Below are positions 1-64,000 of a DNA stretch of 64,000 nt, in pieces. How positions within the stretch are numbered: position 1 is the first letter of the stretch; the number at the start of each line of letters is the position of its first letter. The stretch is from a bacterium (GTDB lineage: Bacteria; Myxococcota; UBA727; JAUIJE01). The stretch spans positions 124,001 to 188,000 of the forward strand of contig JAUIJE010000004.1 in NCBI GenBank assembly GCA_030431455.1. Reading direction: 5' to 3'. Below the pieces are notes generated by a model that was not told where the DNA came from, searched no databases, and saw nothing but the letters and a program-made list of their open reading frames with translations. Both the position numbers and the translations under genes were made by a program.

Positions 1-921
1 AGGGTGCTCGATGGCGAGATCGACCACGTCGTCGGTGGTGAACTGGTAGGTCTCTACATCGGTGGCACACAATGCCGATGCTTGGCGCGTGCCCTCGTTC
101 TTGAGCGCGAAGATGCCGGCTACGTCCCCTTCGCGGAGCTCGACCACCGGGATGGTGGTCCCGTCCCGGTCCTCTTTCTCGATCGAGACCCGGCCCCGCT
201 TGATGATGTAACAAGCATTGGCGCGCTCCCCTTGGGTGAACAGCGCGTCACCCTCGCGGTGGTGCACGATCCGGAGCCGTTGGCCCAATGCCACGAACGC
301 CTCGGCGGACAACGTCGAGAACAGCGACACCTGGGGCAACAGGAGATCGCCGGTGGTCAGGGGGCCGAGGATCTCGAAGTTGTCGCCGGTGCTGCCCTCG
401 GTGGGCTCGGCGAACGATTCGATGTCGTCCTCGATGATCTCGGCGCCCAGCTCGTCGGGGTCGTGAATGACCTCGGTGGGTTCGGCGTGTTGGGGGCGGA
501 TCGCGTTCCACACGCCGGTGCCGGTCTCGGGCATGCCGTGCTGGAGCGCGAAGGGGTCTTGGTGGCCGGCGAGGGCGGGTTCGGCCTCGGAGATGGGCAC
601 CGCGATGCGCCCGGACTGGTCGGCCGAGCCCCGGGAGGTGCGCGCGTACAGCTTGGCCAAAAACAGCAACGTCTCCTCGTGCTGGGGGTCGACCTGCAAA
701 AGCTCCTGCAACACCCCGATGGCCTGGGCGGGGTGGCCGGACAGCGCGAGGTACCGGGCCACCGCGCGGTAGTGCCCGACCGCCTTTTTGCCCTGGGCGA
801 GCAGCCGATAGGTCCGCGCGATGCGCATCCGCGCGTCGAGGTCGAGGGGCCGCACCCCGAGGATGGTGTGTAGGGCCTTGAGGTTCTTTTTGAGCTCGGC
901 GCGGGAGGGGGCAGGGGCCAT
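1..921 (-). CDS. TPR / cyclic nucleotide-binding-domain protein (3' end outside window)
   Basis: Reading leftward from an ATG at 921-919, the frame stays open for 307 codons and leaves the window, so the C-terminus is missing. The first ~110 residues are helical with TPR-like spacing (a segment LAQGKKAVGHYRAVARYL followed by a second helix pair ending LLQVDPQHEE). An acidic linker (EIIEDDIESFAE) leads to a cyclic nucleotide-binding (Crp-type) beta-roll at about residues 205-300: FSTLSAEAFVALGQRLRIV, then GDALFTQGERANACYIIKRG. The phosphate-binding cassette reads GDVAGIFALKNEGTRQASAL: the Arg is kept, but the Glu usually found after Gly is Ile. Binding of cAMP/cGMP is therefore uncertain. No HTH is visible in the part seen. 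It is transcribed away from the esterase gene at 1030. Confidence 0.85.
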   Translation of the reverse strand, partial: MAPAPSRAELKKNLKALHTILGVRPLDLDARMRIARTYRLLAQGKKAVGHYRAVARYLALSGHPAQAIGVLQELLQVDPQHEETLLFLAKLYARTSRGSADQSGRIAVPISEAEPALAGHQDPFALQHGMPETGTGVWNAIRPQHAEPTEVIHDPDELGAEIIEDDIESFAEPTEGSTGDNFEILGPLTTGDLLLPQVSLFSTLSAEAFVALGQRLRIVHHREGDALFTQGERANACYIIKRGRVSIEKEDRDGTTIPVVELREGDVAGIFALKNEGTRQASALCATDVETYQFTTDDVVDLAIEHP

Positions 922-1029
922 CGGGAGTCCTTTTGCCCAGTGTGTACGACCGTTTAGGCCACTTTCAAACCCCGTTGCGGGCGCCCGGCCCGGTGCGTAC
1001 ACCCCCCGTACCCCCCCAAGAGGTGAAGC

Positions 1030-3090
1030 ATGATGTGGAGAATCGTCGTCGGCGCTTGGGCCGTCATCAGCCTGGCCGGATGCCCGGGCACGAGCAGCAC
1101 CGGGCCGGAGCCCGAGGCCGAACCCGAGGTGCAGTTTGGCGAGACCCTCGGCTTGTCCGCGTGCGACACCGCCACCGCCGACGCCCACCCGGACATGGAA
1201 TGCAAGACGTTCCGCACGCTGGCCGGGGTCTCGATGGGCGGCGGCACCGCGGCCCGGCTCGGCTTCACCTACCCCGAGCTGTTCGACGTGGTCGGCATCA
1301 TGGGCACCCCCTTCGCCGACAACGAGTTCTTCTGGGGGGTGATCAAAGAGAACTTCATGGGGGGCTTTTGTCCCCTCGACCAGCTGGAGGACCTCATCGC
1401 CAACGAGGGCCCGGAGGCGATCAACGACCGCGACAACCCCCTCGCGTTCTGCGGCACCCATGACGTGTATCCCCTCGAGGGCGGCCAACAGGTGAGCAAG
1501 GACTTCCCCGCGGTGGAAGGTTCGGAATGTTACTTCTTCCGTTCGGACTACAACCACTGGTACCGCGGGCCCGACGCGGGCCGCGGCGGCACCTTCAGCC
1601 GCAACGGGTTGATCGAAATCTTCCACGACATCGTCATGGCCTACGGCAACCCCTTCTATTACAACGAGGCCGACCCCTACTTCCCCCCCGGGGTCTCCCC
1701 GACGTGGCACGTCCCGCCGCAAGACAACGCGTTCGACCGCCAAGCGCTGTGCAACAACCCGATCACCATCTCGGGGATGTACAACCGCGAATACAACCCC
1801 GACGGCAGCTACGACGTCATCACCTATTGCGAAGGCAGTGACGGCGACAGCGGGGCCTACGACCCCGCGGGCAATGGTCGTTACCGCAACGTCATCGAAT
1901 ACACCCTCGCCGTCGACCTCAACGGCAACGGCCTGCGCGACTACGGCGAGCCGTTGGTGATCAACGACCGCGAGCGATACCTCGACTACGGCCTCGACGG
2001 GCTCAAGAGCGAGGACGAACCCGGCTACGATCCGGACACCAACCCCGACCCCGCGGGCGACGACTACGACCCGATGACCAACCCCAACGGCTTTGAGCAC
2101 AACTTCACCCACGACGAAGGCGAGGCTTACGACGACGACGGACTCGATGGCGTGCCCGCCACCGGGGACTACGGGGAGGGCAACGGCACCTATGACCTGT
2201 CGCCGGTGCTGCAGCGCATCTTCGATCGCTCGCCGGGCTTGCTCTTCTCCCGCATCGACGACACCCAGGTCGACCGGCTCGACATTTGGATCGACGCCGG
2301 GATTCGAGACTTCATCAACAGCGCCCAAATCACCAACGCGCTGTACTCGAAGATCGCGGCCCGCCAAGCCGACAGCACCGTCTACAACGACTTCCGCAAC
2401 CTCCCCGGGGTCGAGGGCGGCTACGCCTACTACAAGCCCGACTACACCCGGGACGGCATGGGCCAGGTCGCCTACCTGCGCTACGGCAAGCCCGAGACCT
2501 GCCCCAACACCGACGAGGTCCTGGGCGACGGCAACCACGTCGGGCCGGACATCATCCACCGCATCTACACGTTGATCTCGTTCATCTCCGCGCGCGTGCC
2601 CCCCCAAGGGCGCGACAACTACATCAACGGCGTGGTCAGCGACCTCGGCAGCCCCAACGGCAGCCTCACCGACTACGGCGAACTGTCCTCGTACTACTCG
2701 GAGGCCTTGGGGCGCGACATGGCGTTCGGCGTGTCCCTGCCGCCCGACTACTACCTCGAGGAAGAGCGCGACTACCCGGTGATGTACTTCTTCCACGGCC
2801 AAGGCCAGTCCGCCGACGACATGGTCGCCATCGGCTACGTGTTGTTCGGCAACATGAAGGAAGCGGCCAAGGCCGAGCGATCCGCCGAGGGCTACTCCGA
2901 CTTCCAGAAAATGATCTTGGTCTGGGTCGACGGGGACTGCATCGGGGACGACTGCTGGACGGGGAACTTCTACGCCGACTTTGAAGGCCTCCCCCGCAAG
3001 GACCGCAACTTCGAACAGGCCTTCATCGAGCTGGTCAACCACATCGAGACCAACTACCGCGTGAAGAAGCCCGAGCTGGTGCCGCGCTGA
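1030..3090 (+). CDS. Secreted lipoprotein, esterase-like alpha/beta-hydrolase in permuted order
   Basis: A 686-residue lipoprotein: signal peptide with lipobox LAGC (Cys18). The start ATG at 1030 has an AGAGGTGA ribosome site just upstream. The nucleophile elbow GVSMGG (Ser68) lies almost at the N-terminus, followed by helix and strand typical of the esterase D/feruloyl-esterase group (ARLGFTYPELFDVVG). A long acidic insertion carries a perfect EF-hand/dockerin-type loop at 296-307 (DLNGNGLRDYGE). The likely acid (DAGIRD, Asp427) and His (GDGNHVG, His503) follow. The strands that normally precede the nucleophile come last: VMYFFHGQGQ (oxyanion loop, 589-592), MILVWVDGDC and FEQAFIELVNHIETNYRVKK, after which the protein stops. 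The order is thus Ser-Asp-His-oxyanion instead of oxyanion-Ser-Asp-His. Likely an exported, lipid-anchored esterase; the substrate is unknown. Confidence 0.8.
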   Translation: MMWRIVVGAWAVISLAGCPGTSSTGPEPEAEPEVQFGETLGLSACDTATADAHPDMECKTFRTLAGVSMGGGTAARLGFTYPELFDVVGIMGTPFADNEFFWGVIKENFMGGFCPLDQLEDLIANEGPEAINDRDNPLAFCGTHDVYPLEGGQQVSKDFPAVEGSECYFFRSDYNHWYRGPDAGRGGTFSRNGLIEIFHDIVMAYGNPFYYNEADPYFPPGVSPTWHVPPQDNAFDRQALCNNPITISGMYNREYNPDGSYDVITYCEGSDGDSGAYDPAGNGRYRNVIEYTLAVDLNGNGLRDYGEPLVINDRERYLDYGLDGLKSEDEPGYDPDTNPDPAGDDYDPMTNPNGFEHNFTHDEGEAYDDDGLDGVPATGDYGEGNGTYDLSPVLQRIFDRSPGLLFSRIDDTQVDRLDIWIDAGIRDFINSAQITNALYSKIAARQADSTVYNDFRNLPGVEGGYAYYKPDYTRDGMGQVAYLRYGKPETCPNTDEVLGDGNHVGPDIIHRIYTLISFISARVPPQGRDNYINGVVSDLGSPNGSLTDYGELSSYYSEALGRDMAFGVSLPPDYYLEEERDYPVMYFFHGQGQSADDMVAIGYVLFGNMKEAAKAERSAEGYSDFQKMILVWVDGDCIGDDCWTGNFYADFEGLPRKDRNFEQAFIELVNHIETNYRVKKPELVPR

Positions 3091-3176
3091 GCGTGCCCCG
3101 GCGGCGCGACAAAAATGCGCCGATCGCGACCGGACTCGTTGACAGCCGGGCCTAGACTGCCTAGGAAAACCGCACC

Positions 3177-3252
3177 GGGTCGGTAGCTCAGTTGGTAGAG
3201 CATCTGACTTTTAATCAGATGGTCCTGGGTTCGAGTCCCAGCCGACTCACCA
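3177..3252 (+). tRNA. tRNA-Lys (anticodon TTT)
   Basis: A full cloverleaf is readable. The acceptor GGGTCGG pairs with CCGACTC (one G-U), the D-arm contains AGCTCAGTTGGTAGAGC, the anticodon stem TCTGA/TCAGA encloses loop CTTTTAA (anticodon TTT, A37), and the T-arm has GGTTCGAGTCC. The discriminator is A and CCA is encoded at 3250-3252. The gene lies 73 bp upstream of mtaB. Confidence 0.97.
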
Positions 3253-3255
3253 CAG

Positions 3256-3286
3256 AACCGCCGTGATACACGGCGGTTTTGTTTTG
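3256..3286 (+). terminator. Intrinsic terminator of tRNA-Lys
   Basis: Perfect 10-bp stem AACCGCCGTG / CACGGCGGTT (3256-3265 and 3269-3278) with an ATA loop, followed by the T-rich tail TTTTGTTTTG. It sits 3 nt after the CCA end and should separate the tRNA from mtaB unless read-through occurs. Confidence 0.85.
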
Positions 3287-3324
3287 TCCTCTTCTCGGGT
3301 TGTCCTCTTCGGGCGGGTGATCAC

Positions 3325-4608
3325 ATGCGGGTCAAGCTGGGCGCCCTCGGGTGTCGCCTCAACGAGGCTGAGCTGCAGATGCTGGCCACCGAGCTGGCCC
3401 AGGCCGGTCACGAGATCTGCGCCCCCGGCGCTGACGACGGCGCGGACCTCGTGGTGCTCAACACCTGCGCGGTCACCGGCGAAGCGGCGCGCAAGAGCCG
3501 CCAACGGGTGCGCCAGCTGCAGCGCCGGCACCCCGGGGCCCAGTTGGTGGTCACCGGCTGCCAAGCCACCCTCGAGCCCCGCCGGGTGCCGGAGGGGGTC
3601 GTCACCGTCGACAACCAGGACAAGGACCGGCTGTTCGAGGTGATCGCCGAGCGGGTGGGGCTCGAGCGGCACCTTCCGCAAGCGGCCAACGCCACCCAAG
3701 TGTTGAGCCGGCGGGGGCGCACCCGGGCGTTCGTCAAGGTCCAGGACGGTTGTCGCCACCAATGTGCGTACTGCATTGTCACCGTGGCCCGGGGGGAGGA
3801 GCGCAGCCGCACCGTGCCCGACCTCGTCGAGCAGGTGCAGGGGCTGGCCGCCGAGGGGGTGGCGGAGATTGTGCTCGCCGGGGTGCACGTCGGGGGCTAC
3901 GGGCGCGACGTGGGCAGCGACCTCACGTCGTTGGTGCGGGCGTTGCTCGACGACACCGACATCCCCCGCATCCGGTTCGCGTCGGTCGAACCCTGGGACA
4001 TTCCCCCGCGGTTTTTTGCGTTGTTCGACGACGACCGGGTCATGCCCCACATGCATCTGCCCGCACAATCGGGGTCGGACAGCGTGCTCAAGCGGATGTT
4101 CCGGCGCGGTACCGCAGCCTCGTTCGAGGCGCTGGTCGACCTCGCCCGGGCCCGCGACCCCGGGTTCAACGTGACCACGGACGTGATCGTGGGCTTCCCC
4201 GGCGAGACCGACGCTGAGTTCGACGAGACGGTGGCGTTCTGTGAGCGCGTCGGGTTTGGCCACATCCACGTGTTTCCGTTCTCGGCCCGGGAAGGGACCC
4301 GGGCCGCGGCGCTGTCCGATGTCGTCGATGACGCGACCAAACAGGCGCGCACCCAACGGCTCATCGCGCTGTCCGACGAACAGACCCGCGCGCGCTTGGC
4401 CGCCCAAGTGGGCTCTACCCAGCGCGTGCTCGTCGAGGGCGGGGGCACGCAGGGCTACACCGACGCGTTCTTTCCCGTGCACCTGGAGGGGGCGGCGGGC
4501 ACCAGCGGCGTGCACCCGGTGGTGATGCAGGGGGTGTACGAAGGCGGCGACCGAATGATGCTGCACGGCCGTCTGGCCGGGGGCGGTCGGCGCTTGTCAC
4601 TGATCTGA
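3325..4608 (+). CDS. mtaB: tRNA (N6-threonylcarbamoyladenosine(37)-C2)-methylthiotransferase
   Basis: A 427-residue MiaB/RimO-family radical-SAM enzyme of the MtaB (YqeV) type, which converts t6A37 to ms2t6A37 in tRNAs reading A-starting codons. The N-terminal UPF0004 domain has the three cluster cysteines (GALGC10, LNTC48, TGC79). The radical-SAM motif CxxxCxxC is Cys143-Cys147-Cys150 (CRHQCAYC). HVFPFSAREGT and a C-terminal TRAM-like stretch follow, ending QGVYEGGDRMMLHGRL. Length and motif spacing fit MtaB better than MiaB: the N-terminus starts directly at MRVKLGALGC and the middle contains GVHVGGYGRD. The ATG start at 3325 is preceded only by a weak purine stretch. The gene lies directly behind tRNA-Lys(TTT), a known substrate of this enzyme class in Bacillus. 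Confidence 0.92.
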   Translation: MRVKLGALGCRLNEAELQMLATELAQAGHEICAPGADDGADLVVLNTCAVTGEAARKSRQRVRQLQRRHPGAQLVVTGCQATLEPRRVPEGVVTVDNQDKDRLFEVIAERVGLERHLPQAANATQVLSRRGRTRAFVKVQDGCRHQCAYCIVTVARGEERSRTVPDLVEQVQGLAAEGVAEIVLAGVHVGGYGRDVGSDLTSLVRALLDDTDIPRIRFASVEPWDIPPRFFALFDDDRVMPHMHLPAQSGSDSVLKRMFRRGTAASFEALVDLARARDPGFNVTTDVIVGFPGETDAEFDETVAFCERVGFGHIHVFPFSAREGTRAAALSDVVDDATKQARTQRLIALSDEQTRARLAAQVGSTQRVLVEGGGTQGYTDAFFPVHLEGAAGTSGVHPVVMQGVYEGGDRMMLHGRLAGGGRRLSLI

Positions 4609-4646
4609 TCGAAGCCGACGGTTGCTCCACCGGGGAGCCCGCGGGG

Positions 4647-5081
4647 CTACAGCTCCGGGTCTTGGTCGACCTTGGCCTTGAGCGCGGCGAACTCGTCCTC
4701 GAAGGCCTGCTCTTTGGACTGCTTTTTCTGGGCCTCGACCTTGGCCGCCTTGAGCTGGGCCTTGGCCTCCCGCTTGGCCTCGCGCCCGGCGAGCAGCTTG
4801 GGCCGCACGTAATACCAACCGCCCAAGCCCGCGGCGCCGAGCACCCCCGCGCCGATGATGTACCACCACAGCGAGAACACGAGCTTGAAGATGATCGCGA
4901 CGCCGACCACGCCCCCGATGGCGTAGAACCACAGCTTCAGCTTGCGCTTCTTTTTCTCGTCTTCGGTGAGCTCGTCGTCGTCGCCCAGGAGCTGTTTGCC
5001 CGCGGCCTCGAGCCCGGCTTTGGCCGCCTGCCGCCCCAGCTCGCTGGTCGCTCCGCGTTTGATGTCGTCGAAATCGCCCAC
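4647..5081 (-). CDS. Small two-pass membrane protein with charged tail
   Basis: 144 residues starting at a GTG (MGDFDDIKRG). The N-terminal ~50 residues are charged and helical (KAGLEAAGKQL, DDDELTEDEKKKRK). Two hydrophobic segments follow (about residues 50-68, FYAIGGVVGVAIIFKLVF, and 72-92, WWYIIGAGVLGAAGLGGWYYV). The C-terminal tail is Lys/Ala/Glu-rich and probably coiled coil (REAKREAKAQLKAAK). I recognise no family and no catalytic motif. The gene is convergent with mtaB (38 bp apart) and divergent from the ABC exporter at 5143, with only 61 bp between the two starts. A structural or scaffolding membrane role is possible but not shown. Confidence 0.75.
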   Translation of the reverse strand: MGDFDDIKRGATSELGRQAAKAGLEAAGKQLLGDDDELTEDEKKKRKLKLWFYAIGGVVGVAIIFKLVFSLWWYIIGAGVLGAAGLGGWYYVRPKLLAGREAKREAKAQLKAAKVEAQKKQSKEQAFEDEFAALKAKVDQDPEL

Positions 5082-5142
5082 CGCCCGACCCTAGCCAATT
5101 GAGCAGGACTGCAAAAGGTGCCGCGGCTTATTACCCTTGGTG

Positions 5143-7125
5143 ATGGCCGGACGCGTACAGCGCAGCAAGGACGCCTACCGCGCGTTTCGAGAAAAGGTGT
5201 GGGCCGACCCCCGCGCAGACGGCGCGCCCGGCGGCGGACCGCGCGATGCCCACCACCGGGACACCCACCGCGATCGGGGCGCGCTCGACTTGTTGCGGGT
5301 GTTGCTGCCACATTGGCGCGGCCAATGGCACTACATCACCGCGATCATGGTGCTGCAGACGTTCTCGGCCGGGGCTGGCCTGATCACCCCCCTGTCGACG
5401 AAGTTTGCCATCGACTACGTGCTCGCCGATTCGCCCGGTCCCGCCGGCATCCCCCCGTGGCTAGGGTTGCCCGACGACCGCCGCACGCTCCTGTTCATGG
5501 TCGCGGGGGCCACGGTGGTGGTGGCGTTCGTGGGCCTGCTGTTCACGTTGGGCGCGATGTACGCGGTGCAAAAAGCCCAGCGCTTCATCGCCTACCGGAC
5601 GCGCCACCAGGTGTTCGCCCAGGCCGTGCACCTGCCGATGTCGCGGGTGCAGCGCATCAAGAGCGGCGGGGTGGCGAGTTTGCTGCGACAGGACGCGGCC
5701 GCCCCCGCCGAGCTGTTGCGGGGCCTGGTGTTCATGCCTTGGAAGTCGGTGGTGCGCCTGTTGGGCACGTTGGTGATCCTCACCGCCATCGACCCGATCT
5801 TGCTGCTGATGGCCCTCGGGCTATTCCCGATTGTGGTCGTGACCCACCGGACGTGGATCGGTCGCATTCGCCCCTTGTGGCGGGCCATCCGCCGCACGCG
5901 GCAACGCATCGACGGCACCGCGGCCGAAGCGTTCGCGGGCATGCGGGTGGTGCGGACCTTCGGTCGCCAACAGGGCGAGGCCCGGGCGTTCACCACCGGC
6001 AACCTCTTGATGTTTCGCCAGGAGATGTTCGCGTGGTGGTGGGCCCGCGGGGTGGGCCTGTTCTGGCAGATCCTCGTGCCCCTCGCGTCGGGGTCGGTGC
6101 TGCTCTACGGCGGGCTGGAGATTCTCGAGGGTCACCTCACCCTCGGCGACGTCATGATGTTCAGCACGTACCTGTTGATGTTGCTCGGTCCCCTCGAAGC
6201 GTTGGTGGGCGCGGCCACCCAGATCCAGACCGCCCTGGCCGGGCTCGAACGCATCCACGCGATTCTCGACGAGCCGCGCGAGTTTCACCAGGCGCCGGGC
6301 ACGGTGCCGCTTGACCCCGAGGACGTGACCGGCGGTTTTGTGTTCGAACACGTGACGTTCCGCTATCCCCAGACCGAGACCGATGTGCTGCGCGACGTGA
6401 GCTTCGAGGTGGCGCCCGGCCAGACGGTGGCGTTGGTGGGCCGCTCGGGGGCGGGCAAGAGCACCCTGACCCACCTGGTGGGGCGCTTTTACGACCCCGA
6501 CCAGGGGCGTATCCTCCTCGACGGCCGCGACATCCGCGACATCCGCCTCACCGACTACCGCAATGTGTTTGCGGTGGTCGAGCAAGACGTGTTTTTGTTC
6601 GACGGCACCGTGCGCGACAACATCGCCTACGCCCGCCGGGGCGCGACCCAGGCCGAGGTGGAGGCGGCGGCGGACAAGGCCGCGGCCCACGAGTTCATCG
6701 CGGGCTTCGAGCAGGGCTACGACACCATCATCGGCGAGCGCGGGGTGCGGCTGTCGGGGGGCCAACGGCAACGGCTGGCGTTGGCCCGGGCGATTCTCGC
6801 CGACGCCAAGGTGCTCATCCTCGACGAGGCCACGAGCAATCTCGACGCCGAGAGCGAGCTGTCGATCAAACGGTCGCTGCGGGGGCTGATGGCCGGGCGC
6901 ACCGCGTTTGTGATCGCCCACCGGCTGTCCACCATTCGCGACGCCGACGTGGTGGTGGTGCTCGACCAAGGCCAGGTCGCCGAGGTCGGAACCCACGACG
7001 AACTCCTGGCCAAGGGCGGCCGCTATGCCCGGTTGGTCGCGGCCCAAGTGGAAGACGCGGCCGACGACGACGCCGACCGCAAGGTCCCGGTGGCGTCACT
7101 CCAAGACGAGCACCAACGCGCCTGA
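5143..7125 (+). CDS. ABC exporter, fused membrane and ATPase domains
   Basis: A 660-residue half-transporter of the MsbA/MDR-like ABCB type. The start is taken at ATG 5143; the frame could begin at TTG 5137 or GTG 5140, but ATG is the better codon. The transmembrane domain spans about residues 60-350 with roughly six hydrophobic stretches (e.g. ITAIMVLQTFSAGAGLIT, TVVVAFVGLLFTLGAMY, IDPILLLMALGLFPIVVV). The nucleotide-binding domain has Walker A GRSGAGKST (433-441), Q-loop region VVEQDVFLFD, signature LSGGQRQR (537-), Walker B VLILDE (557-562) and the H-loop in IAHRLST. It probably dimerises to export a lipid, peptide or drug; the substrate cannot be read from sequence. Its last 30 bp overlap the 3' end of the convergent caspase gene. 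Confidence 0.93.
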   Translation: MAGRVQRSKDAYRAFREKVWADPRADGAPGGGPRDAHHRDTHRDRGALDLLRVLLPHWRGQWHYITAIMVLQTFSAGAGLITPLSTKFAIDYVLADSPGPAGIPPWLGLPDDRRTLLFMVAGATVVVAFVGLLFTLGAMYAVQKAQRFIAYRTRHQVFAQAVHLPMSRVQRIKSGGVASLLRQDAAAPAELLRGLVFMPWKSVVRLLGTLVILTAIDPILLLMALGLFPIVVVTHRTWIGRIRPLWRAIRRTRQRIDGTAAEAFAGMRVVRTFGRQQGEARAFTTGNLLMFRQEMFAWWWARGVGLFWQILVPLASGSVLLYGGLEILEGHLTLGDVMMFSTYLLMLLGPLEALVGAATQIQTALAGLERIHAILDEPREFHQAPGTVPLDPEDVTGGFVFEHVTFRYPQTETDVLRDVSFEVAPGQTVALVGRSGAGKSTLTHLVGRFYDPDQGRILLDGRDIRDIRLTDYRNVFAVVEQDVFLFDGTVRDNIAYARRGATQAEVEAAADKAAAHEFIAGFEQGYDTIIGERGVRLSGGQRQRLALARAILADAKVLILDEATSNLDAESELSIKRSLRGLMAGRTAFVIAHRLSTIRDADVVVVLDQGQVAEVGTHDELLAKGGRYARLVAAQVEDAADDDADRKVPVASLQDEHQRA

Positions 7126-8568
7126 GGCCGCGGTCACCGTCGCCACCACCAGCGCGCCCGCGGTCACCCCCGCGGCCGCGCCCACCCCCGCGAAGGCCTG
7201 GTAGGCGCCCCGCTCGGTGGGGGTGGTGGCGAGCTGCACCGCGAAGTAGCCGGTCACCGCCGCCGCCCCCGCGCCCACCACCGCCGCGCCCCCCGCCACC
7301 GAGAGCAACACCGTGGGCACGAGCGCGCTGCCCGCGCCCTCGGCCCCGGCGGTGGCGGCTGGGCCCGCGACATCGACCGGGCGCAGCGCCGTGACCCGGT
7401 AGCCACGATAGAACGCGGGCCCGAACGGGGTCTTGAACAAGCCCTCCGACAGGGCGCGCGACACCAAAGAGCGGGCCTTGACGTCGAGCTCTTGCCCCGC
7501 GCCGATGGTGAGCCGGCCCGCTTCGTGGGTGAGCGGGCGCTCTTCGCCCCGGGCGCGCAGGTACAGGCCGCGCCCGGCGGGCAACCACAGCCGCGGGCGA
7601 AAGCCGGTCTCAAACGCGGCCGCGACCAAGAACACCCCGCGCCCGTCCACGATGGAGACGGGGCCGAGCGCGGCCAAGTCCTCGTCGAGCAGCACGTGGC
7701 CCGGGGTCTTTTTGGGCACGAGCACTTCCGCGTCCCGCTCGATCGCGGGGGGGTACACCGCGAGCTGGGGGCGCGCGGTCTGCACCGCCACCGCGTCGGT
7801 GGACGCGGCCAAAAACGCGCTCAACTCTGAATAGCGGATGACATCGTCCCGGTCGGCGTCCGCCGCCCCCCGCAATCCCGCGCGCACCAGGGCCGAGAAC
7901 ACCCCGGCCCGGACCTCTTCCCATTCGTAGGCCGCGCTCTTTGCCGACGCGGCCACGAACGCACCGACATTGGGCAACCGCCGCAGGTCCTGGGCCAGAA
8001 ACACCGCCTCCGCGGTCTCGGGCTCGGCGCTCTTGACCGCGGCCTTGGCCCGGACCAATGCCCCTGCAAAACACGTATCGACAAATACGTGCACACGATG
8101 GGCGACGGCCAGGGGTTCGATCACATCGGTGAACAGCCGGTGCACGCTGATCGACCCGTCCGACAGGGGCAGCACCGCGTGGCCGTCGTCGTCGTAGCGG
8201 GCGTGACCGGACAGCCAGATGTGCACCGCGGTGCGGTGCCCGGCGGCCCGGCTCTCGTCCACCAGGCCGCGCAGCTCGCGCACCGCCCGCAACAGCTCGG
8301 GCACCGAGGGGACCTGGGCCAACGGGGCGAGGTCGGGTGCTTCTTGTTGGGTGGCGGGGTCCATCACCGTGAGCAGCCGGGCCCGGTCCCAGCGGCCGGC
8401 GGCGGTGAGGCGCACCGCCTCCGCCGCGTCGTCGTCGGCGTAGCGCAACGGGCTCAGGCCGGGCACGCCGGCGTCGTTGACCCCGACCGCGAGCACAAAG
8501 GTGTCCACCGGGGCGGGGGCCGCGGCCGAGGCCAGCGCGAACAGGGCAGGGAGCAACACAATGTTCAT
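7096..8568 (-). CDS. Caspase-like (peptidase C14-type) membrane protein
   Basis: 490 residues. After a signal-like N-terminus (LLPALFALASAAAPAP), a caspase/metacaspase-type domain spans about 22-250: FVLAVGVND, HIWLSGHAR with His122, and HVFVDTCFAG with Cys166, which gives the His-Cys dyad. Further down, ASAKSAAYEW and GVFSALVRAGL match the usual C14 layout. A beta-rich middle follows (e.g. LDVKARSLVS), then two C-terminal hydrophobic segments (about 398-430 and 440-488). Family knowledge supports a cysteine peptidase, usually Arg/Lys- or Asp-specific; location outside the cytoplasm is inferred from the signal. Its ATG overlaps the TGA of the upstream gene (ATGA at 8565-8568), making it the last gene of the sigma operon. 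No self-cleavage site is obvious. Confidence 0.85.
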   Translation of the reverse strand: MNIVLLPALFALASAAAPAPVDTFVLAVGVNDAGVPGLSPLRYADDDAAEAVRLTAAGRWDRARLLTVMDPATQQEAPDLAPLAQVPSVPELLRAVRELRGLVDESRAAGHRTAVHIWLSGHARYDDDGHAVLPLSDGSISVHRLFTDVIEPLAVAHRVHVFVDTCFAGALVRAKAAVKSAEPETAEAVFLAQDLRRLPNVGAFVAASAKSAAYEWEEVRAGVFSALVRAGLRGAADADRDDVIRYSELSAFLAASTDAVAVQTARPQLAVYPPAIERDAEVLVPKKTPGHVLLDEDLAALGPVSIVDGRGVFLVAAAFETGFRPRLWLPAGRGLYLRARGEERPLTHEAGRLTIGAGQELDVKARSLVSRALSEGLFKTPFGPAFYRGYRVTALRPVDVAGPAATAGAEGAGSALVPTVLLSVAGGAAVVGAGAAAVTGYFAVQLATTPTERGAYQAFAGVGAAAGVTAGALVVATVTAASGALVLVLE

Positions 8569-9140
8569 GGGGTCACGTGGAGGTGAAGGGTGTGCACGGG
8601 CTCAACCGGCCAGGCCGCGTCGGGGCGAGGGCGGGAAAACACCGTCAAGGTCAGGCCGGTGTCGACGTCGCTCGCTTCGGGTTCGATCACCACCGGGAGG
8701 GGCAGGGGCGCGCCGGTCCCGCCCACCGTGCCCTCGTGCAGCAGGGTGGCGGTCCCGGACGCGTCCTGGATGCGCACCGCATACAATGTCTCTGTGTCGC
8801 CCGCGCGCAGCCGGAGCGCCACCGGGCGGCCCACCGGGCAGGGGGTGTCCACCGCGCCGCAGGACGCGGACAGGGTCAGGGCCGGGGCGACCCCGGCGCC
8901 GTCGCCGCGCACCTGAGACGCGGGCTCGTCGAGGACGAACAGGACCGCGGCGGTGGCGAGCACCCCCGCGGCCCCGAGGCCGGCCACCCACCGCGCCCAC
9001 CGCGCCCGGATCCCGCGCGGCTTGGCATCCGCGGCGTCGAGGGACGCATCCAGGCGGGACCACACCCGGTCGAGGGTGGGCCCCGCGGCCCGGCCCTCGG
9101 CGAGGAGGTGATCGATGCGGTGGTCGTCGGGGGCGGTCAT
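8565..9140 (-). CDS. Single-pass membrane protein, possible anti-sigma factor
   Basis: 191 residues. Residues 1-50 are charged and helical (HRIDHLLAEGRAAGPTLDRVW), a single membrane segment lies at about 52-70 (WVAGLGAAGVLATAAVLFVL), and about 120 residues of predicted beta-rich extracytoplasmic domain follow (VDTPCPVGRPVALRLRAGDT ... HTLHLHVTP). The topology, and its position in the same operon as an ECF-like sigma factor, suit an anti-sigma factor. The HxxxCxxC motif of zinc anti-sigma factors is absent, so this is inference from context. It starts 3 bp after the stop of the Gly-Asp lipoprotein gene and ends with an ATGA overlap into the caspase gene, implying translational coupling. Confidence 0.65.
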   Translation of the reverse strand: MTAPDDHRIDHLLAEGRAAGPTLDRVWSRLDASLDAADAKPRGIRARWARWVAGLGAAGVLATAAVLFVLDEPASQVRGDGAGVAPALTLSASCGAVDTPCPVGRPVALRLRAGDTETLYAVRIQDASGTATLLHEGTVGGTGAPLPLPVVIEPEASDVDTGLTLTVFSRPRPDAAWPVEPVHTLHLHVTP

Positions 9141-9143
9141 GGC

Positions 9144-10712
9144 TCAGGTCCCTCCGGGACAGAGCAGGCCGTCGTTCTGCACCGGCAGCTCCGCCGCGGT
9201 CACGTCGTCGGCGCCGACGGTCAGGCTCAGGCCCTCGTAGCTGGTGTTCGACCCGGTGAACGCATGGGTGGTGGTGACCACCACCTGGTCGCGGTCGTAC
9301 ACCCGCAAGGTCATGGTGGTGGCCGGGCCGCTGTAGTGGTCGACAGAGACGCGGTAGGCGTCCGGAGGGGGCAGGGCGCTGGTCACGACTTCGGCGGTGG
9401 TGCCGGGTTCGCTGGTCACCGCGAGGTGCCCGTCCCCGTCGTCGCCGGCGCCGTCCCAGTCGGCGGTGGGCGACTTGTAGTTGACGTCATCCGTCGAGCA
9501 GTAGGCGGCCGCGCCCTTGACCACGTGCAGGTCGAGGTCCGCGCCGGGGTTGTCCCAGGTGAGCTCCACCTGCAGCCCGATAGGGGTCACGGTCACGGGC
9601 ACGTCGGTGGCGGTGGACCACTCGCCGAAGAGGTTCCGGAACCGGTGGCGCAATGTGTAGGCGCCGGCGAGGTCCAGCGCGGGGCGGTCCTCGTTGTGGC
9701 CCAGGGTCGCGCGGTTGAGGTCGTCGACGATCATCAGCGCCGAGGACCCCGCGGGGGTCTGCACCAGGTCCCACTCCACCACGTTGGTCGAGCCCCCCGA
9801 GGAGCGCGGCCCGGTGACGAAGCGGGCGAGGTCGCCGTAGTCGAGGGTGAGGTCGGTGACAATGTGATTCACACCGGTGTCGTTGACCGTCTCGAGCACC
9901 ACGTACGCGGCCGCGGTGCCCTCGCCGCGTACGACCACATCCATCGACGTGCCGTACAGCTGCACGTCGCTGTTGAGCAGGGACAGATGCTGCACAAACC
10001 GGTTGCCCGACGGGGGGGTGGCGGTGAACACCAGGTCCTTCGACGCCCCCGGGGGCACCGCGTGGAAGTCGCCGGGTTCGAGCTCGTCGTCGAGGGTCAC
10101 CACCCCCGGGGGGGTGGGGCCCTCGGGCCCGTACTCGCTCAGGGAGGACTCGTAGATGCCCAATTCGGTGTCACCGAAATTGTGAAACCGCAGGGTGCAG
10201 GTCTTGCTCGTGCCCGCGGGCACGTCCCCGAAGTGAAACATGAACTGTTCCTCATACACCCAGCAATCTGGGCTCGTGATCTGCAACTGCGACCCCACGA
10301 TCCCGTCGGTGGGAATGTCGCCGTCGCCATCGCCATCGCCATCCCCGTCGCCGTCGCCGTCGCCGTCGCCGTCACCATCCCCGTCGCCGTCACCATCTCC
10401 ATCCCCGTCTCCATCTCCATCCCCGTCCCCGTCGCCGTCACCATCCCCGTCTCCATCTCCATCCCCGTCCCCGTCGCCGTCGCCATCCCCGTCCCCGTCC
10501 CCGTCGCCGGTGACCGGGTCGTGGCAGCGGCCGTCCTCGCCGCACACGCGGTCGTCGAGGCAGTCCGCGTTGTCGACGCACCCGTCACGGCCGGCGAAGT
10601 AGCCATCGCAGCCGAGGCTGAGGCCCACGACCGCCAACAACAACGCCGGCGCGAGCAGCGCGCCGAGGAGCGCGGGCACCGGAAGCCACACAAAGGGAGA
10701 AGAACGCCACAT
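9144..10712 (-). CDS. Gly-Asp repeat lipoprotein
   Basis: 522 residues. A signal peptide ends in lipobox LSLGC (Cys35). A short Cys-rich segment (Cys45, 51, 57, 63; [19 protein letters not shown]) resembles the small modules seen in myxobacterial surface lipoproteins. A Gly-Asp tract of about 64 residues (69-132) follows, then a beta-rich region of ~390 residues with [20 protein letters not shown], which looks like a DUF1573/ASH-like Ig fold. A later part ([16 protein letters not shown] ... [11 protein letters not shown]) resembles bacterial pre-peptidase-like beta domains. No enzyme motif is seen. Likely a surface-exposed, lipid-anchored protein with an acidic spacer. It is the third gene of the leftward sigma-caspase operon; 72 bp separate it from the sigma gene. 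Confidence 0.8.
10318..10508 (-). repeat. Six-base (Gly-Asp)n coding repeat with 42-bp higher-order unit
   Basis: About 32 Gly-Asp dipeptides are encoded by GGN-GAY hexanucleotides. The third positions vary in blocks. A 42-bp unit (7 dipeptides) occurs twice in tandem at 10401-10442 and 10443-10484 with one mismatch, a sign of expansion by slippage or unequal exchange. The opposite strand reads Ser-Pro repeats, which is a shadow. Confidence 0.9.
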
Positions 10713-10784
10713 GAGATCACCTCATCATTCCAAAGGGTTTGCCGTCCCTTCGTCGGCGGGGGGCGCACGGGTGGCCGGCGGCGG

Positions 10785-11384
10785 TCATTTTTTGATAAAC
10801 TCCCGAAAACGTTCACGAATTTTTTCATCCCAGGTCCGGATCTGCTGCCGGGACCGCCCCAGCAGCGAGGCGGCGTCCACCTGGGACCGGCCCTCCTCAA
10901 AACGGACCCGGACAAACCGGCGGTCGTCGTCCGACAACGCGTCCTTGAACGCGCGGACCTGAGCGCGCTCTTCTTCGCGCAACAGCAGCTCGTCGGGGGG
11001 CAGGGGGCCTTCGCCGTACGCGGCGGGATCGGCGCCGGCTGGTCCGGGGCCCGGGGCCAACCGCCCGTTGCGCCGGGCCGCGTCCAGCAGGCGAAACCGC
11101 GCGATCTGAAGCAGAAATGGGGCATAGGGGCGGACGCCATCGTACCGGAGCCGCACCGGCTCTTTGAACGCTTCCAAGAACACATCGTGCAGGAGGTCTT
11201 CGGCCGCGTGCTCGTCGAGGCCGGGCGCGTGGTGTTGCCCGTCTTTGGTCCGGCTCCCGTGACGCAGGACCGCGAGCACTGTCGTGGCGTAGGTGCGAAA
11301 GACCCGCTCCAGGGCCGCCCGCTCGCCCCGGCGGAAAGCGTCCAGCCAGGCCCGGTCGTCGCGCAGGTCCGGCTTGCTATCCAT
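10785..11384 (-). CDS. RNA polymerase sigma-70 family (ECF-like) factor
   Basis: 199 residues. Region 2 is recognisable from WLDAFRRGERAALERVFRTY to the helix EHAAEDLLHDVFLEAFKE. A short linker (PPDELLLREEERAQ) leads to region 4 with the helix-turn-helix: SDDDRRFVRVRFEEGRSQ, then DAASLLGRSRQQIRTWDEKI. Region 3 is absent, as in ECF sigma factors. The gene begins 10 bp after the stop of the upstream lipoprotein gene and precedes the Gly-Asp lipoprotein, so it is probably co-transcribed with the envelope proteins it serves. It is a candidate regulator of its own operon, but I could not identify a matching promoter. Confidence 0.85.
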   Translation of the reverse strand: MDSKPDLRDDRAWLDAFRRGERAALERVFRTYATTVLAVLRHGSRTKDGQHHAPGLDEHAAEDLLHDVFLEAFKEPVRLRYDGVRPYAPFLLQIARFRLLDAARRNGRLAPGPGPAGADPAAYGEGPLPPDELLLREEERAQVRAFKDALSDDDRRFVRVRFEEGRSQVDAASLLGRSRQQIRTWDEKIRERFREFIKK

Positions 11385-11394
11385 GGTTTGACCC

Positions 11395-12561
11395 TTAGGG
11401 CCCGGGGGTGGCCAGGATGCCGCCGGTGGCCTCCCGCACCCCGGCTCCTTCTTTGGTCCGCTGCACCAGCCACCAGCCGACCCGTCCCCCGTTGCGCGAA
11501 TCGCTGAACGTCAGCGCCGCGCGCCGTCCATCGCCCCACGCCGCCCCTTCGGCGCGGGCGAGGCCGTGGCCGGACAGCCGCTGCACCTCGTCCAACCCGC
11601 CGCGGTCGTTGGCCCACCCGAGGTAGGCGGTCACGTCGTGGCCCCCGGCCCGTTTGGTCTGGGCAAAGCCGACCACCGGGCGGGCAAATGGGGCCGCGGC
11701 CAGGGCCACCAGGTGCCCCGCGTCGTGGGCGTGGTCGGTGCGGGACCGCACCGCGAGTTCGTCGTCGAGCACAAAGCGCACCGCCCCGGCGGCCTCCGCG
11801 GGTCGTACCCAGACCTCAAAGCCCCCGTCGTCGCGGCGCCACGCCGCCCCCACGTCTCCCTTGACCGCGAGCACCGCGCGGCCGAGCTGGCTCCCGTCGG
11901 GGGCGTAGGACGCGACCTGCACCGGACCGTGCGCCATCGACCACGCCGCCCCCCACCCCGCGGGCCCGCCCACAATGTCACAGGAGGTGATCGGGCCGGG
12001 GGCGGCCGCGGTGGCAAACACCCGAACCGGGCCATCGCCCCGGGGAAGCTCGACGAGCTCCAGGCGTCCGGCCCCCCGCCACCCGAGCACCGTGCGGCCC
12101 CCCGCGGTGGCCACCGAGCGGCACAGGTGCGTCGGCTCGGTCCGGATGCGCCGGGGCGCCGAGAAGCCGCCGGTCGGGCCCAGGGTCTGGGCGTAGACCC
12201 CGGGCTCGCGATCGCCGTGGTGGGTGTAGACCAACCGGAAGTTGGTCCCGTCGAAGCCGAGCCGGGGGGTGTCGGAGCCGAGCGCCCGCCGCGCCACCCG
12301 CTGGGGGCGGCCTTTGATCTTCGCGTCCGATCCGGTCCAGGCGAACATCACGTGCTCTTGGCGGGGCCCTTTGCGGTCGAGCCAGACCACCCCCGCGCCG
12401 TCTTGGGCCCAGACCGCCATCGGCGCGTGGTAGCCCTCGACGGGGCCGTCGCAACCGGCCCGCACCGCGCCGAGGCCCAGGCACAAAAGACCCGCCCCCA
12501 AAAGCGCCCAGGCTCGTCGACGCGGCCGCGGCCGGCCCGGCGTGCTCGCGATGCTGGCCAT
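11395..12561 (-). CDS. Secreted, beta-propeller-like protein
   Basis: 388 residues from ATG 12561. A TTG further upstream (12588) would also be in frame, but it falls inside the tRNA-Glu terminator. After an Arg-rich n-region the signal peptide WALLGAGLLCLGLGAVRAGC ends at a lipobox-like AGC. The remainder is a series of blades with repeated motifs such as MAVWAQDGAGVVWLDRKG, TPRLGFDGTNFRLVYTHHG and GRRAALTFSDSRNGGRVGWW, which resembles propeller/TolB-like or sialidase-like repeats. No catalytic residues can be assigned. It is the first gene of the leftward operon that continues with the sigma factor (10 bp gap), so it may be a sensor or structural component of that envelope system. Confidence 0.7.
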   Translation of the reverse strand: MASIASTPGRPRPRRRAWALLGAGLLCLGLGAVRAGCDGPVEGYHAPMAVWAQDGAGVVWLDRKGPRQEHVMFAWTGSDAKIKGRPQRVARRALGSDTPRLGFDGTNFRLVYTHHGDREPGVYAQTLGPTGGFSAPRRIRTEPTHLCRSVATAGGRTVLGWRGAGRLELVELPRGDGPVRVFATAAAPGPITSCDIVGGPAGWGAAWSMAHGPVQVASYAPDGSQLGRAVLAVKGDVGAAWRRDDGGFEVWVRPAEAAGAVRFVLDDELAVRSRTDHAHDAGHLVALAAAPFARPVVGFAQTKRAGGHDVTAYLGWANDRGGLDEVQRLSGHGLARAEGAAWGDGRRAALTFSDSRNGGRVGWWLVQRTKEGAGVREATGGILATPGP

Positions 12562-12585
12562 GCGTCCCCCCGTCGTCGTCGACGA

Positions 12586-12621
12586 CAAAAAAGAAAACCT
12601 CGCGTGAAGCGAGGTTTTCTG
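12586..12621 (-). terminator. Intrinsic terminator of tRNA-Glu
   Basis: On the minus strand, a perfect 12-bp stem AGAAAACCTCGC / GCGAGGTTTTCT (12609-12620 with 12592-12603) with a 5-nt loop, followed by a run of six T. It begins 6 nt after the CCA of tRNA-Glu and lies just upstream of the sigma-caspase operon. Confidence 0.85.
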
Positions 12622-12626
12622 GTCTA

Positions 12627-12702
12627 TGGCATCCCCAGGGGGATTCGAACCCCCGTCGCCGCCGTGAAAGGGCGGTGTCCTGGGCCTCTAGACGATGGGG
12701 AC
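12627..12702 (-). tRNA. tRNA-Glu (anticodon TTC)
   Basis: Minus-strand cloverleaf: acceptor GTCCCCA with TGGGGAT, D-arm with CGTCTAGAGG, anticodon stem CCGCC/GGCGG with loop CTTTCAC (anticodon TTC), and T-arm GGGGGTTCGAATCCCCC. The discriminator is G and CCA is encoded (12627-12629 on the complementary strand). Confidence 0.96.
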
Positions 12703-12831
12703 CCGGCGACAGCGATTATCTAAACCGAAGAAAAAAATCCGGCAAGTCCTTTGCGCGCTTTGGTGCATTTGGGGGCGGGCCGGGGGTTTTGCCCGGTGGT
12801 GTTTGCGCTAGGCAGGGCGGAGGAGGACTGC

Positions 12832-14898
12832 ATGACCCTTTCGATCGACAAAGCGAACACCGTGGTCGGCGTGGTGGGCGCCGGGAACATGGGCTCCGGC
12901 ATCGCCCAAAAATACGCCCAGGAGGGCTTTTCGGTGGTGGTGGTGGACATGACCGAGGAAGCGGCCGCGCGCGGTCGCGAGCGGGTGGCCGCGACTTTGG
13001 AAGAGGGGGTGAAGCGCAAGATCTTCTCCGCGGACAAGCGCGACCAGATCCTGGGTCGGATGACGTTCACCGGAGACAAGGCGGCGTTGGCCCCCGCGGA
13101 CCTCGTGATCGAGGCGGTGTTCGAGGACAAGAAGGTCAAGCAAGAGCTGTTCGCCGCGCTGGACAAGATCTGCGCGAAGGACGCGATCCTGGCCACCAAC
13201 ACCTCGAGCTTCTTTGTCGACGACGTGGCCGAGGCCACCACGGTGAAAGACCGCGTGCTCGGTCTTCACTATTTCTACCACCCGGCCAAGAACAAGCTGG
13301 TCGAGGTCATCGCCGGCACGGCCACGTCGCAAGCGGCGTTTGACAAGGCGTGGGCCCTGCAAGTGGCGTCGGGCAAGACCCCGGTGAAGTCCAAGGACGC
13401 GCCCGGGTTCATCGTCAACCGGTACTTCGTGCCCTGGCTCAACGAGTCCATGCGCCTGGTCCAAGAGGGCGCGGCCGACATCGCCACCGTCGAGGCGGCC
13501 TGCAAAAAGGCGTTCGGGGTGGGCATGGGCCCGTTCGAGCTGATGAACGTCACCGGGGTGCCGATCACCCTGCACGCGGCAACGACATTGGGCGAACAAC
13601 TCGGCGCGTTTTACGCGCCCTGCGATCTCATCCGCCCGGTGGTCGACGAGAAGCGCCAATGGGACCTCTCGGGCACGCCGGATGAGGCCAAGTTTGACCT
13701 CGTGGCCGACCGGCTGTTGGGGGTGGTGTTTCAGATCGCGGCCCGCATCGTGTTCGACGAGGGGGTCTGCACCCTCGAGGACTGCGACCTCGGGGCCCGG
13801 GTGGGGCTGCGTTGGCCCAAAGGTCCGTTCGAGCTGATGAACCAGCGGGGGGTGAAGGCCGCGGCCCAGCTCGTCGAGAAAATCGCCCAGCGGTACGACG
13901 ACGTGAGCGTGCCCGCCGGGCTCACCGCCCAAGCCGAGAAGGGGGCGCCGTTTGCGCTGTCGTTCGTGAAGACCCGGGTCGAGGATGGCGTGGGTTTTTT
14001 GACCATCGATCGTCCCGATGCGCTGAACGCGCTGTCCGAGGCGGTGATGGCCCAAATCTCGTCAGGCTTCGACACCCTCGTCGAGGACGACGCGGTGACC
14101 GGCATCGTCATCGAGGGCAACGGCAAGGCGTTCGTGGCCGGCGCCGACGTGCGCTACTTCGTCGAGCAGATCGAAGCCGACGCGGTGCCGCGCATCGTGG
14201 ACTACGCGTCCGGGGGCCAAGACATCTTCCGCAAAATCGACACCAGCAAAAAGACGGTGGTGTGCAAGCTGCACGGGCTGTCCCTCGGCGGGGGCAGTGA
14301 ATTGGCATTGGCGTGCGACGTGATCGTGGCCAGCGACAAGGGGACCATGGGCTTTCCCGAGACCGGCATCGGCATCTACCCCGGGCTCGGCGGCACCCAG
14401 CGCACCGCCCGCCGGGTGGGCGTGCCCTTGGCGCGTTGGCTGGTGCTCACCGGCCAAGTGCTCGACGCCAGGACCGCACACGCCTTGGGCATGCTCGACG
14501 AGGTCGTGCCCGCCGGGGAGCTCGACGCCGCCTGTCGCCGTCACGCCCTCGAGGACAAGCCGGCCACCGAGAACGCCCCGCCCACGTCGGTGCCGAAGGG
14601 CTTCGAAGCCATGGCCCAGGCGTTCGCCCAGCCGTTGGCGGAGATGGCCAAGACCCCGCCCGCGGGTCTCGACGACGCCGCGCGCGAACAGGTCGAAAAG
14701 GCGCTCAAGAAGCTCGGCCACAAAGCCCCCCTCGCCCTGCAGGCCGCCGATGGGTTGCTCACCGGCGCGGCCACCTGGTCGCTGGCCGAGGGGCTGAAGG
14801 CCGAGTCCGACGGTCTCGACGCCATCTTCCGCACCGCGGACGCCCTCGAGGGCATGCGCAGCGTGGGCCGGGGCCGACCGAGCTTCAGCGGCAAATAG
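12832..14898 (+). CDS. 3-hydroxyacyl-CoA dehydrogenase / enoyl-CoA hydratase fusion (dehydrogenase first)
   Basis: 688 residues from ATG 12832, which has a strong GGAGGAGG ribosome site; an upstream GTG/ATG extension is unlikely. The N-terminal dehydrogenase begins with the NAD-binding loop GAGNMGSGIA (17-26), contains LGLHYFYHPAKN with the catalytic His, and is followed by two C-terminal helical dehydrogenase repeats (GPFELMN occurs twice). From about residue 385 an enoyl-CoA hydratase/crotonase domain follows: GFLTIDRPDALNALS, GKAFVAGADV, LSLGGGSELALACD and GFPETGIGIYPGLGGTQR. It should carry out hydration and oxidation in fatty-acid or crotonyl-CoA metabolism. The domain order is the reverse of FadB/FadJ and resembles archaeal-type fusions. 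The FNP motif of the family appears as YHP. No thiolase lies next to it. Confidence 0.9.
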   Translation: MTLSIDKANTVVGVVGAGNMGSGIAQKYAQEGFSVVVVDMTEEAAARGRERVAATLEEGVKRKIFSADKRDQILGRMTFTGDKAALAPADLVIEAVFEDKKVKQELFAALDKICAKDAILATNTSSFFVDDVAEATTVKDRVLGLHYFYHPAKNKLVEVIAGTATSQAAFDKAWALQVASGKTPVKSKDAPGFIVNRYFVPWLNESMRLVQEGAADIATVEAACKKAFGVGMGPFELMNVTGVPITLHAATTLGEQLGAFYAPCDLIRPVVDEKRQWDLSGTPDEAKFDLVADRLLGVVFQIAARIVFDEGVCTLEDCDLGARVGLRWPKGPFELMNQRGVKAAAQLVEKIAQRYDDVSVPAGLTAQAEKGAPFALSFVKTRVEDGVGFLTIDRPDALNALSEAVMAQISSGFDTLVEDDAVTGIVIEGNGKAFVAGADVRYFVEQIEADAVPRIVDYASGGQDIFRKIDTSKKTVVCKLHGLSLGGGSELALACDVIVASDKGTMGFPETGIGIYPGLGGTQRTARRVGVPLARWLVLTGQVLDARTAHALGMLDEVVPAGELDAACRRHALEDKPATENAPPTSVPKGFEAMAQAFAQPLAEMAKTPPAGLDDAAREQVEKALKKLGHKAPLALQAADGLLTGAATWSLAEGLKAESDGLDAIFRTADALEGMRSVGRGRPSFSGK

Positions 14899-14901
14899 CC
14901 G

Positions 14902-15711
14902 TCAACGAGGTTTGGGCGCGCCGGGGGTGTGGGGGGCCTTTTTGGCGGTGCGCTCCCGGGGCACGGCGGCGAGGGCGTTGGGCACATCGCCCGCGCCCAC
15001 CTGCTGCACGACGCTGTCCCCCAGCTTCAGGTAGAGCTGGGTCGAGGGTCCGCCGTCGAGGTTGAGGGCTTGTTCGCACCCCAGTCCCCCCCGGGCGGCG
15101 GGCCGGGCCAAGAACGCGGCCAGGGCCTTGAGCTCCACCGCGCCGGTGGTCACCAATGTCACTGCACGGTAGCCGTCCCCCTCCTTGTCGCTGGCGCGCA
15201 GGCACACCGCGGTGCGCTCGGCCCGCTGGGGCTTGAACGACGAGGTCTTGCCGTCTTTCACCAACCGCGGCTGGCCCTGCACCACCAGGTCCGGGTACGC
15301 GCCGGGGTCGAGCTCTTTGCCGGAGATGATGCGCGCGACCCCGTCGTGGATCACGAACGCGCCCCACGGCTTGATCCGGGTGCTTTGCACCGGGCGGCCC
15401 TCGTCGACCACCGCGCCCATGGGGTGCTTCTTCTCGTCGAAGAAGCTGCCGTTGACCGCGACCACCTGGGGCAGGGACCGCACGATGTGGTCGATCTTGC
15501 GATGTTTGGTCGGGCCCCCGGCGGCGAGCACCCGAAAGCTGAACGACGACAGCGGCAACACCACCGCGGTGCCCGCGCTCCCGTCGACCGCGAGCTTGGC
15601 CATCTGGGCGCCCCGGGGCAGGGCCTCAAACGGCAGCGGGCTCTCGTCGCGCTCGGTCTTGCAGCCGGCCGCGACGAGCACCAACGCGCACAGGACGAGG
15701 CCCCCTCTCAC
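14902..15711 (-). CDS. Phosphodiester glycosidase-like lipoprotein (NAGPA/DUF2233)
   Basis: 269 residues. The start is placed at GTG 15711, which overlaps the stop of the upstream gene (GTGA). It directly gives a lipoprotein signal, VRGGLVLCALVLVAAGC, with lipobox AAGC. The mature part shows the hallmarks of the NAGPA family: VAVNGSFFDEKKHPMG, GAFVIHDG, and near the end ALNLDGGPSTQLYL. Family members hydrolyse phosphodiesters that link sugars; in bacteria several act on envelope or exopolysaccharide. Longer starts within the frame would run through the neighbouring gene and look non-coding. It shares its leftward transcript with the MaoC-type gene but has no obvious functional link to it. Confidence 0.82.
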   Translation of the reverse strand: MRGGLVLCALVLVAAGCKTERDESPLPFEALPRGAQMAKLAVDGSAGTAVVLPLSSFSFRVLAAGGPTKHRKIDHIVRSLPQVVAVNGSFFDEKKHPMGAVVDEGRPVQSTRIKPWGAFVIHDGVARIISGKELDPGAYPDLVVQGQPRLVKDGKTSSFKPQRAERTAVCLRASDKEGDGYRAVTLVTTGAVELKALAAFLARPAARGGLGCEQALNLDGGPSTQLYLKLGDSVVQQVGAGDVPNALAAVPRERTAKKAPHTPGAPKPR

Positions 15712-16517
15712 CGTGGGGTGGCCTTTCCGTGGGTGATCACCGGGGTCCCGTCTTGGTTGCGCACCATAAACGCGTGGGGGGCGGCGGCCTTGGCCTGCAC
15801 CCGCAGGGTGTCGCCCATCAGCACCGGGCGGGCGAAGCGCACGCCAAACTGTGACAAGCAATCGGCCCGACCATCGAAATGGCGCACAAAGGCATTGTGG
15901 GCGAACGCCATCGTGCACAGCCCGTGCAAGATCTTGCGGGGCAAGCCCGCCATCTGGGCCACGTTGTCGTCTTTGTGGATCGGGTTGTGGTCGCCGCTGG
16001 CGTCGGCGTAGCGCAGGCTCTGGTCGTCGTCGACGGTGACCGCAGCGTCGAACAGGTCGGGCCCGTCTGGCAGCGTCACCGGCGCCTTTTCGCCCCGCTT
16101 TTGGCGGCCCTTGCGCACAAAAATGGTCGAGGTCGAGTCCACCACCGGCGCGCCCTGCTCGTCCCGGGCCACGATGTGGGCGCTGAGGGTCTCGCCGGTG
16201 GCCTTTTCCTCGATGGACGCGATGGTGGCGCGCACCGAGAGCACGTCCCCCACCCGGGTGGGGCGGATGAAGGTCATGTCCTGCTCGCCGTGGACCAGGC
16301 GCAAGAGGTCGGCGCCGAGGTCCTTGTTCAGCACCACGGTGGTGAGCCCGGGCAACAGGTACACCACCGAAAACAGCGCGGGCACGTCGCCCTGCTGGTA
16401 CGCGGCGATGTCCCCCGCCGAGGTCGCGTCCACGTAGGCCTGGACCGCGTCGGCGGTCACCGTGTACGGCTCGGCCACGTCGACGCTTGTGCCCACCAAA
16501 TCCTTGTTCATGCCCAT
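15708..16517 (-). CDS. MaoC-like double hot-dog dehydratase/hydratase
   Basis: 269 residues from ATG 16517 (GAGGACGGG upstream). Two hot-dog folds are seen. The N-terminal half resembles the FAS1-type dehydratase N-domain (PYTVTADAVQAYVDATSAGD, HGEQDMTFIRPTRVGDVLSV). The C-terminal half carries the hydratase-2 signature SLRYADASGDHNPIHKDD and later GLPRKILHGLCTMA. The Asp/His pair of DHNPIH is the catalytic motif of (R)-specific enoyl-CoA hydratases. A role in fatty-acid or PHA-type metabolism fits the neighbouring dehydrogenase/hydratase fusion at 12832. The stop overlaps the GTG of the downstream lipoprotein gene. It is divergent from the gene at 16588, with a 70-bp shared promoter region. 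Confidence 0.85.
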   Translation of the reverse strand: MGMNKDLVGTSVDVAEPYTVTADAVQAYVDATSAGDIAAYQQGDVPALFSVVYLLPGLTTVVLNKDLGADLLRLVHGEQDMTFIRPTRVGDVLSVRATIASIEEKATGETLSAHIVARDEQGAPVVDSTSTIFVRKGRQKRGEKAPVTLPDGPDLFDAAVTVDDDQSLRYADASGDHNPIHKDDNVAQMAGLPRKILHGLCTMAFAHNAFVRHFDGRADCLSQFGVRFARPVLMGDTLRVQAKAAAPHAFMVRNQDGTPVITHGKATPR

Positions 16518-16587
16518 GCGGTCCCGTCCTCGTTGGCGCCCATTTTCACGTCTACCGGCCTGGCAAAACCGTGGCAATCTCGCGGAC

Positions 16588-17457
16588 ATGTCCATTTTGC
16601 CCGCGGCGGACGAGGACCGGTACCCCCGCCGCATCGTGTGCCTGACCGAAGAACCCACCGAGGTGCTGTACCGCGTCGGGGCCGCCGACCGCGTGGTCGG
16701 GGTCAGCGGCTTCACCGTGCGCCCCCCCGCGGCGCGCAAAAAGCCACTGGTCAGTTCGTTCCTCGACGCCAACTTCGAACGCATCCTCGATTTGTCTCCC
16801 GACCTCGTCATCGGGTTCTCCGATCTGCAAGCCGACATCGCCCGGGAGTTGATCAAGCGCGGGGTGCCGGTCTTGATCATGAACCAACGATCCGTCGCGG
16901 AGATTCTCGTCGCGGTCCAACTCATCGCCAGCGCGGTGGGGGCGCACGACGAGGGCCGGGCGTTGTGCGCCACCCTGCGCGACGACCTCGCCGCGATCGC
17001 GCAGGCGGCGCGGCGGTTGCCCCGGCGGCCCCGGGTGTTCTTTGAGGAGTGGCCAGACCCCCTCATCTCCGGCATTCGGTGGGTCTCCGAACTCATCGAG
17101 CTGTGTGGCGGCGAGGACGTGTTCGCCGACCGCCGCGATCAGCAAGGGGCCAAGGGCCGCATCGTCGACGCGGACGCGGTGATCGCATCCCAGCCCGACG
17201 TCATCGTGGGCTCCTGGTGCGGCAAGATGGTCAAACCCGACGTGATCCGACGCCGCCCGGGGTTCGAATCGACCCCCGCGGTGCGCGACGATCACATCTA
17301 CGAGATCAAAAGCAGTCTCATTTTGCAGCCCGGCCCCGCCGCGCTGTCCGACGGGGCCGCGCAGCTCGCCGCGATCATCGCCGCGGTGGCCGACGGGCGC
17401 TCGTTCCCGCCGCCCAAGCCGGGCATGGCGCGGGCCGTGCCCGAGGACGCGGCGTGA
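16588..17457 (+). CDS. Metal/cobalamin receptor-like protein without signal peptide
   Basis: 289 residues from ATG 16588. The fold is that of the BtuF/FhuD helical-backbone metal receptor family: RIVCLTEEPTEVLYRVGAAD with RVVGVSGF, ERILDLSPDLVIGFSD, GVPVLIMNQRSVAEIL, and RWVSELIELCGGEDVFADR, PDVIVGSWCGK in the second lobe. Family members are normally exported substrate-binding proteins of cobalamin or siderophore ABC transporters. Here no signal peptide is visible from this start or from upstream in-frame starts, and no BtuC/BtuD genes are near. It may be cytoplasmic, or a receptor used differently. Its TGA overlaps the GTG start of the next gene (GTGA at 17454-17457), so the two are translationally coupled. 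Confidence 0.8.
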   Translation: MSILPAADEDRYPRRIVCLTEEPTEVLYRVGAADRVVGVSGFTVRPPAARKKPLVSSFLDANFERILDLSPDLVIGFSDLQADIARELIKRGVPVLIMNQRSVAEILVAVQLIASAVGAHDEGRALCATLRDDLAAIAQAARRLPRRPRVFFEEWPDPLISGIRWVSELIELCGGEDVFADRRDQQGAKGRIVDADAVIASQPDVIVGSWCGKMVKPDVIRRRPGFESTPAVRDDHIYEIKSSLILQPGPAALSDGAAQLAAIIAAVADGRSFPPPKPGMARAVPEDAA

Positions 17458-18077
17458 CCGTCCTGCTCATCGATTGCCGCGACAGCTTCACCGAGAACCT
17501 CGCCGCCGCGATCGCCGAGCTCGGCCCCGCGGTCGAGGTCTGGCGCGCCGAGCACACCACCGCCGCGGACGTGCGCGCGCGCCGCCCGGGTCTGGTGGTG
17601 CTCGGGCCCGGGCCGCGTCGACCCAGCCAGTCGCCCGGTCTGCCCGACCTCGTGGCGGGGCTGCTCGGCGAGGTGCCGCTGTTCGGCGTGTGCCTGGGCC
17701 TGCAAGTGTTGCTGCACCACGCCGGGGCGCAGATTGTGCGCGCCCACGTGCCCCGGCATGGCAAGTCCGATCCCATCACCCACGACGGCACCGGGCTGTT
17801 CGCCGGGCTGCCGTCGCCGTGTTGGGCGATGCGGTACCACTCGTTGGTCGCCGACCGCGCCCCCGCTCCTTACGTGGTGACGGCGCAGAGCCCCGAGGGC
17901 CACATCATGGCCGCGGCCGCGCCTTCGCGCCGGGCCTGGGGGGTCCAGTTCCACCCGGAATCCATCGGCACCGAGGGGGGCCTGGTGGTGCTCGCGAATG
18001 CCCTGGACCTCGCGGGCGTCGCACGCCAAAAGGTCGTGCACCGCGCCGGAGGCATCCCCGCCCCGCGGGTGTCCTGA
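17454..18077 (+). CDS. Orphan class I glutamine amidotransferase (TrpG/PabA-like)
   Basis: 207 residues from GTG 17454. The class I glutaminase motifs are present: LIDCRDSFTENL at the N-terminus, VVLGPGPRRPSQS, nucleophile Cys in FGVCLGLQ, and the His/Glu of WGVQFHPESIGT. This matches anthranilate/aminodeoxychorismate synthase component II (family length about 190-200). No TrpE/PabB gene is in the window, so the synthase partner is unknown. It is coupled by a 4-bp overlap to the metal receptor-like gene upstream and followed 7 bp later by a LEA-type lipoprotein gene. The usual trp/pab operon context is missing, so pathway assignment is only a family-level guess. Confidence 0.85.
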   Translation: MTVLLIDCRDSFTENLAAAIAELGPAVEVWRAEHTTAADVRARRPGLVVLGPGPRRPSQSPGLPDLVAGLLGEVPLFGVCLGLQVLLHHAGAQIVRAHVPRHGKSDPITHDGTGLFAGLPSPCWAMRYHSLVADRAPAPYVVTAQSPEGHIMAAAAPSRRAWGVQFHPESIGTEGGLVVLANALDLAGVARQKVVHRAGGIPAPRVS

Positions 18078-18084
18078 GGTGCCC

Positions 18085-18942
18085 ATGAACCGCCGCGATT
18101 TGTTGAAGACCACCGTCCCGCTCGCCCTGCTCGGTCCGGCCACGGGCTGCAGCACCCTGCAAAAGCTCCTCGTCGACGCCGCGCGCGAGCTGATCAAAGA
18201 ACCGAAGGTCAGCATCGCGGGCATGCGGGTGACGGGCATGAGCCTGACCACCATCGACACCCTGTTCAACGTGCAAATCGAAAACCCCAACCCCATCGGG
18301 ATCAAGCTCGCGGGCCTCGACTGGGACCTCGCGGTTGACGGCAAAAAGCTCGCCAGCGGAAAGAGCACCAAGGGCGTGGACCTGCCCAAGGAGGCCACCG
18401 CCACCAGTGACTTTGTCGTCCAGTTTCCCTTGGTCGAGGTCGCCTCCTCGTTGTTCGACGTGCTGCAAAAGGAGACCGTCGACTACGTGCTCGACGCGGT
18501 GTTCAAGGTCGGCACCGAGGAGCAGAGCTTCCAGATCCCCGCCACCCACAAAGGCAAGGCCCCCGTGCCCAAGCCGCCGGTGCTCGGGGTCAAGACGGTG
18601 AAGTTCACCAATGTCTCTGTGGCCGGCCTGGGGGCCAAGATTGTGCTCACCGCGCAGAACCCCAACGACTTCGACATCCCGGTGGACAAGTTCAACGCCT
18701 CGGTGACGTTCAACGGCCACAAGGTCTTGCGCAACGCCAACGTCGACGGGGTGCTGATCAAACGCAAGGCGCTCTCGGAGGTGCCGGTGGAGTTCACCGT
18801 GGGGTTGGCCGACATCGGGCTGTCCATCGCGGCGTTGGCGCTCAAGCCCGAAATCAGCTGGAAGGTCGAGTACAACATGTTCACCGAAGGCGAGCCGTTG
18901 CCCTTCGAGAAGAGCGGCACGGTCAAGCTCATCAGCCAGTGA
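18085..18942 (+). CDS. LEA14-like (WHy-domain) lipoprotein, Tat-type signal
   Basis: 285 residues from ATG 18085, with GAGG upstream. The N-terminus MNRRDLLKTTVPLALLG contains a twin-arginine pattern (RRDLLK) and ends in lipobox ATGC. Two repeats of about 120 residues resemble the water-stress/LEA14 (WHy) beta fold: MSLTTIDTLFNVQIENPNPI with GIKLAGLDWDLAVDGKKLASG, and VKFTNVSVAGLGAKIVLTAQ followed by NPNDFDIPVDKF. The NPN motifs are characteristic. Such proteins are associated with stress tolerance; no enzyme motif is present. Tat export of a folded lipoprotein is inference from the signal. It is the last gene of a three-gene cluster with tight spacing. Confidence 0.82.
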   Translation: MNRRDLLKTTVPLALLGPATGCSTLQKLLVDAARELIKEPKVSIAGMRVTGMSLTTIDTLFNVQIENPNPIGIKLAGLDWDLAVDGKKLASGKSTKGVDLPKEATATSDFVVQFPLVEVASSLFDVLQKETVDYVLDAVFKVGTEEQSFQIPATHKGKAPVPKPPVLGVKTVKFTNVSVAGLGAKIVLTAQNPNDFDIPVDKFNASVTFNGHKVLRNANVDGVLIKRKALSEVPVEFTVGLADIGLSIAALALKPEISWKVEYNMFTEGEPLPFEKSGTVKLISQ

Positions 18943-18945
18943 CGC

Positions 18946-19215
18946 TCACGGGGCGGCGGGGGGCGGCGGGGGTTCGCTCGCCCGCACGACCTCGACGTCG
19001 AAGGCGGTCACGTCCTGCAGCGCGGCGAACACGAAGTTGGCCAGCAACGTGACCCCGACAAACAACAGCAGGGCGCCGGTGAGCAACCGCCGCGGGCTCA
19101 GCTTGCGAAACAGCAGCGCGAACGGAATCACCGCCGCGAGCCCGGCCATCAGACCCGCCCACGCGCTTGGTTCATGCAGCGTGACGATGAACGCCACGAG
19201 CCCGGCTCCGCCCAT
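18946..19215 (-). CDS. Small two- or three-pass membrane protein
   Basis: 89 residues. Hydrophobic segments lie at about 4-11 (GLVAFIVTL), 20-36 (GLMAGLAAVIPFALLF) and 43-66 (LLTGALLLFVGVTLLANFVFAAL), with a positively charged loop FRKLSPRR between them and a short Pro-rich tail. No family recognised. It ends 4 bp from the stop of the convergent LEA-type gene. Confidence 0.6.
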   Translation of the reverse strand: MGGAGLVAFIVTLHEPSAWAGLMAGLAAVIPFALLFRKLSPRRLLTGALLLFVGVTLLANFVFAALQDVTAFDVEVVRASEPPPPPAAP

Positions 19216-19301
19216 GGGACCAGGCTAGCACCCCGACGGGGCCGGACCGATCTCTTTGGCCGGCCATGGCCAGCGCCGCCGCCCGCATGTAGCCTGCGCC
19301 C

Positions 19302-20249
19302 ATGCTCCCGACCTACGGCCGCGACCTGCTGCTCGAGTTTGTGCCCGGTTCGGCCCGGCCCTTCTCCGACCCGCGCGGCTTGGCGGTGATGAGCATGGAG
19401 GTGCTCGCCGAGGTCAAACACCAGCTGCAGGGGCCGCTGCTCGAGGTCACCGACCCTGGCCCGGCTTTGCTGCGCGGGCTGTTGTCCGCGGCCAAACAAG
19501 AAGACGCCGCGGTGTGCATCACCGTGCTCGAGGAGGACGGCGACCCGACCCTCCGCGCCCGGCTGGACACGATCTTGGACGCGGCGGTGGCGGTGGGTTT
19601 TGACCGGCCCTTGGCCCTGTGTATGCGGGTGCGGGATCTGCCCGACCTCGACGACGGCGCCATCGATCGCATCGCGGATCGCCTCTACCGCTGGATCGAC
19701 GCGGGCCTGACCTCGGTGTCGTTGCCCCCCCTCGCGGTGGGGGTGGATCGGGTCGCGCGGTTTGTGCGGGCCGCGGGCCCCCTCTGGGAAAATGGCCTCG
19801 GGGTCGAGGTCGAAATGCCATTGCATCATCCGGAGGCGGGGCTGTTCTTGGTCGAGCTCGAGGAACTCGGGCTGCCCCTGGCCGCGGTGCGCGGAGTCGA
19901 CGAGTACGAAGAGACCTGTGGCGGATTTGTGGTCAGCGATCCCCTGCAGGGGGCCATCGCCGAAGAGGCGCCCTGTCGGGTGCTCATCGACGGGTTTTTG
20001 ATCAAGGCGGCGATGGGCGTGCTCGGTGAGCGCGAGTTGATGAGCGTGCTCGAGCGGGCCGACGGCGACGTGGGGCGCGCGTTCTCCGCCGGCCGCCGGT
20101 TGCTGGCGGAGACCGGCCGCGACGACGTGCTCGAGGCGAAGGCGTACGCGACGTCGGTGACCGCGATCCGGTCGCTGTCCGCGAGCCACGTGGCCACCGA
20201 CATCCTCGACGCCTTGGCCCGGGAGATGTTCGCGCCGGCGGCGCCATGA
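19302..20249 (+). CDS. Conserved-looking hypothetical protein, possibly TIM-barrel
   Basis: 315 residues from ATG 19302. There is no signal peptide or membrane segment. The pattern of strand-helix units (GPLLEVTDPGPALLRGLL, AAVCITVLEEDG, PLALCMRVRDLPD, GLTSVSLPPLAVGVDR, GLGVEVEMPLHHPE) would fit a TIM-barrel enzyme and reminds me loosely of class II aldolase-like proteins, but I see no decisive metal-binding His or Schiff-base Lys motif. Its TGA overlaps the ATG of rsmD (ATGA at 20246-20249), so it is co-translated with rsmD-coaD. Function unknown. Confidence 0.75.
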   Translation: MLPTYGRDLLLEFVPGSARPFSDPRGLAVMSMEVLAEVKHQLQGPLLEVTDPGPALLRGLLSAAKQEDAAVCITVLEEDGDPTLRARLDTILDAAVAVGFDRPLALCMRVRDLPDLDDGAIDRIADRLYRWIDAGLTSVSLPPLAVGVDRVARFVRAAGPLWENGLGVEVEMPLHHPEAGLFLVELEELGLPLAAVRGVDEYEETCGGFVVSDPLQGAIAEEAPCRVLIDGFLIKAAMGVLGERELMSVLERADGDVGRAFSAGRRLLAETGRDDVLEAKAYATSVTAIRSLSASHVATDILDALAREMFAPAAP

Positions 20250-20803
20250 CCGGACGGGTGCGCATCACCGCCGGCACCCTCAAGGGACGATGGTTGAAGG
20301 TCCCCAAGTCAGGGGTGCGCCCGACGAGCGACCGGGTCAAAGAAGCGGTGTTCTCCGCGTTGGGGCTCGAGGTGCAGAAGGCCCGGGTGCTCGACGCGTT
20401 CGCGGGGACCGGGGCGTTGGGGCTCGAGGCGCTGTCCCGGGGGGCGGCGGAGGTGGTGTTGGTGGAACAGCACAAACCCACCGCGCGCGCGCTCGCCGAG
20501 GTCATCGACGACTGGGGGGTATCGGGGGTGGAGGTGGTGTGCGCGCCGGCCGAGAAGGTGGTGGGCGGTCGCCTCACCGGGTTCGACCTGGTGCTCGCCG
20601 ACCCCCCGTACAAGCTGGTGCTCGACGACGCCTGGTGGGCGCGGCTGGCGCACGCGGTGGGCGAAGGGGGCTTGCTCGTGCTGGAGCGCGATCGCGCCAC
20701 CACCGACGCGGTCCCGGCCGGCTTTGCCCTCGAGCGGCGGAAAGAGTACGGCCAGAGCCAGGTCTCGTTTTTGCGTCGTGCCCCGCGGGCGGACGACGCG
20801 TGA
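20246..20803 (+). CDS. rsmD: 16S rRNA (guanine(966)-N2)-methyltransferase
   Basis: 185 residues, the usual size of RsmD. The N-terminus MTGRVRITAGTLKGRWLKVP with RPTSDRVKEAVFSAL is typical of the family. The SAM site is DAFAGTGALGLEALSRGA, and the catalytic motif is DPPY in LADPPYKL. It methylates G966 of 16S rRNA during 30S assembly. The ATG overlaps the preceding stop. coaD follows after 12 bp, a very common arrangement (rsmD-coaD). Confidence 0.95.
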   Translation: MTGRVRITAGTLKGRWLKVPKSGVRPTSDRVKEAVFSALGLEVQKARVLDAFAGTGALGLEALSRGAAEVVLVEQHKPTARALAEVIDDWGVSGVEVVCAPAEKVVGGRLTGFDLVLADPPYKLVLDDAWWARLAHAVGEGGLLVLERDRATTDAVPAGFALERRKEYGQSQVSFLRRAPRADDA

Positions 20804-20815
20804 GCAGGAGGATGT

Positions 20816-21307
20816 GTGGCCGACCGCGCAGCGATCTACGCAGGGAGCTTTGACCCCCTCACCAACGGACACATTGACATTGTGAAGCGGGGGCTCAAGA
20901 CCTTCGACCGCATCGTGCTCGCGGTGGCCAACAACCCCAACAAGAGCCACACCTTCGACATCGAAAAACGCATGGAGATGGCCCGCGCCGCCACCGACGG
21001 CCTCGGCGCGGTCGAGGTCGACACCTTCGGGGGGCTGCTCGTCGACTTCGCCCGCAAAAAGGGCATCAACACCTTGCTGCGGGGGCTCCGGGCGGTGAGC
21101 GACTTCGAGTACGAGTTCCAGCTCGCCACCATGAACCACAACATCACCCAAGAGGTCGAGACCGTGTTCATGATGACCTCGGAGGAGTGGTTTTATCTGT
21201 CCTCCCGTCTTGTCCGCGAGGTCGCGCGGTTCGGCGGGGACGTGGAAAAGATGGTGCCGAAGGCGGTGTACCAGGCCCTCACCGACCTCTACGGCAAGAG
21301 CCACTGA
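20816..21307 (+). CDS. coaD: Phosphopantetheine adenylyltransferase
   Basis: 163 residues starting at GTG 20816, behind GCAGGAGG. The nucleotidyltransferase motif is YAGSFDPLTNGHIDI, the (T/H)xGH signature being TNGH. Further family landmarks are KSHTFDIEKRMEM, LLRGLRAVSDFEYEFQLATM, and EEWFYLSSRLVREVARFGG. It transfers AMP from ATP to 4'-phosphopantetheine, the penultimate step of coenzyme A synthesis. Length and motifs are complete. Together with rsmD it forms a standard pair. Confidence 0.97.
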   Translation: MADRAAIYAGSFDPLTNGHIDIVKRGLKTFDRIVLAVANNPNKSHTFDIEKRMEMARAATDGLGAVEVDTFGGLLVDFARKKGINTLLRGLRAVSDFEYEFQLATMNHNITQEVETVFMMTSEEWFYLSSRLVREVARFGGDVEKMVPKAVYQALTDLYGKSH

Positions 21308-21370
21308 CCGGGCGGGCGGCGGTCGACCCGGCCAAATGCTGAGGAAAAGCGACGGGTTATCCCAGGAATG

Positions 21371-21388
21371 GTGTGGCCGTGGTCACAC
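21371..21388. promoter_or_regulatory. CRP-like palindrome upstream of PDZ lipoprotein
   Basis: GTGTGGCCGTGGTCACAC is an almost perfect inverted repeat. The core fits TGTGA-N6-TCACA with one mismatch (TGTGG at the left half). It ends 53 bp before the lipoprotein ATG. A Crp/Fnr-type site is a guess from sequence alone; no such regulator is seen in the window. Confidence 0.35.
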
Positions 21389-21441
21389 AATCTGGGGGCA
21401 AAAAAGGCGCAACCCCCGCACCGGTCCATTACCCTGTGGGA

Positions 21442-21822
21442 ATGGGACCGCAGGTCTTTCTTTTCCCGCGATCACTCGCGCTCGCGTTGTGGCTGCCGAT
21501 CGCGGCCGTCGCGGTGGGCGGTTGTGAGCGCACCATCGCCGCCGACCCCGATGAGTACGTGGGCGTGGGCGTGGAGCTGACCATGGTGGCGGCGGGCGCG
21601 CGGGTGGTTCGCGTGCTGGAGACGTCGCCCGCGGCCCAAGCCGGGGTCGTGCCCGACGACGTGGTGCTGAGCGTCGACCGCGAGAGCGTGCGGGGCCTGT
21701 CCCTGGCCGAGACCGTCGACCGCTTGCGCGGCCGGGCCGGGAGCAGCGTCGAGGTCCTGGTCAAACGCAAAGACGGCAACCACACGCTGACGCTCACCCG
21801 CCAGCGCATCATGAACCACTGA
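21442..21822 (+). CDS. Small PDZ-domain lipoprotein
   Basis: 126 residues from ATG 21442, chosen because it opens directly on a lipoprotein signal (FLFPRSLALALWLPIAAVAVGGC, lipobox VGGC); an upstream GTG in the same frame gives no such start. The mature part is one PDZ-like domain: GVGVELTMVAAGARVVRVLE, SPAAQAGVVPDDVVLSVDRE and RGRAGSSVEVLVKRKDG. PDZ domains bind peptide termini; without a protease domain it probably serves as an adaptor or secretion-type component at the membrane. Neighbours (coaD, ppsA) are unrelated housekeeping genes. Confidence 0.75.
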   Translation: MGPQVFLFPRSLALALWLPIAAVAVGGCERTIAADPDEYVGVGVELTMVAAGARVVRVLETSPAAQAGVVPDDVVLSVDRESVRGLSLAETVDRLRGRAGSSVEVLVKRKDGNHTLTLTRQRIMNH

Positions 21823-21980
21823 CCGCCCACCGGCCGGCTGTGCCCCCACCGGATGCGCGGGGGCGCCCGCTTCGGCCCACAGGATGGGCGAAATCGCCCG
21901 GCTCTCCCCGGGCCGGCCGCGCCCCGCGCGCGTCCGGCGCTGTGCACGGTTGATGCAACCTCCGCCCGGGGGAGGTGACC

Positions 21981-24383
21981 ATGGCCCAGGCACGGTTTGT
22001 TCGGTGGTTCGCGGAGCTCACGTTGGCGGACGTGCCCGAGGTGGGGGGCAAAAACGCCTCGCTCGGCGAGCTGGTGCGCGACCTTCGGCCCCGGGGCATC
22101 GGGGTGCCGGATGGTTTTGCCCTCACCGCGGCCGCGTACCACCACGTGCTCGATGAGGCCGGGTTGCGGCCGGCGTTGACCGCGGCGTTGGCCGGCCTCG
22201 ACATCGAGGACTTGGGCGCGCTGCAAAAGGCCGGGCGCGCGGCCCGGGCCGCGATCGGCGCCGCCGCGCTCCCGCCGGACGTGCTCGACGAGCTGGCCGC
22301 GGCCTACGACCGGCTCTGCGCAGACGCCGGGCACCCCGACATCGACGTGGCGGTGCGGTCGAGCGCGACGGCCGAGGACCTCCCCGAGGCCAGCTTCGCC
22401 GGCCAGCAGGAGACCTATCTCGGGGTGGTGGGCCACGCCGCCCTCGCCGAGGCGGTGCGCAAGTGCATGGCCTCGCTGTTCACAGATCGGGCGATCTCGT
22501 ACCGGCAAAAACGCGGGTTCGACCACTTCGCGGTGGGGCTGTCGGTCGGGGTGCAACGCATGGTGCGCGCGGACCTCGCCGCGTCGGGGGTGATGTTCAC
22601 CCTCGACACCGAGAGCGGGTTTCGCGACGTGGTGCTGGTCAACGGGGCGTACGGCCTGGGCGAAAACGTCGTCCAGGGCACGGTCAACCCCGACGAGGCC
22701 TACGTGTTCAAGCCCACCTTGGCCCAGGGCAAGCGGCCCATCTTACAAAAGACCGTGGGCAGCAAAGAGGTCAAGCTCGTCTACGACGAGGGCGGGGGGC
22801 GCCACCCCATCAACGTGCCGGTGCCGGCCGAGGACCGCCAACGTTTCTGCATCACCGACGACGAGCTTTTGACCCTGGCGCGGTGGGCCTGCGACATCGA
22901 GACCCACTACAGCGAGCGCCGCGGGGCCCCGACCCCGATGGACATCGAATGGGCCAAGGACGGCCGCACCGGCGCGCTGTTCATCGTGCAGGCCCGTCCC
23001 GAGACGGTACAGTCACAACAGGCGGCGGACGTGCTCACCACCTGGCGCTTGTCCCAAAAAGGCCAGGTCCTGGTCACCGGTCGCGCGGTGGGGCACAAAA
23101 TCGGGCAGGGCCCGGTGCAGGTCATCCGCGCGGCCACCGACATCGAGCAGTTCCGGCCGGGGTCCGTGCTCGTCACCGAGATGACCGACCCGGACTGGGA
23201 ACCGGTGATGAGGACCGCCGCGGCCATCGTCACCGAGCGCGGGGGCCGGACCTGCCACGCGGCCATCGTCAGCCGCGAGTTGGGCTTGCCCGCGGTGGTG
23301 GGCGCCACCGGGGCGATCGCCGCGCTCCACCCCGGCGACGAGGTCACGGTGAGCTGCGCCGAAGGGGACGAGGGCCGCGTGTACGCGGGCCGGCTCGGGG
23401 TCGAGACCGAGCAGGTCTCGCTGCGCGACACCGCCCGGCCCCGCACCAAAGTGATGATGAACCTCGCCAACCCCCGGCTCGCCTTCGAGCACGCCCAGCG
23501 GCCCTGCGACGGGGTGGGCCTGATGCGGCTCGAGTTCATCATCACCGACCACATCGGGGTGCACCCCATGGCCCTGGTGCGCGGCGACGAGGTGGCCGAC
23601 CCCGCGGTGCGGCGGGCGATCGCGGAGCGTACTGCGGGGTACTCAGACCCCGGCGCGTTCTTCGTGGACCGTTTGGCCCAGGGCGTGGCCACCATCGCGG
23701 CCGCGTTTTACCCCCGCCCGGTGATCGTGCGGTGGAGCGATTTCAAGACCAATGAGTATGCACACCTGCTCGGGGGCGCGCAGTTCGAGCCGCCCGAGCA
23801 CAACCCCATGATCGGCTTTCGCGGGGCCTCGCGCTATTATGACGAGCGGTACCGCGCGGGCTTCGCCCTGGAGTGCCAAGCGGTGCGCCGGGTGCGGGAG
23901 GACATGGGCCTCACCAACGTGAAGGTGATGGTGCCCTTCTGCCGCACCGTCGAGGAGGGCCGCCGGGTCCAGGCGGAGATGGCGCGGCACGGCCTGGTCC
24001 GCGGCGAGAACGGGCTCGAGGTGTACGTGATGTGCGAGATCCCGAGCAACGTGGTGTTGGCCGAGCAGTTCGCGGAGATTTTTGATGGGTTCTCCATCGG
24101 GTCCAACGACCTGACCCAGCTCACCCTCGGGGTGGACCGCGACTCGGCCCTGCTCGCCCCGCTGTTCGACGAGCGCGACCCCGCGGTGTTGTGGATGCTC
24201 GACCGGGTGATCGGGGCCGCCCACGACGCGGGGCGCCCGGTGGGCATCTGCGGCCAGGCCCCCAGCGACCACGAGGAGATCGTGCGGTTTTTGGTCGCGC
24301 GGGGCATCGACAGCCTGTCGCTCACCCCCGACGCGGTGTTGCCCACCACCCTCACCGTGCTCGAGGTGGAGGGGGGCGGCTGA
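21981..24383 (+). CDS. ppsA: Phosphoenolpyruvate synthase
   Basis: 800 residues from ATG 21981; the GTG six bases earlier is part of the GGAGGTGA ribosome site. Domains in order: the PEP-synthase ATP-grasp N-terminal domain (VPEVGGKNASLGEL, VRSSATAEDLPEASFAGQQE, ENVVQGTVNPDEAYVFKP), the swivelling phosphohistidine domain (GGRTCHAAIVSRELGLP, with His426 the phosphorylated residue), and the C-terminal PEP-binding TIM barrel (GLMRLEFI, DFKTNEYAHLLGG, NPMIGFRGASRY, SIGSNDLTQLTLGVDRDS, GICGQAPSDHEE). It converts pyruvate, ATP and water to PEP, AMP and phosphate, a gluconeogenic step. The length matches the family (about 790). It is monocistronic by spacing. Confidence 0.96.
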   Translation: MAQARFVRWFAELTLADVPEVGGKNASLGELVRDLRPRGIGVPDGFALTAAAYHHVLDEAGLRPALTAALAGLDIEDLGALQKAGRAARAAIGAAALPPDVLDELAAAYDRLCADAGHPDIDVAVRSSATAEDLPEASFAGQQETYLGVVGHAALAEAVRKCMASLFTDRAISYRQKRGFDHFAVGLSVGVQRMVRADLAASGVMFTLDTESGFRDVVLVNGAYGLGENVVQGTVNPDEAYVFKPTLAQGKRPILQKTVGSKEVKLVYDEGGGRHPINVPVPAEDRQRFCITDDELLTLARWACDIETHYSERRGAPTPMDIEWAKDGRTGALFIVQARPETVQSQQAADVLTTWRLSQKGQVLVTGRAVGHKIGQGPVQVIRAATDIEQFRPGSVLVTEMTDPDWEPVMRTAAAIVTERGGRTCHAAIVSRELGLPAVVGATGAIAALHPGDEVTVSCAEGDEGRVYAGRLGVETEQVSLRDTARPRTKVMMNLANPRLAFEHAQRPCDGVGLMRLEFIITDHIGVHPMALVRGDEVADPAVRRAIAERTAGYSDPGAFFVDRLAQGVATIAAAFYPRPVIVRWSDFKTNEYAHLLGGAQFEPPEHNPMIGFRGASRYYDERYRAGFALECQAVRRVREDMGLTNVKVMVPFCRTVEEGRRVQAEMARHGLVRGENGLEVYVMCEIPSNVVLAEQFAEIFDGFSIGSNDLTQLTLGVDRDSALLAPLFDERDPAVLWMLDRVIGAAHDAGRPVGICGQAPSDHEEIVRFLVARGIDSLSLTPDAVLPTTLTVLEVEGGG

Positions 24384-24396
24384 GCCCCCGGGGCGG

Positions 24397-27144
24397 TCAG
24401 GCGCCCATCTCGGCCACGATCTCTTTGTGCAGCTGGTTGGCCTCGGAGTTGTCCGGGGACAGCTGCACCGCGCGCTCGAGCAGGGAGTGCACCACCGGCA
24501 GGGTGCCTTCGCGCTCGTAGCGCGGGTTTGCGAGCAGCACCCGGGCCAGCGAGGTCAAAAAGTCCGGCCGCGAGGCGTCCATGCGGACCGCTTCGCGCAA
24601 TGTCACTTCAGCCTCGTCGAGCCGGTCCTCGGCCGCTTGCCGCACCGCCTCGTGGAACTTGCTCTCGGCCTCGTTGGCCGGGGACCCGAGCTTGGCCGGG
24701 TCGCCGAGCAACGCCCCGTTCTTGGCCGCGGGGGCCGGGGTGGGCGTCGGGGGCGGCAGGTTGTGGGCGCCGCTTTTGGACTTGAGCGACGCCGGGTCGA
24801 GCTGCTCGGTCTTGGCCGGGTCGGCGGCGTCGCTGGCCGCGGCCAGGCTGGCGCCGGGGACCGAGACTTGGGCCCCCGACCGATCGGGGCCGGCGAGGGT
24901 GGGCACGGGGGCGCCGGCTTTGGGCGCGCCGATGCTCGACGTCGATGAACTCCCCGTCGACGGGGGCGCCGAGGCCGGGGCGGTGCTGGACGGCTTTTTG
25001 GGGGCCACGCTCGACATGCTCACGTTGGCGCCCCCCCCCGCACCCAGGGCGGAGGTGATTTTGGCCAGGGCCCGCTCGAACCCCTCGAACAGCTCTTTTT
25101 CCCGCGCGCTCGCCTCTTCGCGGATGCGGGAGATTTCTTGTTGGTAGTGCTGCCGCTCGCTGGTGAGACGGGCGCGGAACTCTTTGACCCCCGGGCTCCA
25201 CTCCTCGACGAGGTCGAGGGCTTGCAGGGCCGCGATCACCCGGGCGGCCTCGTCGGGCTCGACCGCGGCGCGGTCGACCGCCTCTTCCACCGTGTAGGCC
25301 TCGCCGAGCAGCCGCAGCAGGCGCTCGTCGTCGCCGGTGAGGCCGAGCTTGGGCCGGAAGTTGGGCAGCCGGTCGTTGGCGATGAGGTACTGGGGCCGCA
25401 TCGACTCGAACAGCGAGTTCATTTCGTTCTTCGGGGCGTACTGCCGGTACCCGGCGACGTAGATTTCGCCCGGGCCGTAGTCAAAACACGCGACGTTTTC
25501 GCCTGGTTCTTCGCCCTCGTCGACGGTGAAGCGGCCCTGGAGAAGCTCGAACCCGGCGATGATCTGGTCGCGGGTCAGGTTGCGGATCTCCACCTCGAGG
25601 GTCTCGGCGTCGATGAGGCCGAGCTCGACGAGGGCTTCGTGCAGCTTGATGCCGCGCTCGACCATGCGGGTGGCGGCTTTGACGTAATCCTCGTCGGTGA
25701 GCCGGCCTTGGCGCACGAGCATTTTGCCGACCTTCTCGCCGGGCTCGGAGGTGGCGTACCCGACCGCGAGGCCGTTTTTGAGGTAGATGGTCCGGGTGGT
25801 GTCGCCGGGCAGCTGCATCTTGATCGAGCCGGTCCAGGCCAGCTTGCGGGCCCGGGCGAGCAAGATCGGATAGCGGAAGTCCTCGAACACGCCCTCTTTG
25901 GGCATTTCGTCCTCGGGGATGCCTTCGTCTTGCGCCTGCTGGGCCTTGGTGAGCTTGGTCTGCAGGTCGTCGATGGTCTTGTTCGCGGCGTCGAGCGCGC
26001 GTTTCTTTTGCAGCAGGGCTCGTTTGAGTTCTTGGATTTGAGCCATGTCTTCCTCTTCGGCCGATGCCCCCCCCGAAGGGGGCTCGTTGGGGACACTTCC
26101 GATTTGCGCGGAATCCGTGTCGAGTCGAGTGGGGTTGGGCGGGGATGCCTGCTGGTCGAGGGCGGCGACCGCGTCCTCTTCGTCAGAGTCCAGCAAATCA
26201 GCGTCCGTGAGTCCATGATCGCCGGACTCGGGGGGGGCCGCTTCGGTGCGCGGCATCGCGTGCGAGTCGGTGCCCTCGTCGAAATCGAGCACCTCCCCGC
26301 CCTCGTCGCTGAAGTCGACGGGGATCTGCAGGTCGCGGCTGGCCCCGGGCACGGGCAAGGTCAGCTCGAGCACGTCGTCGCCTTGGTTGTCTTTGACCAC
26401 CTGGCCCTCGACGGTGTGGCCCCCGAGGTCGAGCGCATCGTCGGCGTCGCCGTCGTCGTCGTCCGCGGACAGGTCCAGCGCCCCGAGCTTGGTCTGGGCC
26501 GCCTGCATGATGGGGTTGCCCACCGTGACCTCGTCGTGCACCCGACGGGGCGCCATGTTCTCGACGTCGAACTCGTCGGGGAGATCGGCCTTGAGCAAGT
26601 CCGGCCGGAGCTGGGCCATGCTCATCTCCACCGTGCGGGCGTCGCTGCCCTCGTCGAAGCCCCCCGCGTCGTCGCCGTCGACGTTCTCCGAGACCGACTC
26701 GATGTCGATGTCGAACTCGTTCTTTTCCTCGTCGGGGTGCAAGATGAGGTCGGGACCGCCGTCGGCGAGCAAGGCCAAAAGCGACGAGGCCAACTCGTAG
26801 GGGTTGTCCTGCGCGCTCAAGAACTCCCGCACCAGATACTGCTTCTGCAGGATGTGCCGATCGGGCCCGGCGAGGTCGGACGTCAACACGTAGACGCACG
26901 GCACCGCTTGTCCGCGGGCCATCTTCACCTGCCGCAACAACGACGAGCCCGCCTGGCCGCCTTTGTACCGGTCCTGGATGCACACCGCGGTCACGCTCTC
27001 GTCGACCTGCTTGGGCAGCGCGCGCGGCTCGGGCACGACCACGCCCTCCGCGCCGTCCTTCATGAGACGAGCGGCCACGACGTGCGCCAAGCCCGTATCA
27101 TCCAGACAAATCACAACCCGATTGGTCACGCGTCCTGACCCCAT
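24397..27144 (-). CDS. Receiver-like / DUF4388 (PATAN) / TPR regulatory protein
   Basis: 915 residues. Residues 1-125 look like a degenerate response-regulator receiver (NRVVICLDDTGLAHVVAARL, VPCVYVLTSD); the conserved Asp phosphoacceptor is not evident. An acidic, low-complexity linker follows (to ~370), then a coiled-coil segment (QELKRALLQKKRALDAANKT). The DUF4388/PATAN region spans about 420-570: GVFEDFRYPILLARARKLAW, GDTTRTIYLKNGLAVGYATS, LVRQGRLTDEDYVKAATR. After a second coiled coil and a Ser/Pro/Ala-rich linker the protein ends with TPR-like helices (EVTLREAVRMDASRPDFL, LSPDNSEANQLHKE). DUF4388 proteins are common in delta-proteobacteria and are regarded as signalling/motility regulators; the partner is unknown. 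A GTG at 27129 is an alternative start. Confidence 0.8.
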   Translation of the reverse strand: MGSGRVTNRVVICLDDTGLAHVVAARLMKDGAEGVVVPEPRALPKQVDESVTAVCIQDRYKGGQAGSSLLRQVKMARGQAVPCVYVLTSDLAGPDRHILQKQYLVREFLSAQDNPYELASSLLALLADGGPDLILHPDEEKNEFDIDIESVSENVDGDDAGGFDEGSDARTVEMSMAQLRPDLLKADLPDEFDVENMAPRRVHDEVTVGNPIMQAAQTKLGALDLSADDDDGDADDALDLGGHTVEGQVVKDNQGDDVLELTLPVPGASRDLQIPVDFSDEGGEVLDFDEGTDSHAMPRTEAAPPESGDHGLTDADLLDSDEEDAVAALDQQASPPNPTRLDTDSAQIGSVPNEPPSGGASAEEEDMAQIQELKRALLQKKRALDAANKTIDDLQTKLTKAQQAQDEGIPEDEMPKEGVFEDFRYPILLARARKLAWTGSIKMQLPGDTTRTIYLKNGLAVGYATSEPGEKVGKMLVRQGRLTDEDYVKAATRMVERGIKLHEALVELGLIDAETLEVEIRNLTRDQIIAGFELLQGRFTVDEGEEPGENVACFDYGPGEIYVAGYRQYAPKNEMNSLFESMRPQYLIANDRLPNFRPKLGLTGDDERLLRLLGEAYTVEEAVDRAAVEPDEAARVIAALQALDLVEEWSPGVKEFRARLTSERQHYQQEISRIREEASAREKELFEGFERALAKITSALGAGGGANVSMSSVAPKKPSSTAPASAPPSTGSSSTSSIGAPKAGAPVPTLAGPDRSGAQVSVPGASLAAASDAADPAKTEQLDPASLKSKSGAHNLPPPTPTPAPAAKNGALLGDPAKLGSPANEAESKFHEAVRQAAEDRLDEAEVTLREAVRMDASRPDFLTSLARVLLANPRYEREGTLPVVHSLLERAVQLSPDNSEANQLHKEIVAEMGA

Positions 27145-27308
27145 GGGGGTGGATCTGCCACCCCGGCGAGGGGATTATGCGGCAAGCCGGGCCCGTGGGC
27201 AAAAACCCAGTCAGGTCTTTTTCGGGGCTTTTCTTGGCTTTCTGGCACGGTTCGGGGACAATCCCCGCGTGAACAAACGGGCGGCCACCGCCGTCTGGGG
27301 TCAGGACC

Positions 27309-27911
27309 ATGACCGGGCGAATCCTCTTCTGCGCCATTCTTTGCGTGACCGTCTGCTCGGCGCTTCCGGCCGCGGCCAAGCCCAGCGTGTTCCTCAACGG
27401 GGTGAACATCGACGGCGTCACCAACCAGAAGTTCGACAACTGCACCGTGGTCCTCGATGCCGAAGGCAACATCCTCATCACCGCCAAGGGGTACGAGGTC
27501 CAGACCGTCACCCCGACGGAAAAGACCCCCCCGCCCACCACCCAAAAAGTGCCGGTGTCCCGCCGCTACTTCCTGGTCTCGGAGACCAACCTGCCGGGCA
27601 TGGCGCAGTACGACATCGACGTCTTCGTCAACAGCGTCTGGGTCAAACGCATCTCGCACAACGACCCCCAAAACGTCCTGGAGATCACAAAACACTTTCA
27701 CCAGGGCAAGAACACCGTGCACCTCACCGCGACCAAAACCATGGCCGACGGCCGGCGCAGCGCCTCGTCTCAGCACTACCTGAAGATCATCATCGGCGAG
27801 GGCAACATCGGCGGCAACAACGTGATGATCGACAACCCCCTGATCGAGTTCCGCGTCGACGCATCCCAGATGCAAAACCAGTCGAAGGAATTCCGGGTCA
27901 AGGGCCGCTGA
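27309..27911 (+). CDS. Secreted hypothetical protein
   Basis: 200 residues with a clear Sec signal (ILFCAILCVTVCSALPAAAK, cleavage after AAA). The mature part is beta-rich with repeats of polar strands (VFLNGVNIDGVTNQKFDNC, AEGNILITAKGYEVQTV, YDIDVFVNSVWVKRI, KNTVHLTATK). This resembles an Ig-like or carbohydrate-binding domain, but no family is recognised and no catalytic residue is evident. It is followed after 1 bp by the next gene, so the two probably form an operon. Upstream, a 163-bp AT-richer stretch separates it from the divergent DUF4388 gene. Confidence 0.7.
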   Translation: MTGRILFCAILCVTVCSALPAAAKPSVFLNGVNIDGVTNQKFDNCTVVLDAEGNILITAKGYEVQTVTPTEKTPPPTTQKVPVSRRYFLVSETNLPGMAQYDIDVFVNSVWVKRISHNDPQNVLEITKHFHQGKNTVHLTATKTMADGRRSASSQHYLKIIIGEGNIGGNNVMIDNPLIEFRVDASQMQNQSKEFRVKGR

Positions 27912-27912
27912 C

Positions 27913-28653
27913 ATGTTCACGCTCATGGCGGGCCGCACCAGCCTCGGCGTCCACCCCGACGCGGTGGTCGCGATCATCGAGTCGATCAACAACCCCAACG
28001 TCTCGGTGCCGGGCTACCAGACCGAGCCCACCAAGGCGTTCATCGTCGGGGCCCGCACCTCCCAGCAAGGCTTCACCGCCTACATCTACATGCACCTGCT
28101 CGACACCAATTCGGTGGCCATCTTTGCCCCCGACTCGTCGGAAGTGCCCCTCGACCAGTACCCGCACCTCGAGGCCGAAGCGATTCACTTCGTGGAGTCG
28201 ATGGGGTTCATGCTCGACAACATGAACTTCCGGGCCCGGTCCGCCGACGAGCAGGCCCGCCTGGCCGCGACCTTGCCGGTGTTCTTGGATCGACCCCGGC
28301 CCCCCGAGCGCAGCGCGTCGATGCAGATGCAGTCACATGGCTCGGGGCCGTACATGGCGGTCCCCCCCGGCACCGGTCCCAACCAGATCATCGGCCAGGT
28401 CCCCCAGACGGGGAGCGTGATGGGGCAAATGCCCGGCACCGGCGCGGGCCACCTCAACCCGCCGGTGGTTGGCCACCAGCCCACCCCCGGGCAGGGCATG
28501 CCCCTCGGGTTCGGCACCCCGGCCCAGGGGGTGCCCGCGGTCCCCGCCTACAACCAGCAGATGGCCCCGGCCCCGGTGCCGCGTCCCCCGACCGGCTCGA
28601 CGTTGACGCCGCACCAGCTGGACGCGTTGGCCCGGCTGCTCGCGTCGTTCTGA
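27913..28653 (+). CDS. Hypothetical protein with proline-rich C-terminus
   Basis: 246 residues, one base after the stop of the secreted protein gene. No signal peptide. The N-terminal ~110 residues appear folded (FTLMAGRTSLGVHPDAVVAI, KAFIVGARTSQQGFTAYIYM, LEAEAIHFVESMGFMLDNM). The rest is low complexity, rich in Pro, Gly and Met/Gln (e.g. QMPGTGAGHLNPPVVGHQP), and ends in a helix LDALARLLASF. No family recognised. The Pro-rich tail suggests a protein-binding linker. It may act with the downstream TPR lipoprotein, as spacing suggests one transcript, but that is inference. Confidence 0.7.
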   Translation: MFTLMAGRTSLGVHPDAVVAIIESINNPNVSVPGYQTEPTKAFIVGARTSQQGFTAYIYMHLLDTNSVAIFAPDSSEVPLDQYPHLEAEAIHFVESMGFMLDNMNFRARSADEQARLAATLPVFLDRPRPPERSASMQMQSHGSGPYMAVPPGTGPNQIIGQVPQTGSVMGQMPGTGAGHLNPPVVGHQPTPGQGMPLGFGTPAQGVPAVPAYNQQMAPAPVPRPPTGSTLTPHQLDALARLLASF

Positions 28654-28703
28654 CCGCGCGGCCGGGATTGCGCCGGCGGATCGAGCGGTTACAACCCATA
28701 CCC

Positions 28704-29555
28704 ATGTTGGTCCCGACGATGTTTGCTCGGTGTTGCGCCCTGATCGGCGCCGCCGTGATGTTGCTGCACGCAGGTTGTGTGCACACCCCCACTGCCGAAG
28801 ACCGGGAGAAGGCCAAGGGCCGCTACGACGTCGGGCTGAGCCTGGTGCACGAGGCGCGGCGGGCGGGCACCTCCGGCGACCGCGCGCAACAAGACCTGAA
28901 GTGGCGCCAATCGTTGGCCGAGCTCCTCGAGGCCGAGAAGCTCGACAACGAAAACCCCGACATCCAATACCTGCTGGGCATGGTGTACTTCGTCGGCTTT
29001 CACCAGATCGACCAAGCCCGGGTGCACCTCGAGCGCGCCCTGCAACTCAAGAACAACGACTACCCCGAGGCCGACCAACTGCTGGGCACCATGTTGGTCG
29101 AGGTGGGCGAGGTCGAAGCCGGCATCGTTCACCTCGAGCGCGCCCGCGGCAACCTCCTCTACCCCACCCCCTATTTCGCCGAGCAGGAGCTCGGCTGGGC
29201 GAAGTTCAAGCTGCACCGGTACGACGAAGCGGCCCAACACCTCAACGCCGCCATCGCCACCCAGCCCGATCTGTGCGGGGCCTACGTGCGCTTGGCCGAC
29301 GTCGAGGAGGCCCGCGAAGACTACGCCCGGGCCAGCGAGGTGTTGCAGGATTTCCTCGGCCGGTGCGACAGCGAGCGGTTGCGCGACGCGTGTGGCCCGA
29401 AGCTGCTCGCCTATGGCTATTACCGGTTGGCGATGAGCGACCTCAAGCGCGGCGAAAAAGACGGGGCCAAACAATCCTTGCAGGTGTGCACCGACCGATT
29501 CAAAGCCGAGCCGGTGGCCAAAGAGTGCCGCAAGAGCCTCGAGCTTTTGCAGTAG
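28704..29555 (+). CDS. TPR lipoprotein (PilF/Tgl-like pilotin candidate)
   Basis: 283 residues from ATG 28704 (ATG 28719 is an alternative start). Signal peptide and lipobox: CCALIGAAVMLLHAGC. The mature protein is a chain of TPR-like helix pairs: RYDVGLSLVHEARRAG, ELLEAEKLDNENPDIQYLLG, QARVHLERALQLKNNDYPEA, DEAAQHLNAAIATQPDLCGA, EDYARASEVLQDFLG. The combination of outer-membrane lipoprotein and TPRs resembles Tgl/PilF (PilW) proteins that assemble the PilQ secretin for type IV pili, but no pil genes are near, so this is a hint only. It could equally be a generic scaffold. Confidence 0.75.
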   Translation: MLVPTMFARCCALIGAAVMLLHAGCVHTPTAEDREKAKGRYDVGLSLVHEARRAGTSGDRAQQDLKWRQSLAELLEAEKLDNENPDIQYLLGMVYFVGFHQIDQARVHLERALQLKNNDYPEADQLLGTMLVEVGEVEAGIVHLERARGNLLYPTPYFAEQELGWAKFKLHRYDEAAQHLNAAIATQPDLCGAYVRLADVEEAREDYARASEVLQDFLGRCDSERLRDACGPKLLAYGYYRLAMSDLKRGEKDGAKQSLQVCTDRFKAEPVAKECRKSLELLQ

Positions 29556-29615
29556 CATTGTGACGGTGCCGCCGGGCGGCCGCGGCGCCGCCCGCGCACC
29601 GAGCGGGGCCCCGGG

Positions 29616-30332
29616 ATGCGCCGAGACGCGTTCGAAGAATACGCCCTGGTCACGTCGCTGCTCGACTACGGGGACAGCGACCGGGTGGTGCGCTTGTTCC
29701 TGCGGGAGCGGGGCCGGGCGGGGGCGTTCGCCCGGGCGGCCAAGCGCTCGAAAAAACGTTTCGCGGGGTTGGCCGCGCTGGCCCACGGGCCGGTGTGGCT
29801 CAGCCCCCGCGCGGGCAGCGACCTGCTCTCGCTCGAACAGGCCGAGCTCACCCTCGACGTGGATGGCTTTTCCGACCCGGTGGCGATGGGGCGGGGGGCC
29901 TACGTCGTCGAGCTGTGCGAGAAGTTATTGCCCGAGATGTTGCCCGCCCCCGACGTGTTCGACGATGCCCTGGCCACGCTGTCCCGGGTGGCCGCGGGCG
30001 AGGGGTTCGAGGCGCTCCGGGCGTTCGAGGTGCGGCTGCTGTCGAGCACGGGGTACTTGTTCGACCTGTTCCCCGACGGGGCGGCGCCGTTTTTTGACCC
30101 GGTGACGTTCTCGCTGGTCGACGGCCACGACGAGCGTTTGGTGCCGTTCGGGCCTTTGCTGCAGGAGAAGATGGGCACCCTGGCGGCGTCGCCGGTCTCG
30201 GCCCCGGTCGAGCTCCGGCTCGAGGAGGGCCGGGTGTTGGCCACCGTGTTCGCCACCCACCTGCGGCGGATGGGGGTGGGGCCGCTCAAGTCGGTGGCGT
30301 TTTTGAAGTCGCTGGCCCGCGGGGTCGGGTAG
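29616..30332 (+). CDS. recO: DNA repair protein RecO
   Basis: 238 residues, the normal size. The N-terminal OB-fold begins ALVTSLLDYGDSDRVVRLFL and continues RGRAGAFARAAKRSKKRFAG, typical of RecO. The C-terminal helical part (YVVELCEKLLPEMLPAPDVF, FEVRLLSSTGYLFDLFPDG, RMGVGPLKSVAFLKSLAR) matches the family. The four-Cys zinc site found in many RecO proteins is missing; only one Cys is present. RecO loads RecA onto SSB-coated gaps together with RecR/RecF. Confidence 0.85.
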   Translation: MRRDAFEEYALVTSLLDYGDSDRVVRLFLRERGRAGAFARAAKRSKKRFAGLAALAHGPVWLSPRAGSDLLSLEQAELTLDVDGFSDPVAMGRGAYVVELCEKLLPEMLPAPDVFDDALATLSRVAAGEGFEALRAFEVRLLSSTGYLFDLFPDGAAPFFDPVTFSLVDGHDERLVPFGPLLQEKMGTLAASPVSAPVELRLEEGRVLATVFATHLRRMGVGPLKSVAFLKSLARGVG

Positions 30333-30391
30333 GCCCCCGGCGGGGGCGCGACCCGATTGCTGCCCGCGCAGCGAGGTGCCATGCGGCGGCC

Positions 30392-31111
30392 ATGATCGTG
30401 CTGATGATTTCCCTCGCGGTGGCCGTGGTGATCGGTCTGGCCGCGGGCTTTTGGGTGGGCCCCCTCGGGGGCGTGATTCCGGCCATGGTGGTGTTCGCCG
30501 CGGTGTACTTGCTGCTGTCCCGTCGGGTGGCGGCCCAGCTCGAGGCCTCGATGGGCCAGGTGCAGGCCGCGATGCAACGGGGACCCAGTTACATTCCGCA
30601 AGTGGTCACCATGCTCGAGCAGCTCAAGAAGAAGTATGGGCGGTTGCAGTTCTTCGCCGGGGCCAGCCTCGACGGCCAGATCGGCAGCATCCTGTTCATG
30701 CAAGAGAAGTTCGATCAGGCCCGGCCATACCTCGAGCGGAGCTTCGTGCGCCTGTGGAACACCAAGGTCATGCTCGCGGTGCTCAAGTTCAAAAAGAAGG
30801 ACTACGAGGCCATGGACGCGGTGATGGAGCGGGCGGCCAAGTATTCCCCCAAGCAAGGCCTGTTGTGGAGCACGTGGGCGTTCATGCACCAAAAGGCGGG
30901 CAACCGGGACAAGGCGATCGACGTGCTCAACCGGGGCAAGGCCCAGCTCCAGGACAAAGATCCGCTCCTGAGCGAGAACCTCCTCGCCCTGCAGAACGGC
31001 AAGAAGATGAAGATGAAAGCCTACGGCGATGCCTGGTACCAGTTTCATCTCGAAAAGCACCCGATGTTGAAGAAGGCCCAACGCGGTAACGTGCGCTTCC
31101 AGCGCCGCTGA
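30392..31111 (+). CDS. Membrane-anchored TPR-like protein
   Basis: 239 residues. Two N-terminal hydrophobic stretches (IVLMISLAVAVVIGLAAGFW and GGVIPAMVVFAAVYLLL) form a membrane hairpin. A coiled segment and TPR-like helices follow (IGSILFMQEKFDQARPYLER, LKFKKKDYEAMDAVMERAAK, WAFMHQKAGNRDKAIDVLNR). The C-terminus is strongly basic (KKAQRGNVRFQRR). No family is recognised; probably a cytoplasmic-facing scaffold at the inner membrane. Confidence 0.75.
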   Translation: MIVLMISLAVAVVIGLAAGFWVGPLGGVIPAMVVFAAVYLLLSRRVAAQLEASMGQVQAAMQRGPSYIPQVVTMLEQLKKKYGRLQFFAGASLDGQIGSILFMQEKFDQARPYLERSFVRLWNTKVMLAVLKFKKKDYEAMDAVMERAAKYSPKQGLLWSTWAFMHQKAGNRDKAIDVLNRGKAQLQDKDPLLSENLLALQNGKKMKMKAYGDAWYQFHLEKHPMLKKAQRGNVRFQRR

Positions 31112-31188
31112 GGGCCCCGTCCCCGGGCCTTTGATCACGCGCCCCGGGCCGGTGGTTCGGCTATGCTCAACCCTCGCAGGGGGAGCCG

Positions 31189-32943
31189 GTGGCGACCAAG
31201 AAGGCCAGCAGCGCGGTGGTGCACGGGGAGCAGACCACGGTCGACATGGGCATCGACGTGGACATGCGCGACCTGTCCGAGCAGACCACGCCGGTGCCCG
31301 CGCGCCAGGATGAGCCGCTCCCCGACCTGCCCGCGGCCCGGCTCGAATACACCTCCATGGACGGCCGCGAAGGGTTCCGCGACCTGTTCGGCAAGGTCAC
31401 CATCGGGCGCCACACCGAAAACGACATCCAACTGCTCGACCCCGAGGTCAGTAAGTACCATTTGGTGCTCGAGCCCACCCCCGAGGGGTATCAGCTCACC
31501 GACCTCGGCTCGGCCAACGGCACCATCCTCAACGGTCGCCAGATCATGAGCGCGTCCTTGTCCGACGGGGACGTGATCATCGTCGGCCACACCCGGTTGC
31601 GGTTCCAGGCGATGTTCCCCCCCGCGTTGATGGGCGGGACCCGCACCAGCCCCTTCGACGCCATGCTCCAGGGGGGCGCGCCCGAGCGCACCATGGTCAC
31701 GTTGGTGCCCAGCGAGGACGACAGCCTCGAGAAGAGCCACACCAACGTGTTCTCGATCCCCATGACCGACGGGCTCGGCATCGCCCGCAGCAAAGAGGGC
31801 ATCGAGCGCGACTATGAGCGTTTGCGGGTGGCGTTCGACCTCGCGCTGCTCGTCGGGACCGAACACGATTTGGCGCGGCTGTCCGAGACCATCCTCGGCC
31901 GCATCCTCGAGGTGTGCGGGGCCGACACCGCGGTGATCATGCTGCGGGCGGAAAGCGGCGAGCTCGTGCCCTTGGCCTCGCGGGTGGGGGGGCGCGACGA
32001 GGTGCGCATCCCCCGCGCCATCGTCGAGAAAGTCATCCGCACCCGCCAAGGTCTGTTGACCTCGGACGCCCAACTCGACCACGCGCTGCGCTCGAGCCAC
32101 ACCATCGTGGGCCAGCGCATCCGCTCGGCGATGTGCGTGCCGCTGGTGGTGGCCGACGACGTGGTGGGCATCATTCACCTGTCGAGCAGCTCGGCCGCGG
32201 GGGCGTACGAGGAGCGCGACCTCGAGCTGCTTCGCGCCATCGCCCAGCCCGCGGGCCTGGCGGTGAAGAACGCGCGGCTCATGCAAAAGGTCGAGGAGGA
32301 CGCGCGGATGCGCGCCGACTTGTCACGGTTTTTGTCCCCCGCGCTCGTCGAGCGGGTGGTGAAAAACGACATCTCGGTCGAGCGCACCGGGGACACGGTC
32401 GAGGCCACGGTGCTGTTCACCGACATTCGCGGCTTCACCTCGATGAGCGCGGGGGCGCGGCCGGACACGGTGGTGTCGATGCTCAACGAATACTTCGAGG
32501 CCATGGTCGAGGTCGTGTTCGCCTACGGCGGGACCCTCGACAAGTTCATCGGGGACGGGATGATGGCGGTGTGGGGCACGCCGGAGAAAAAGCCCGACGA
32601 CCCCTTGGCCGCGGTCCGGGCCGCCGACCAGATGCGCCACGTGCTCGAGCGCGAGGTCAACCGCGCCCGCGTCGCGCGCGGCGACCCCCCGCTCACCGTC
32701 GGCTACGGGGTGGCCACCGGCCCGGTCATCGCCGGCGCCATGGGGGCCCGGCGGCGCCAAGATTTCACCGTCATCGGCGACACCGTGAACCTCTCCAGCC
32801 GCCTGTGCGGCCGGGCCACCCCCGGCCAGATCCTGGTGTGCGAGCGCACCCAAGCGCTTTGTGGCGCGGCCATCGACTTCGACGCGCTGCCCCCCCAGAA
32901 GGTCAAGGGCATCCGCGCGCCCGTCCCGGTGTTCGCGCTCTGA
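31189..32943 (+). CDS. FHA-GAF-adenylate cyclase (class III)
   Basis: 584 residues from GTG 31189. An FHA domain at about 60-135 has the phosphothreonine-binding residues (VTIGRHTENDIQLLDPEVSK, YHLVLEP, DLGSANGTILNGRQI). A GAF domain at about 210-365 (LARLSETILGRILEVCGADT, IRTRQGLLTSD, AMCVPLVVADDVVGIIHLSS) may bind a small ligand. The class III cyclase domain runs from about 403 to the end: ATVLFTDIRGFTSMS and FIGDGMMAVWGTPE supply the metal-binding Asp residues, and FTVIGDTVNLSSRLCG supplies the base-specificity and transition-state Asn/Arg. The Lys in LDKFIGD and the Asp in QDFTVIG favour ATP, i.e. cAMP production. It probably links Ser/Thr phosphorylation (kinase gene just downstream at 33007) to cAMP, which is inference. 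Confidence 0.93.
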   Translation: MATKKASSAVVHGEQTTVDMGIDVDMRDLSEQTTPVPARQDEPLPDLPAARLEYTSMDGREGFRDLFGKVTIGRHTENDIQLLDPEVSKYHLVLEPTPEGYQLTDLGSANGTILNGRQIMSASLSDGDVIIVGHTRLRFQAMFPPALMGGTRTSPFDAMLQGGAPERTMVTLVPSEDDSLEKSHTNVFSIPMTDGLGIARSKEGIERDYERLRVAFDLALLVGTEHDLARLSETILGRILEVCGADTAVIMLRAESGELVPLASRVGGRDEVRIPRAIVEKVIRTRQGLLTSDAQLDHALRSSHTIVGQRIRSAMCVPLVVADDVVGIIHLSSSSAAGAYEERDLELLRAIAQPAGLAVKNARLMQKVEEDARMRADLSRFLSPALVERVVKNDISVERTGDTVEATVLFTDIRGFTSMSAGARPDTVVSMLNEYFEAMVEVVFAYGGTLDKFIGDGMMAVWGTPEKKPDDPLAAVRAADQMRHVLEREVNRARVARGDPPLTVGYGVATGPVIAGAMGARRRQDFTVIGDTVNLSSRLCGRATPGQILVCERTQALCGAAIDFDALPPQKVKGIRAPVPVFAL

Positions 32944-33006
32944 CGTCGGGCGGGCCCGGCTCTCGCCACCTTTGGCAAGATGGATCGACCTTGGTAGACC
33001 GGGCCG

Positions 33007-35058
33007 GTGAAATGCCCGGCTTGCCATGCGTACGTCGACGAGCGCAGCGCCAACAAGGCGGGCACCCTGCGGTGTGAGCGTTGCGGCATGCGTTTTGGAA
33101 AACCGCGCAAAGACACGGGGCCGGTGCCGATGATGGACGACGACGGTCTGGGCATTCACCCGGCGCTGGCCAAAAAACTCAAAGCCCGCGCCCAGGGGCC
33201 GGGCACCCCAGAGGCGGGCACGCCGCCGCCGGTGGGGGAGCTGAGCGAGGAGCCCGCGGACGCCCCGCAGGTGTCGCCCACCATCGAACTGAGCCCGAGC
33301 CTCGTCGACGAAGGGGCGGGTGAAGCCCCCCGGGACACCAACCCGCTCGGCCCCGCCCAAGGCCAGCAACGCACCCGGGCCCTCGGGCCCCCGCCGAAAA
33401 AGAAGCTCGCCGAAGAGCAGGAGCTCGCCGAGCTGCCGCCCATTCCCGGCTACCGATACACTGGCATTGTGGGCAAGGGCGCGATGGGGCGCGTGTACCG
33501 CGCGATCAAACTCGACGACAACGGCGACGTGGCGATCAAGGTCCTCGCGCCCGAGCTCGCGGTGCGCGACGATTTCATCGCCCGTTTCGAGCGCGAGGCC
33601 GCCGCCCTGCGCGCGGTGGCCCACGACGGGGTGGTGTCGGTCACCGACCGGGGCGCGGTCGAGGACCTGCACTATTTTGTGATGCCGTTCATCGAGGGAA
33701 AGTCACTGCGTCGCTTGGTGGCCAAGGGGCCGCTCTCCCCCGCGCGGGCCCTGGGCTTTTCCCGGCAGATCGCCCAGGCCCTGGCCGCGGCCCACCGACG
33801 CAAAGTCATTCACCGGGACCTCAAGCCCGAGAACATCATCGTGGCCAGCCCCGAGCCCGGCCGCGAGCGCCTGGTGCTCGTCGACTTCGGCCTCGCGGGC
33901 ATGGGCGAGGACGACCCGCACCCCAACCTCACCAAGAGCCGCATGACCATGGGCACGGTCAACTACATGGCCCCCGAGCAGCGCACCGACGCCAAGCGTG
34001 TGGGACCGCAGGCGGACCTCTACGCCCTCGGGGTCATCCTCTACGAGCTGCTCACCGGGGACCTGCCCCTCGGCCGGTTCAAGCTGCCCACCGAGCGGCC
34101 GGAGCTCGAGAATCTCCCCAAGCGCATCGACGAATGCATCAGCAAAGCCCTCGATCGCGATCCCGAGAAGCGCTACGCCACCGCGGGCGCGTTCGACAAA
34201 GACCTCGCGTTCATCGAGGCCGAGCTGTTGCGGGCCAGCTCGCGCGACACCTTGGTGGGCCACGACTCGGGGCTCGAAGGGCCGCCCACCGAGGTGCAGA
34301 GCGCGCCGCAGTTCGCGGCCAAAAGCCAGCCACACCCCGCGGCCCCCGACGAGAGCAAGGGCCCGCTCGACGAGAGCTTCTTCTCGGAGGGCCCCGTGCC
34401 CACCGACGGGTTGCCCTTGTACCGGCGCCCGGCCCTGCTCTGGGGGGGCTTGGCCCTGGTCATCGGGGCCGCGCTCGGCATCTACGGGGCCCAGCGGGAG
34501 GACGACCCGCGGGTGTTGCACGCGTCGGCGGACGAGATGTTCGGGCCCGCGGTCCAGACCCTGCGCACGACGTCGGGCACCTTTCGGGCCCGGACCCCGG
34601 GGTGGAACGCCAGCGGCGACACCGTCAGCTACGCCCCGCGCCCCGGCGCGGCCCACGGCAACCTCGCGATGTTGTCCCAGCCCTCGGCCCCGCCGGGCAG
34701 CACCGTGTCCGGGCACGCGATGGTCGACGCTGGCGCCACCGACGCGATGGTGGGATTTGCCCGGGGGGGGCAGCTCATCGCGTTCGGCAAGGACGAGGGC
34801 CGCTGTCGCTACCTGATGATGGGGGCGCAGGGCGCGGTGCAAAAGACCGTCGACGCCCCGTGCCCGGAGGGGGGCGGCACCATGTCATTGCGCCTGACCT
34901 GCGGCGAGGCCGAGGGGGGCGTGGTGTGCCAGGGGTCGTTCGGCGACGTGGACGCCAAAAAGCAAGTGCTGTCCGACGTGCCCTTCGCGGCGTGGTCCTA
35001 TTTCGTGGGCTGTCGTCGTGACAAGGCCTGCCGGTTCGAACACGCGGGGTCGCAATAG
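33007..35058 (+). CDS. Membrane Ser/Thr protein kinase with N-terminal zinc ribbon
   Basis: 683 residues from GTG 33007. A zinc ribbon opens the protein (Cys3, Cys6, Cys23, Cys26: CPAC ... CERC). After an acidic/Pro linker the Hanks-type kinase domain spans about 148-405: glycine loop GKGAMGRVYRA, VAIKVL lysine, HRDLKPENI catalytic loop, DFGLAG metal motif and GTVNYMAPEQ activation segment. A linker, then one membrane helix (about 476-495, LLWGGLALVIGAALGIYGA) and a ~185-residue extracytoplasmic domain (GNLAMLSQPSAPPGSTVSG) with several Cys. Such kinases sense signals outside and phosphorylate FHA-type partners inside; the FHA cyclase 63 bp upstream is a plausible partner. Confidence 0.92.
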   Translation: MKCPACHAYVDERSANKAGTLRCERCGMRFGKPRKDTGPVPMMDDDGLGIHPALAKKLKARAQGPGTPEAGTPPPVGELSEEPADAPQVSPTIELSPSLVDEGAGEAPRDTNPLGPAQGQQRTRALGPPPKKKLAEEQELAELPPIPGYRYTGIVGKGAMGRVYRAIKLDDNGDVAIKVLAPELAVRDDFIARFEREAAALRAVAHDGVVSVTDRGAVEDLHYFVMPFIEGKSLRRLVAKGPLSPARALGFSRQIAQALAAAHRRKVIHRDLKPENIIVASPEPGRERLVLVDFGLAGMGEDDPHPNLTKSRMTMGTVNYMAPEQRTDAKRVGPQADLYALGVILYELLTGDLPLGRFKLPTERPELENLPKRIDECISKALDRDPEKRYATAGAFDKDLAFIEAELLRASSRDTLVGHDSGLEGPPTEVQSAPQFAAKSQPHPAAPDESKGPLDESFFSEGPVPTDGLPLYRRPALLWGGLALVIGAALGIYGAQREDDPRVLHASADEMFGPAVQTLRTTSGTFRARTPGWNASGDTVSYAPRPGAAHGNLAMLSQPSAPPGSTVSGHAMVDAGATDAMVGFARGGQLIAFGKDEGRCRYLMMGAQGAVQKTVDAPCPEGGGTMSLRLTCGEAEGGVVCQGSFGDVDAKKQVLSDVPFAAWSYFVGCRRDKACRFEHAGSQ

Positions 35059-35060
35059 CC

Positions 35061-36512
35061 GTGACCGACGTCGTGCTCGCTTTGCACATTTTCGCGTGCA
35101 GCGCGTTGGCGCTGTACGGCGTGCACCGTGTGTGGATGCTGATCACGTACTTCCGCGTGCGCAAGCAGCCCGCCCCCCGCGTCGAGGTCGCGCGGTGGCC
35201 GAAGGTCACGGTGCAGCTCCCGCTGTACAACGAGCGGGCGGTGGCGGAGCGGTTGATCCGCGCGACCTGTGGCCTCGATTACCCCCGGGAGCTGCTCACC
35301 GTGCAGGTGCTCGACGACAGCACCGATGAGACCGCGCAGGTGGTGGCGGCCGAGGTCGCCCGCCAGCAGGCAAAGGGGGTGCAGGTCGAGCACGTCCGGC
35401 GCGCCGGCCGCGCGGGCTTCAAGGCCGGGGCCCTGGCCTACGGCACCGCGCGCGCCGCGGGCGAACTCATCGCGATCTTCGACGCTGACTTCGTGCCCCC
35501 GCGGGGATTTTTGCGCGACGTGGTGCCGGCGTTCTCCGACCCCGCGGTGGGCATGGTCCAGACCCGGTGGGACCACCTCAACCGCGGCGACAACTGGCTC
35601 ACCGAGGCCCAGGCGGTGTTCCTCGACGCGCACTTCACCATCGACCACTGCGTGCGGGACCGCACCCACCGCTTTTTCAACTTCAACGGCACCGCGGGGG
35701 TGTGGCGCAAGTCGGCCATCGCCCGCGGCGGCGGCTGGGATGCAGCCACATTGACAGAGGACCTCGACCTCTCCATCCGGGCCCAGCTCGCGGGGGTGCG
35801 CTTCCGCTATCTCGACGAGGTCGCGGTCCCGGCCGAGCTCCCCGACGACGCCACCGCGTTCAAGGGGCAACAGCACCGCTGGGCCAAAGGATCGATCCAG
35901 ACCGCCCGGCGCCTGCTCCCCACCCTGCTGCGCAGCGACCTGCCCTGGACCACCAAGCTCGACGGCGCGCTCAAGCTCACCCAGAACTGCGCGTTTTTGT
36001 TCCTCGCCTTGGTGGTGTTCACCATGCCCGTGGTCAGCCTCGAGCGCAGCCTGTCCGCGCCGCTGTGGCTGTGGGTGTTCGACCTCGTCGTGCTCGCCCT
36101 GGCCACGCTGCCGGTGGCGGTGCACTTTTTCGTCGCCGGCCGCTCACGGCAACGCTCGCTGGCCCAGGTGTTGTTGTCGCTGCCGTTGGCCCTCGGGCTC
36201 GGGGCCGCGCTGTCGATCAACAACAGCTGGGCGGTGCTCGAGGGGCTGTTCGGCCCCGGCCACGACGAGTTCGTGCGCACCCCCAAGCGGGGCGAAAAGG
36301 GCACCCGCCGGCGGTACCGCACCCCCATCCACCCCGCCGTGCTCCTCGAGCTCGGCCTCGGGGCGTGGCATCTGTTCGCCGCCGTGACCCTGACCGCCAG
36401 CGGCGCGGCGTGGTGCACGCCGTTTTTGTGGACCTTCGGCCTGTCGTTGGTCGGCTTGGCCGCTCAGTCGGTGTGGGCCGGCCGCCCCGTTCTCGTCGCC
36501 CCCGCCCGGTAG
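35061..36512 (+). CDS. Membrane glycosyltransferase family 2 (cellulose synthase/hyaluronan synthase-like)
   Basis: 483 residues from GTG 35061, 2 bp after the kinase stop. One N-terminal TM (VVLALHIFACSALALYGV), then a GT-A domain with the family-2 signature residues: VTVQLPLYNE, VLDDSTDET, IFDADF, TEDLDLSIRA and the QxxRW motif QQHRWAKG. Several C-terminal TM segments follow (e.g. AFLFLALVVFTMPVVSL, WLWVFDLVVLALATLPVAV). This is the arrangement of processive polysaccharide synthases that polymerise and extrude a glycan through the membrane. The product is unknown. Its 3' end overlaps the convergent GT-C gene by 49 bp. Confidence 0.93.
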   Translation: MTDVVLALHIFACSALALYGVHRVWMLITYFRVRKQPAPRVEVARWPKVTVQLPLYNERAVAERLIRATCGLDYPRELLTVQVLDDSTDETAQVVAAEVARQQAKGVQVEHVRRAGRAGFKAGALAYGTARAAGELIAIFDADFVPPRGFLRDVVPAFSDPAVGMVQTRWDHLNRGDNWLTEAQAVFLDAHFTIDHCVRDRTHRFFNFNGTAGVWRKSAIARGGGWDAATLTEDLDLSIRAQLAGVRFRYLDEVAVPAELPDDATAFKGQQHRWAKGSIQTARRLLPTLLRSDLPWTTKLDGALKLTQNCAFLFLALVVFTMPVVSLERSLSAPLWLWVFDLVVLALATLPVAVHFFVAGRSRQRSLAQVLLSLPLALGLGAALSINNSWAVLEGLFGPGHDEFVRTPKRGEKGTRRRYRTPIHPAVLLELGLGAWHLFAAVTLTASGAAWCTPFLWTFGLSLVGLAAQSVWAGRPVLVAPAR

Positions 36513-37885
36513 CCCGTCCACGCCCGCCCGAAGGCGACCGCGCTGACCGCGAGCACCGCCCACTCCACGGGGACGGGCCAGCCGTGGTGGTCGACGAGAT
36601 AAAACGCGGGGAGCAGCGCGGCGGCCCCGAGCACCCCCCGCGCCCCCGCCGCGGCGGCGAGGGGCAAGGCCCACAGCCCGTACCAAGGGTGAAAGGTGGG
36701 CAAGAACAAAAACACCGCCCACAGCGCCCACATCGCCCGCTCGAGCGGCGGGAAGGGCAACAGCCACACCAGCCACCACAAGAACAGGCCCGCGCACAGG
36801 CCGCGCGCGATCAAGCGGTCGTCGACGAGCACCCGGCGGGCGGCCGGCCCGGGGGTGCCCCAGGCGGCCAGGGGCTGCGCCGACTGCTCGAGCAACACCC
36901 CGCCGCCGTCGACGTGCAGGTGGGTGTACACGCCGTTTTTGTGACGAGCGGCGAACGGCGGGTGCACCACCGCGTTCACCGCGCGGTACACGGTGGGGTG
37001 CGCCTCCCAACGGGTGCCGTACTCCAACAGCCCGCCCCCGAGCGGGGCCGCGGCCGCGAGGTGCGGGACCGCAGAGCCGACCGCGGCGCACACCATCGCG
37101 CCCCCGGCGAGCAGCAGCGGGCGCGGGGCGAGGCGCTGGCCGAGCAAGGCGAGGGCGGCGATGGGCTTGACCCCGATGGCGAGCCCGGTGAGCAGGCCGC
37201 GCACGACGGGGCGCCCCGCGACAAGCACCGCGCCGGTGACGAGCACGGCACCGACCACGTCGAGGTGCGCGCCCAGCGGCGCCTCGAGCAGCACCAGGGG
37301 GTGCAGGCCGTACCGCTGGGCCGCGGCCGGCCCGCGCCGGGTCCACAGCCAAACGAGCAGCAGGCCGTCGCACAGCAGCGCGAGCAGCTTGAGCCCCGAG
37401 AGCGCGTGACCGAGCCAATCGCCGAGACCGATGAACGCCCACAGCGCGAGCTGCGAAAACGGCGGGTACGCGGCGGGGATGTCCGGGTGGTTGACCCGGG
37501 CCGAGCTGCCGTCGTCCGGGGGCGGGGGGGGCACGAGGTCTTGGGGGGCCACCGCGTAGGGCACGTGCAGGCCGAGCCGGGTCGCGCGCGCTTCGTGCAC
37601 GTAGCGGAAATGGTCGTCGGAGAGCACCGGGGGCGCGGCGAACGCGAACACCCGGGTGACGACGAGGAGCACGAGCAGCGCGCCCGGGGGCAGGGGATGG
37701 CGCCCGAGCACGGCCGCGCCGATCCACAGGCCGGCCAAGCAGAGCAGGAGCGCGGTCACCTCGGTGCGCAGCGGCGCAAAGAACAAGCCGCAGGCCACGA
37801 CGATGGCGCTCGCCCCCGCCGCCGAACGGGCGAAACGCGGGGGGGCGGGGGGGGCGGGGGGGGCCACCGCGCGGTTATCGCACAC
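36464..37885 (-). CDS. GT-C type multi-pass glycosyltransferase-like membrane protein
   Basis: 473 residues with about ten to twelve hydrophobic segments (SAIVVACGLFFAPL, VTALLLCLAGLWIGAAVL, VVGAVLVTGAVLVAG, GLFLWWLVWLLPFPP, GVLGAAALLPAFYLV). The first luminal loop has the acidic motif SDDHFRYVHEARAT, and DIPAAYPPFSQLALWAF follows: this Asp/Pro-Tyr-Pro-Pro layout is typical of GT-C mannosyltransferase-like proteins (GT87/DUF2029 type) that use polyprenyl-phosphate sugars. Its role may be lipid or polysaccharide glycosylation, perhaps linked to the GT2 neighbour, but they are on opposite strands. Confidence 0.8.
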   Translation of the reverse strand: MCDNRAVAPPAPPAPPRFARSAAGASAIVVACGLFFAPLRTEVTALLLCLAGLWIGAAVLGRHPLPPGALLVLLVVTRVFAFAAPPVLSDDHFRYVHEARATRLGLHVPYAVAPQDLVPPPPPDDGSSARVNHPDIPAAYPPFSQLALWAFIGLGDWLGHALSGLKLLALLCDGLLLVWLWTRRGPAAAQRYGLHPLVLLEAPLGAHLDVVGAVLVTGAVLVAGRPVVRGLLTGLAIGVKPIAALALLGQRLAPRPLLLAGGAMVCAAVGSAVPHLAAAAPLGGGLLEYGTRWEAHPTVYRAVNAVVHPPFAARHKNGVYTHLHVDGGGVLLEQSAQPLAAWGTPGPAARRVLVDDRLIARGLCAGLFLWWLVWLLPFPPLERAMWALWAVFLFLPTFHPWYGLWALPLAAAAGARGVLGAAALLPAFYLVDHHGWPVPVEWAVLAVSAVAFGRAWTGYRAGATRTGRPAHTD

Positions 37886-37949
37886 TGGCGGGGGGCCGGC
37901 GGGGCACGATTGTTTGACCGGTGCTTTGGCGAAAAGCTAGAAGCGAAGG

Positions 37950-38744
37950 ATGCTGGCCATTGTTCGATTCTGCGCCCCCGGCGCGCTCCTGCTGCTCGCC
38001 GCGCTCGCCCCGAGCGGGACCGCCTCGGCCCAGGGGGCGATCCAAAGCGGCATCCGGGGCAAGGTGACGATCGCCTCGCGCCTGCTCACCGCCGAAGAGT
38101 GGGTCATCGACGAGAACAAGCGCGCCTCGATGCTCGAGCCCGCGCGGGTGCGGCGTCCGTCGCCCCACGGGGTGCTCGGTCAACCCACCGAGCCCAACCC
38201 CCCGCTCAAGGTGGTGCTCCAGGGGGTCAAGACCAAGCAGGCGCCGGACAGCTTCGTGGCGTTCGAGAGCCTGCGCTTTTCCCCGCGCCAGGTCTTGGTG
38301 CTCAAACCGGGCAAGCTCGTCGTCGAGAACCGCCACGCCACCGCGATCACCCTCGTCGGGCCGGCGGGCAAAGAACTGCTGCAGGTGCCGGCGGGGCAAA
38401 AGGCCGCGGTGGAGTTGCCCGCGGGCGAGCAGGTGTTGAGCGTCAAGGAGTTCAGCTTCGTGCGGCTCGCGACCAACGTGATGGACGACGCGCTGTTTTT
38501 GCCGGTGGAAAAGAACGGCACCATCCCGCCCATCCCGGTGGAGAGCGGCGAGTACAAGATCGGTTTTTACCACGGGGCCTCGCCGCTCTCGGTGGTCCCG
38601 GTGCTCATCCCCGGCGCCGAGTACGTCGCGGTGGTCGCCACCGTGTCCGACAACCGCGTGGTCACGGTGAACTTCAAAGATGGCGGCTTGAAAGTCTCCA
38701 TGCCCCCCCGCCGGGTGGTCGCAGATGACGATGAAGAGCCGTGA
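37950..38744 (+). CDS. Secreted cupredoxin-like hypothetical protein
   Basis: 264 residues with a Sec signal (GALLLLAALAPSGTASAQG, cleavage after SAQ). The mature part is beta-rich; RFSPRQVLVLKPGKLVVENR recalls cupredoxin or transthyretin-like folds (methylamine-utilisation-like proteins), and VPAGQKAAVELPAGEQVLSV, YKIGFYHGASPLSVVPVLIP follow. No copper ligand set can be assigned with confidence. No family is certain. The gene stands alone, between a leftward GT-C gene and the sensor-like protein at 38888. Confidence 0.7.
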   Translation: MLAIVRFCAPGALLLLAALAPSGTASAQGAIQSGIRGKVTIASRLLTAEEWVIDENKRASMLEPARVRRPSPHGVLGQPTEPNPPLKVVLQGVKTKQAPDSFVAFESLRFSPRQVLVLKPGKLVVENRHATAITLVGPAGKELLQVPAGQKAAVELPAGEQVLSVKEFSFVRLATNVMDDALFLPVEKNGTIPPIPVESGEYKIGFYHGASPLSVVPVLIPGAEYVAVVATVSDNRVVTVNFKDGGLKVSMPPRRVVADDDEEP

Positions 38745-38887
38745 GCGGCGGCCAACTTCTGGAGTCACCCGGGACCAGGTGGTATCAAAGACCGCCCTGC
38801 CAACCGGATCGGGCCTGAACGTGACGCACACTCTTCGACTCTGCCGATTGCACATGGACGCCCCCGCCGGGCCGCGGAGGGCGCGAC

Positions 38888-40750
38888 GTGTTTAGGCTTC
38901 ACGTGTGGCTGCCCACCATCCTTGTGCTCTTCACCGGCGCGGCGTTGACCGTCGGGGGCACGGGGTTTTTGTTCGACGAGCTGTTCCCCCCGTACGAGGG
39001 CCGGCTCGAGGGCAGCAAGCTCGCCATCCGCGGGATGTTGATGCAGGACGCCCACGAGGTGGTCAACCGCGTGGCCGCGGTCACCGTCGACCCGGTGGTG
39101 CGCGCGTTGGTCAGCGAACAAGAGGAGCCCGAAGAGGCCGACCCCGCGTTGGCCAAAGTGCTGCTCGCCCCCATCGAGGGCCGCATGGGCAAGCCCGTGT
39201 TCGGCATGGTCGTCGGGCAAGACGGCACGGTCCTGGCGTCGGTGGGCGTGACCCCCAAAGACATGGGCACCGCCATCGCCGGCTTGCCCCTGTTCGCCGA
39301 GGCCAAGCTCGGCGTCGTGCGCGACGGCAGCTTGCGCGACGAGCTCGACTACCACGTGGCCGCCGCGCCCGTCGTCGAAGGACGCGAGGTCGGCGTGGTC
39401 ATCCTGGGCTGGGCCATCGACGGCGCGTACGCGGACCGGTTGGCGGCCGCGGTCGACCGCCCCCTGGTGATCATGCGGGGGCCCAAGCGCGACAAAAAGG
39501 AAGGCGCGGCGTTCGCCGACGTGGCCATCCCCGACCTCGCCCGCGCGACCGGCATCGGCGGGTTCGGCGCGCCCGCCCCCGCGTTGCTGTTGCCCGTGCC
39601 GGGCTTGCCGTTTTTGGTGTCCGAAAGCGAGCGTTACTACGCGAGCGGCGTGCCCGTGTTCGACACCCCCGGCGCCCCGGTGGTCGTCACCGCGGTGGAC
39701 CGCAACAGCGCGTTCTCGGCCATCGGCAACGCCCAGCTCGTCGTGAGCGCGGCGTCGTTGTTGCTCGCGTTGCTGGTCGCGTTTTTGGTCGGGTCGCTGC
39801 GCAGCGCCTACCGCAAGCCCACTGAGCTCATCGGCGACCACCTCTCGCGCGCGGCCCAAGGCGAGCAGGTCGGCATCCTGCCCGAGGCCGCGCTCAAGGG
39901 CCCCCTCGAGCGCCTCGGCCGCCAGATCAACATGATCCTGCAGAACCCCGGCCCCGGGACCGGTCGGCACGTGGCCCCGATCAGCCCGTCGTCGTCGTCC
40001 GCGGGCTTCGAAAGTGGCGGCTTCGCCGCCGGCCTGTCCGACGACACCGTGCAGGACGCGGCCCCCGACGCCGCGGCGGTGAGCGCGACCCCGCCCTCGG
40101 GCGAGGGGCCGCCGCTCCCCGAGACCAACCTCGCGCCGGTGAGCCAAGCCCCGGTCAGCGAAGACCTCGAAAACAGCAGCTTGTCCGGCCTGTTCGACGA
40201 CGCCGGGGACGATCCCCTGGCCGCGTTCCGGGTCGGGGGGGGGCCCGCGCCCGCCGGTCCGCCGAGCGGGCCGCCCGGTCCGCCGCCGCCCGAGATGGGC
40301 TCGCTGTTGCCGGGCACCAACGCCCCCCCGCCCAGCTCCGACGAGGGCCCGAGCGGCGATCGCACCGTCGCGTTCCAGGTGCCCAACGAGCTTTTGCAAG
40401 AGTCGGCGGCGTCGGGGCCCATGTCCATGCCCCCGACCAACCCCGGGGTCTCGTCTGAGGACCGCACGGTGGTGGCCGAGATCCCCTCGGAGTTGCTCGA
40501 TCAAGCCGCGCCCAAGCCCAACGTGGCCGACGCCGAGGAGCAGCACTACCGGACGGTGTACCAAGAGTTCATCGACACCCGCCAACAGTGCGGAGAAGAC
40601 ACCTCGCAGCTGACATACGACCGATTCGTGGCAAAGTTGATGAAGAACCGCGCCACCATCATGCAGAAGTACAAATCGAAATCCGTACGCTTCCAGGTCT
40701 ATGTCAAGAACAACAAAGCTGCGCTCCGTGCTGTCCCCGTTCGCGACTAG
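38888..40750 (+). CDS. Membrane sensor-like protein, MXAN_5187-type C-terminus
   Basis: 620 residues from GTG 38888. One TM at the very N-terminus (LPTILVLFTGAALTVGGTGF), an extracytoplasmic domain of about 240 residues (dCache/sensor-like: VFGMVVGQDGTVLASVGVTP, AAPVVEGREVGVVILGWAID), and a second TM (about 279-302, NAQLVVSAASLLLALLVAFL). A HAMP-like stretch follows, then a ~200-residue Pro/Gly/acidic low-complexity linker. The C-terminal ~65 residues are conserved-looking (YRTVYQEFIDTRQQCGEDTS, YDRFVAKLMKNRATIMQKYK) and, from memory, resemble the C-terminal domain annotated as MXAN_5187. A signalling or motility role is inference. The last 50 bp overlap the next gene. Confidence 0.78.
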   Translation: MFRLHVWLPTILVLFTGAALTVGGTGFLFDELFPPYEGRLEGSKLAIRGMLMQDAHEVVNRVAAVTVDPVVRALVSEQEEPEEADPALAKVLLAPIEGRMGKPVFGMVVGQDGTVLASVGVTPKDMGTAIAGLPLFAEAKLGVVRDGSLRDELDYHVAAAPVVEGREVGVVILGWAIDGAYADRLAAAVDRPLVIMRGPKRDKKEGAAFADVAIPDLARATGIGGFGAPAPALLLPVPGLPFLVSESERYYASGVPVFDTPGAPVVVTAVDRNSAFSAIGNAQLVVSAASLLLALLVAFLVGSLRSAYRKPTELIGDHLSRAAQGEQVGILPEAALKGPLERLGRQINMILQNPGPGTGRHVAPISPSSSSAGFESGGFAAGLSDDTVQDAAPDAAAVSATPPSGEGPPLPETNLAPVSQAPVSEDLENSSLSGLFDDAGDDPLAAFRVGGGPAPAGPPSGPPGPPPPEMGSLLPGTNAPPPSSDEGPSGDRTVAFQVPNELLQESAASGPMSMPPTNPGVSSEDRTVVAEIPSELLDQAAPKPNVADAEEQHYRTVYQEFIDTRQQCGEDTSQLTYDRFVAKLMKNRATIMQKYKSKSVRFQVYVKNNKAALRAVPVRD

Positions 40751-42155
40751 ATGTGGTCTGGTCATCGTGGTTGTCGCCTCGGCGTGGTGCGCCGGTTGCG
40801 AAGACCCGTGTTGTGCGCGCGACAGCGATTGTGCGGCCGCGGCCAAGTGTTTTGAAGGCTCGTGCCGGCTCGCCTGCGACGACAAAAGCCAATGTTTGAG
40901 CGGTCAGACCTGCAACCCGCAGGGGGTGTGCGTCGGGGTCGAGACCCGCGAGCAATACTGCGGGTTTGAGTTCAAGGGCAGCGCGCCCCTGGGCGGCTTC
41001 GAGCCCGAAGCGAGCCCAGAGCCCGAACCCGTCGTCGAGCCCGAGCCCGGTCCCGCCCCCGAGCCCGAGCCCGAGCCGGGGGTCCAGCCCGGCTGCCCCG
41101 ACGGGTACGAGCCCAACGACGCCATCAACCAGGCGCCGACCATGCCCGCGGCGGGGGGCGCGGAGATCTGCGCGGACGACATCGACTATTTCCAGATCGA
41201 CATCCCCGACAGCGCCTCGGCCACGGTGACCGTGACCTTCGACGCCCCCGCGGTGGACATCGACCTCCGCCTGCTCAACGTCGACGGGCAAGAGGTCGAC
41301 ATCGCCACCGGCATCGGCGACACCGAGGTGGTGACCGGCACCCGCGAGGACGGTCAGACCTTCTTCCTCGAGGTCAGCGCGTTCGCCGGGCGGATCGGTC
41401 CCTACAACTTTGTCCTCAGCCGCGCGCCCCTGGTCGAGATGTGCGTCGACGACGCGCTCGAACCCAACCAGGACCCGGAGACGGCGACGCCCTATTTCGA
41501 AATCGGGGGCCCCCTCGACGCGACCATCTGTCTGTCCGACTCGGATGTGTTTGTGTTCTCGCCCCTCGGGCCCCCGTCGTTGGCGCTGGTGACGCTGGAG
41601 CCGTTGGATGGGCCGAACCCCGCGGTGCAGTTTGAAAAAGTGGACGACTCGGGGTGGAACACCACCGGGTCGCTCACCAACGGCGCGGCCCAGATGTTGG
41701 TGCGGTTGGATGTGTTCAGCTACCTCACGGTGTTCGAGTCGGGGGTGGGCCCCGGCGGCGCGCGGTACCGCATTCGCGACGAGCCCTACGCGGTCCTGTG
41801 TCCGGATGAGTTCGAGCCCAACGACGAGGTCCCGGTCGAGGTCTCGGTGCCCGTCGATGCGCGCTTGTCGATGTGCGGCGACGACATCGATCTGTTCTTC
41901 CCCTTCGGGTTCGAGGGCAACGACGTCATCACCGTGACCTTTGACAGTCCGCTCAGCCCGCCCAACAGCCTGTTGGCGGTGCTCGCCCGCCGGGTGGGCG
42001 GCCCGCAGGACTTCGAAATCGTGGAGGAGTTGAGCCCGGGACAGTCCGCGTCGATGCCGGTGGGCGACCTGGCGTTCGGCGATGTGCTCGTCGGGGTCGT
42101 CCGCCCCGGTGGCTTCACCGAGCTCGACCTCGAATACCGCTTGCAGTTGGAGTAG
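40701..42155 (+). CDS. Lipoprotein with repeated pre-peptidase (PPC)-like domains
   Basis: 484 residues from ATG 40701; the start lies 50 bp inside the previous gene and is supported by an immediate lipoprotein signal ending in WCAGC. A small Cys-rich segment (CCARDSDCAAAAKCFEGSC) is followed by a Pro-Glu-rich spacer (EPEPVVEPEPGPAPEPEPEP). Then come three bacterial PPC-like beta domains, each opened by a C-x-D-x-(x)EPN motif: CPDGYEPNDAIN, CVDDALEPNQDPE, CPDEFEPNDEV. Within each, patterns such as ADDIDYFQIDIPDSASATVT are typical. Such domains occur on secreted peptidases and surface proteins; no peptidase domain is present here. Likely a surface lipoprotein with an extended acidic stalk. Confidence 0.82.
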   Translation: MSRTTKLRSVLSPFATRCGLVIVVVASAWCAGCEDPCCARDSDCAAAAKCFEGSCRLACDDKSQCLSGQTCNPQGVCVGVETREQYCGFEFKGSAPLGGFEPEASPEPEPVVEPEPGPAPEPEPEPGVQPGCPDGYEPNDAINQAPTMPAAGGAEICADDIDYFQIDIPDSASATVTVTFDAPAVDIDLRLLNVDGQEVDIATGIGDTEVVTGTREDGQTFFLEVSAFAGRIGPYNFVLSRAPLVEMCVDDALEPNQDPETATPYFEIGGPLDATICLSDSDVFVFSPLGPPSLALVTLEPLDGPNPAVQFEKVDDSGWNTTGSLTNGAAQMLVRLDVFSYLTVFESGVGPGGARYRIRDEPYAVLCPDEFEPNDEVPVEVSVPVDARLSMCGDDIDLFFPFGFEGNDVITVTFDSPLSPPNSLLAVLARRVGGPQDFEIVEELSPGQSASMPVGDLAFGDVLVGVVRPGGFTELDLEYRLQLE

Positions 42156-42160
42156 CCGCG

Positions 42161-43732
42161 ATGTCGGGTGTCGCGCCGTTGCCCAAGCCCAACTCCGGGG
42201 CGTTCAAAGATGAGCTCGATCGGGTGCTCAAGGTGCTCGACATCCCCCGCGCCATCGTCGTCATCGAGGGCGCGCTCGACCGCAACGCCCTCGAGGGCAT
42301 CGTCAAAAAGGCCCTGCAGGGCAAAGCGGTGCGCGCGGGGGCCTACGCGCGCCACGACTTGGTCGCCGCGGTGGCCCAGACCTTCTGCACCCGGGAAAAG
42401 ACCGCGTACCCCACCATGCGGGCCCTCGACAAAGCCGCGCACAAGGAGCGGTCGATCGTGGCCTCCATCGAAGAGGACGCGCTCAAGCAGCGGCTCAACG
42501 AGTACAAAGCCCTCGATTTTCGGCGCGAACGGGCGCGGTTGGTGTGGGCCCTGCTGCGCGACGGGCGCGCCGCCCACGAGGAGCAGGCCGGTCGGTTGCT
42601 CACCGAGACGATTCAGACCGTGGGCCAGTCCCTCGAGGAGCAGCGCGCGCTGGAGGGCAAGGAGAGCACCACCGATCAAGAGGCATTGGATCGGATCAAG
42701 GCCCGCATCGAGACCTACGAAAACCAGCTCAAGGAGCAGCACGAGGTCATCGCCAAAGAGCAGCACGAGAAGCGCAAGATCGAGGACGAGCGCAGCGCGC
42801 TGCTCGCGCGCATCGGCCAGAAGGAGCGCGCGCTCAAGATCGAGACCGCCCGCCGCAAAGAGGCCGAGGCCGAGACCAAAAAGCTGCGCGCTGAGGTCCA
42901 CGCCCTGCACGAACAGCTCGAGCAGGCCAGCCGCGAGGACCTGCGCACCACCGCCGAGGAGCGAGACCGGCTCAAGAAGAAAGCAGAGACATTGGAGCGC
43001 AAGCTCGAGCACGCGGAGAAGCTCTCGGTGTTGCGCGAGGAGAACGCCGACCTCGAGGCCGAGCTCGACGAGCTGCGCCGGGCCCACGACAAACAGCGCG
43101 AAGAGAACCGCAGTCTGTTGCGGCAGATCGCGTCCCGGGACCGCGCCACCCAAGAGCGGGTCCAAGAGCTGCGCGCGTCGCTCAAGACCGCGCGCAAGCT
43201 CGCCACCGGCGCCCCCCTCGACCAGAGCCAAGCGGGGGGCGAGCCGGTGATCGAACGCGTGGGCCTGTTCGTCGACGCGACCAACATCTCGGCCTCGGCC
43301 CGGCGCGAACACGGCGGCAACTTTGACTTCATCGCCGCCACCGAGGCGTTGCTCGAGGACCGCAAAGCGGTGGCCCGCCGGGTGTACCTCGTCGAGAACG
43401 ACAAAGAGGGGGGCGACGGCTTCCGCGGGTTTGTGCGCATGCTCGAGTCCGCCGGCCTCGAGGTGCGGCACAAGCGGCCCAAGACCATGCCCGATGGTTC
43501 GCAGAAAGCGGACTGGGACATGGCCATCGCGATGGAGATCCTCGACCTGCGCAACCAGGTGGACACCATCGTGCTGTTCAGCGGCGACGGCGACTACCTC
43601 CCCCTCGTGCGCCGGCTCAAACAATGGAACAAACGCGTCGAGGTCGCGGCCTACTCCGCCTCCACCGACAAGGCCCTGAGCCGAACCGCGGACCGCTTCG
43701 TGCCCCTCGACGGCAGGTTCGTCGTGCGCTGA
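42161..43732 (+). CDS. Coiled-coil NYN-domain (PIN-like) ribonuclease candidate
   Basis: 523 residues. An N-terminal helical domain (DELDRVLKVLDIPRAIVVIE, KALQGKAVRAGAYARHDLVA) leads into a very long coiled coil (about 160-350: QLKEQHEVIAKEQHEKRKIE, LERKLEHAEKLSVLREEN). Residues 366-523 are a NYN/LabA (DUF88) domain of the PIN-like fold: VGLFVDATNI with Asp372, ADWDMAIAMEIL with Asp451/453, and IVLFSGDGDYLPLVRRL with Asp476/478. These acidic residues form the metal site of NYN nucleases, which cleave or process RNA. The gene is tightly linked to the PPC lipoprotein gene (5 bp). The coiled coil suggests a dimer or larger assembly. RNA substrate unknown. Confidence 0.85.
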   Translation: MSGVAPLPKPNSGAFKDELDRVLKVLDIPRAIVVIEGALDRNALEGIVKKALQGKAVRAGAYARHDLVAAVAQTFCTREKTAYPTMRALDKAAHKERSIVASIEEDALKQRLNEYKALDFRRERARLVWALLRDGRAAHEEQAGRLLTETIQTVGQSLEEQRALEGKESTTDQEALDRIKARIETYENQLKEQHEVIAKEQHEKRKIEDERSALLARIGQKERALKIETARRKEAEAETKKLRAEVHALHEQLEQASREDLRTTAEERDRLKKKAETLERKLEHAEKLSVLREENADLEAELDELRRAHDKQREENRSLLRQIASRDRATQERVQELRASLKTARKLATGAPLDQSQAGGEPVIERVGLFVDATNISASARREHGGNFDFIAATEALLEDRKAVARRVYLVENDKEGGDGFRGFVRMLESAGLEVRHKRPKTMPDGSQKADWDMAIAMEILDLRNQVDTIVLFSGDGDYLPLVRRLKQWNKRVEVAAYSASTDKALSRTADRFVPLDGRFVVR

Positions 43733-43800
43733 GGCGTCCGCGACGAAGACCGCCCCCACGAGGCTGTTCAATCCGATCCCGCGGGGGTATCCATCGGGGC

Positions 43801-45138
43801 ATGGCCCACCTGCGCTGCATCTCGGGTTGCGACGGCGTCCACGACGTGTTCCAGCCGCTGTTTTCCTGTCCTACCTGCGGGGGGCTGGTCGACGTCGCGC
43901 ACGACCTCGCGCCCTTGCAGCAACATGCGGCGGAGGATTGGCGGGCGCGCATCGCGGCCCGGGCGATTTCGCCGTCCCCCATCGACCAGTCGGGGGTGTG
44001 GGCGTTTCGTGAGTGGGTTATGCCTGGGCTGCGCGACGACGAGATCGTGACCCTGGGCGAGGGGCGCACCCCGCTGCTCGACGTGCCCCACCTGCAAAAA
44101 AGCCTCGGGGCCGGCCGGGTCCAGCTCAAGCAGTGCGGCCAGTCTTTGACCGGGTCGTTCAAAGACCTGGGCATGACCGTGCTGGTGAGCATGGCCAGCG
44201 CGATGAAGGGGCGCGGGGCGGACGTGCGCGCGCTGGTGTGCGCGTCGACGGGCGATACCTCGGCGGCGCTGGCCGCGTATGGCGCGCGGGTGGGGCTGCC
44301 GGTGATCGTGCTGCTCCCCGCGGGCAAGATCTCGAGCGCGCAGCTGGTGCAGCCGGTGAGCGCCCAGGCCCACGTGCTCGCCCTCGACGGGGATTTCGAC
44401 GCCTGCATGAAGGTCGTGCAGGAGGTGTGTCGACTCCCGGGCATGTTCCTCGCCAACAGCAAAAACCCCCTGCGGCTCGAGGGGCAAAAGACCGTGGCCT
44501 TCGAGATCGCGGCCCAGCGTGGCTTCGCCGTGCCCGACTTTGTGCTCGTCCCCAGCGGCAACCTCGGCAATGTGGCTGCGCTCGCGTCCGGCTTTTCCCT
44601 GTTGCGCGACCTCGGGCTCACCGACCGCGTGCCCCGGCTGGTGGCGTGCCAGGTGGACGCGGCCAACCCCCTGTTCCGTTCGTACGAAAACGGGCTCCAA
44701 GCCCTCGAGGCGGTCACCGCCCAGCCCACCCACGCGAGCGCGATCCGCATCGGTGACCCCGTGAGCTACCCCCGGGCCCAGCGCGCCCTGCGCGAGACCG
44801 ACGGCCTGGTCACGTCGGTGAGCGAGACCGACCTGCTCGCGACCATGGTCGAGGCCGACGCCCACGGGCTGTTTGTGTGTCCTCACACCGCTGCGGCCCT
44901 CGCGGGCACAAAGGCATTGTCTGACCTGGGGCAGCTCCAAAAAGACACCGAGCTGGTGGTGGTCAGCACCGCCCACGGCCTGAAGTTCTCGCCGCAAAAG
45001 ACGGCCTTTCACGACGGGGGCAGCGAGCTCGACGGCATGGACATCCCCCCAGAGCTCGCCGCCCGGCGCAATCCCCCCGAGGCGCTGGCCGCCGACACCG
45101 CCATCGTGCGGTCCCGCATCGAGGCCCTGCTCGCATGA
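43801..45138 (+). CDS. thrC: Threonine synthase
   Basis: 445 residues from ATG 43801. A short Cys-containing start (CISGCDGVHD, LFSCPTCGG) forms a zinc-ribbon-like N-terminus seen in some threonine synthases. The PLP fold follows: TLGEGRTPLLDVP, SLTGSFKDLGMTVLVSMA with PLP Lys121, CASTGDTSAALAAYGAR, LANSKNPLRLEGQKT and VPSGNLGNVAAL, and a C-terminal stretch CPHTAAALAGTKAL. It makes threonine from O-phosphohomoserine. Neighbours are not threonine genes. Upstream in-frame extension is possible but would lose the normal N-terminus. Confidence 0.93.
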   Translation: MAHLRCISGCDGVHDVFQPLFSCPTCGGLVDVAHDLAPLQQHAAEDWRARIAARAISPSPIDQSGVWAFREWVMPGLRDDEIVTLGEGRTPLLDVPHLQKSLGAGRVQLKQCGQSLTGSFKDLGMTVLVSMASAMKGRGADVRALVCASTGDTSAALAAYGARVGLPVIVLLPAGKISSAQLVQPVSAQAHVLALDGDFDACMKVVQEVCRLPGMFLANSKNPLRLEGQKTVAFEIAAQRGFAVPDFVLVPSGNLGNVAALASGFSLLRDLGLTDRVPRLVACQVDAANPLFRSYENGLQALEAVTAQPTHASAIRIGDPVSYPRAQRALRETDGLVTSVSETDLLATMVEADAHGLFVCPHTAAALAGTKALSDLGQLQKDTELVVVSTAHGLKFSPQKTAFHDGGSELDGMDIPPELAARRNPPEALAADTAIVRSRIEALLA

Positions 45139-45145
45139 GGCGATC

Positions 45146-46840
45146 ATGAACAGCGCCGCCCTGTTCGTCGCATTGGCATTGGCCGCGCCGGCGGAGACGC
45201 CGTTCGTGGAGCTCTCGACCCTGTACGGCAATCGCCTGTTGTTCGACGCGCAGGGCATCCCCCTCATCCCCGTGCGGGTCATGGACCAACAGACCCGCGT
45301 GCAGCTGTCGTCCCCCGCGCCGATCACCGTGCGCACCGGCGCGGGCCAGACCTTCACCCACCCGGCCCACGCCCCCCTGGTGGTCGAGCGCGCCGCGGGC
45401 AAAGCCGCCGCCCGGCAGCAGGTGTTCATCCTCGAGACCCTCGAGGGCGACACCCGGAAAGACCGCGCCAAGCGCCGCGACTTTTTCAAAGCCCAGGGCA
45501 TCGCGGCCGAGATCCTCAACGTGGGCGGGGTCTATGGCGTGGGGGGCAAAGTGTTCGACAACCGGGCCGCGCTCATCGTGGCGAAGACCCGGCCGACCCC
45601 GGCCCAGGAAAAGGCGCTGTCGCTGCGCCCGGTCCCCATCGAACGGCTCGAGCAGCCGCCTGCGGTCACCATGCTCGTGCGGCACGCGGCCGGGGCCGAA
45701 AGCGTGCGCGACGTGGTGCAACTCGAGGCCGCCGCGGGGGCGGCGATCACCGTGCGCCGGGTCGAGCACAGCATCGGCTACCCCCAGCACGGGTTCGAGG
45801 ACCGCACCTTCCGGGGCGCGCTCAGCCTCGCCGCCGACCGCACCGGGCAGCTCGCGGTGGTCAACCTCGTGCCCGAGGATGTGCTTGTCGCCGGCGTGCT
45901 CCCGAGTGAGCTGTTCGCCACCGCGCCCATGGCCGCGCTCAAGGCCCAGGCGATCACCGCCCGGGGCGAGGTCTTCGCCAAGGTGGGCAAACGGCACCTG
46001 GCCGACCCCTACCTGGTCTGCTCGGCCCAGCACTGCCAGGTCTACAAAGGCCAAAGCGCCGAACACCCGCGCAGCAACGAGGCGGCCCAGCAGACCCGGG
46101 GGCAGCTTTTGTTCAAGGACGGCCAGCTCGTCGACAGCGTGTACTCGGCCTGTTGCGGGGGCCACACCGAGCCGAGCCACATCGTCTGGGACCAGCCGCC
46201 CAAAAGCGCGCTCACCGGCCGGGCCGACGCGCCCTTCGCCGATCCCGCCCAGCGCATCGATCACCAAAGCCCGGGCAACATCGGCCTGTTCATGGACCAA
46301 GCCGCCCACGGGCCCCTCCCGGTGCAGCCCGTGCCCATCGACCTGCGCACCGACCCCGCGGTGGAACAGCTCCTGGCCCTGCCGCGGGAGGCCACCTACT
46401 GCGGGGCCTCGACCTTCAACCAAAAGGGCGACGCCTACCGCTGGACCCGGCGCCTGACGCGCCAGGACTTGGCCCGGGCCTTCGCCCGGCACGGCCTGGG
46501 GCCGCTGTTGAGCCTGTCCATCCCGGAGCGCGGGCCCGGCGGGCGCCTGCGCATGCTGGTGGCCACCGACGTGACCGGCAAAAGCGTGACCATCCGGCGG
46601 GAGCTCCCGGTGCGGCGCCTGTTCAGCCCCGCCCTGCGTTCGGGCCTGTTTGTTATCGATACCGAAAAAGCCAATGATGGCAGCATCTTAGCGGTGACGT
46701 TGCGGGGCGCGGGCTTCGGCCACGGCAGCGGGATGTGCCAACAGGGGGCCATCGGCATGGCCGAGGCGGGCCATGACGAGCGCGAGATTCTTCGCCACTA
46801 CTATGCCGGGGCAGAGGTCCAGCAGGTGTTCGGACCTTGA
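45146..46840 (+). CDS. SpoIID/LytB-domain secreted protein
   Basis: 564 residues. Signal-like N-terminus (MNSAALFVALALAAPAE). The N-terminal ~200 residues include a SPOR-like/sporulation repeat part (AARQQVFILETLEGDTRKD, RDFFKAQGIAAEILNVGG). The SpoIID/LytB domain runs from about 215: RGALSLAADRTGQLAVVNLV, PEDVLVAGVLPSELFATAPM, ALKAQAITARGEVFAKVG, VYSACCGGHTE, and GAGFGHGSGMCQQGAIGMAE near the end. SpoIID-type proteins are peptidoglycan lytic transglycosylases, and other family members modify cell wall. The gene follows thrC by 7 bp, so it may share its transcript. Confidence 0.85.
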   Translation: MNSAALFVALALAAPAETPFVELSTLYGNRLLFDAQGIPLIPVRVMDQQTRVQLSSPAPITVRTGAGQTFTHPAHAPLVVERAAGKAAARQQVFILETLEGDTRKDRAKRRDFFKAQGIAAEILNVGGVYGVGGKVFDNRAALIVAKTRPTPAQEKALSLRPVPIERLEQPPAVTMLVRHAAGAESVRDVVQLEAAAGAAITVRRVEHSIGYPQHGFEDRTFRGALSLAADRTGQLAVVNLVPEDVLVAGVLPSELFATAPMAALKAQAITARGEVFAKVGKRHLADPYLVCSAQHCQVYKGQSAEHPRSNEAAQQTRGQLLFKDGQLVDSVYSACCGGHTEPSHIVWDQPPKSALTGRADAPFADPAQRIDHQSPGNIGLFMDQAAHGPLPVQPVPIDLRTDPAVEQLLALPREATYCGASTFNQKGDAYRWTRRLTRQDLARAFARHGLGPLLSLSIPERGPGGRLRMLVATDVTGKSVTIRRELPVRRLFSPALRSGLFVIDTEKANDGSILAVTLRGAGFGHGSGMCQQGAIGMAEAGHDEREILRHYYAGAEVQQVFGP

Positions 46841-46867
46841 CACCGGTCCCGTGAAATTTATTGAAAT

Positions 46868-46877
46868 CAAGCGCTTG
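46868..46877. promoter_or_regulatory. Palindrome upstream of IHF/HU gene
   Basis: CAAGCGCTTG is a perfect 10-bp palindrome in a locally AT-rich patch (46851-46870, GTGAAATTTATTGAAATC) 57 bp before the IHF/HU start. It may be an operator or part of a promoter, but nothing more can be read from it. Confidence 0.3.
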
Positions 46878-46933
46878 CGCGTGATGGTCGGCCCTTGGTA
46901 ACCATGGGGGGTCGAATCGTCGCGGGGTTTTTT

Positions 46934-47332
46934 GTGACCAAGAGCGAGCTCATCGAAGAAGTCTCCAAAGAGTTGGCGCGCCTCGCGTCGGAAATCAGCA
47001 AGCGCGACGTGGAGATCATCGTCAACACGATCTTCGACACGATGACCGAAGCGCTCGCCCGCAAAGAACGCATCGAGATTCGCGGGTTTGGCTCGTTCAT
47101 CGCCAAAGAGCGACGGGCCCGCGAAGGGCGCAACCCGCGCACCGGCGAGAAGGTGCACGTGCCGCGCAAGTGGGTGCCGTTTTTCACCGTCGGCAAGGAG
47201 CTGCGCGAGCGGGTCAACAACGGGCCCCAAGAGAGCGCCGCGCCGGCGCCCGCCCCGGTGGGCGAGCCGACCAACAACCGCCCTGATTTCGGGACGTTGT
47301 CGTCTTCGGTCGGGCGTTTCGACGACGGCTGA
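46934..47332 (+). CDS. IHF/HU family DNA-bending protein
   Basis: 132 residues from GTG 46934, chosen because the protein then begins VTKSELIEEVSKELARLAS, exactly as IHF subunits do; longer starts at 46904 (ATG) or 46895 (TTG) would add an unusual leader. The family core is intact: IEIRGFGSFIAKERRAREGR, NPRTGEKVHVPRKWVPFFT, GKELRERVNN. A Pro/Ala-rich tail of ~35 residues follows (APAPAPVGEPTNN), longer than in standard IHF-beta. IHF/HU dimers bend DNA in nucleoid structure, recombination and sigma-54 promoters. It could be either subunit or a homodimeric HU. Spaced 5 bp from the HIT gene. Confidence 0.9.
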   Translation: MTKSELIEEVSKELARLASEISKRDVEIIVNTIFDTMTEALARKERIEIRGFGSFIAKERRAREGRNPRTGEKVHVPRKWVPFFTVGKELRERVNNGPQESAAPAPAPVGEPTNNRPDFGTLSSSVGRFDDG

Positions 47333-47337
47333 GCCCG

Positions 47338-47886
47338 ATGGACAGGATGTACGCGCCGTGGCGCCGCGCCTTCGTCGAGGGCCGCGCGGCCGACGACGAG
47401 GCGGTGCTGCCGACGCCAACAGGTTGTATTTTTTGTGATTTTCCCCGTCGGGGCAAAATCCCCGACGACGGGGACGCGGCGGCGTGGGACCGGGCGCGCT
47501 GGGTGGTGACCTGCCGCGCCGAGGGGTTTGTCATCCTCAACAAGTATCCCTACGGGGCCGGCCACGTGATGGTGGTGCCCCACGTGCACACGCATGTGCT
47601 TGAAAGTTTGGAGGAAGCGACGTTCCTCGGGGTGCACCGGTTGTTGCGGGAGACGGTCGCGGCGGTGCGCGAAGAGTTCCGGCCCGACGGCCTCAACGTC
47701 GGCATGAACATGGGCAAAGCCGGCGGCGCGGGCATCGACGAGCACATCCACTACCACGTGCTCCCCCGCTGGAACGGCGACGTGAACTTCATGCCCGCGT
47801 TGATGGACACCAAGGTCATCAGCAGCAGCTTGGCCGACACCTACGACCGCCTCTGCGCGCGCCTGCGCCTGCCTGACGACGCGTGA
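47338..47886 (+). CDS. HIT family (AP4A phosphorylase/Fhit-like) protein
   Basis: 182 residues. The start fits MDRMYAPWRRAFVEG, typical of the group. A short Cys pair (GCIFCDF) and the HIT motif HIHYHVLPRW (His136, His138, His140) are clear. The substrate region has VILNKYPYGAGHVMVVPHVH and GLNVGMNMGKAGGAGIDEH. The group hydrolyses or phosphorolyses dinucleoside polyphosphates or AMP conjugates. The stop codon TGA is inside the first copy of the 15-bp repeat and overlaps the first possible start of the next gene. Confidence 0.9.
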   Translation: MDRMYAPWRRAFVEGRAADDEAVLPTPTGCIFCDFPRRGKIPDDGDAAAWDRARWVVTCRAEGFVILNKYPYGAGHVMVVPHVHTHVLESLEEATFLGVHRLLRETVAAVREEFRPDGLNVGMNMGKAGGAGIDEHIHYHVLPRWNGDVNFMPALMDTKVISSSLADTYDRLCARLRLPDDA

Positions 47887-47922
47887 GGGCACGACGCGTG
47901 AGGGCACGACGCGTGAGGGCAC
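47876..47922 (+). repeat. Three tandem 15-bp repeats carrying stop and start codons
   Basis: Three perfect copies of ACGACGCGTGAGGGC at 47876-47890, 47891-47905 and 47906-47920. The first copy holds the HIT stop TGA (47884-47886). Each copy holds an in-frame GTG (47883, 47898, 47913) for the next gene and a GAGGG (part of a ribosome site) placed about 9 nt before the GTG of the following copy. The repeat encodes Arg-Ala-Arg-Arg-Val. Confidence 0.9.
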
Positions 47923-49643
47923 GGTTGTCGCCCGCCGCGTGCGTGCTGTGCTCGCTCCTGGCGGCGGGGGTGGCGGCCGCGCGCCCGTTGCCGGCGGTGC
48001 CGGTGGCCGAGACGGTGGGGCTGTTGTCCTTGCCGACGCCGGCCGAGCGCCGCCCCGACGGGGGCGCGTGGTTGGTCGTCGAGCACGGCCCCAAGACGCT
48101 GAAAGGGAAGCGTTTTTGGCTGCGCTGGGCGCCGCGGGGGCGGGAGGCGGAATGGGACCGGCGCACCCGGGTCGACGTGCGCGCCGAGGACGCGGTGATG
48201 TCGTCGGTGCAGGCGGGCAATCGGTTCATCGAGCCGGTGTTTGGCTGGGACGAGGTCTCGGCGTTGGAGTCGCTGGCCGCGTCCCGGCAAGGCGCGCCCA
48301 TCCGCGTGGGGCTCGACGACGCGGTGCGCGAGGGCGCGGATGTGCTGCGCACCTCGGACGGGCCCATCGAGGTCAGCGGCACCCACCGCCTGCTCGCGCA
48401 GGTGGTGAGCAGCGAACACTGCCGGCGGGGGCGCATCACGCTCAAGCCTTACGACAAGGGGCGCGGCGCGTTTTCGCGGCCCGCGATCAGCCTCGCCTAC
48501 GCGCCGGTCGATCCCGCGACGCCCGGCGAACAAGGCCCGGCCACGTCGCTGTGCGGCATCGAGACCTCGCCGAGCAATCCGCACGGGTTTGTGTGGTTTG
48601 GCTCGTTCGACGGGGCGGGGCAGTTCGTCATCGCCGCGGTCCTGCCCCGCGCGCTGTTCGCGCCCGCGGGGGCGCCCCCGGTGGTCCAGGACGCGTCTTA
48701 TTTTCGCACCCAGAACTTCGCCGACATCCGCGCGGCCCACACCGGGGTGCGCACCACCGTCGTCCACGACGGGCCGTGGGTGGCCGGCACCCGCGGCGTG
48801 GTCTTGCACGTCTACGGCAACACCGGCGGCCCCCGCGGCGATCCCGCGCTCTGGCGGCGCCTGTCCGCGGGGCACTTTTCGCTCGGCTTTTTTGAGGTCC
48901 GCCGGGACCCGCTCACGGATCGGCCGGCCGCGTTTGTGGTCTACACCCAGCTGTACGGCGGCAACCCCGACGGTATTTTGTCCGCCCGGGTCGCGCGCCA
49001 CGCCTACCTCGGAGACCTCGCGCGGGGGGTGATGTTTCGCCGCGCGGTGAGCGACGTGCTCGTGGCGTTGCCGGACCCCGGCGAGGTCGTGGTCGGCCGC
49101 GTGCGCCAAGACCCGCTCGCGCTGTGGCGCTACGAACTCGACGTGATGGCCGCGCGTTACCGGTCCGGCGACGGCGTGGGCGGGGTGATCATCGGCCCGG
49201 CCAACTCCTGCGTGCAGGACGCGACCCAGGCCACGTACATCACCGCCCAACGCTGGCGCGCCGAGGTTGTGCAGCACGAGGACGTGATCGCCGCCCGGCG
49301 CCGGGGCGACGGTGGCCGCGCCCTCGTCGAGGTCGCGGCCTGGAACCGGCGCTTTTCCGCCCTGGAAAAACACGTGGTGGGCTGGGGCCGGCTGCGCCGC
49401 GACTGGCGGGCGGGGGCCAAGCTGTACGCGCAGGAGCCGAGCTCCAATGAACCTGCAGTCATCGATGCGCCCCGGGCCGCGCTCAGCGTGATGACCATGA
49501 CCCCGCGATCGGGCCATGACCGCTTCGCCGAACACTTCGTGGAGGCGGGCGAGGGCCCGGTCCGCGTCCAGCGCATGAACTTCGAGGGCGGTCGCATCGA
49601 CGGCATCGCCCCCCTCGCGCCCAAGTCCATCCTGCGGCGCTGA
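47883..49643 (+). CDS. Unrecognised secreted protein with Arg-rich signal n-region
   Basis: Up to 586 residues, depending on which repeat start is used (GTG 47883, 47898 or 47913); the latter two have a GAGGG at good spacing. The signal peptide is basic (RARRVRARRVRAR) followed by ACVLCSLLAAGVAAA. The mature protein has no family I recognise. Regions: a beta-rich N-terminal half (GAWLVVEHGPKTLKGKRFWL, PIEVSGTHRLLAQVVSSEHC), a middle AGTRGVVLHVYGNTGGPRGD, then LYGGNPDGILSARVARHAYL, and the C-terminal part contains VIIGPANSCVQDATQATYIT and AALSVMTMTPRSGHDRF. Several Cys could form disulfides. It is coupled to the HIT gene by a GTGA overlap. The overall pattern might fit an envelope-located enzyme, but no catalytic set is clear. 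Confidence 0.7.
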   Translation: MRARRVRARRVRARLSPAACVLCSLLAAGVAAARPLPAVPVAETVGLLSLPTPAERRPDGGAWLVVEHGPKTLKGKRFWLRWAPRGREAEWDRRTRVDVRAEDAVMSSVQAGNRFIEPVFGWDEVSALESLAASRQGAPIRVGLDDAVREGADVLRTSDGPIEVSGTHRLLAQVVSSEHCRRGRITLKPYDKGRGAFSRPAISLAYAPVDPATPGEQGPATSLCGIETSPSNPHGFVWFGSFDGAGQFVIAAVLPRALFAPAGAPPVVQDASYFRTQNFADIRAAHTGVRTTVVHDGPWVAGTRGVVLHVYGNTGGPRGDPALWRRLSAGHFSLGFFEVRRDPLTDRPAAFVVYTQLYGGNPDGILSARVARHAYLGDLARGVMFRRAVSDVLVALPDPGEVVVGRVRQDPLALWRYELDVMAARYRSGDGVGGVIIGPANSCVQDATQATYITAQRWRAEVVQHEDVIAARRRGDGGRALVEVAAWNRRFSALEKHVVGWGRLRRDWRAGAKLYAQEPSSNEPAVIDAPRAALSVMTMTPRSGHDRFAEHFVEAGEGPVRVQRMNFEGGRIDGIAPLAPKSILRR

Positions 49644-49664
49644 GGTGTTGCCAGCCGCGCGCCC

Positions 49665-50420
49665 ATGACCGACACCCCCCGCATGGACCGCGTTGTGTAC
49701 TTGTGCATCGGGGACGAGATCCTCACCGGCAAGATCCGGGATGCCAATGGCTATTCCCTGTCGAAAGCCCTGTTCGCCCACGGGGTCAAGCTCGCCCGCA
49801 TCGAGGTGTTGCCCGACGTGGTGGACATCATCGCCGCGCGGGTGCGCCACTGGACGGCCGAGGTCGAACACGTGGTGACCTCGGGGGGCATCGGCCCCAC
49901 CCACGACGACGTGACGTATGAAGCCATCGCCCAGGCCTACGGGGTCGAGGTCGCGCCCCACCCCGAGCTGCTGGCCAAGATGCAGGCACATTACGATGCC
50001 CGCGGCATCGAGCTCAACCACGCGCGCAAGAAGATGGCCATGCTGCCCGCGGGCGCGGACGTGCTCATGGGGCAAGGGCATTGGGTGCCGGTGGTCAAGA
50101 TGCAGCAGGTGTTCATCCTCCCCGGCATCCCCGCGTTGTTCGATCAGCTCTTGCCCCGGGTGCTCGAGCACATGACCGGCACCACCTTCGTGCGCCGGCT
50201 GCTGTTCACCCAGCGCGGGGAGGGCGACATCGCGGACGTGCTCACCGCGGCCCAGGAGGCGTTCGCCGACGTGGCCATCGGGAGCTACCCCCGCTACGAC
50301 CGGGCCGATCACAAGGTGATGGTCACCTTCGACGGCACCGACCCGGCCCGGGTCGAGGCCTGCGCGGCCCAGGTCCAGGGCCCCATCGAAGGGTTCTTCA
50401 AGGACCGCGACGACGGCTGA
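49665..50420 (+). CDS. CinA N-terminal / MoaB-Mog-like molybdopterin-binding protein
   Basis: 251 residues. The MoCF_biosynth fold is clear: LCIGDEILTGKIRDANGYSL, GVKLARIEVLPDVVDIIAAR, VVTSGGIGPTHDDVTYEAIA, and MAMLPAGADVLMGQGHWVPV, VFILPGIPALFDQLLPRVLE. The TSGGIGPTHDD motif matches the CinA N-terminal domain, here without the nicotinamide amidase C-domain. Stand-alone forms can act in pyridine nucleotide pyrophosphatase or molybdopterin chemistry; which is unclear. Spaced 21 bp behind the secreted protein gene. Confidence 0.88.
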   Translation: MTDTPRMDRVVYLCIGDEILTGKIRDANGYSLSKALFAHGVKLARIEVLPDVVDIIAARVRHWTAEVEHVVTSGGIGPTHDDVTYEAIAQAYGVEVAPHPELLAKMQAHYDARGIELNHARKKMAMLPAGADVLMGQGHWVPVVKMQQVFILPGIPALFDQLLPRVLEHMTGTTFVRRLLFTQRGEGDIADVLTAAQEAFADVAIGSYPRYDRADHKVMVTFDGTDPARVEACAAQVQGPIEGFFKDRDDG

Positions 50421-50460
50421 CCTGTCTTGCCCGCTCCGCGCGGGCCCCGTACAACAAGGC

Positions 50461-51771
50461 ATGCCCCGCATCCCCGGTTCTGTGCGCCCTCTGCCCCGTG
50501 CGATCGGCACCGAGACCGGGCCGGCCGCGCCCCGGGCCACCGAGAGCGCGCCGGCCACGACCCCGGCCCGGACCCCGGCCGAGGTCTACGCGGACATGGC
50601 CCCCCTCAACGTGAGCCCGTCGCACACGTTGGGCACGAGCTTCGCCGGCTATTCATGGAAGGCCGAGGACCTCGACGCGGTGATGAAGCAGTACGCGGTG
50701 GGCGATGCCCAGGCGTTGGTGCGCACCGCGATCGCGCTCCAGCGCGGCGACCGCACGCTCTCGGCCGACGAGCTCAAGGCCGCGGCGAAAAAGCTCACCA
50801 GCTACGTCACCGCCGGCCACCGCTGGTCCCCGGGGGTGCTCGCGGACATCATGCAGCAGCATGGGCTGGCCGAGGAGACCGCGCTGCTGCGCGCAGCCAA
50901 ACGGTTCGACGACGGCAACAGATATCTCGACCGGGACGAGCTCGCGGCCGGGGCCAAGGTGCTCAAAGGCATTGTCGAGGCCAACGACATCGCCACCGTG
51001 CAGGCCCGCCTCGACGAGCTCGGCACGGACCCGCGCTGCACCCTCGAGACCCTGGGCCACATCGAGGGCCAACCCGTGCGGGCGGTGCACATCGGGCCGC
51101 ACAATGGGCAGGAGCCCAAGTTGCGCGTGCTCGTCACCGGGGGCGTACACGGCAATGAGCCCTGCGGGACCGCGGCCGCGATGTTGCTCGTCGAGCAGCT
51201 GCTCAAAGACCCGCGCCTGTCCGAGGACGTGGCCTTCACCGTGGTCCCGCTCATCAACGTGCGCGGCTATCGCGACGGCACCCGGCGCACCCCGGGCGAC
51301 GACGACCTCAACCGCCACATGCACTTGGAGCATCAAGACAATGACCACCGCCCGGAGGAGGTCGAGATCGTGGAGAACGTGCTCGAGGGGCGCGGCCACG
51401 AACTGGTCCTGGACCTGCACTCGGGCATGGCCTCTCGCGATGGTTTTTGGCTCTACCACCGCAACGGCATTGGGCTGGCCAAGCCCGCGCTGGAGCGGTT
51501 CGGCCAGGAGTTCCCCCGGCTCAACCCCGCGAGCGTGCCCAACAAAGTCATGCCCGCGCCGGGATTGGTGGAGAGCGACCCGCCGCCGCCCGGCCAAGCC
51601 CACAAGGGCACGCTGAAGGATTTCGCCATCGACCACGGCGCGACCTGGGCGTTCACCGTCGAGGCCCCGGGGAGCGTGAGCTACCTCGACCAGGTCATGG
51701 GCGAAAACGAGATCGTGCACCAGGTGGTGCTCGAGGCCCGCCTGGCCAAATACCGCGCGGACGTGGCCTGA
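50461..51771 (+). CDS. M14-type (succinylglutamate desuccinylase/aspartoacylase-like) peptidase with EF-hand-like repeats
   Basis: 436 residues. No clear signal peptide; the first ~45 residues are Pro/Ala-rich. Two degenerate EF-hand-like units follow (residues ~97-110, GDRTLSADELKAAAKKL, and ~143-160, FDDGNRYLDRDELAAGAKVL); the loops lack the full set of Ca ligands. The zinc carboxypeptidase-like domain then shows the metal motif VTGGVHGNEPCG (HxxE), RTPGDDDLNRHMHLE, and LVLDLHSGMASRDG with the third ligand His. C-terminal WAFTVEAPGSVSYLDQV supplies the general-base Glu. It probably cleaves an amide or peptide; substrate unknown. Neighbours do not reveal the pathway. Confidence 0.85.
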   Translation: MPRIPGSVRPLPRAIGTETGPAAPRATESAPATTPARTPAEVYADMAPLNVSPSHTLGTSFAGYSWKAEDLDAVMKQYAVGDAQALVRTAIALQRGDRTLSADELKAAAKKLTSYVTAGHRWSPGVLADIMQQHGLAEETALLRAAKRFDDGNRYLDRDELAAGAKVLKGIVEANDIATVQARLDELGTDPRCTLETLGHIEGQPVRAVHIGPHNGQEPKLRVLVTGGVHGNEPCGTAAAMLLVEQLLKDPRLSEDVAFTVVPLINVRGYRDGTRRTPGDDDLNRHMHLEHQDNDHRPEEVEIVENVLEGRGHELVLDLHSGMASRDGFWLYHRNGIGLAKPALERFGQEFPRLNPASVPNKVMPAPGLVESDPPPPGQAHKGTLKDFAIDHGATWAFTVEAPGSVSYLDQVMGENEIVHQVVLEARLAKYRADVA

Positions 51772-51857
51772 GCGCGCGGATTAAGCCCGGCCGGCCCCGA
51801 ATTAAGTCGAGGCCCCACCGGGCGCTGTCTACGGTTTGACCATCCCCAGGAGGAACC

Positions 51858-52931
51858 ATGCGTGATGTGCGTGCCCTGTTTGTGATGGTTGGCCTGTCCG
51901 CGCCGTTGGGCTGCGTGGCGGTCGAAGACCCCATCGTCACCGAGCCCGGTCCCGGCGGCTGGGTCATGATCGAGCGCGAGGCGTTCGGCGCCGACGAGAC
52001 CAGCTGGGGGGTCGAGACCTGGACCTACGACGACGACAACCGGTTGGTGGCGTCCGAGGAGCGACAGGCCTGTTATTGCCTGAGCGGGGGGCGCTGGGTG
52101 TCGGCGGTCTACGAGCACGGGCCGGGCCTCTATGCCGCCACGGTGGTGAGCGACGAGCCGGGCTACGCCGACCGGGCGGTGGTGGCGCACCGGGACGCGG
52201 CCGGTCGCTGGACCGACCACCGCCTCGAGATCGATGGCGAGACCATCGAGGAGAGAACCTACCTGTACGACGAGGCCGGTCGCCTGTCCGCGGTGCACCG
52301 GACCGACGGCGCGGACGTGACCCTGACCTGGTCGGACACCGGCAAGCTGCTCAGCCGGCACGAGGACGACCTCTTGAGCACGGCCTTTTCCTACGACGAG
52401 GCCGACCGCATCGACGGGTGGCACACCAGCTACTCCGCGGCCGAGGTCACGTACGGCGACGATGGCCGGGTCGCGTCCTACGCCACCACCCACCAAGCCG
52501 ACCCGACCTGGGTCACCACGTACGACTACGACGCCGGCGGCCAAATGGTGCACAGCGAGGCGCGGCAAGAGGGGGACGGCACCATCGCCACCGAGCAGCT
52601 CGCGGTCTACGACGCGTCTGGCCGCGTCTCGTTCCACCAGACCCTCGATCACCGCAGCGGCGTGCGCACCACCCGGTCCCACGTGTTCGACGAGGCCGGG
52701 CGGCTGGTGGAGCTGACCTACGAGAGCAACCTCGCCCCCCAGGTGACCACCGCCGCGTACGAGACCAACGACGACGGCACCGTGACCGTGACCGTTCGTC
52801 ATGAAGGCACATTGGCGCAACGGACCCGGTACCGCCACTTCGACCAGGCACCGGACCTGGGGTTTGTCTCCCCCGACGTGACCCCGGCGTTGCCCTTGCC
52901 CCTGGTGCGGCTCCCCGAGATGGTTCCCTAG
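51858..52931 (+). CDS. RHS/YD-repeat-like lipoprotein
   Basis: 357 residues from ATG 51858, behind CAGGAGGAACC. Lipoprotein signal ends LSAPLGC (lipobox PLGC). The mature protein consists of repeated 20-residue units of RHS/YD type: ETWTYDDDNRLVASEERQ, RTYLYDEAGRLSAVHRTDG, FSYDEADRIDGWHTSY, VTYGDDGRVASYATTH, TTYDYDAGGQMVHSEARQEG, HVFDEAGRLVELTYES. These form beta-strand wraps as in RHS shells; here too few to enclose a toxin, and no toxin domain follows. Possibly a surface lipoprotein. The gene is monocistronic. Confidence 0.82.
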   Translation: MRDVRALFVMVGLSAPLGCVAVEDPIVTEPGPGGWVMIEREAFGADETSWGVETWTYDDDNRLVASEERQACYCLSGGRWVSAVYEHGPGLYAATVVSDEPGYADRAVVAHRDAAGRWTDHRLEIDGETIEERTYLYDEAGRLSAVHRTDGADVTLTWSDTGKLLSRHEDDLLSTAFSYDEADRIDGWHTSYSAAEVTYGDDGRVASYATTHQADPTWVTTYDYDAGGQMVHSEARQEGDGTIATEQLAVYDASGRVSFHQTLDHRSGVRTTRSHVFDEAGRLVELTYESNLAPQVTTAAYETNDDGTVTVTVRHEGTLAQRTRYRHFDQAPDLGFVSPDVTPALPLPLVRLPEMVP

Positions 52932-53011
52932 AGGGCAAAAAAGGGGTTGAAGCCCGGCGCACACCGACATCGACCACGGCCGGGCGGGAGCCAAACGGGC
53001 GGGTGAAGATG

Positions 53012-53029
53012 GCAACGCTCTTGCGTTGC
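53012..53029 (+). terminator. Weak hairpin after RHS-like lipoprotein gene
   Basis: GCAACGC/GCGTTGC stem with TCTT loop (53012-53029), followed by TTGGCATAAAAA. The T-run is short, so termination efficiency is doubtful. The 52932-53102 gap otherwise holds only the stronger leftward terminator. Confidence 0.4.
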
Positions 53030-53036
53030 TTGGCAT

Positions 53037-53072
53037 AAAAAAGGGCGGGTGAGGATTCCACCTCACCCGCCC
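53037..53072 (-). terminator. Intrinsic terminator of amidase-lectin gene
   Basis: On the minus strand, a perfect 12-bp stem GGGCGGGTGAGG / CCTCACCCGCCC (with a 6-nt loop) followed by TTTTTT (53037-53042 on the plus strand read AAAAAA). It begins 31 bp after the amidase stop and should end transcription of that gene. Confidence 0.85.
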
Positions 53073-53102
53073 CGGGTTGTGCAGGAACTTTGTGTCAGCG
53101 GC

Positions 53103-54542
53103 TCAGTGACCGTAGGTGTGGGTGTGCCAGAGCGCGCCCCCACCGCCATAGATCACCACGTTGCCGTCGTTCTGGATCGCGAGCCACGCGCCGCCGTTGC
53201 CGTAGGTGCCGGAGTTCCAGCGCACCGCGTTGCCGGGCCCGTAGAGCACGAGGTTGCCGTCGGTCTGCATCGCGAGCACCGACGTGCTTTGGCCGTTGGT
53301 GCCGGTGGCCCACAGGGGCGCGCCGTTTTTGTAGAGCACCACGTTGCCGTCGGTCTGGTGCACGAACAAGAAGCGTCCGTCGCAGCTGTGCACGCCTTGG
53401 CCGGGGGCCAGGCTTTGGCCCGAGCCGAGCGAGCCGCAGCCCGCGGGGGCGGGGGCGGGGGGCGGCGGAGGGTCGCCGCCGCCGCCGTTGTTCAGCTCGG
53501 CGAGCTTGTTGTTGGCCATCTGGCGGAGGTTGCCGAGCTGCGCGTAGAGGTGATTGCCGGGGCAGGCGGTGGACGCGTAGCTGTGGTCGCGGTGACCGCG
53601 CACCTTGTCACTGTTGATCGGAATGCCGTGCAGCAGGTTGAGCATCGCGAGCAGGCCCGACCCGTGGTCCATGGCCGCGGCCGACGGGGATTCGTTGCCG
53701 CACGTCGGGTGGAAGCAGCCGAGGAACACCACGCCGACGTTGCCGGTGTTGTTGTTCTTGGTGTGGCCGCCGCGGTAGGGCTGGGGGCGGAGCTCAAAGA
53801 TGCGGCCGTCCTGGGCCACGCCGAAGTGGTAGGCGACGTCGCAGTAGCCGCGGCCATCCATGTGGTAGGCCTGGGTCTGGCGGATGTACGCCTCGACGTT
53901 GGCCCCGGCCACGCTCGCGGTGTGGTGAATGGCGATGCGGTAGTAGTTGTTGCCCGGCTCTTTGGTCGAGCAGCGGTGGGCGCGCGCGCCCCACGCCGAC
54001 CGCGGCTTGACCCCGACGAAGGCCAGCTCCCCGGCGAGACCGTCTTCGCTCTCGGCGGTGTCCTCGAGCTCCAGATCGTTCGAGGGGTCGGCGAGCACCG
54101 CGGGGGCGAAGGTCAGCTGGTCGATGACGTCCGCGTCCTCGGCCTGCAAACCGACTTCCACCGAGAGGTAGACGCTGTCGAGCGCGCCTTTGCCCGCGAG
54201 CAAGCCGCCCTCGTTGAAGGTCCACTCGACCTCATGCCACGCCCCGGTGACGTCCCCGTCGCGGCCGCGCACCCACAAGGGCATCGGTTCGCTCTGCGCG
54301 TGCATGGTCAACATCAGGCCGACCTGTTCGGCCCCTTCGATCAGATCGACGGGCGGGCTCACCAGCCGGTCGCCGATGGGCAGGAACGTCTCCGCGAGCT
54401 CCTCGGGGTCAACGGTGACCTCGACGTCATGGGACACGTCCTCGGCGCGGGGGGCGACGTTCAGCGGGTTGTCGCCGTCCAAGTGGTTGGTGCAACCAAC
54501 CGCGGCGATCACGGGAAGCAGAAAACAAAGTTTGTGGTGCAT
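53103..54542 (-). CDS. Lipoprotein PGRP/amidase with GNA-type mannose-binding lectin domain
   Basis: 479 residues from ATG 54542 (AAGAGGGAG upstream), with lipobox AVGC after FLLPVIAA. A ~150-residue N-terminal domain of unknown type precedes a PGRP/type-2 amidase domain: PRSAWGARAHRC, YRIAIHHTAS (zinc ligand His206), DVAYHFGVAQDGRIFELRP, GNVGVVFLGCF, VRGHRDHS (His317) and STACPGNHLY (Cys327). After a Gly/Pro linker, three copies of the QxDxNxVxY mannose-binding motif appear: HQTDGNVVLY, MQTDGNLVLY, IQNDGNVVIY, defining a bulb-type (GNA-like) lectin. It should cleave the amide bond between MurNAc and L-Ala in peptidoglycan and hold a mannose-type glycan. It is leftward and ends at its own terminator. 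The pairing of activities is unusual. Confidence 0.9.
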   Translation of the reverse strand: MHHKLCFLLPVIAAVGCTNHLDGDNPLNVAPRAEDVSHDVEVTVDPEELAETFLPIGDRLVSPPVDLIEGAEQVGLMLTMHAQSEPMPLWVRGRDGDVTGAWHEVEWTFNEGGLLAGKGALDSVYLSVEVGLQAEDADVIDQLTFAPAVLADPSNDLELEDTAESEDGLAGELAFVGVKPRSAWGARAHRCSTKEPGNNYYRIAIHHTASVAGANVEAYIRQTQAYHMDGRGYCDVAYHFGVAQDGRIFELRPQPYRGGHTKNNNTGNVGVVFLGCFHPTCGNESPSAAAMDHGSGLLAMLNLLHGIPINSDKVRGHRDHSYASTACPGNHLYAQLGNLRQMANNKLAELNNGGGGDPPPPPAPAPAGCGSLGSGQSLAPGQGVHSCDGRFLFVHQTDGNVVLYKNGAPLWATGTNGQSTSVLAMQTDGNLVLYGPGNAVRWNSGTYGNGGAWLAIQNDGNVVIYGGGGALWHTHTYGH

Positions 54543-54706
54543 GGAACTCCCTCTTGGTGACGAGCACACCGTAGGGAAGCTTTGGACCGGGCGGACCTGA
54601 AAGCGCCGAAAACCTCCTGGCAGTCTCGCGCGCCCGCGTGGGGATGCGACGTCGACCACGACCCATCAGGTGGGTTTCAGGCCGCGGCGGCGTCGTTCAG
54701 GTGTGT

Positions 54707-55915
54707 TCAGCGCGAACCGGCGCGTTTTGTATCGACGTCCCAGGTGAGCTCGACCTGGGCCGGCGGCCCCTTGAACCGTGGATAGCGGATGGTGGCGAAG
54801 GCCTCGTCCAAACACGATGACGTCTTGCCCATCTTCAGGTGCCGCGGCCGGGTGTCGTATTCGCTCACCCGCCCGTCAGGGCTGACCTCCCAGGACAGGG
54901 CGACCTCGGTGTCGAACTCGGTGAGGTCGTCGCTCTGCTTGACGCAGTCTTCGAGCAGCACGCGGTAGTCGCTGAGCACGATCTTGGCGTCCCGGTCCGA
55001 GAACCGGCGTTGGCGCCGGCCTTGGGAAAAATCCTGGAACGAGGGCGCCCCCCACTTGTCCTGCTCGAGGCGGGCGCAGCTGACGTTCTTTTCGTCCCAC
55101 AGCGCCGCGCACAGCCGGCTGCTGCGGGGGGAGCGCCGGTAGAGGGCGGGGGCCGCGTCGAACGCCGGGCGGGACACGGGCACGGTCACCGCGCGGTCCG
55201 CGGCGAGGGAGGCGAGGGCCGCTTGTTCGAGCCGCTTTTTGTCCTCTTCGAGACGGGACAGGCCGAGATGGGCGCGCTGGGCCACTCGTTCGTGGTCGCG
55301 GCGGCCGTCCGCGTCGATCAGCTTTTTGAACCCCGCGCGTGATTTTTTGGCCCCCCCTGTGCTCACCGCGTACAGCTCGGCCACCAGCAACGCGGCCCGG
55401 CGCGCGGCGGCGTCGTCACCGAGCCCGGCGTAGGCTTTGCGGCCCGCGGCGAGGGTCTCGAGCAGCTTGCGGTCCTTGTCCGAGAGCTTGGCGGGCGGCC
55501 TTTTTCGTTTCTTTTTCAGGGACTTAGTGAGCGACTTGGCCGCCTTGTCCGCGGCCCGGGCGGCCTTGAGCAGGCCCCGGGTGCGCTTTTGGGCCTTCTT
55601 GTCCCGGAGCTTCTTGGCCTGTTTGTCGGCTTGCTTGAGCGCCTTGGATCGGGGCCCCGCGCGCCCCGCGGTGCCGTACAGCGCGGCGACCTGAAGCCAG
55701 GCCGCGAGCTTGTCCTCGGGCGCCGTGCTCTGCTTGGTCAGCGCCTTGGCCGCCTTGATCCGGTCGGTGATCGAGGCCCGGTCCTCGTCGGCAAAATCCC
55801 GCAACGCCTGGCGCCGGGCCGCGTCCGACAGCGGCATCTCGGCCTTGAGCGCCGCATAGGTCTGCGGCCCGTCAGCGGGCAAGATCGAACACAACAAGAC
55901 CAGGGCCGGCAGCAT
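54707..55915 (-). CDS. AgmX/PglI-type C-terminal domain secreted protein
   Basis: 402 residues from ATG 55915, chosen because it opens on a short signal-like stretch (LPALVLLCSILPADG); a TTG further upstream would add no sensible sequence. The central part is a long Lys/Ala/Asp-rich helical region (KSLTKSLKKKRKRPPAKLSD, AALYGTAGRAG), probably elongated coil. The C-terminal ~100 residues (DCVKQSDDLTEFDTEVALSW, GKTSSCLDEAFATIRYPRFK) resemble the AgmX/PglI C-terminal fold, a TonB-like module found in motility and envelope proteins. Leftward, it lies 164 bp upstream of the amidase gene and could share a regulator. Exact role unknown. Confidence 0.72.
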   Translation of the reverse strand: MLPALVLLCSILPADGPQTYAALKAEMPLSDAARRQALRDFADEDRASITDRIKAAKALTKQSTAPEDKLAAWLQVAALYGTAGRAGPRSKALKQADKQAKKLRDKKAQKRTRGLLKAARAADKAAKSLTKSLKKKRKRPPAKLSDKDRKLLETLAAGRKAYAGLGDDAAARRAALLVAELYAVSTGGAKKSRAGFKKLIDADGRRDHERVAQRAHLGLSRLEEDKKRLEQAALASLAADRAVTVPVSRPAFDAAPALYRRSPRSSRLCAALWDEKNVSCARLEQDKWGAPSFQDFSQGRRQRRFSDRDAKIVLSDYRVLLEDCVKQSDDLTEFDTEVALSWEVSPDGRVSEYDTRPRHLKMGKTSSCLDEAFATIRYPRFKGPPAQVELTWDVDTKRAGSR

Positions 55916-56044
55916 CGCGGAGGGGTTGTTAGCTTGTTCGGCCCGGCAAAAAAACGTCGGGATGGTGGTGGCGGGATGCAGATTTAGGGCCAACGCGGTG
56001 TCTCACCGGATTAGCTGTGTAAAAACGGGGCATTTCGTGTGCTC

Positions 56045-56073
56045 TTGACAGCTGACCCGGGATCCCGTACCCG
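56045..56073 (+). promoter_or_regulatory. Possible rpoB promoter (-35 TTGACA, weak -10)
   Basis: TTGACA at 56045-56050 is a perfect -35 box. At 17 bp spacing the -10 region reads TACCCG, a poor match to TATAAT. The promoter is therefore only a candidate. Confidence 0.3.
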
Positions 56074-56081
56074 CCAGCTGT
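56048..56081 (+). promoter_or_regulatory. Hairpin in rpoB leader
   Basis: Arms ACAGCTG (56048-56054) and CAGCTGT (56075-56081) are exact inverted repeats, enclosing 20 nt that include CGGGATCCCG, another palindrome. It could shape the 5' leader or bind a protein. Confidence 0.4.
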
Positions 56082-56094
56082 ACCCACCAGAAAA

Positions 56095-56129
56095 GACCCC
56101 CTCCCGATCATGATTGGGTGGGGTTTCTT
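56095..56129 (+). terminator. Terminator/attenuator-like hairpin upstream of rpoB
   Basis: GACCCC pairs with GGGGTT (56095-56100 with 56120-56125), then an internal loop, then CCCGAT/ATTGGG around a CATG loop, followed by TTTCTTATCT. Strong stem, moderate T-tail. It ends about 110 bp before the rpoB start. It may end upstream transcription or act as an attenuator. Confidence 0.5.
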
Positions 56130-56239
56130 ATCTGGTCGATTTTTCGACGGAGTCAGACTGATCCCATTTTCCGACGAGTGACCAACACGACGCGCGGAAA
56201 AAGGGAATAGCTGTCTTCGCATGAGTGAGGCGCTCGTCC

Positions 56240-60358
<4,119 letters not shown>

Positions 60359-60422
60359 TTGCTGAGCGGGACGCGCGCCGGAAGGCGCGCACTGTCCACG
60401 AACTCTTTTTGGGAGAACCGTC

Positions 60423-64000
<3,578 letters not shown>

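Follow-up and report, generated by a model that had tools for sequence, protein, structure and literature searches.

The window, a stretch of 64,000 nucleotides of Myxococcota DNA, carries near its start a lipoprotein esterase gene at 1030-3090 of the forward strand, an open reading frame of 686 amino acids plus a stop codon, with a Shine-Dalgarno-like gaggtga upstream of its ATG. The encoded protein begins with a hydrophobic signal that ends in the lipobox LAGC18, as in bacterial lipoproteins (Cys18 is invariant in 25 of 25 aligned sequences), and its C-terminus is NYRVKKPELVPR. Along the chain Ser68 comes first, followed by Asp427, His503 and only then the oxyanion segment HGQG (589-592). 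These motifs and residue numbers, together with the C-terminus and a loop at 296-307, had been read from the DNA in a preliminary description, and all of them proved correct. The features of the gene are as follows.

1030-3090, forward strand: circularly permuted lipoprotein esterase gene (from the open reading frame and its orthologs)
1030-1083, forward strand: lipoprotein signal peptide ending in lipobox LAGC, with Cys18 the predicted lipidation site (from the sequence)
1213-1374, forward strand: second half of the fold, placed first, with beta5, elbow G66-V-S68-M-G70, alphaC and beta6, residues 62-115 (from PF00756 from position 116 on, AlphaFold2 and profile alignments)
1231-1233, forward strand: Ser68, predicted nucleophile, in GVSMGG (Ser in all 83 sequences; lines up with the serine that S150A alters in PDB 7xrv)
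1375-2259, forward strand: lid or insertion separating beta6 from beta7, residues 116-410, about 300 in all (from AlphaFold2 and hhalign)
1915-1950, forward strand: EF-hand-type loop D296-x-N-x-N-G-x-x-D-x-x-E307, predicted Ca2+ site (from conservation, metal binding being presumed)
2308-2310, forward strand: Asp427, predicted triad acid, in DAGIRD after beta7 (83 of 83; aligned with the canonical Asp region)
2536-2538, forward strand: His503, predicted triad base, in GDGNHVG after beta8 (83 of 83)
2677-3087, forward strand: first half of the fold, now C-terminal, with beta1-beta2-beta3-alphaA-beta4-alphaB, residues 550-686 (from PF00756 positions 1-114, AlphaFold2 and the 7xrt alignment)
2794-2805, forward strand: oxyanion segment HGQG 589-592 (G590 and G592 in 83 of 83, H589 in 76 of 83)

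On the 3' side of the gene lies tRNA-Lys (ttt) at 3177-3252, with a strong terminator-like hairpin (3252-3282) directly after it, and the open reading frame from 3325 resembles a MiaB-type methylthiotransferase, as judged by eye from its translation. No conserved gene neighbourhood of permuted esterases was found across the loci compared. A FadL-type transporter gene stands immediately upstream of the esterase in a few loci; such outer-membrane transporter genes adjoin it on the forward strand in L045 (3656-5170), L046 (3136-4782) and L047 (4386-5885), PF03349 having been confirmed in the first of these and the other two assigned to the FadL type by clustering. The same genome also holds a normal-order, full-length PF00756 gene (L112), which is probably of the esterase D / S-formylglutathione hydrolase type.

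The only Pfam family that the permuted protein matches is PF00756 (Esterase), profile positions 1-114 being covered by residues 557-680 (E 3.9e-11). Its score of 43.7 bits against a curated cut-off of 22 places the window protein in this superfamily, and 62 of 62 aligned family members matched the same profile at E <= 0.01, so that the resemblance in sequence is far beyond chance. Queried alone, the N-terminal part matched profile positions 116-159 (17.8 bits, E 0.003); on the profile this piece directly adjoins the first, and in the protein their order is reversed. It had been proposed in the preliminary description that this is a circular permutation cut just before the nucleophile, and that joining the old C-terminus to the N-terminus would restore a normal sequence. 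Rejoined with the C-terminal piece first, the protein gave one unbroken match to PF00756 from 1 to 159 (48.3 bits) instead of two swapped pieces, and the PF00756 order of oxyanion segment, nucleophile, Asp and His, absent from the native chain, became collinear only after rejoining.

The same was seen when the family was compared by hhalign with 27 normal-order Myxococcota esterases, the native order giving two separate, out-of-order pieces (scores 110 and 63), the rejoined order a single piece (score 162) and the rejoined order without the lid a score of 184 over 214 columns (E 9.4e-26). In the last of these alignments Asp427 falls in the canonical Asp region, while His503, preceded by about 35 additional residues, is for that reason not matched residue by residue to the canonical His. 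A PDB sequence search with a profile of the 62 family members returned CE1 feruloyl esterases as best matches, 7xrt first (E 1.9e-26), upon which the C-terminal part of the family spans residues 25-143 and the N-terminal elbow the adjacent residues 145-179, the elbow serine falling on the serine that is altered in the S150A mutant 7xrv. On both PF00756 and 7xrt the swapped halves therefore abut and are homologous to one normal-order domain, as expected of a permuted hydrolase, and the permutation proposed earlier is supported by the Pfam profile, by the hhalign scores and by the order conserved in the orthologs.

AlphaFold2, run with 62 aligned sequences, predicted a single confident domain (mean pLDDT 88.3, pTM 0.90) in which all eight core strands are present; the earlier proposal implied that both ends of the chain would join in one fold, and to that extent the model agrees with it. 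The predicted strands run in the order beta5 (62-67), beta6 (87-91), beta7 (418-424) and beta8 (480-485), then beta1 (550-557), beta2 (562-569), beta3 (584-588) and beta4 (629-633), with alphaB at 661-675, and short strands (56-59 and 682-685) lie at the two new chain ends. Foldseek, which aligns in chain order only, aligned 130-168 columns of the whole model with CE1 feruloyl esterases at E of about 1e-4. Residues 50-540 folded alone with pLDDT 89 and retrieved 7xrv and 5vol first, at a level that was not significant (E 0.27-0.33); both half-structures thus retrieve CE1 feruloyl esterases first, the N-terminal half not significantly by itself.

Permuted-order relatives were present in 24 of 58 near-relative genomes (in one of them, G027, there is no more than a weak match, to an esterase of normal order) and, more widely, in 43 of 146 sampled Myxococcota genomes from 19 families. 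An alignment query found 151 stretches encoding relatives in named genomes, compared to no match for a single-protein query of the named-genome contigs; 80 loci were kept, nearly all labelled Myxococcota or Deltaproteobacteria and one Oligoflexales. The motif order was the same in 83 of 83 aligned sequences, orthologs sharing it over their full length, which answers the earlier question of whether related genomes have it too. Invariant in all 83 are Ser68, Asp427, His503, Gly590, Gly592, Asp296, Glu307, Cys241 and Cys267, with His589 kept in 76 and replaced by Gly or Pro in seven. In a divergent subgroup (L098, L102, L105, L109 and L091) PG[VIH]GM stands in place of HGxGM as the oxyanion segment, with Ser, Asp and His intact. 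In many relatives the lipid anchor and the elbow are separated by an additional domain of about 150-300 residues; one such N-terminal domain, following the lipobox, is shared by L060, L064, L068, L071, L074, L076, L097, L103 and L110 and has a motif of roughly 'GPAVTFGP..REIPFTIPVNPA...PRxGTYQAV', with no Pfam match in the two tested (L064 and L074).

These data bear on the alternative raised in the preliminary description, a lost-half relic of a tandem duplication, in which duplication or truncation joined the halves of two esterase copies, leaving a dead product or one that has lost the remainder of a normal copy. Circular permutation does usually arise via tandem duplication, and tandem copies of the permuted gene occur on the forward strand at two loci, L070 (at 5646 and 8224) and L080 (at 5878 and 9582), where they are 99% and 100% identical; recent duplication could explain them, as could an assembly effect in the metagenome-derived genomes. 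Against a relic, the boundaries are identical across the 19 families, the active-site residues are invariant (83/83) and the missing first half, sought in 69 N-terminal extensions of relatives, was found in none. The gene upstream in the window is unrelated, encoding a cNMP-binding domain and TPR repeats on the opposite strand, so no lost esterase piece lies there. A relic is thus extremely improbable, and because the order and the active site are conserved over this spread and the 69 extensions lack the lost half, truncation, relic and assembly error were all rejected. Since all relatives examined across the Myxococcota have retained the rearranged order, the sequences indicate that the permuted gene is no broken remnant but a genuine arrangement that works.

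The lid, inserted where the chain passes from beta6 to beta7, comprises about 300 residues and lies outside the esterase core. It had been described as an acidic insertion of about 250 residues carrying a perfect EF-hand-type loop; the insertion and the loop stand, while the length is nearer 300 (116-410) and the acidic part with the loop is its C-terminal portion. The loop, DLNGNGLRDYGE at 296-307 (D296-L-N-G-N-G-L-R-D-Y-G-E307), follows the EF-hand-type pattern, with Glu at position 12 and an acidic or amide residue at each of 1, 3, 5 and 9, and in addition to the invariant ends residues 298 and 300 are N or D in 83 of 83 and D304 is conserved. Further acidic lid residues, D319, E365, D369, D373 and D380, are invariant, and together with the loop they suggest that the lid binds Ca2+ at 296-307. 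No Pfam family was found for residues 247-396. In a search of the 58 relatives a 68-residue part of the lid was nearly confined to the permuted esterase family, with two exceptions, and no normal-order esterase with the same lid was found in these genomes. The lid module (DxGxDGxxxxxEPGYDxxxNPDPxGDxYD...) stands at the start of a ceramidase-like protein with PF04734 (L147, G029:C244, complement of 158-2083) and, as two tandem copies, in a repeat protein that matches EF-hand and TSP3 weakly (L148, G047:C54, 1039-2781).

By sequence and by structure the best matches are CE1 feruloyl and acetylxylan esterases (PDB 7xrt BT_4077, 5vol and 1jjf), which share both halves of the fold, GxSMGG, HGxG and the Asp in GxxD with the permuted family; unlike them, the family has its halves swapped, bears an EF-hand-like loop in a lid of about 300 residues, and has a lipoprotein anchor beside the nucleophile strand. 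Esterase D / S-formylglutathione hydrolase shares fold and superfamily with the permuted family, but is short, of normal order, without such a lid and not a lipoprotein. Tannase/feruloyl esterase B and MHETase (PF07519) resemble the family in having a large lid over an alpha/beta-hydrolase esterase; theirs binds Ca2+, as the family's lid is predicted to, and is placed elsewhere in a fold of normal order. No significant similarity to PF07519 was found, Aspergillus FaeB appearing only as a non-significant match in the structure search with the N-terminal half.

The order of motifs is less novel than the preliminary description implied, because in type-2 extracellular PHA depolymerases the lipase box also comes first and the oxyanion hole is C-terminal to the triad (PMC2666664), as it is in the window protein. 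If the family were a member of, or derived from, these enzymes there would be no independent permutation, and in addition to the identical order, a hydrophobic residue, V67, precedes the catalytic Ser, a trait tied to PHA depolymerases (PMC2666664). The known examples (Penicillium funiculosum PDB 2D80, and those of Acidovorax and Delftia) are not recovered by similarity, however: the 47 PDB sequences matched by the profile to E 10 include no PHA depolymerase and are headed by CE1 feruloyl esterases, and none is within the top 50 of either structure search. PDB 2D80 itself is reportedly a circularly permuted alpha/beta hydrolase. The permuted family also has a different lid and no recognised PHA-binding domain, and among NCBIfam models the elbow gave only a trace match to type 1 (18.7 bits, where the cut-off is 150), with no type-2 model matched, although the library may hold none. 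Descent from type-2 PHA depolymerases is therefore very unlikely, and as neither the profile nor the fold searches recovered them, the permutation here looks independent. With type-2 PHA depolymerases it seems to make two cases of an alpha/beta hydrolase opened at nearly the same point, ahead of the nucleophile strand, and it can be asked why a cut there is tolerated. It is uncommon for a natural circular permutation of a catalytic domain to remain active and to spread through a phylum, and this one can be compared with normal-order homologs whose structures have been solved. No description of the permuted family was found among open-access papers, few subscription papers being covered.

Most likely the protein is an active ester hydrolase that descends from CE1 enzymes and carries a lipid anchor, its catalysis being predicted from the conserved residues. 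In the mechanism that we propose, the chain was opened between alphaB and beta5, right before the nucleophile elbow, and the old termini were joined, so that the lipid anchor now stands directly ahead of beta5 and the beta1-alphaB half is translated last, the finished fold being that of an ordinary alpha/beta-hydrolase. Ser68 would attack the ester with His503, paired with Asp427, as base, and the oxyanion hole would be formed from backbone amides of the elbow and of HGQG (589-592). The lid between beta6 and beta7 may cover the site and select the substrate; disulfides and Ca2+ at loop 296-307 probably lend it stability.

A protein of the same fold could instead act in vivo as an acyltransferase or a binding protein using the same triad. 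Antigen 85 acyltransferases have the PF00756 fold, 1sfr matches the profile weakly and the lack of conserved neighbours leaves room for such a role, but the nearest matches are feruloyl and related esterases, and the invariant triad and oxyanion Gly argue for chemistry while not separating hydrolysis from transfer; we consider this rather unlikely. An exported, lipid-anchored serine ester hydrolase of CE1/PF00756 ancestry, truly circularly permuted and with a Ca2+-loop lid, is very probable, its catalysis, Ca2+ binding, lid role and location being predictions.

Export from the cell is probable, and we infer that the enzyme sits at the outer membrane and acts, outside the cytoplasm, on a bulky acyl or aromatic ester. 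Acyl or hydroxycinnamoyl polysaccharide esters are the substrates to which its CE1 ancestry points; lipid or aromatic esters would likewise fit, given the FadL-type transporter gene upstream in a few relatives. The active site of alpha/beta-hydrolases lies at the C-terminal ends of the strands. Since the new N-terminus leads into beta5 at the other end of that strand, the anchored enzyme would keep its catalytic site at a distance from the membrane. Whether an independent permutation in the CE1 lineage became fixed across the phylum, with its Ca2+-loop lid, for the sake of this tethering beside the nucleophile strand, the catalytic mouth averted from the membrane, is something that we put forward tentatively, as somewhat doubtful; if true, the permutation would have been kept because it changes the point at which the enzyme is tethered.

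Because the Pfam model covers each half separately, permuted enzymes look like truncated esterases, and annotators should be warned that the two may be mistaken for one another. A further candidate for an esterase starting at the elbow, L143, was judged from its coordinates to be cut by the end of its contig. L149, a 315-amino-acid open reading frame on the complement, is a shortened copy that has kept the lid and lost the elbow and most of the core; it is probably a pseudogene, and its genome has two intact copies.
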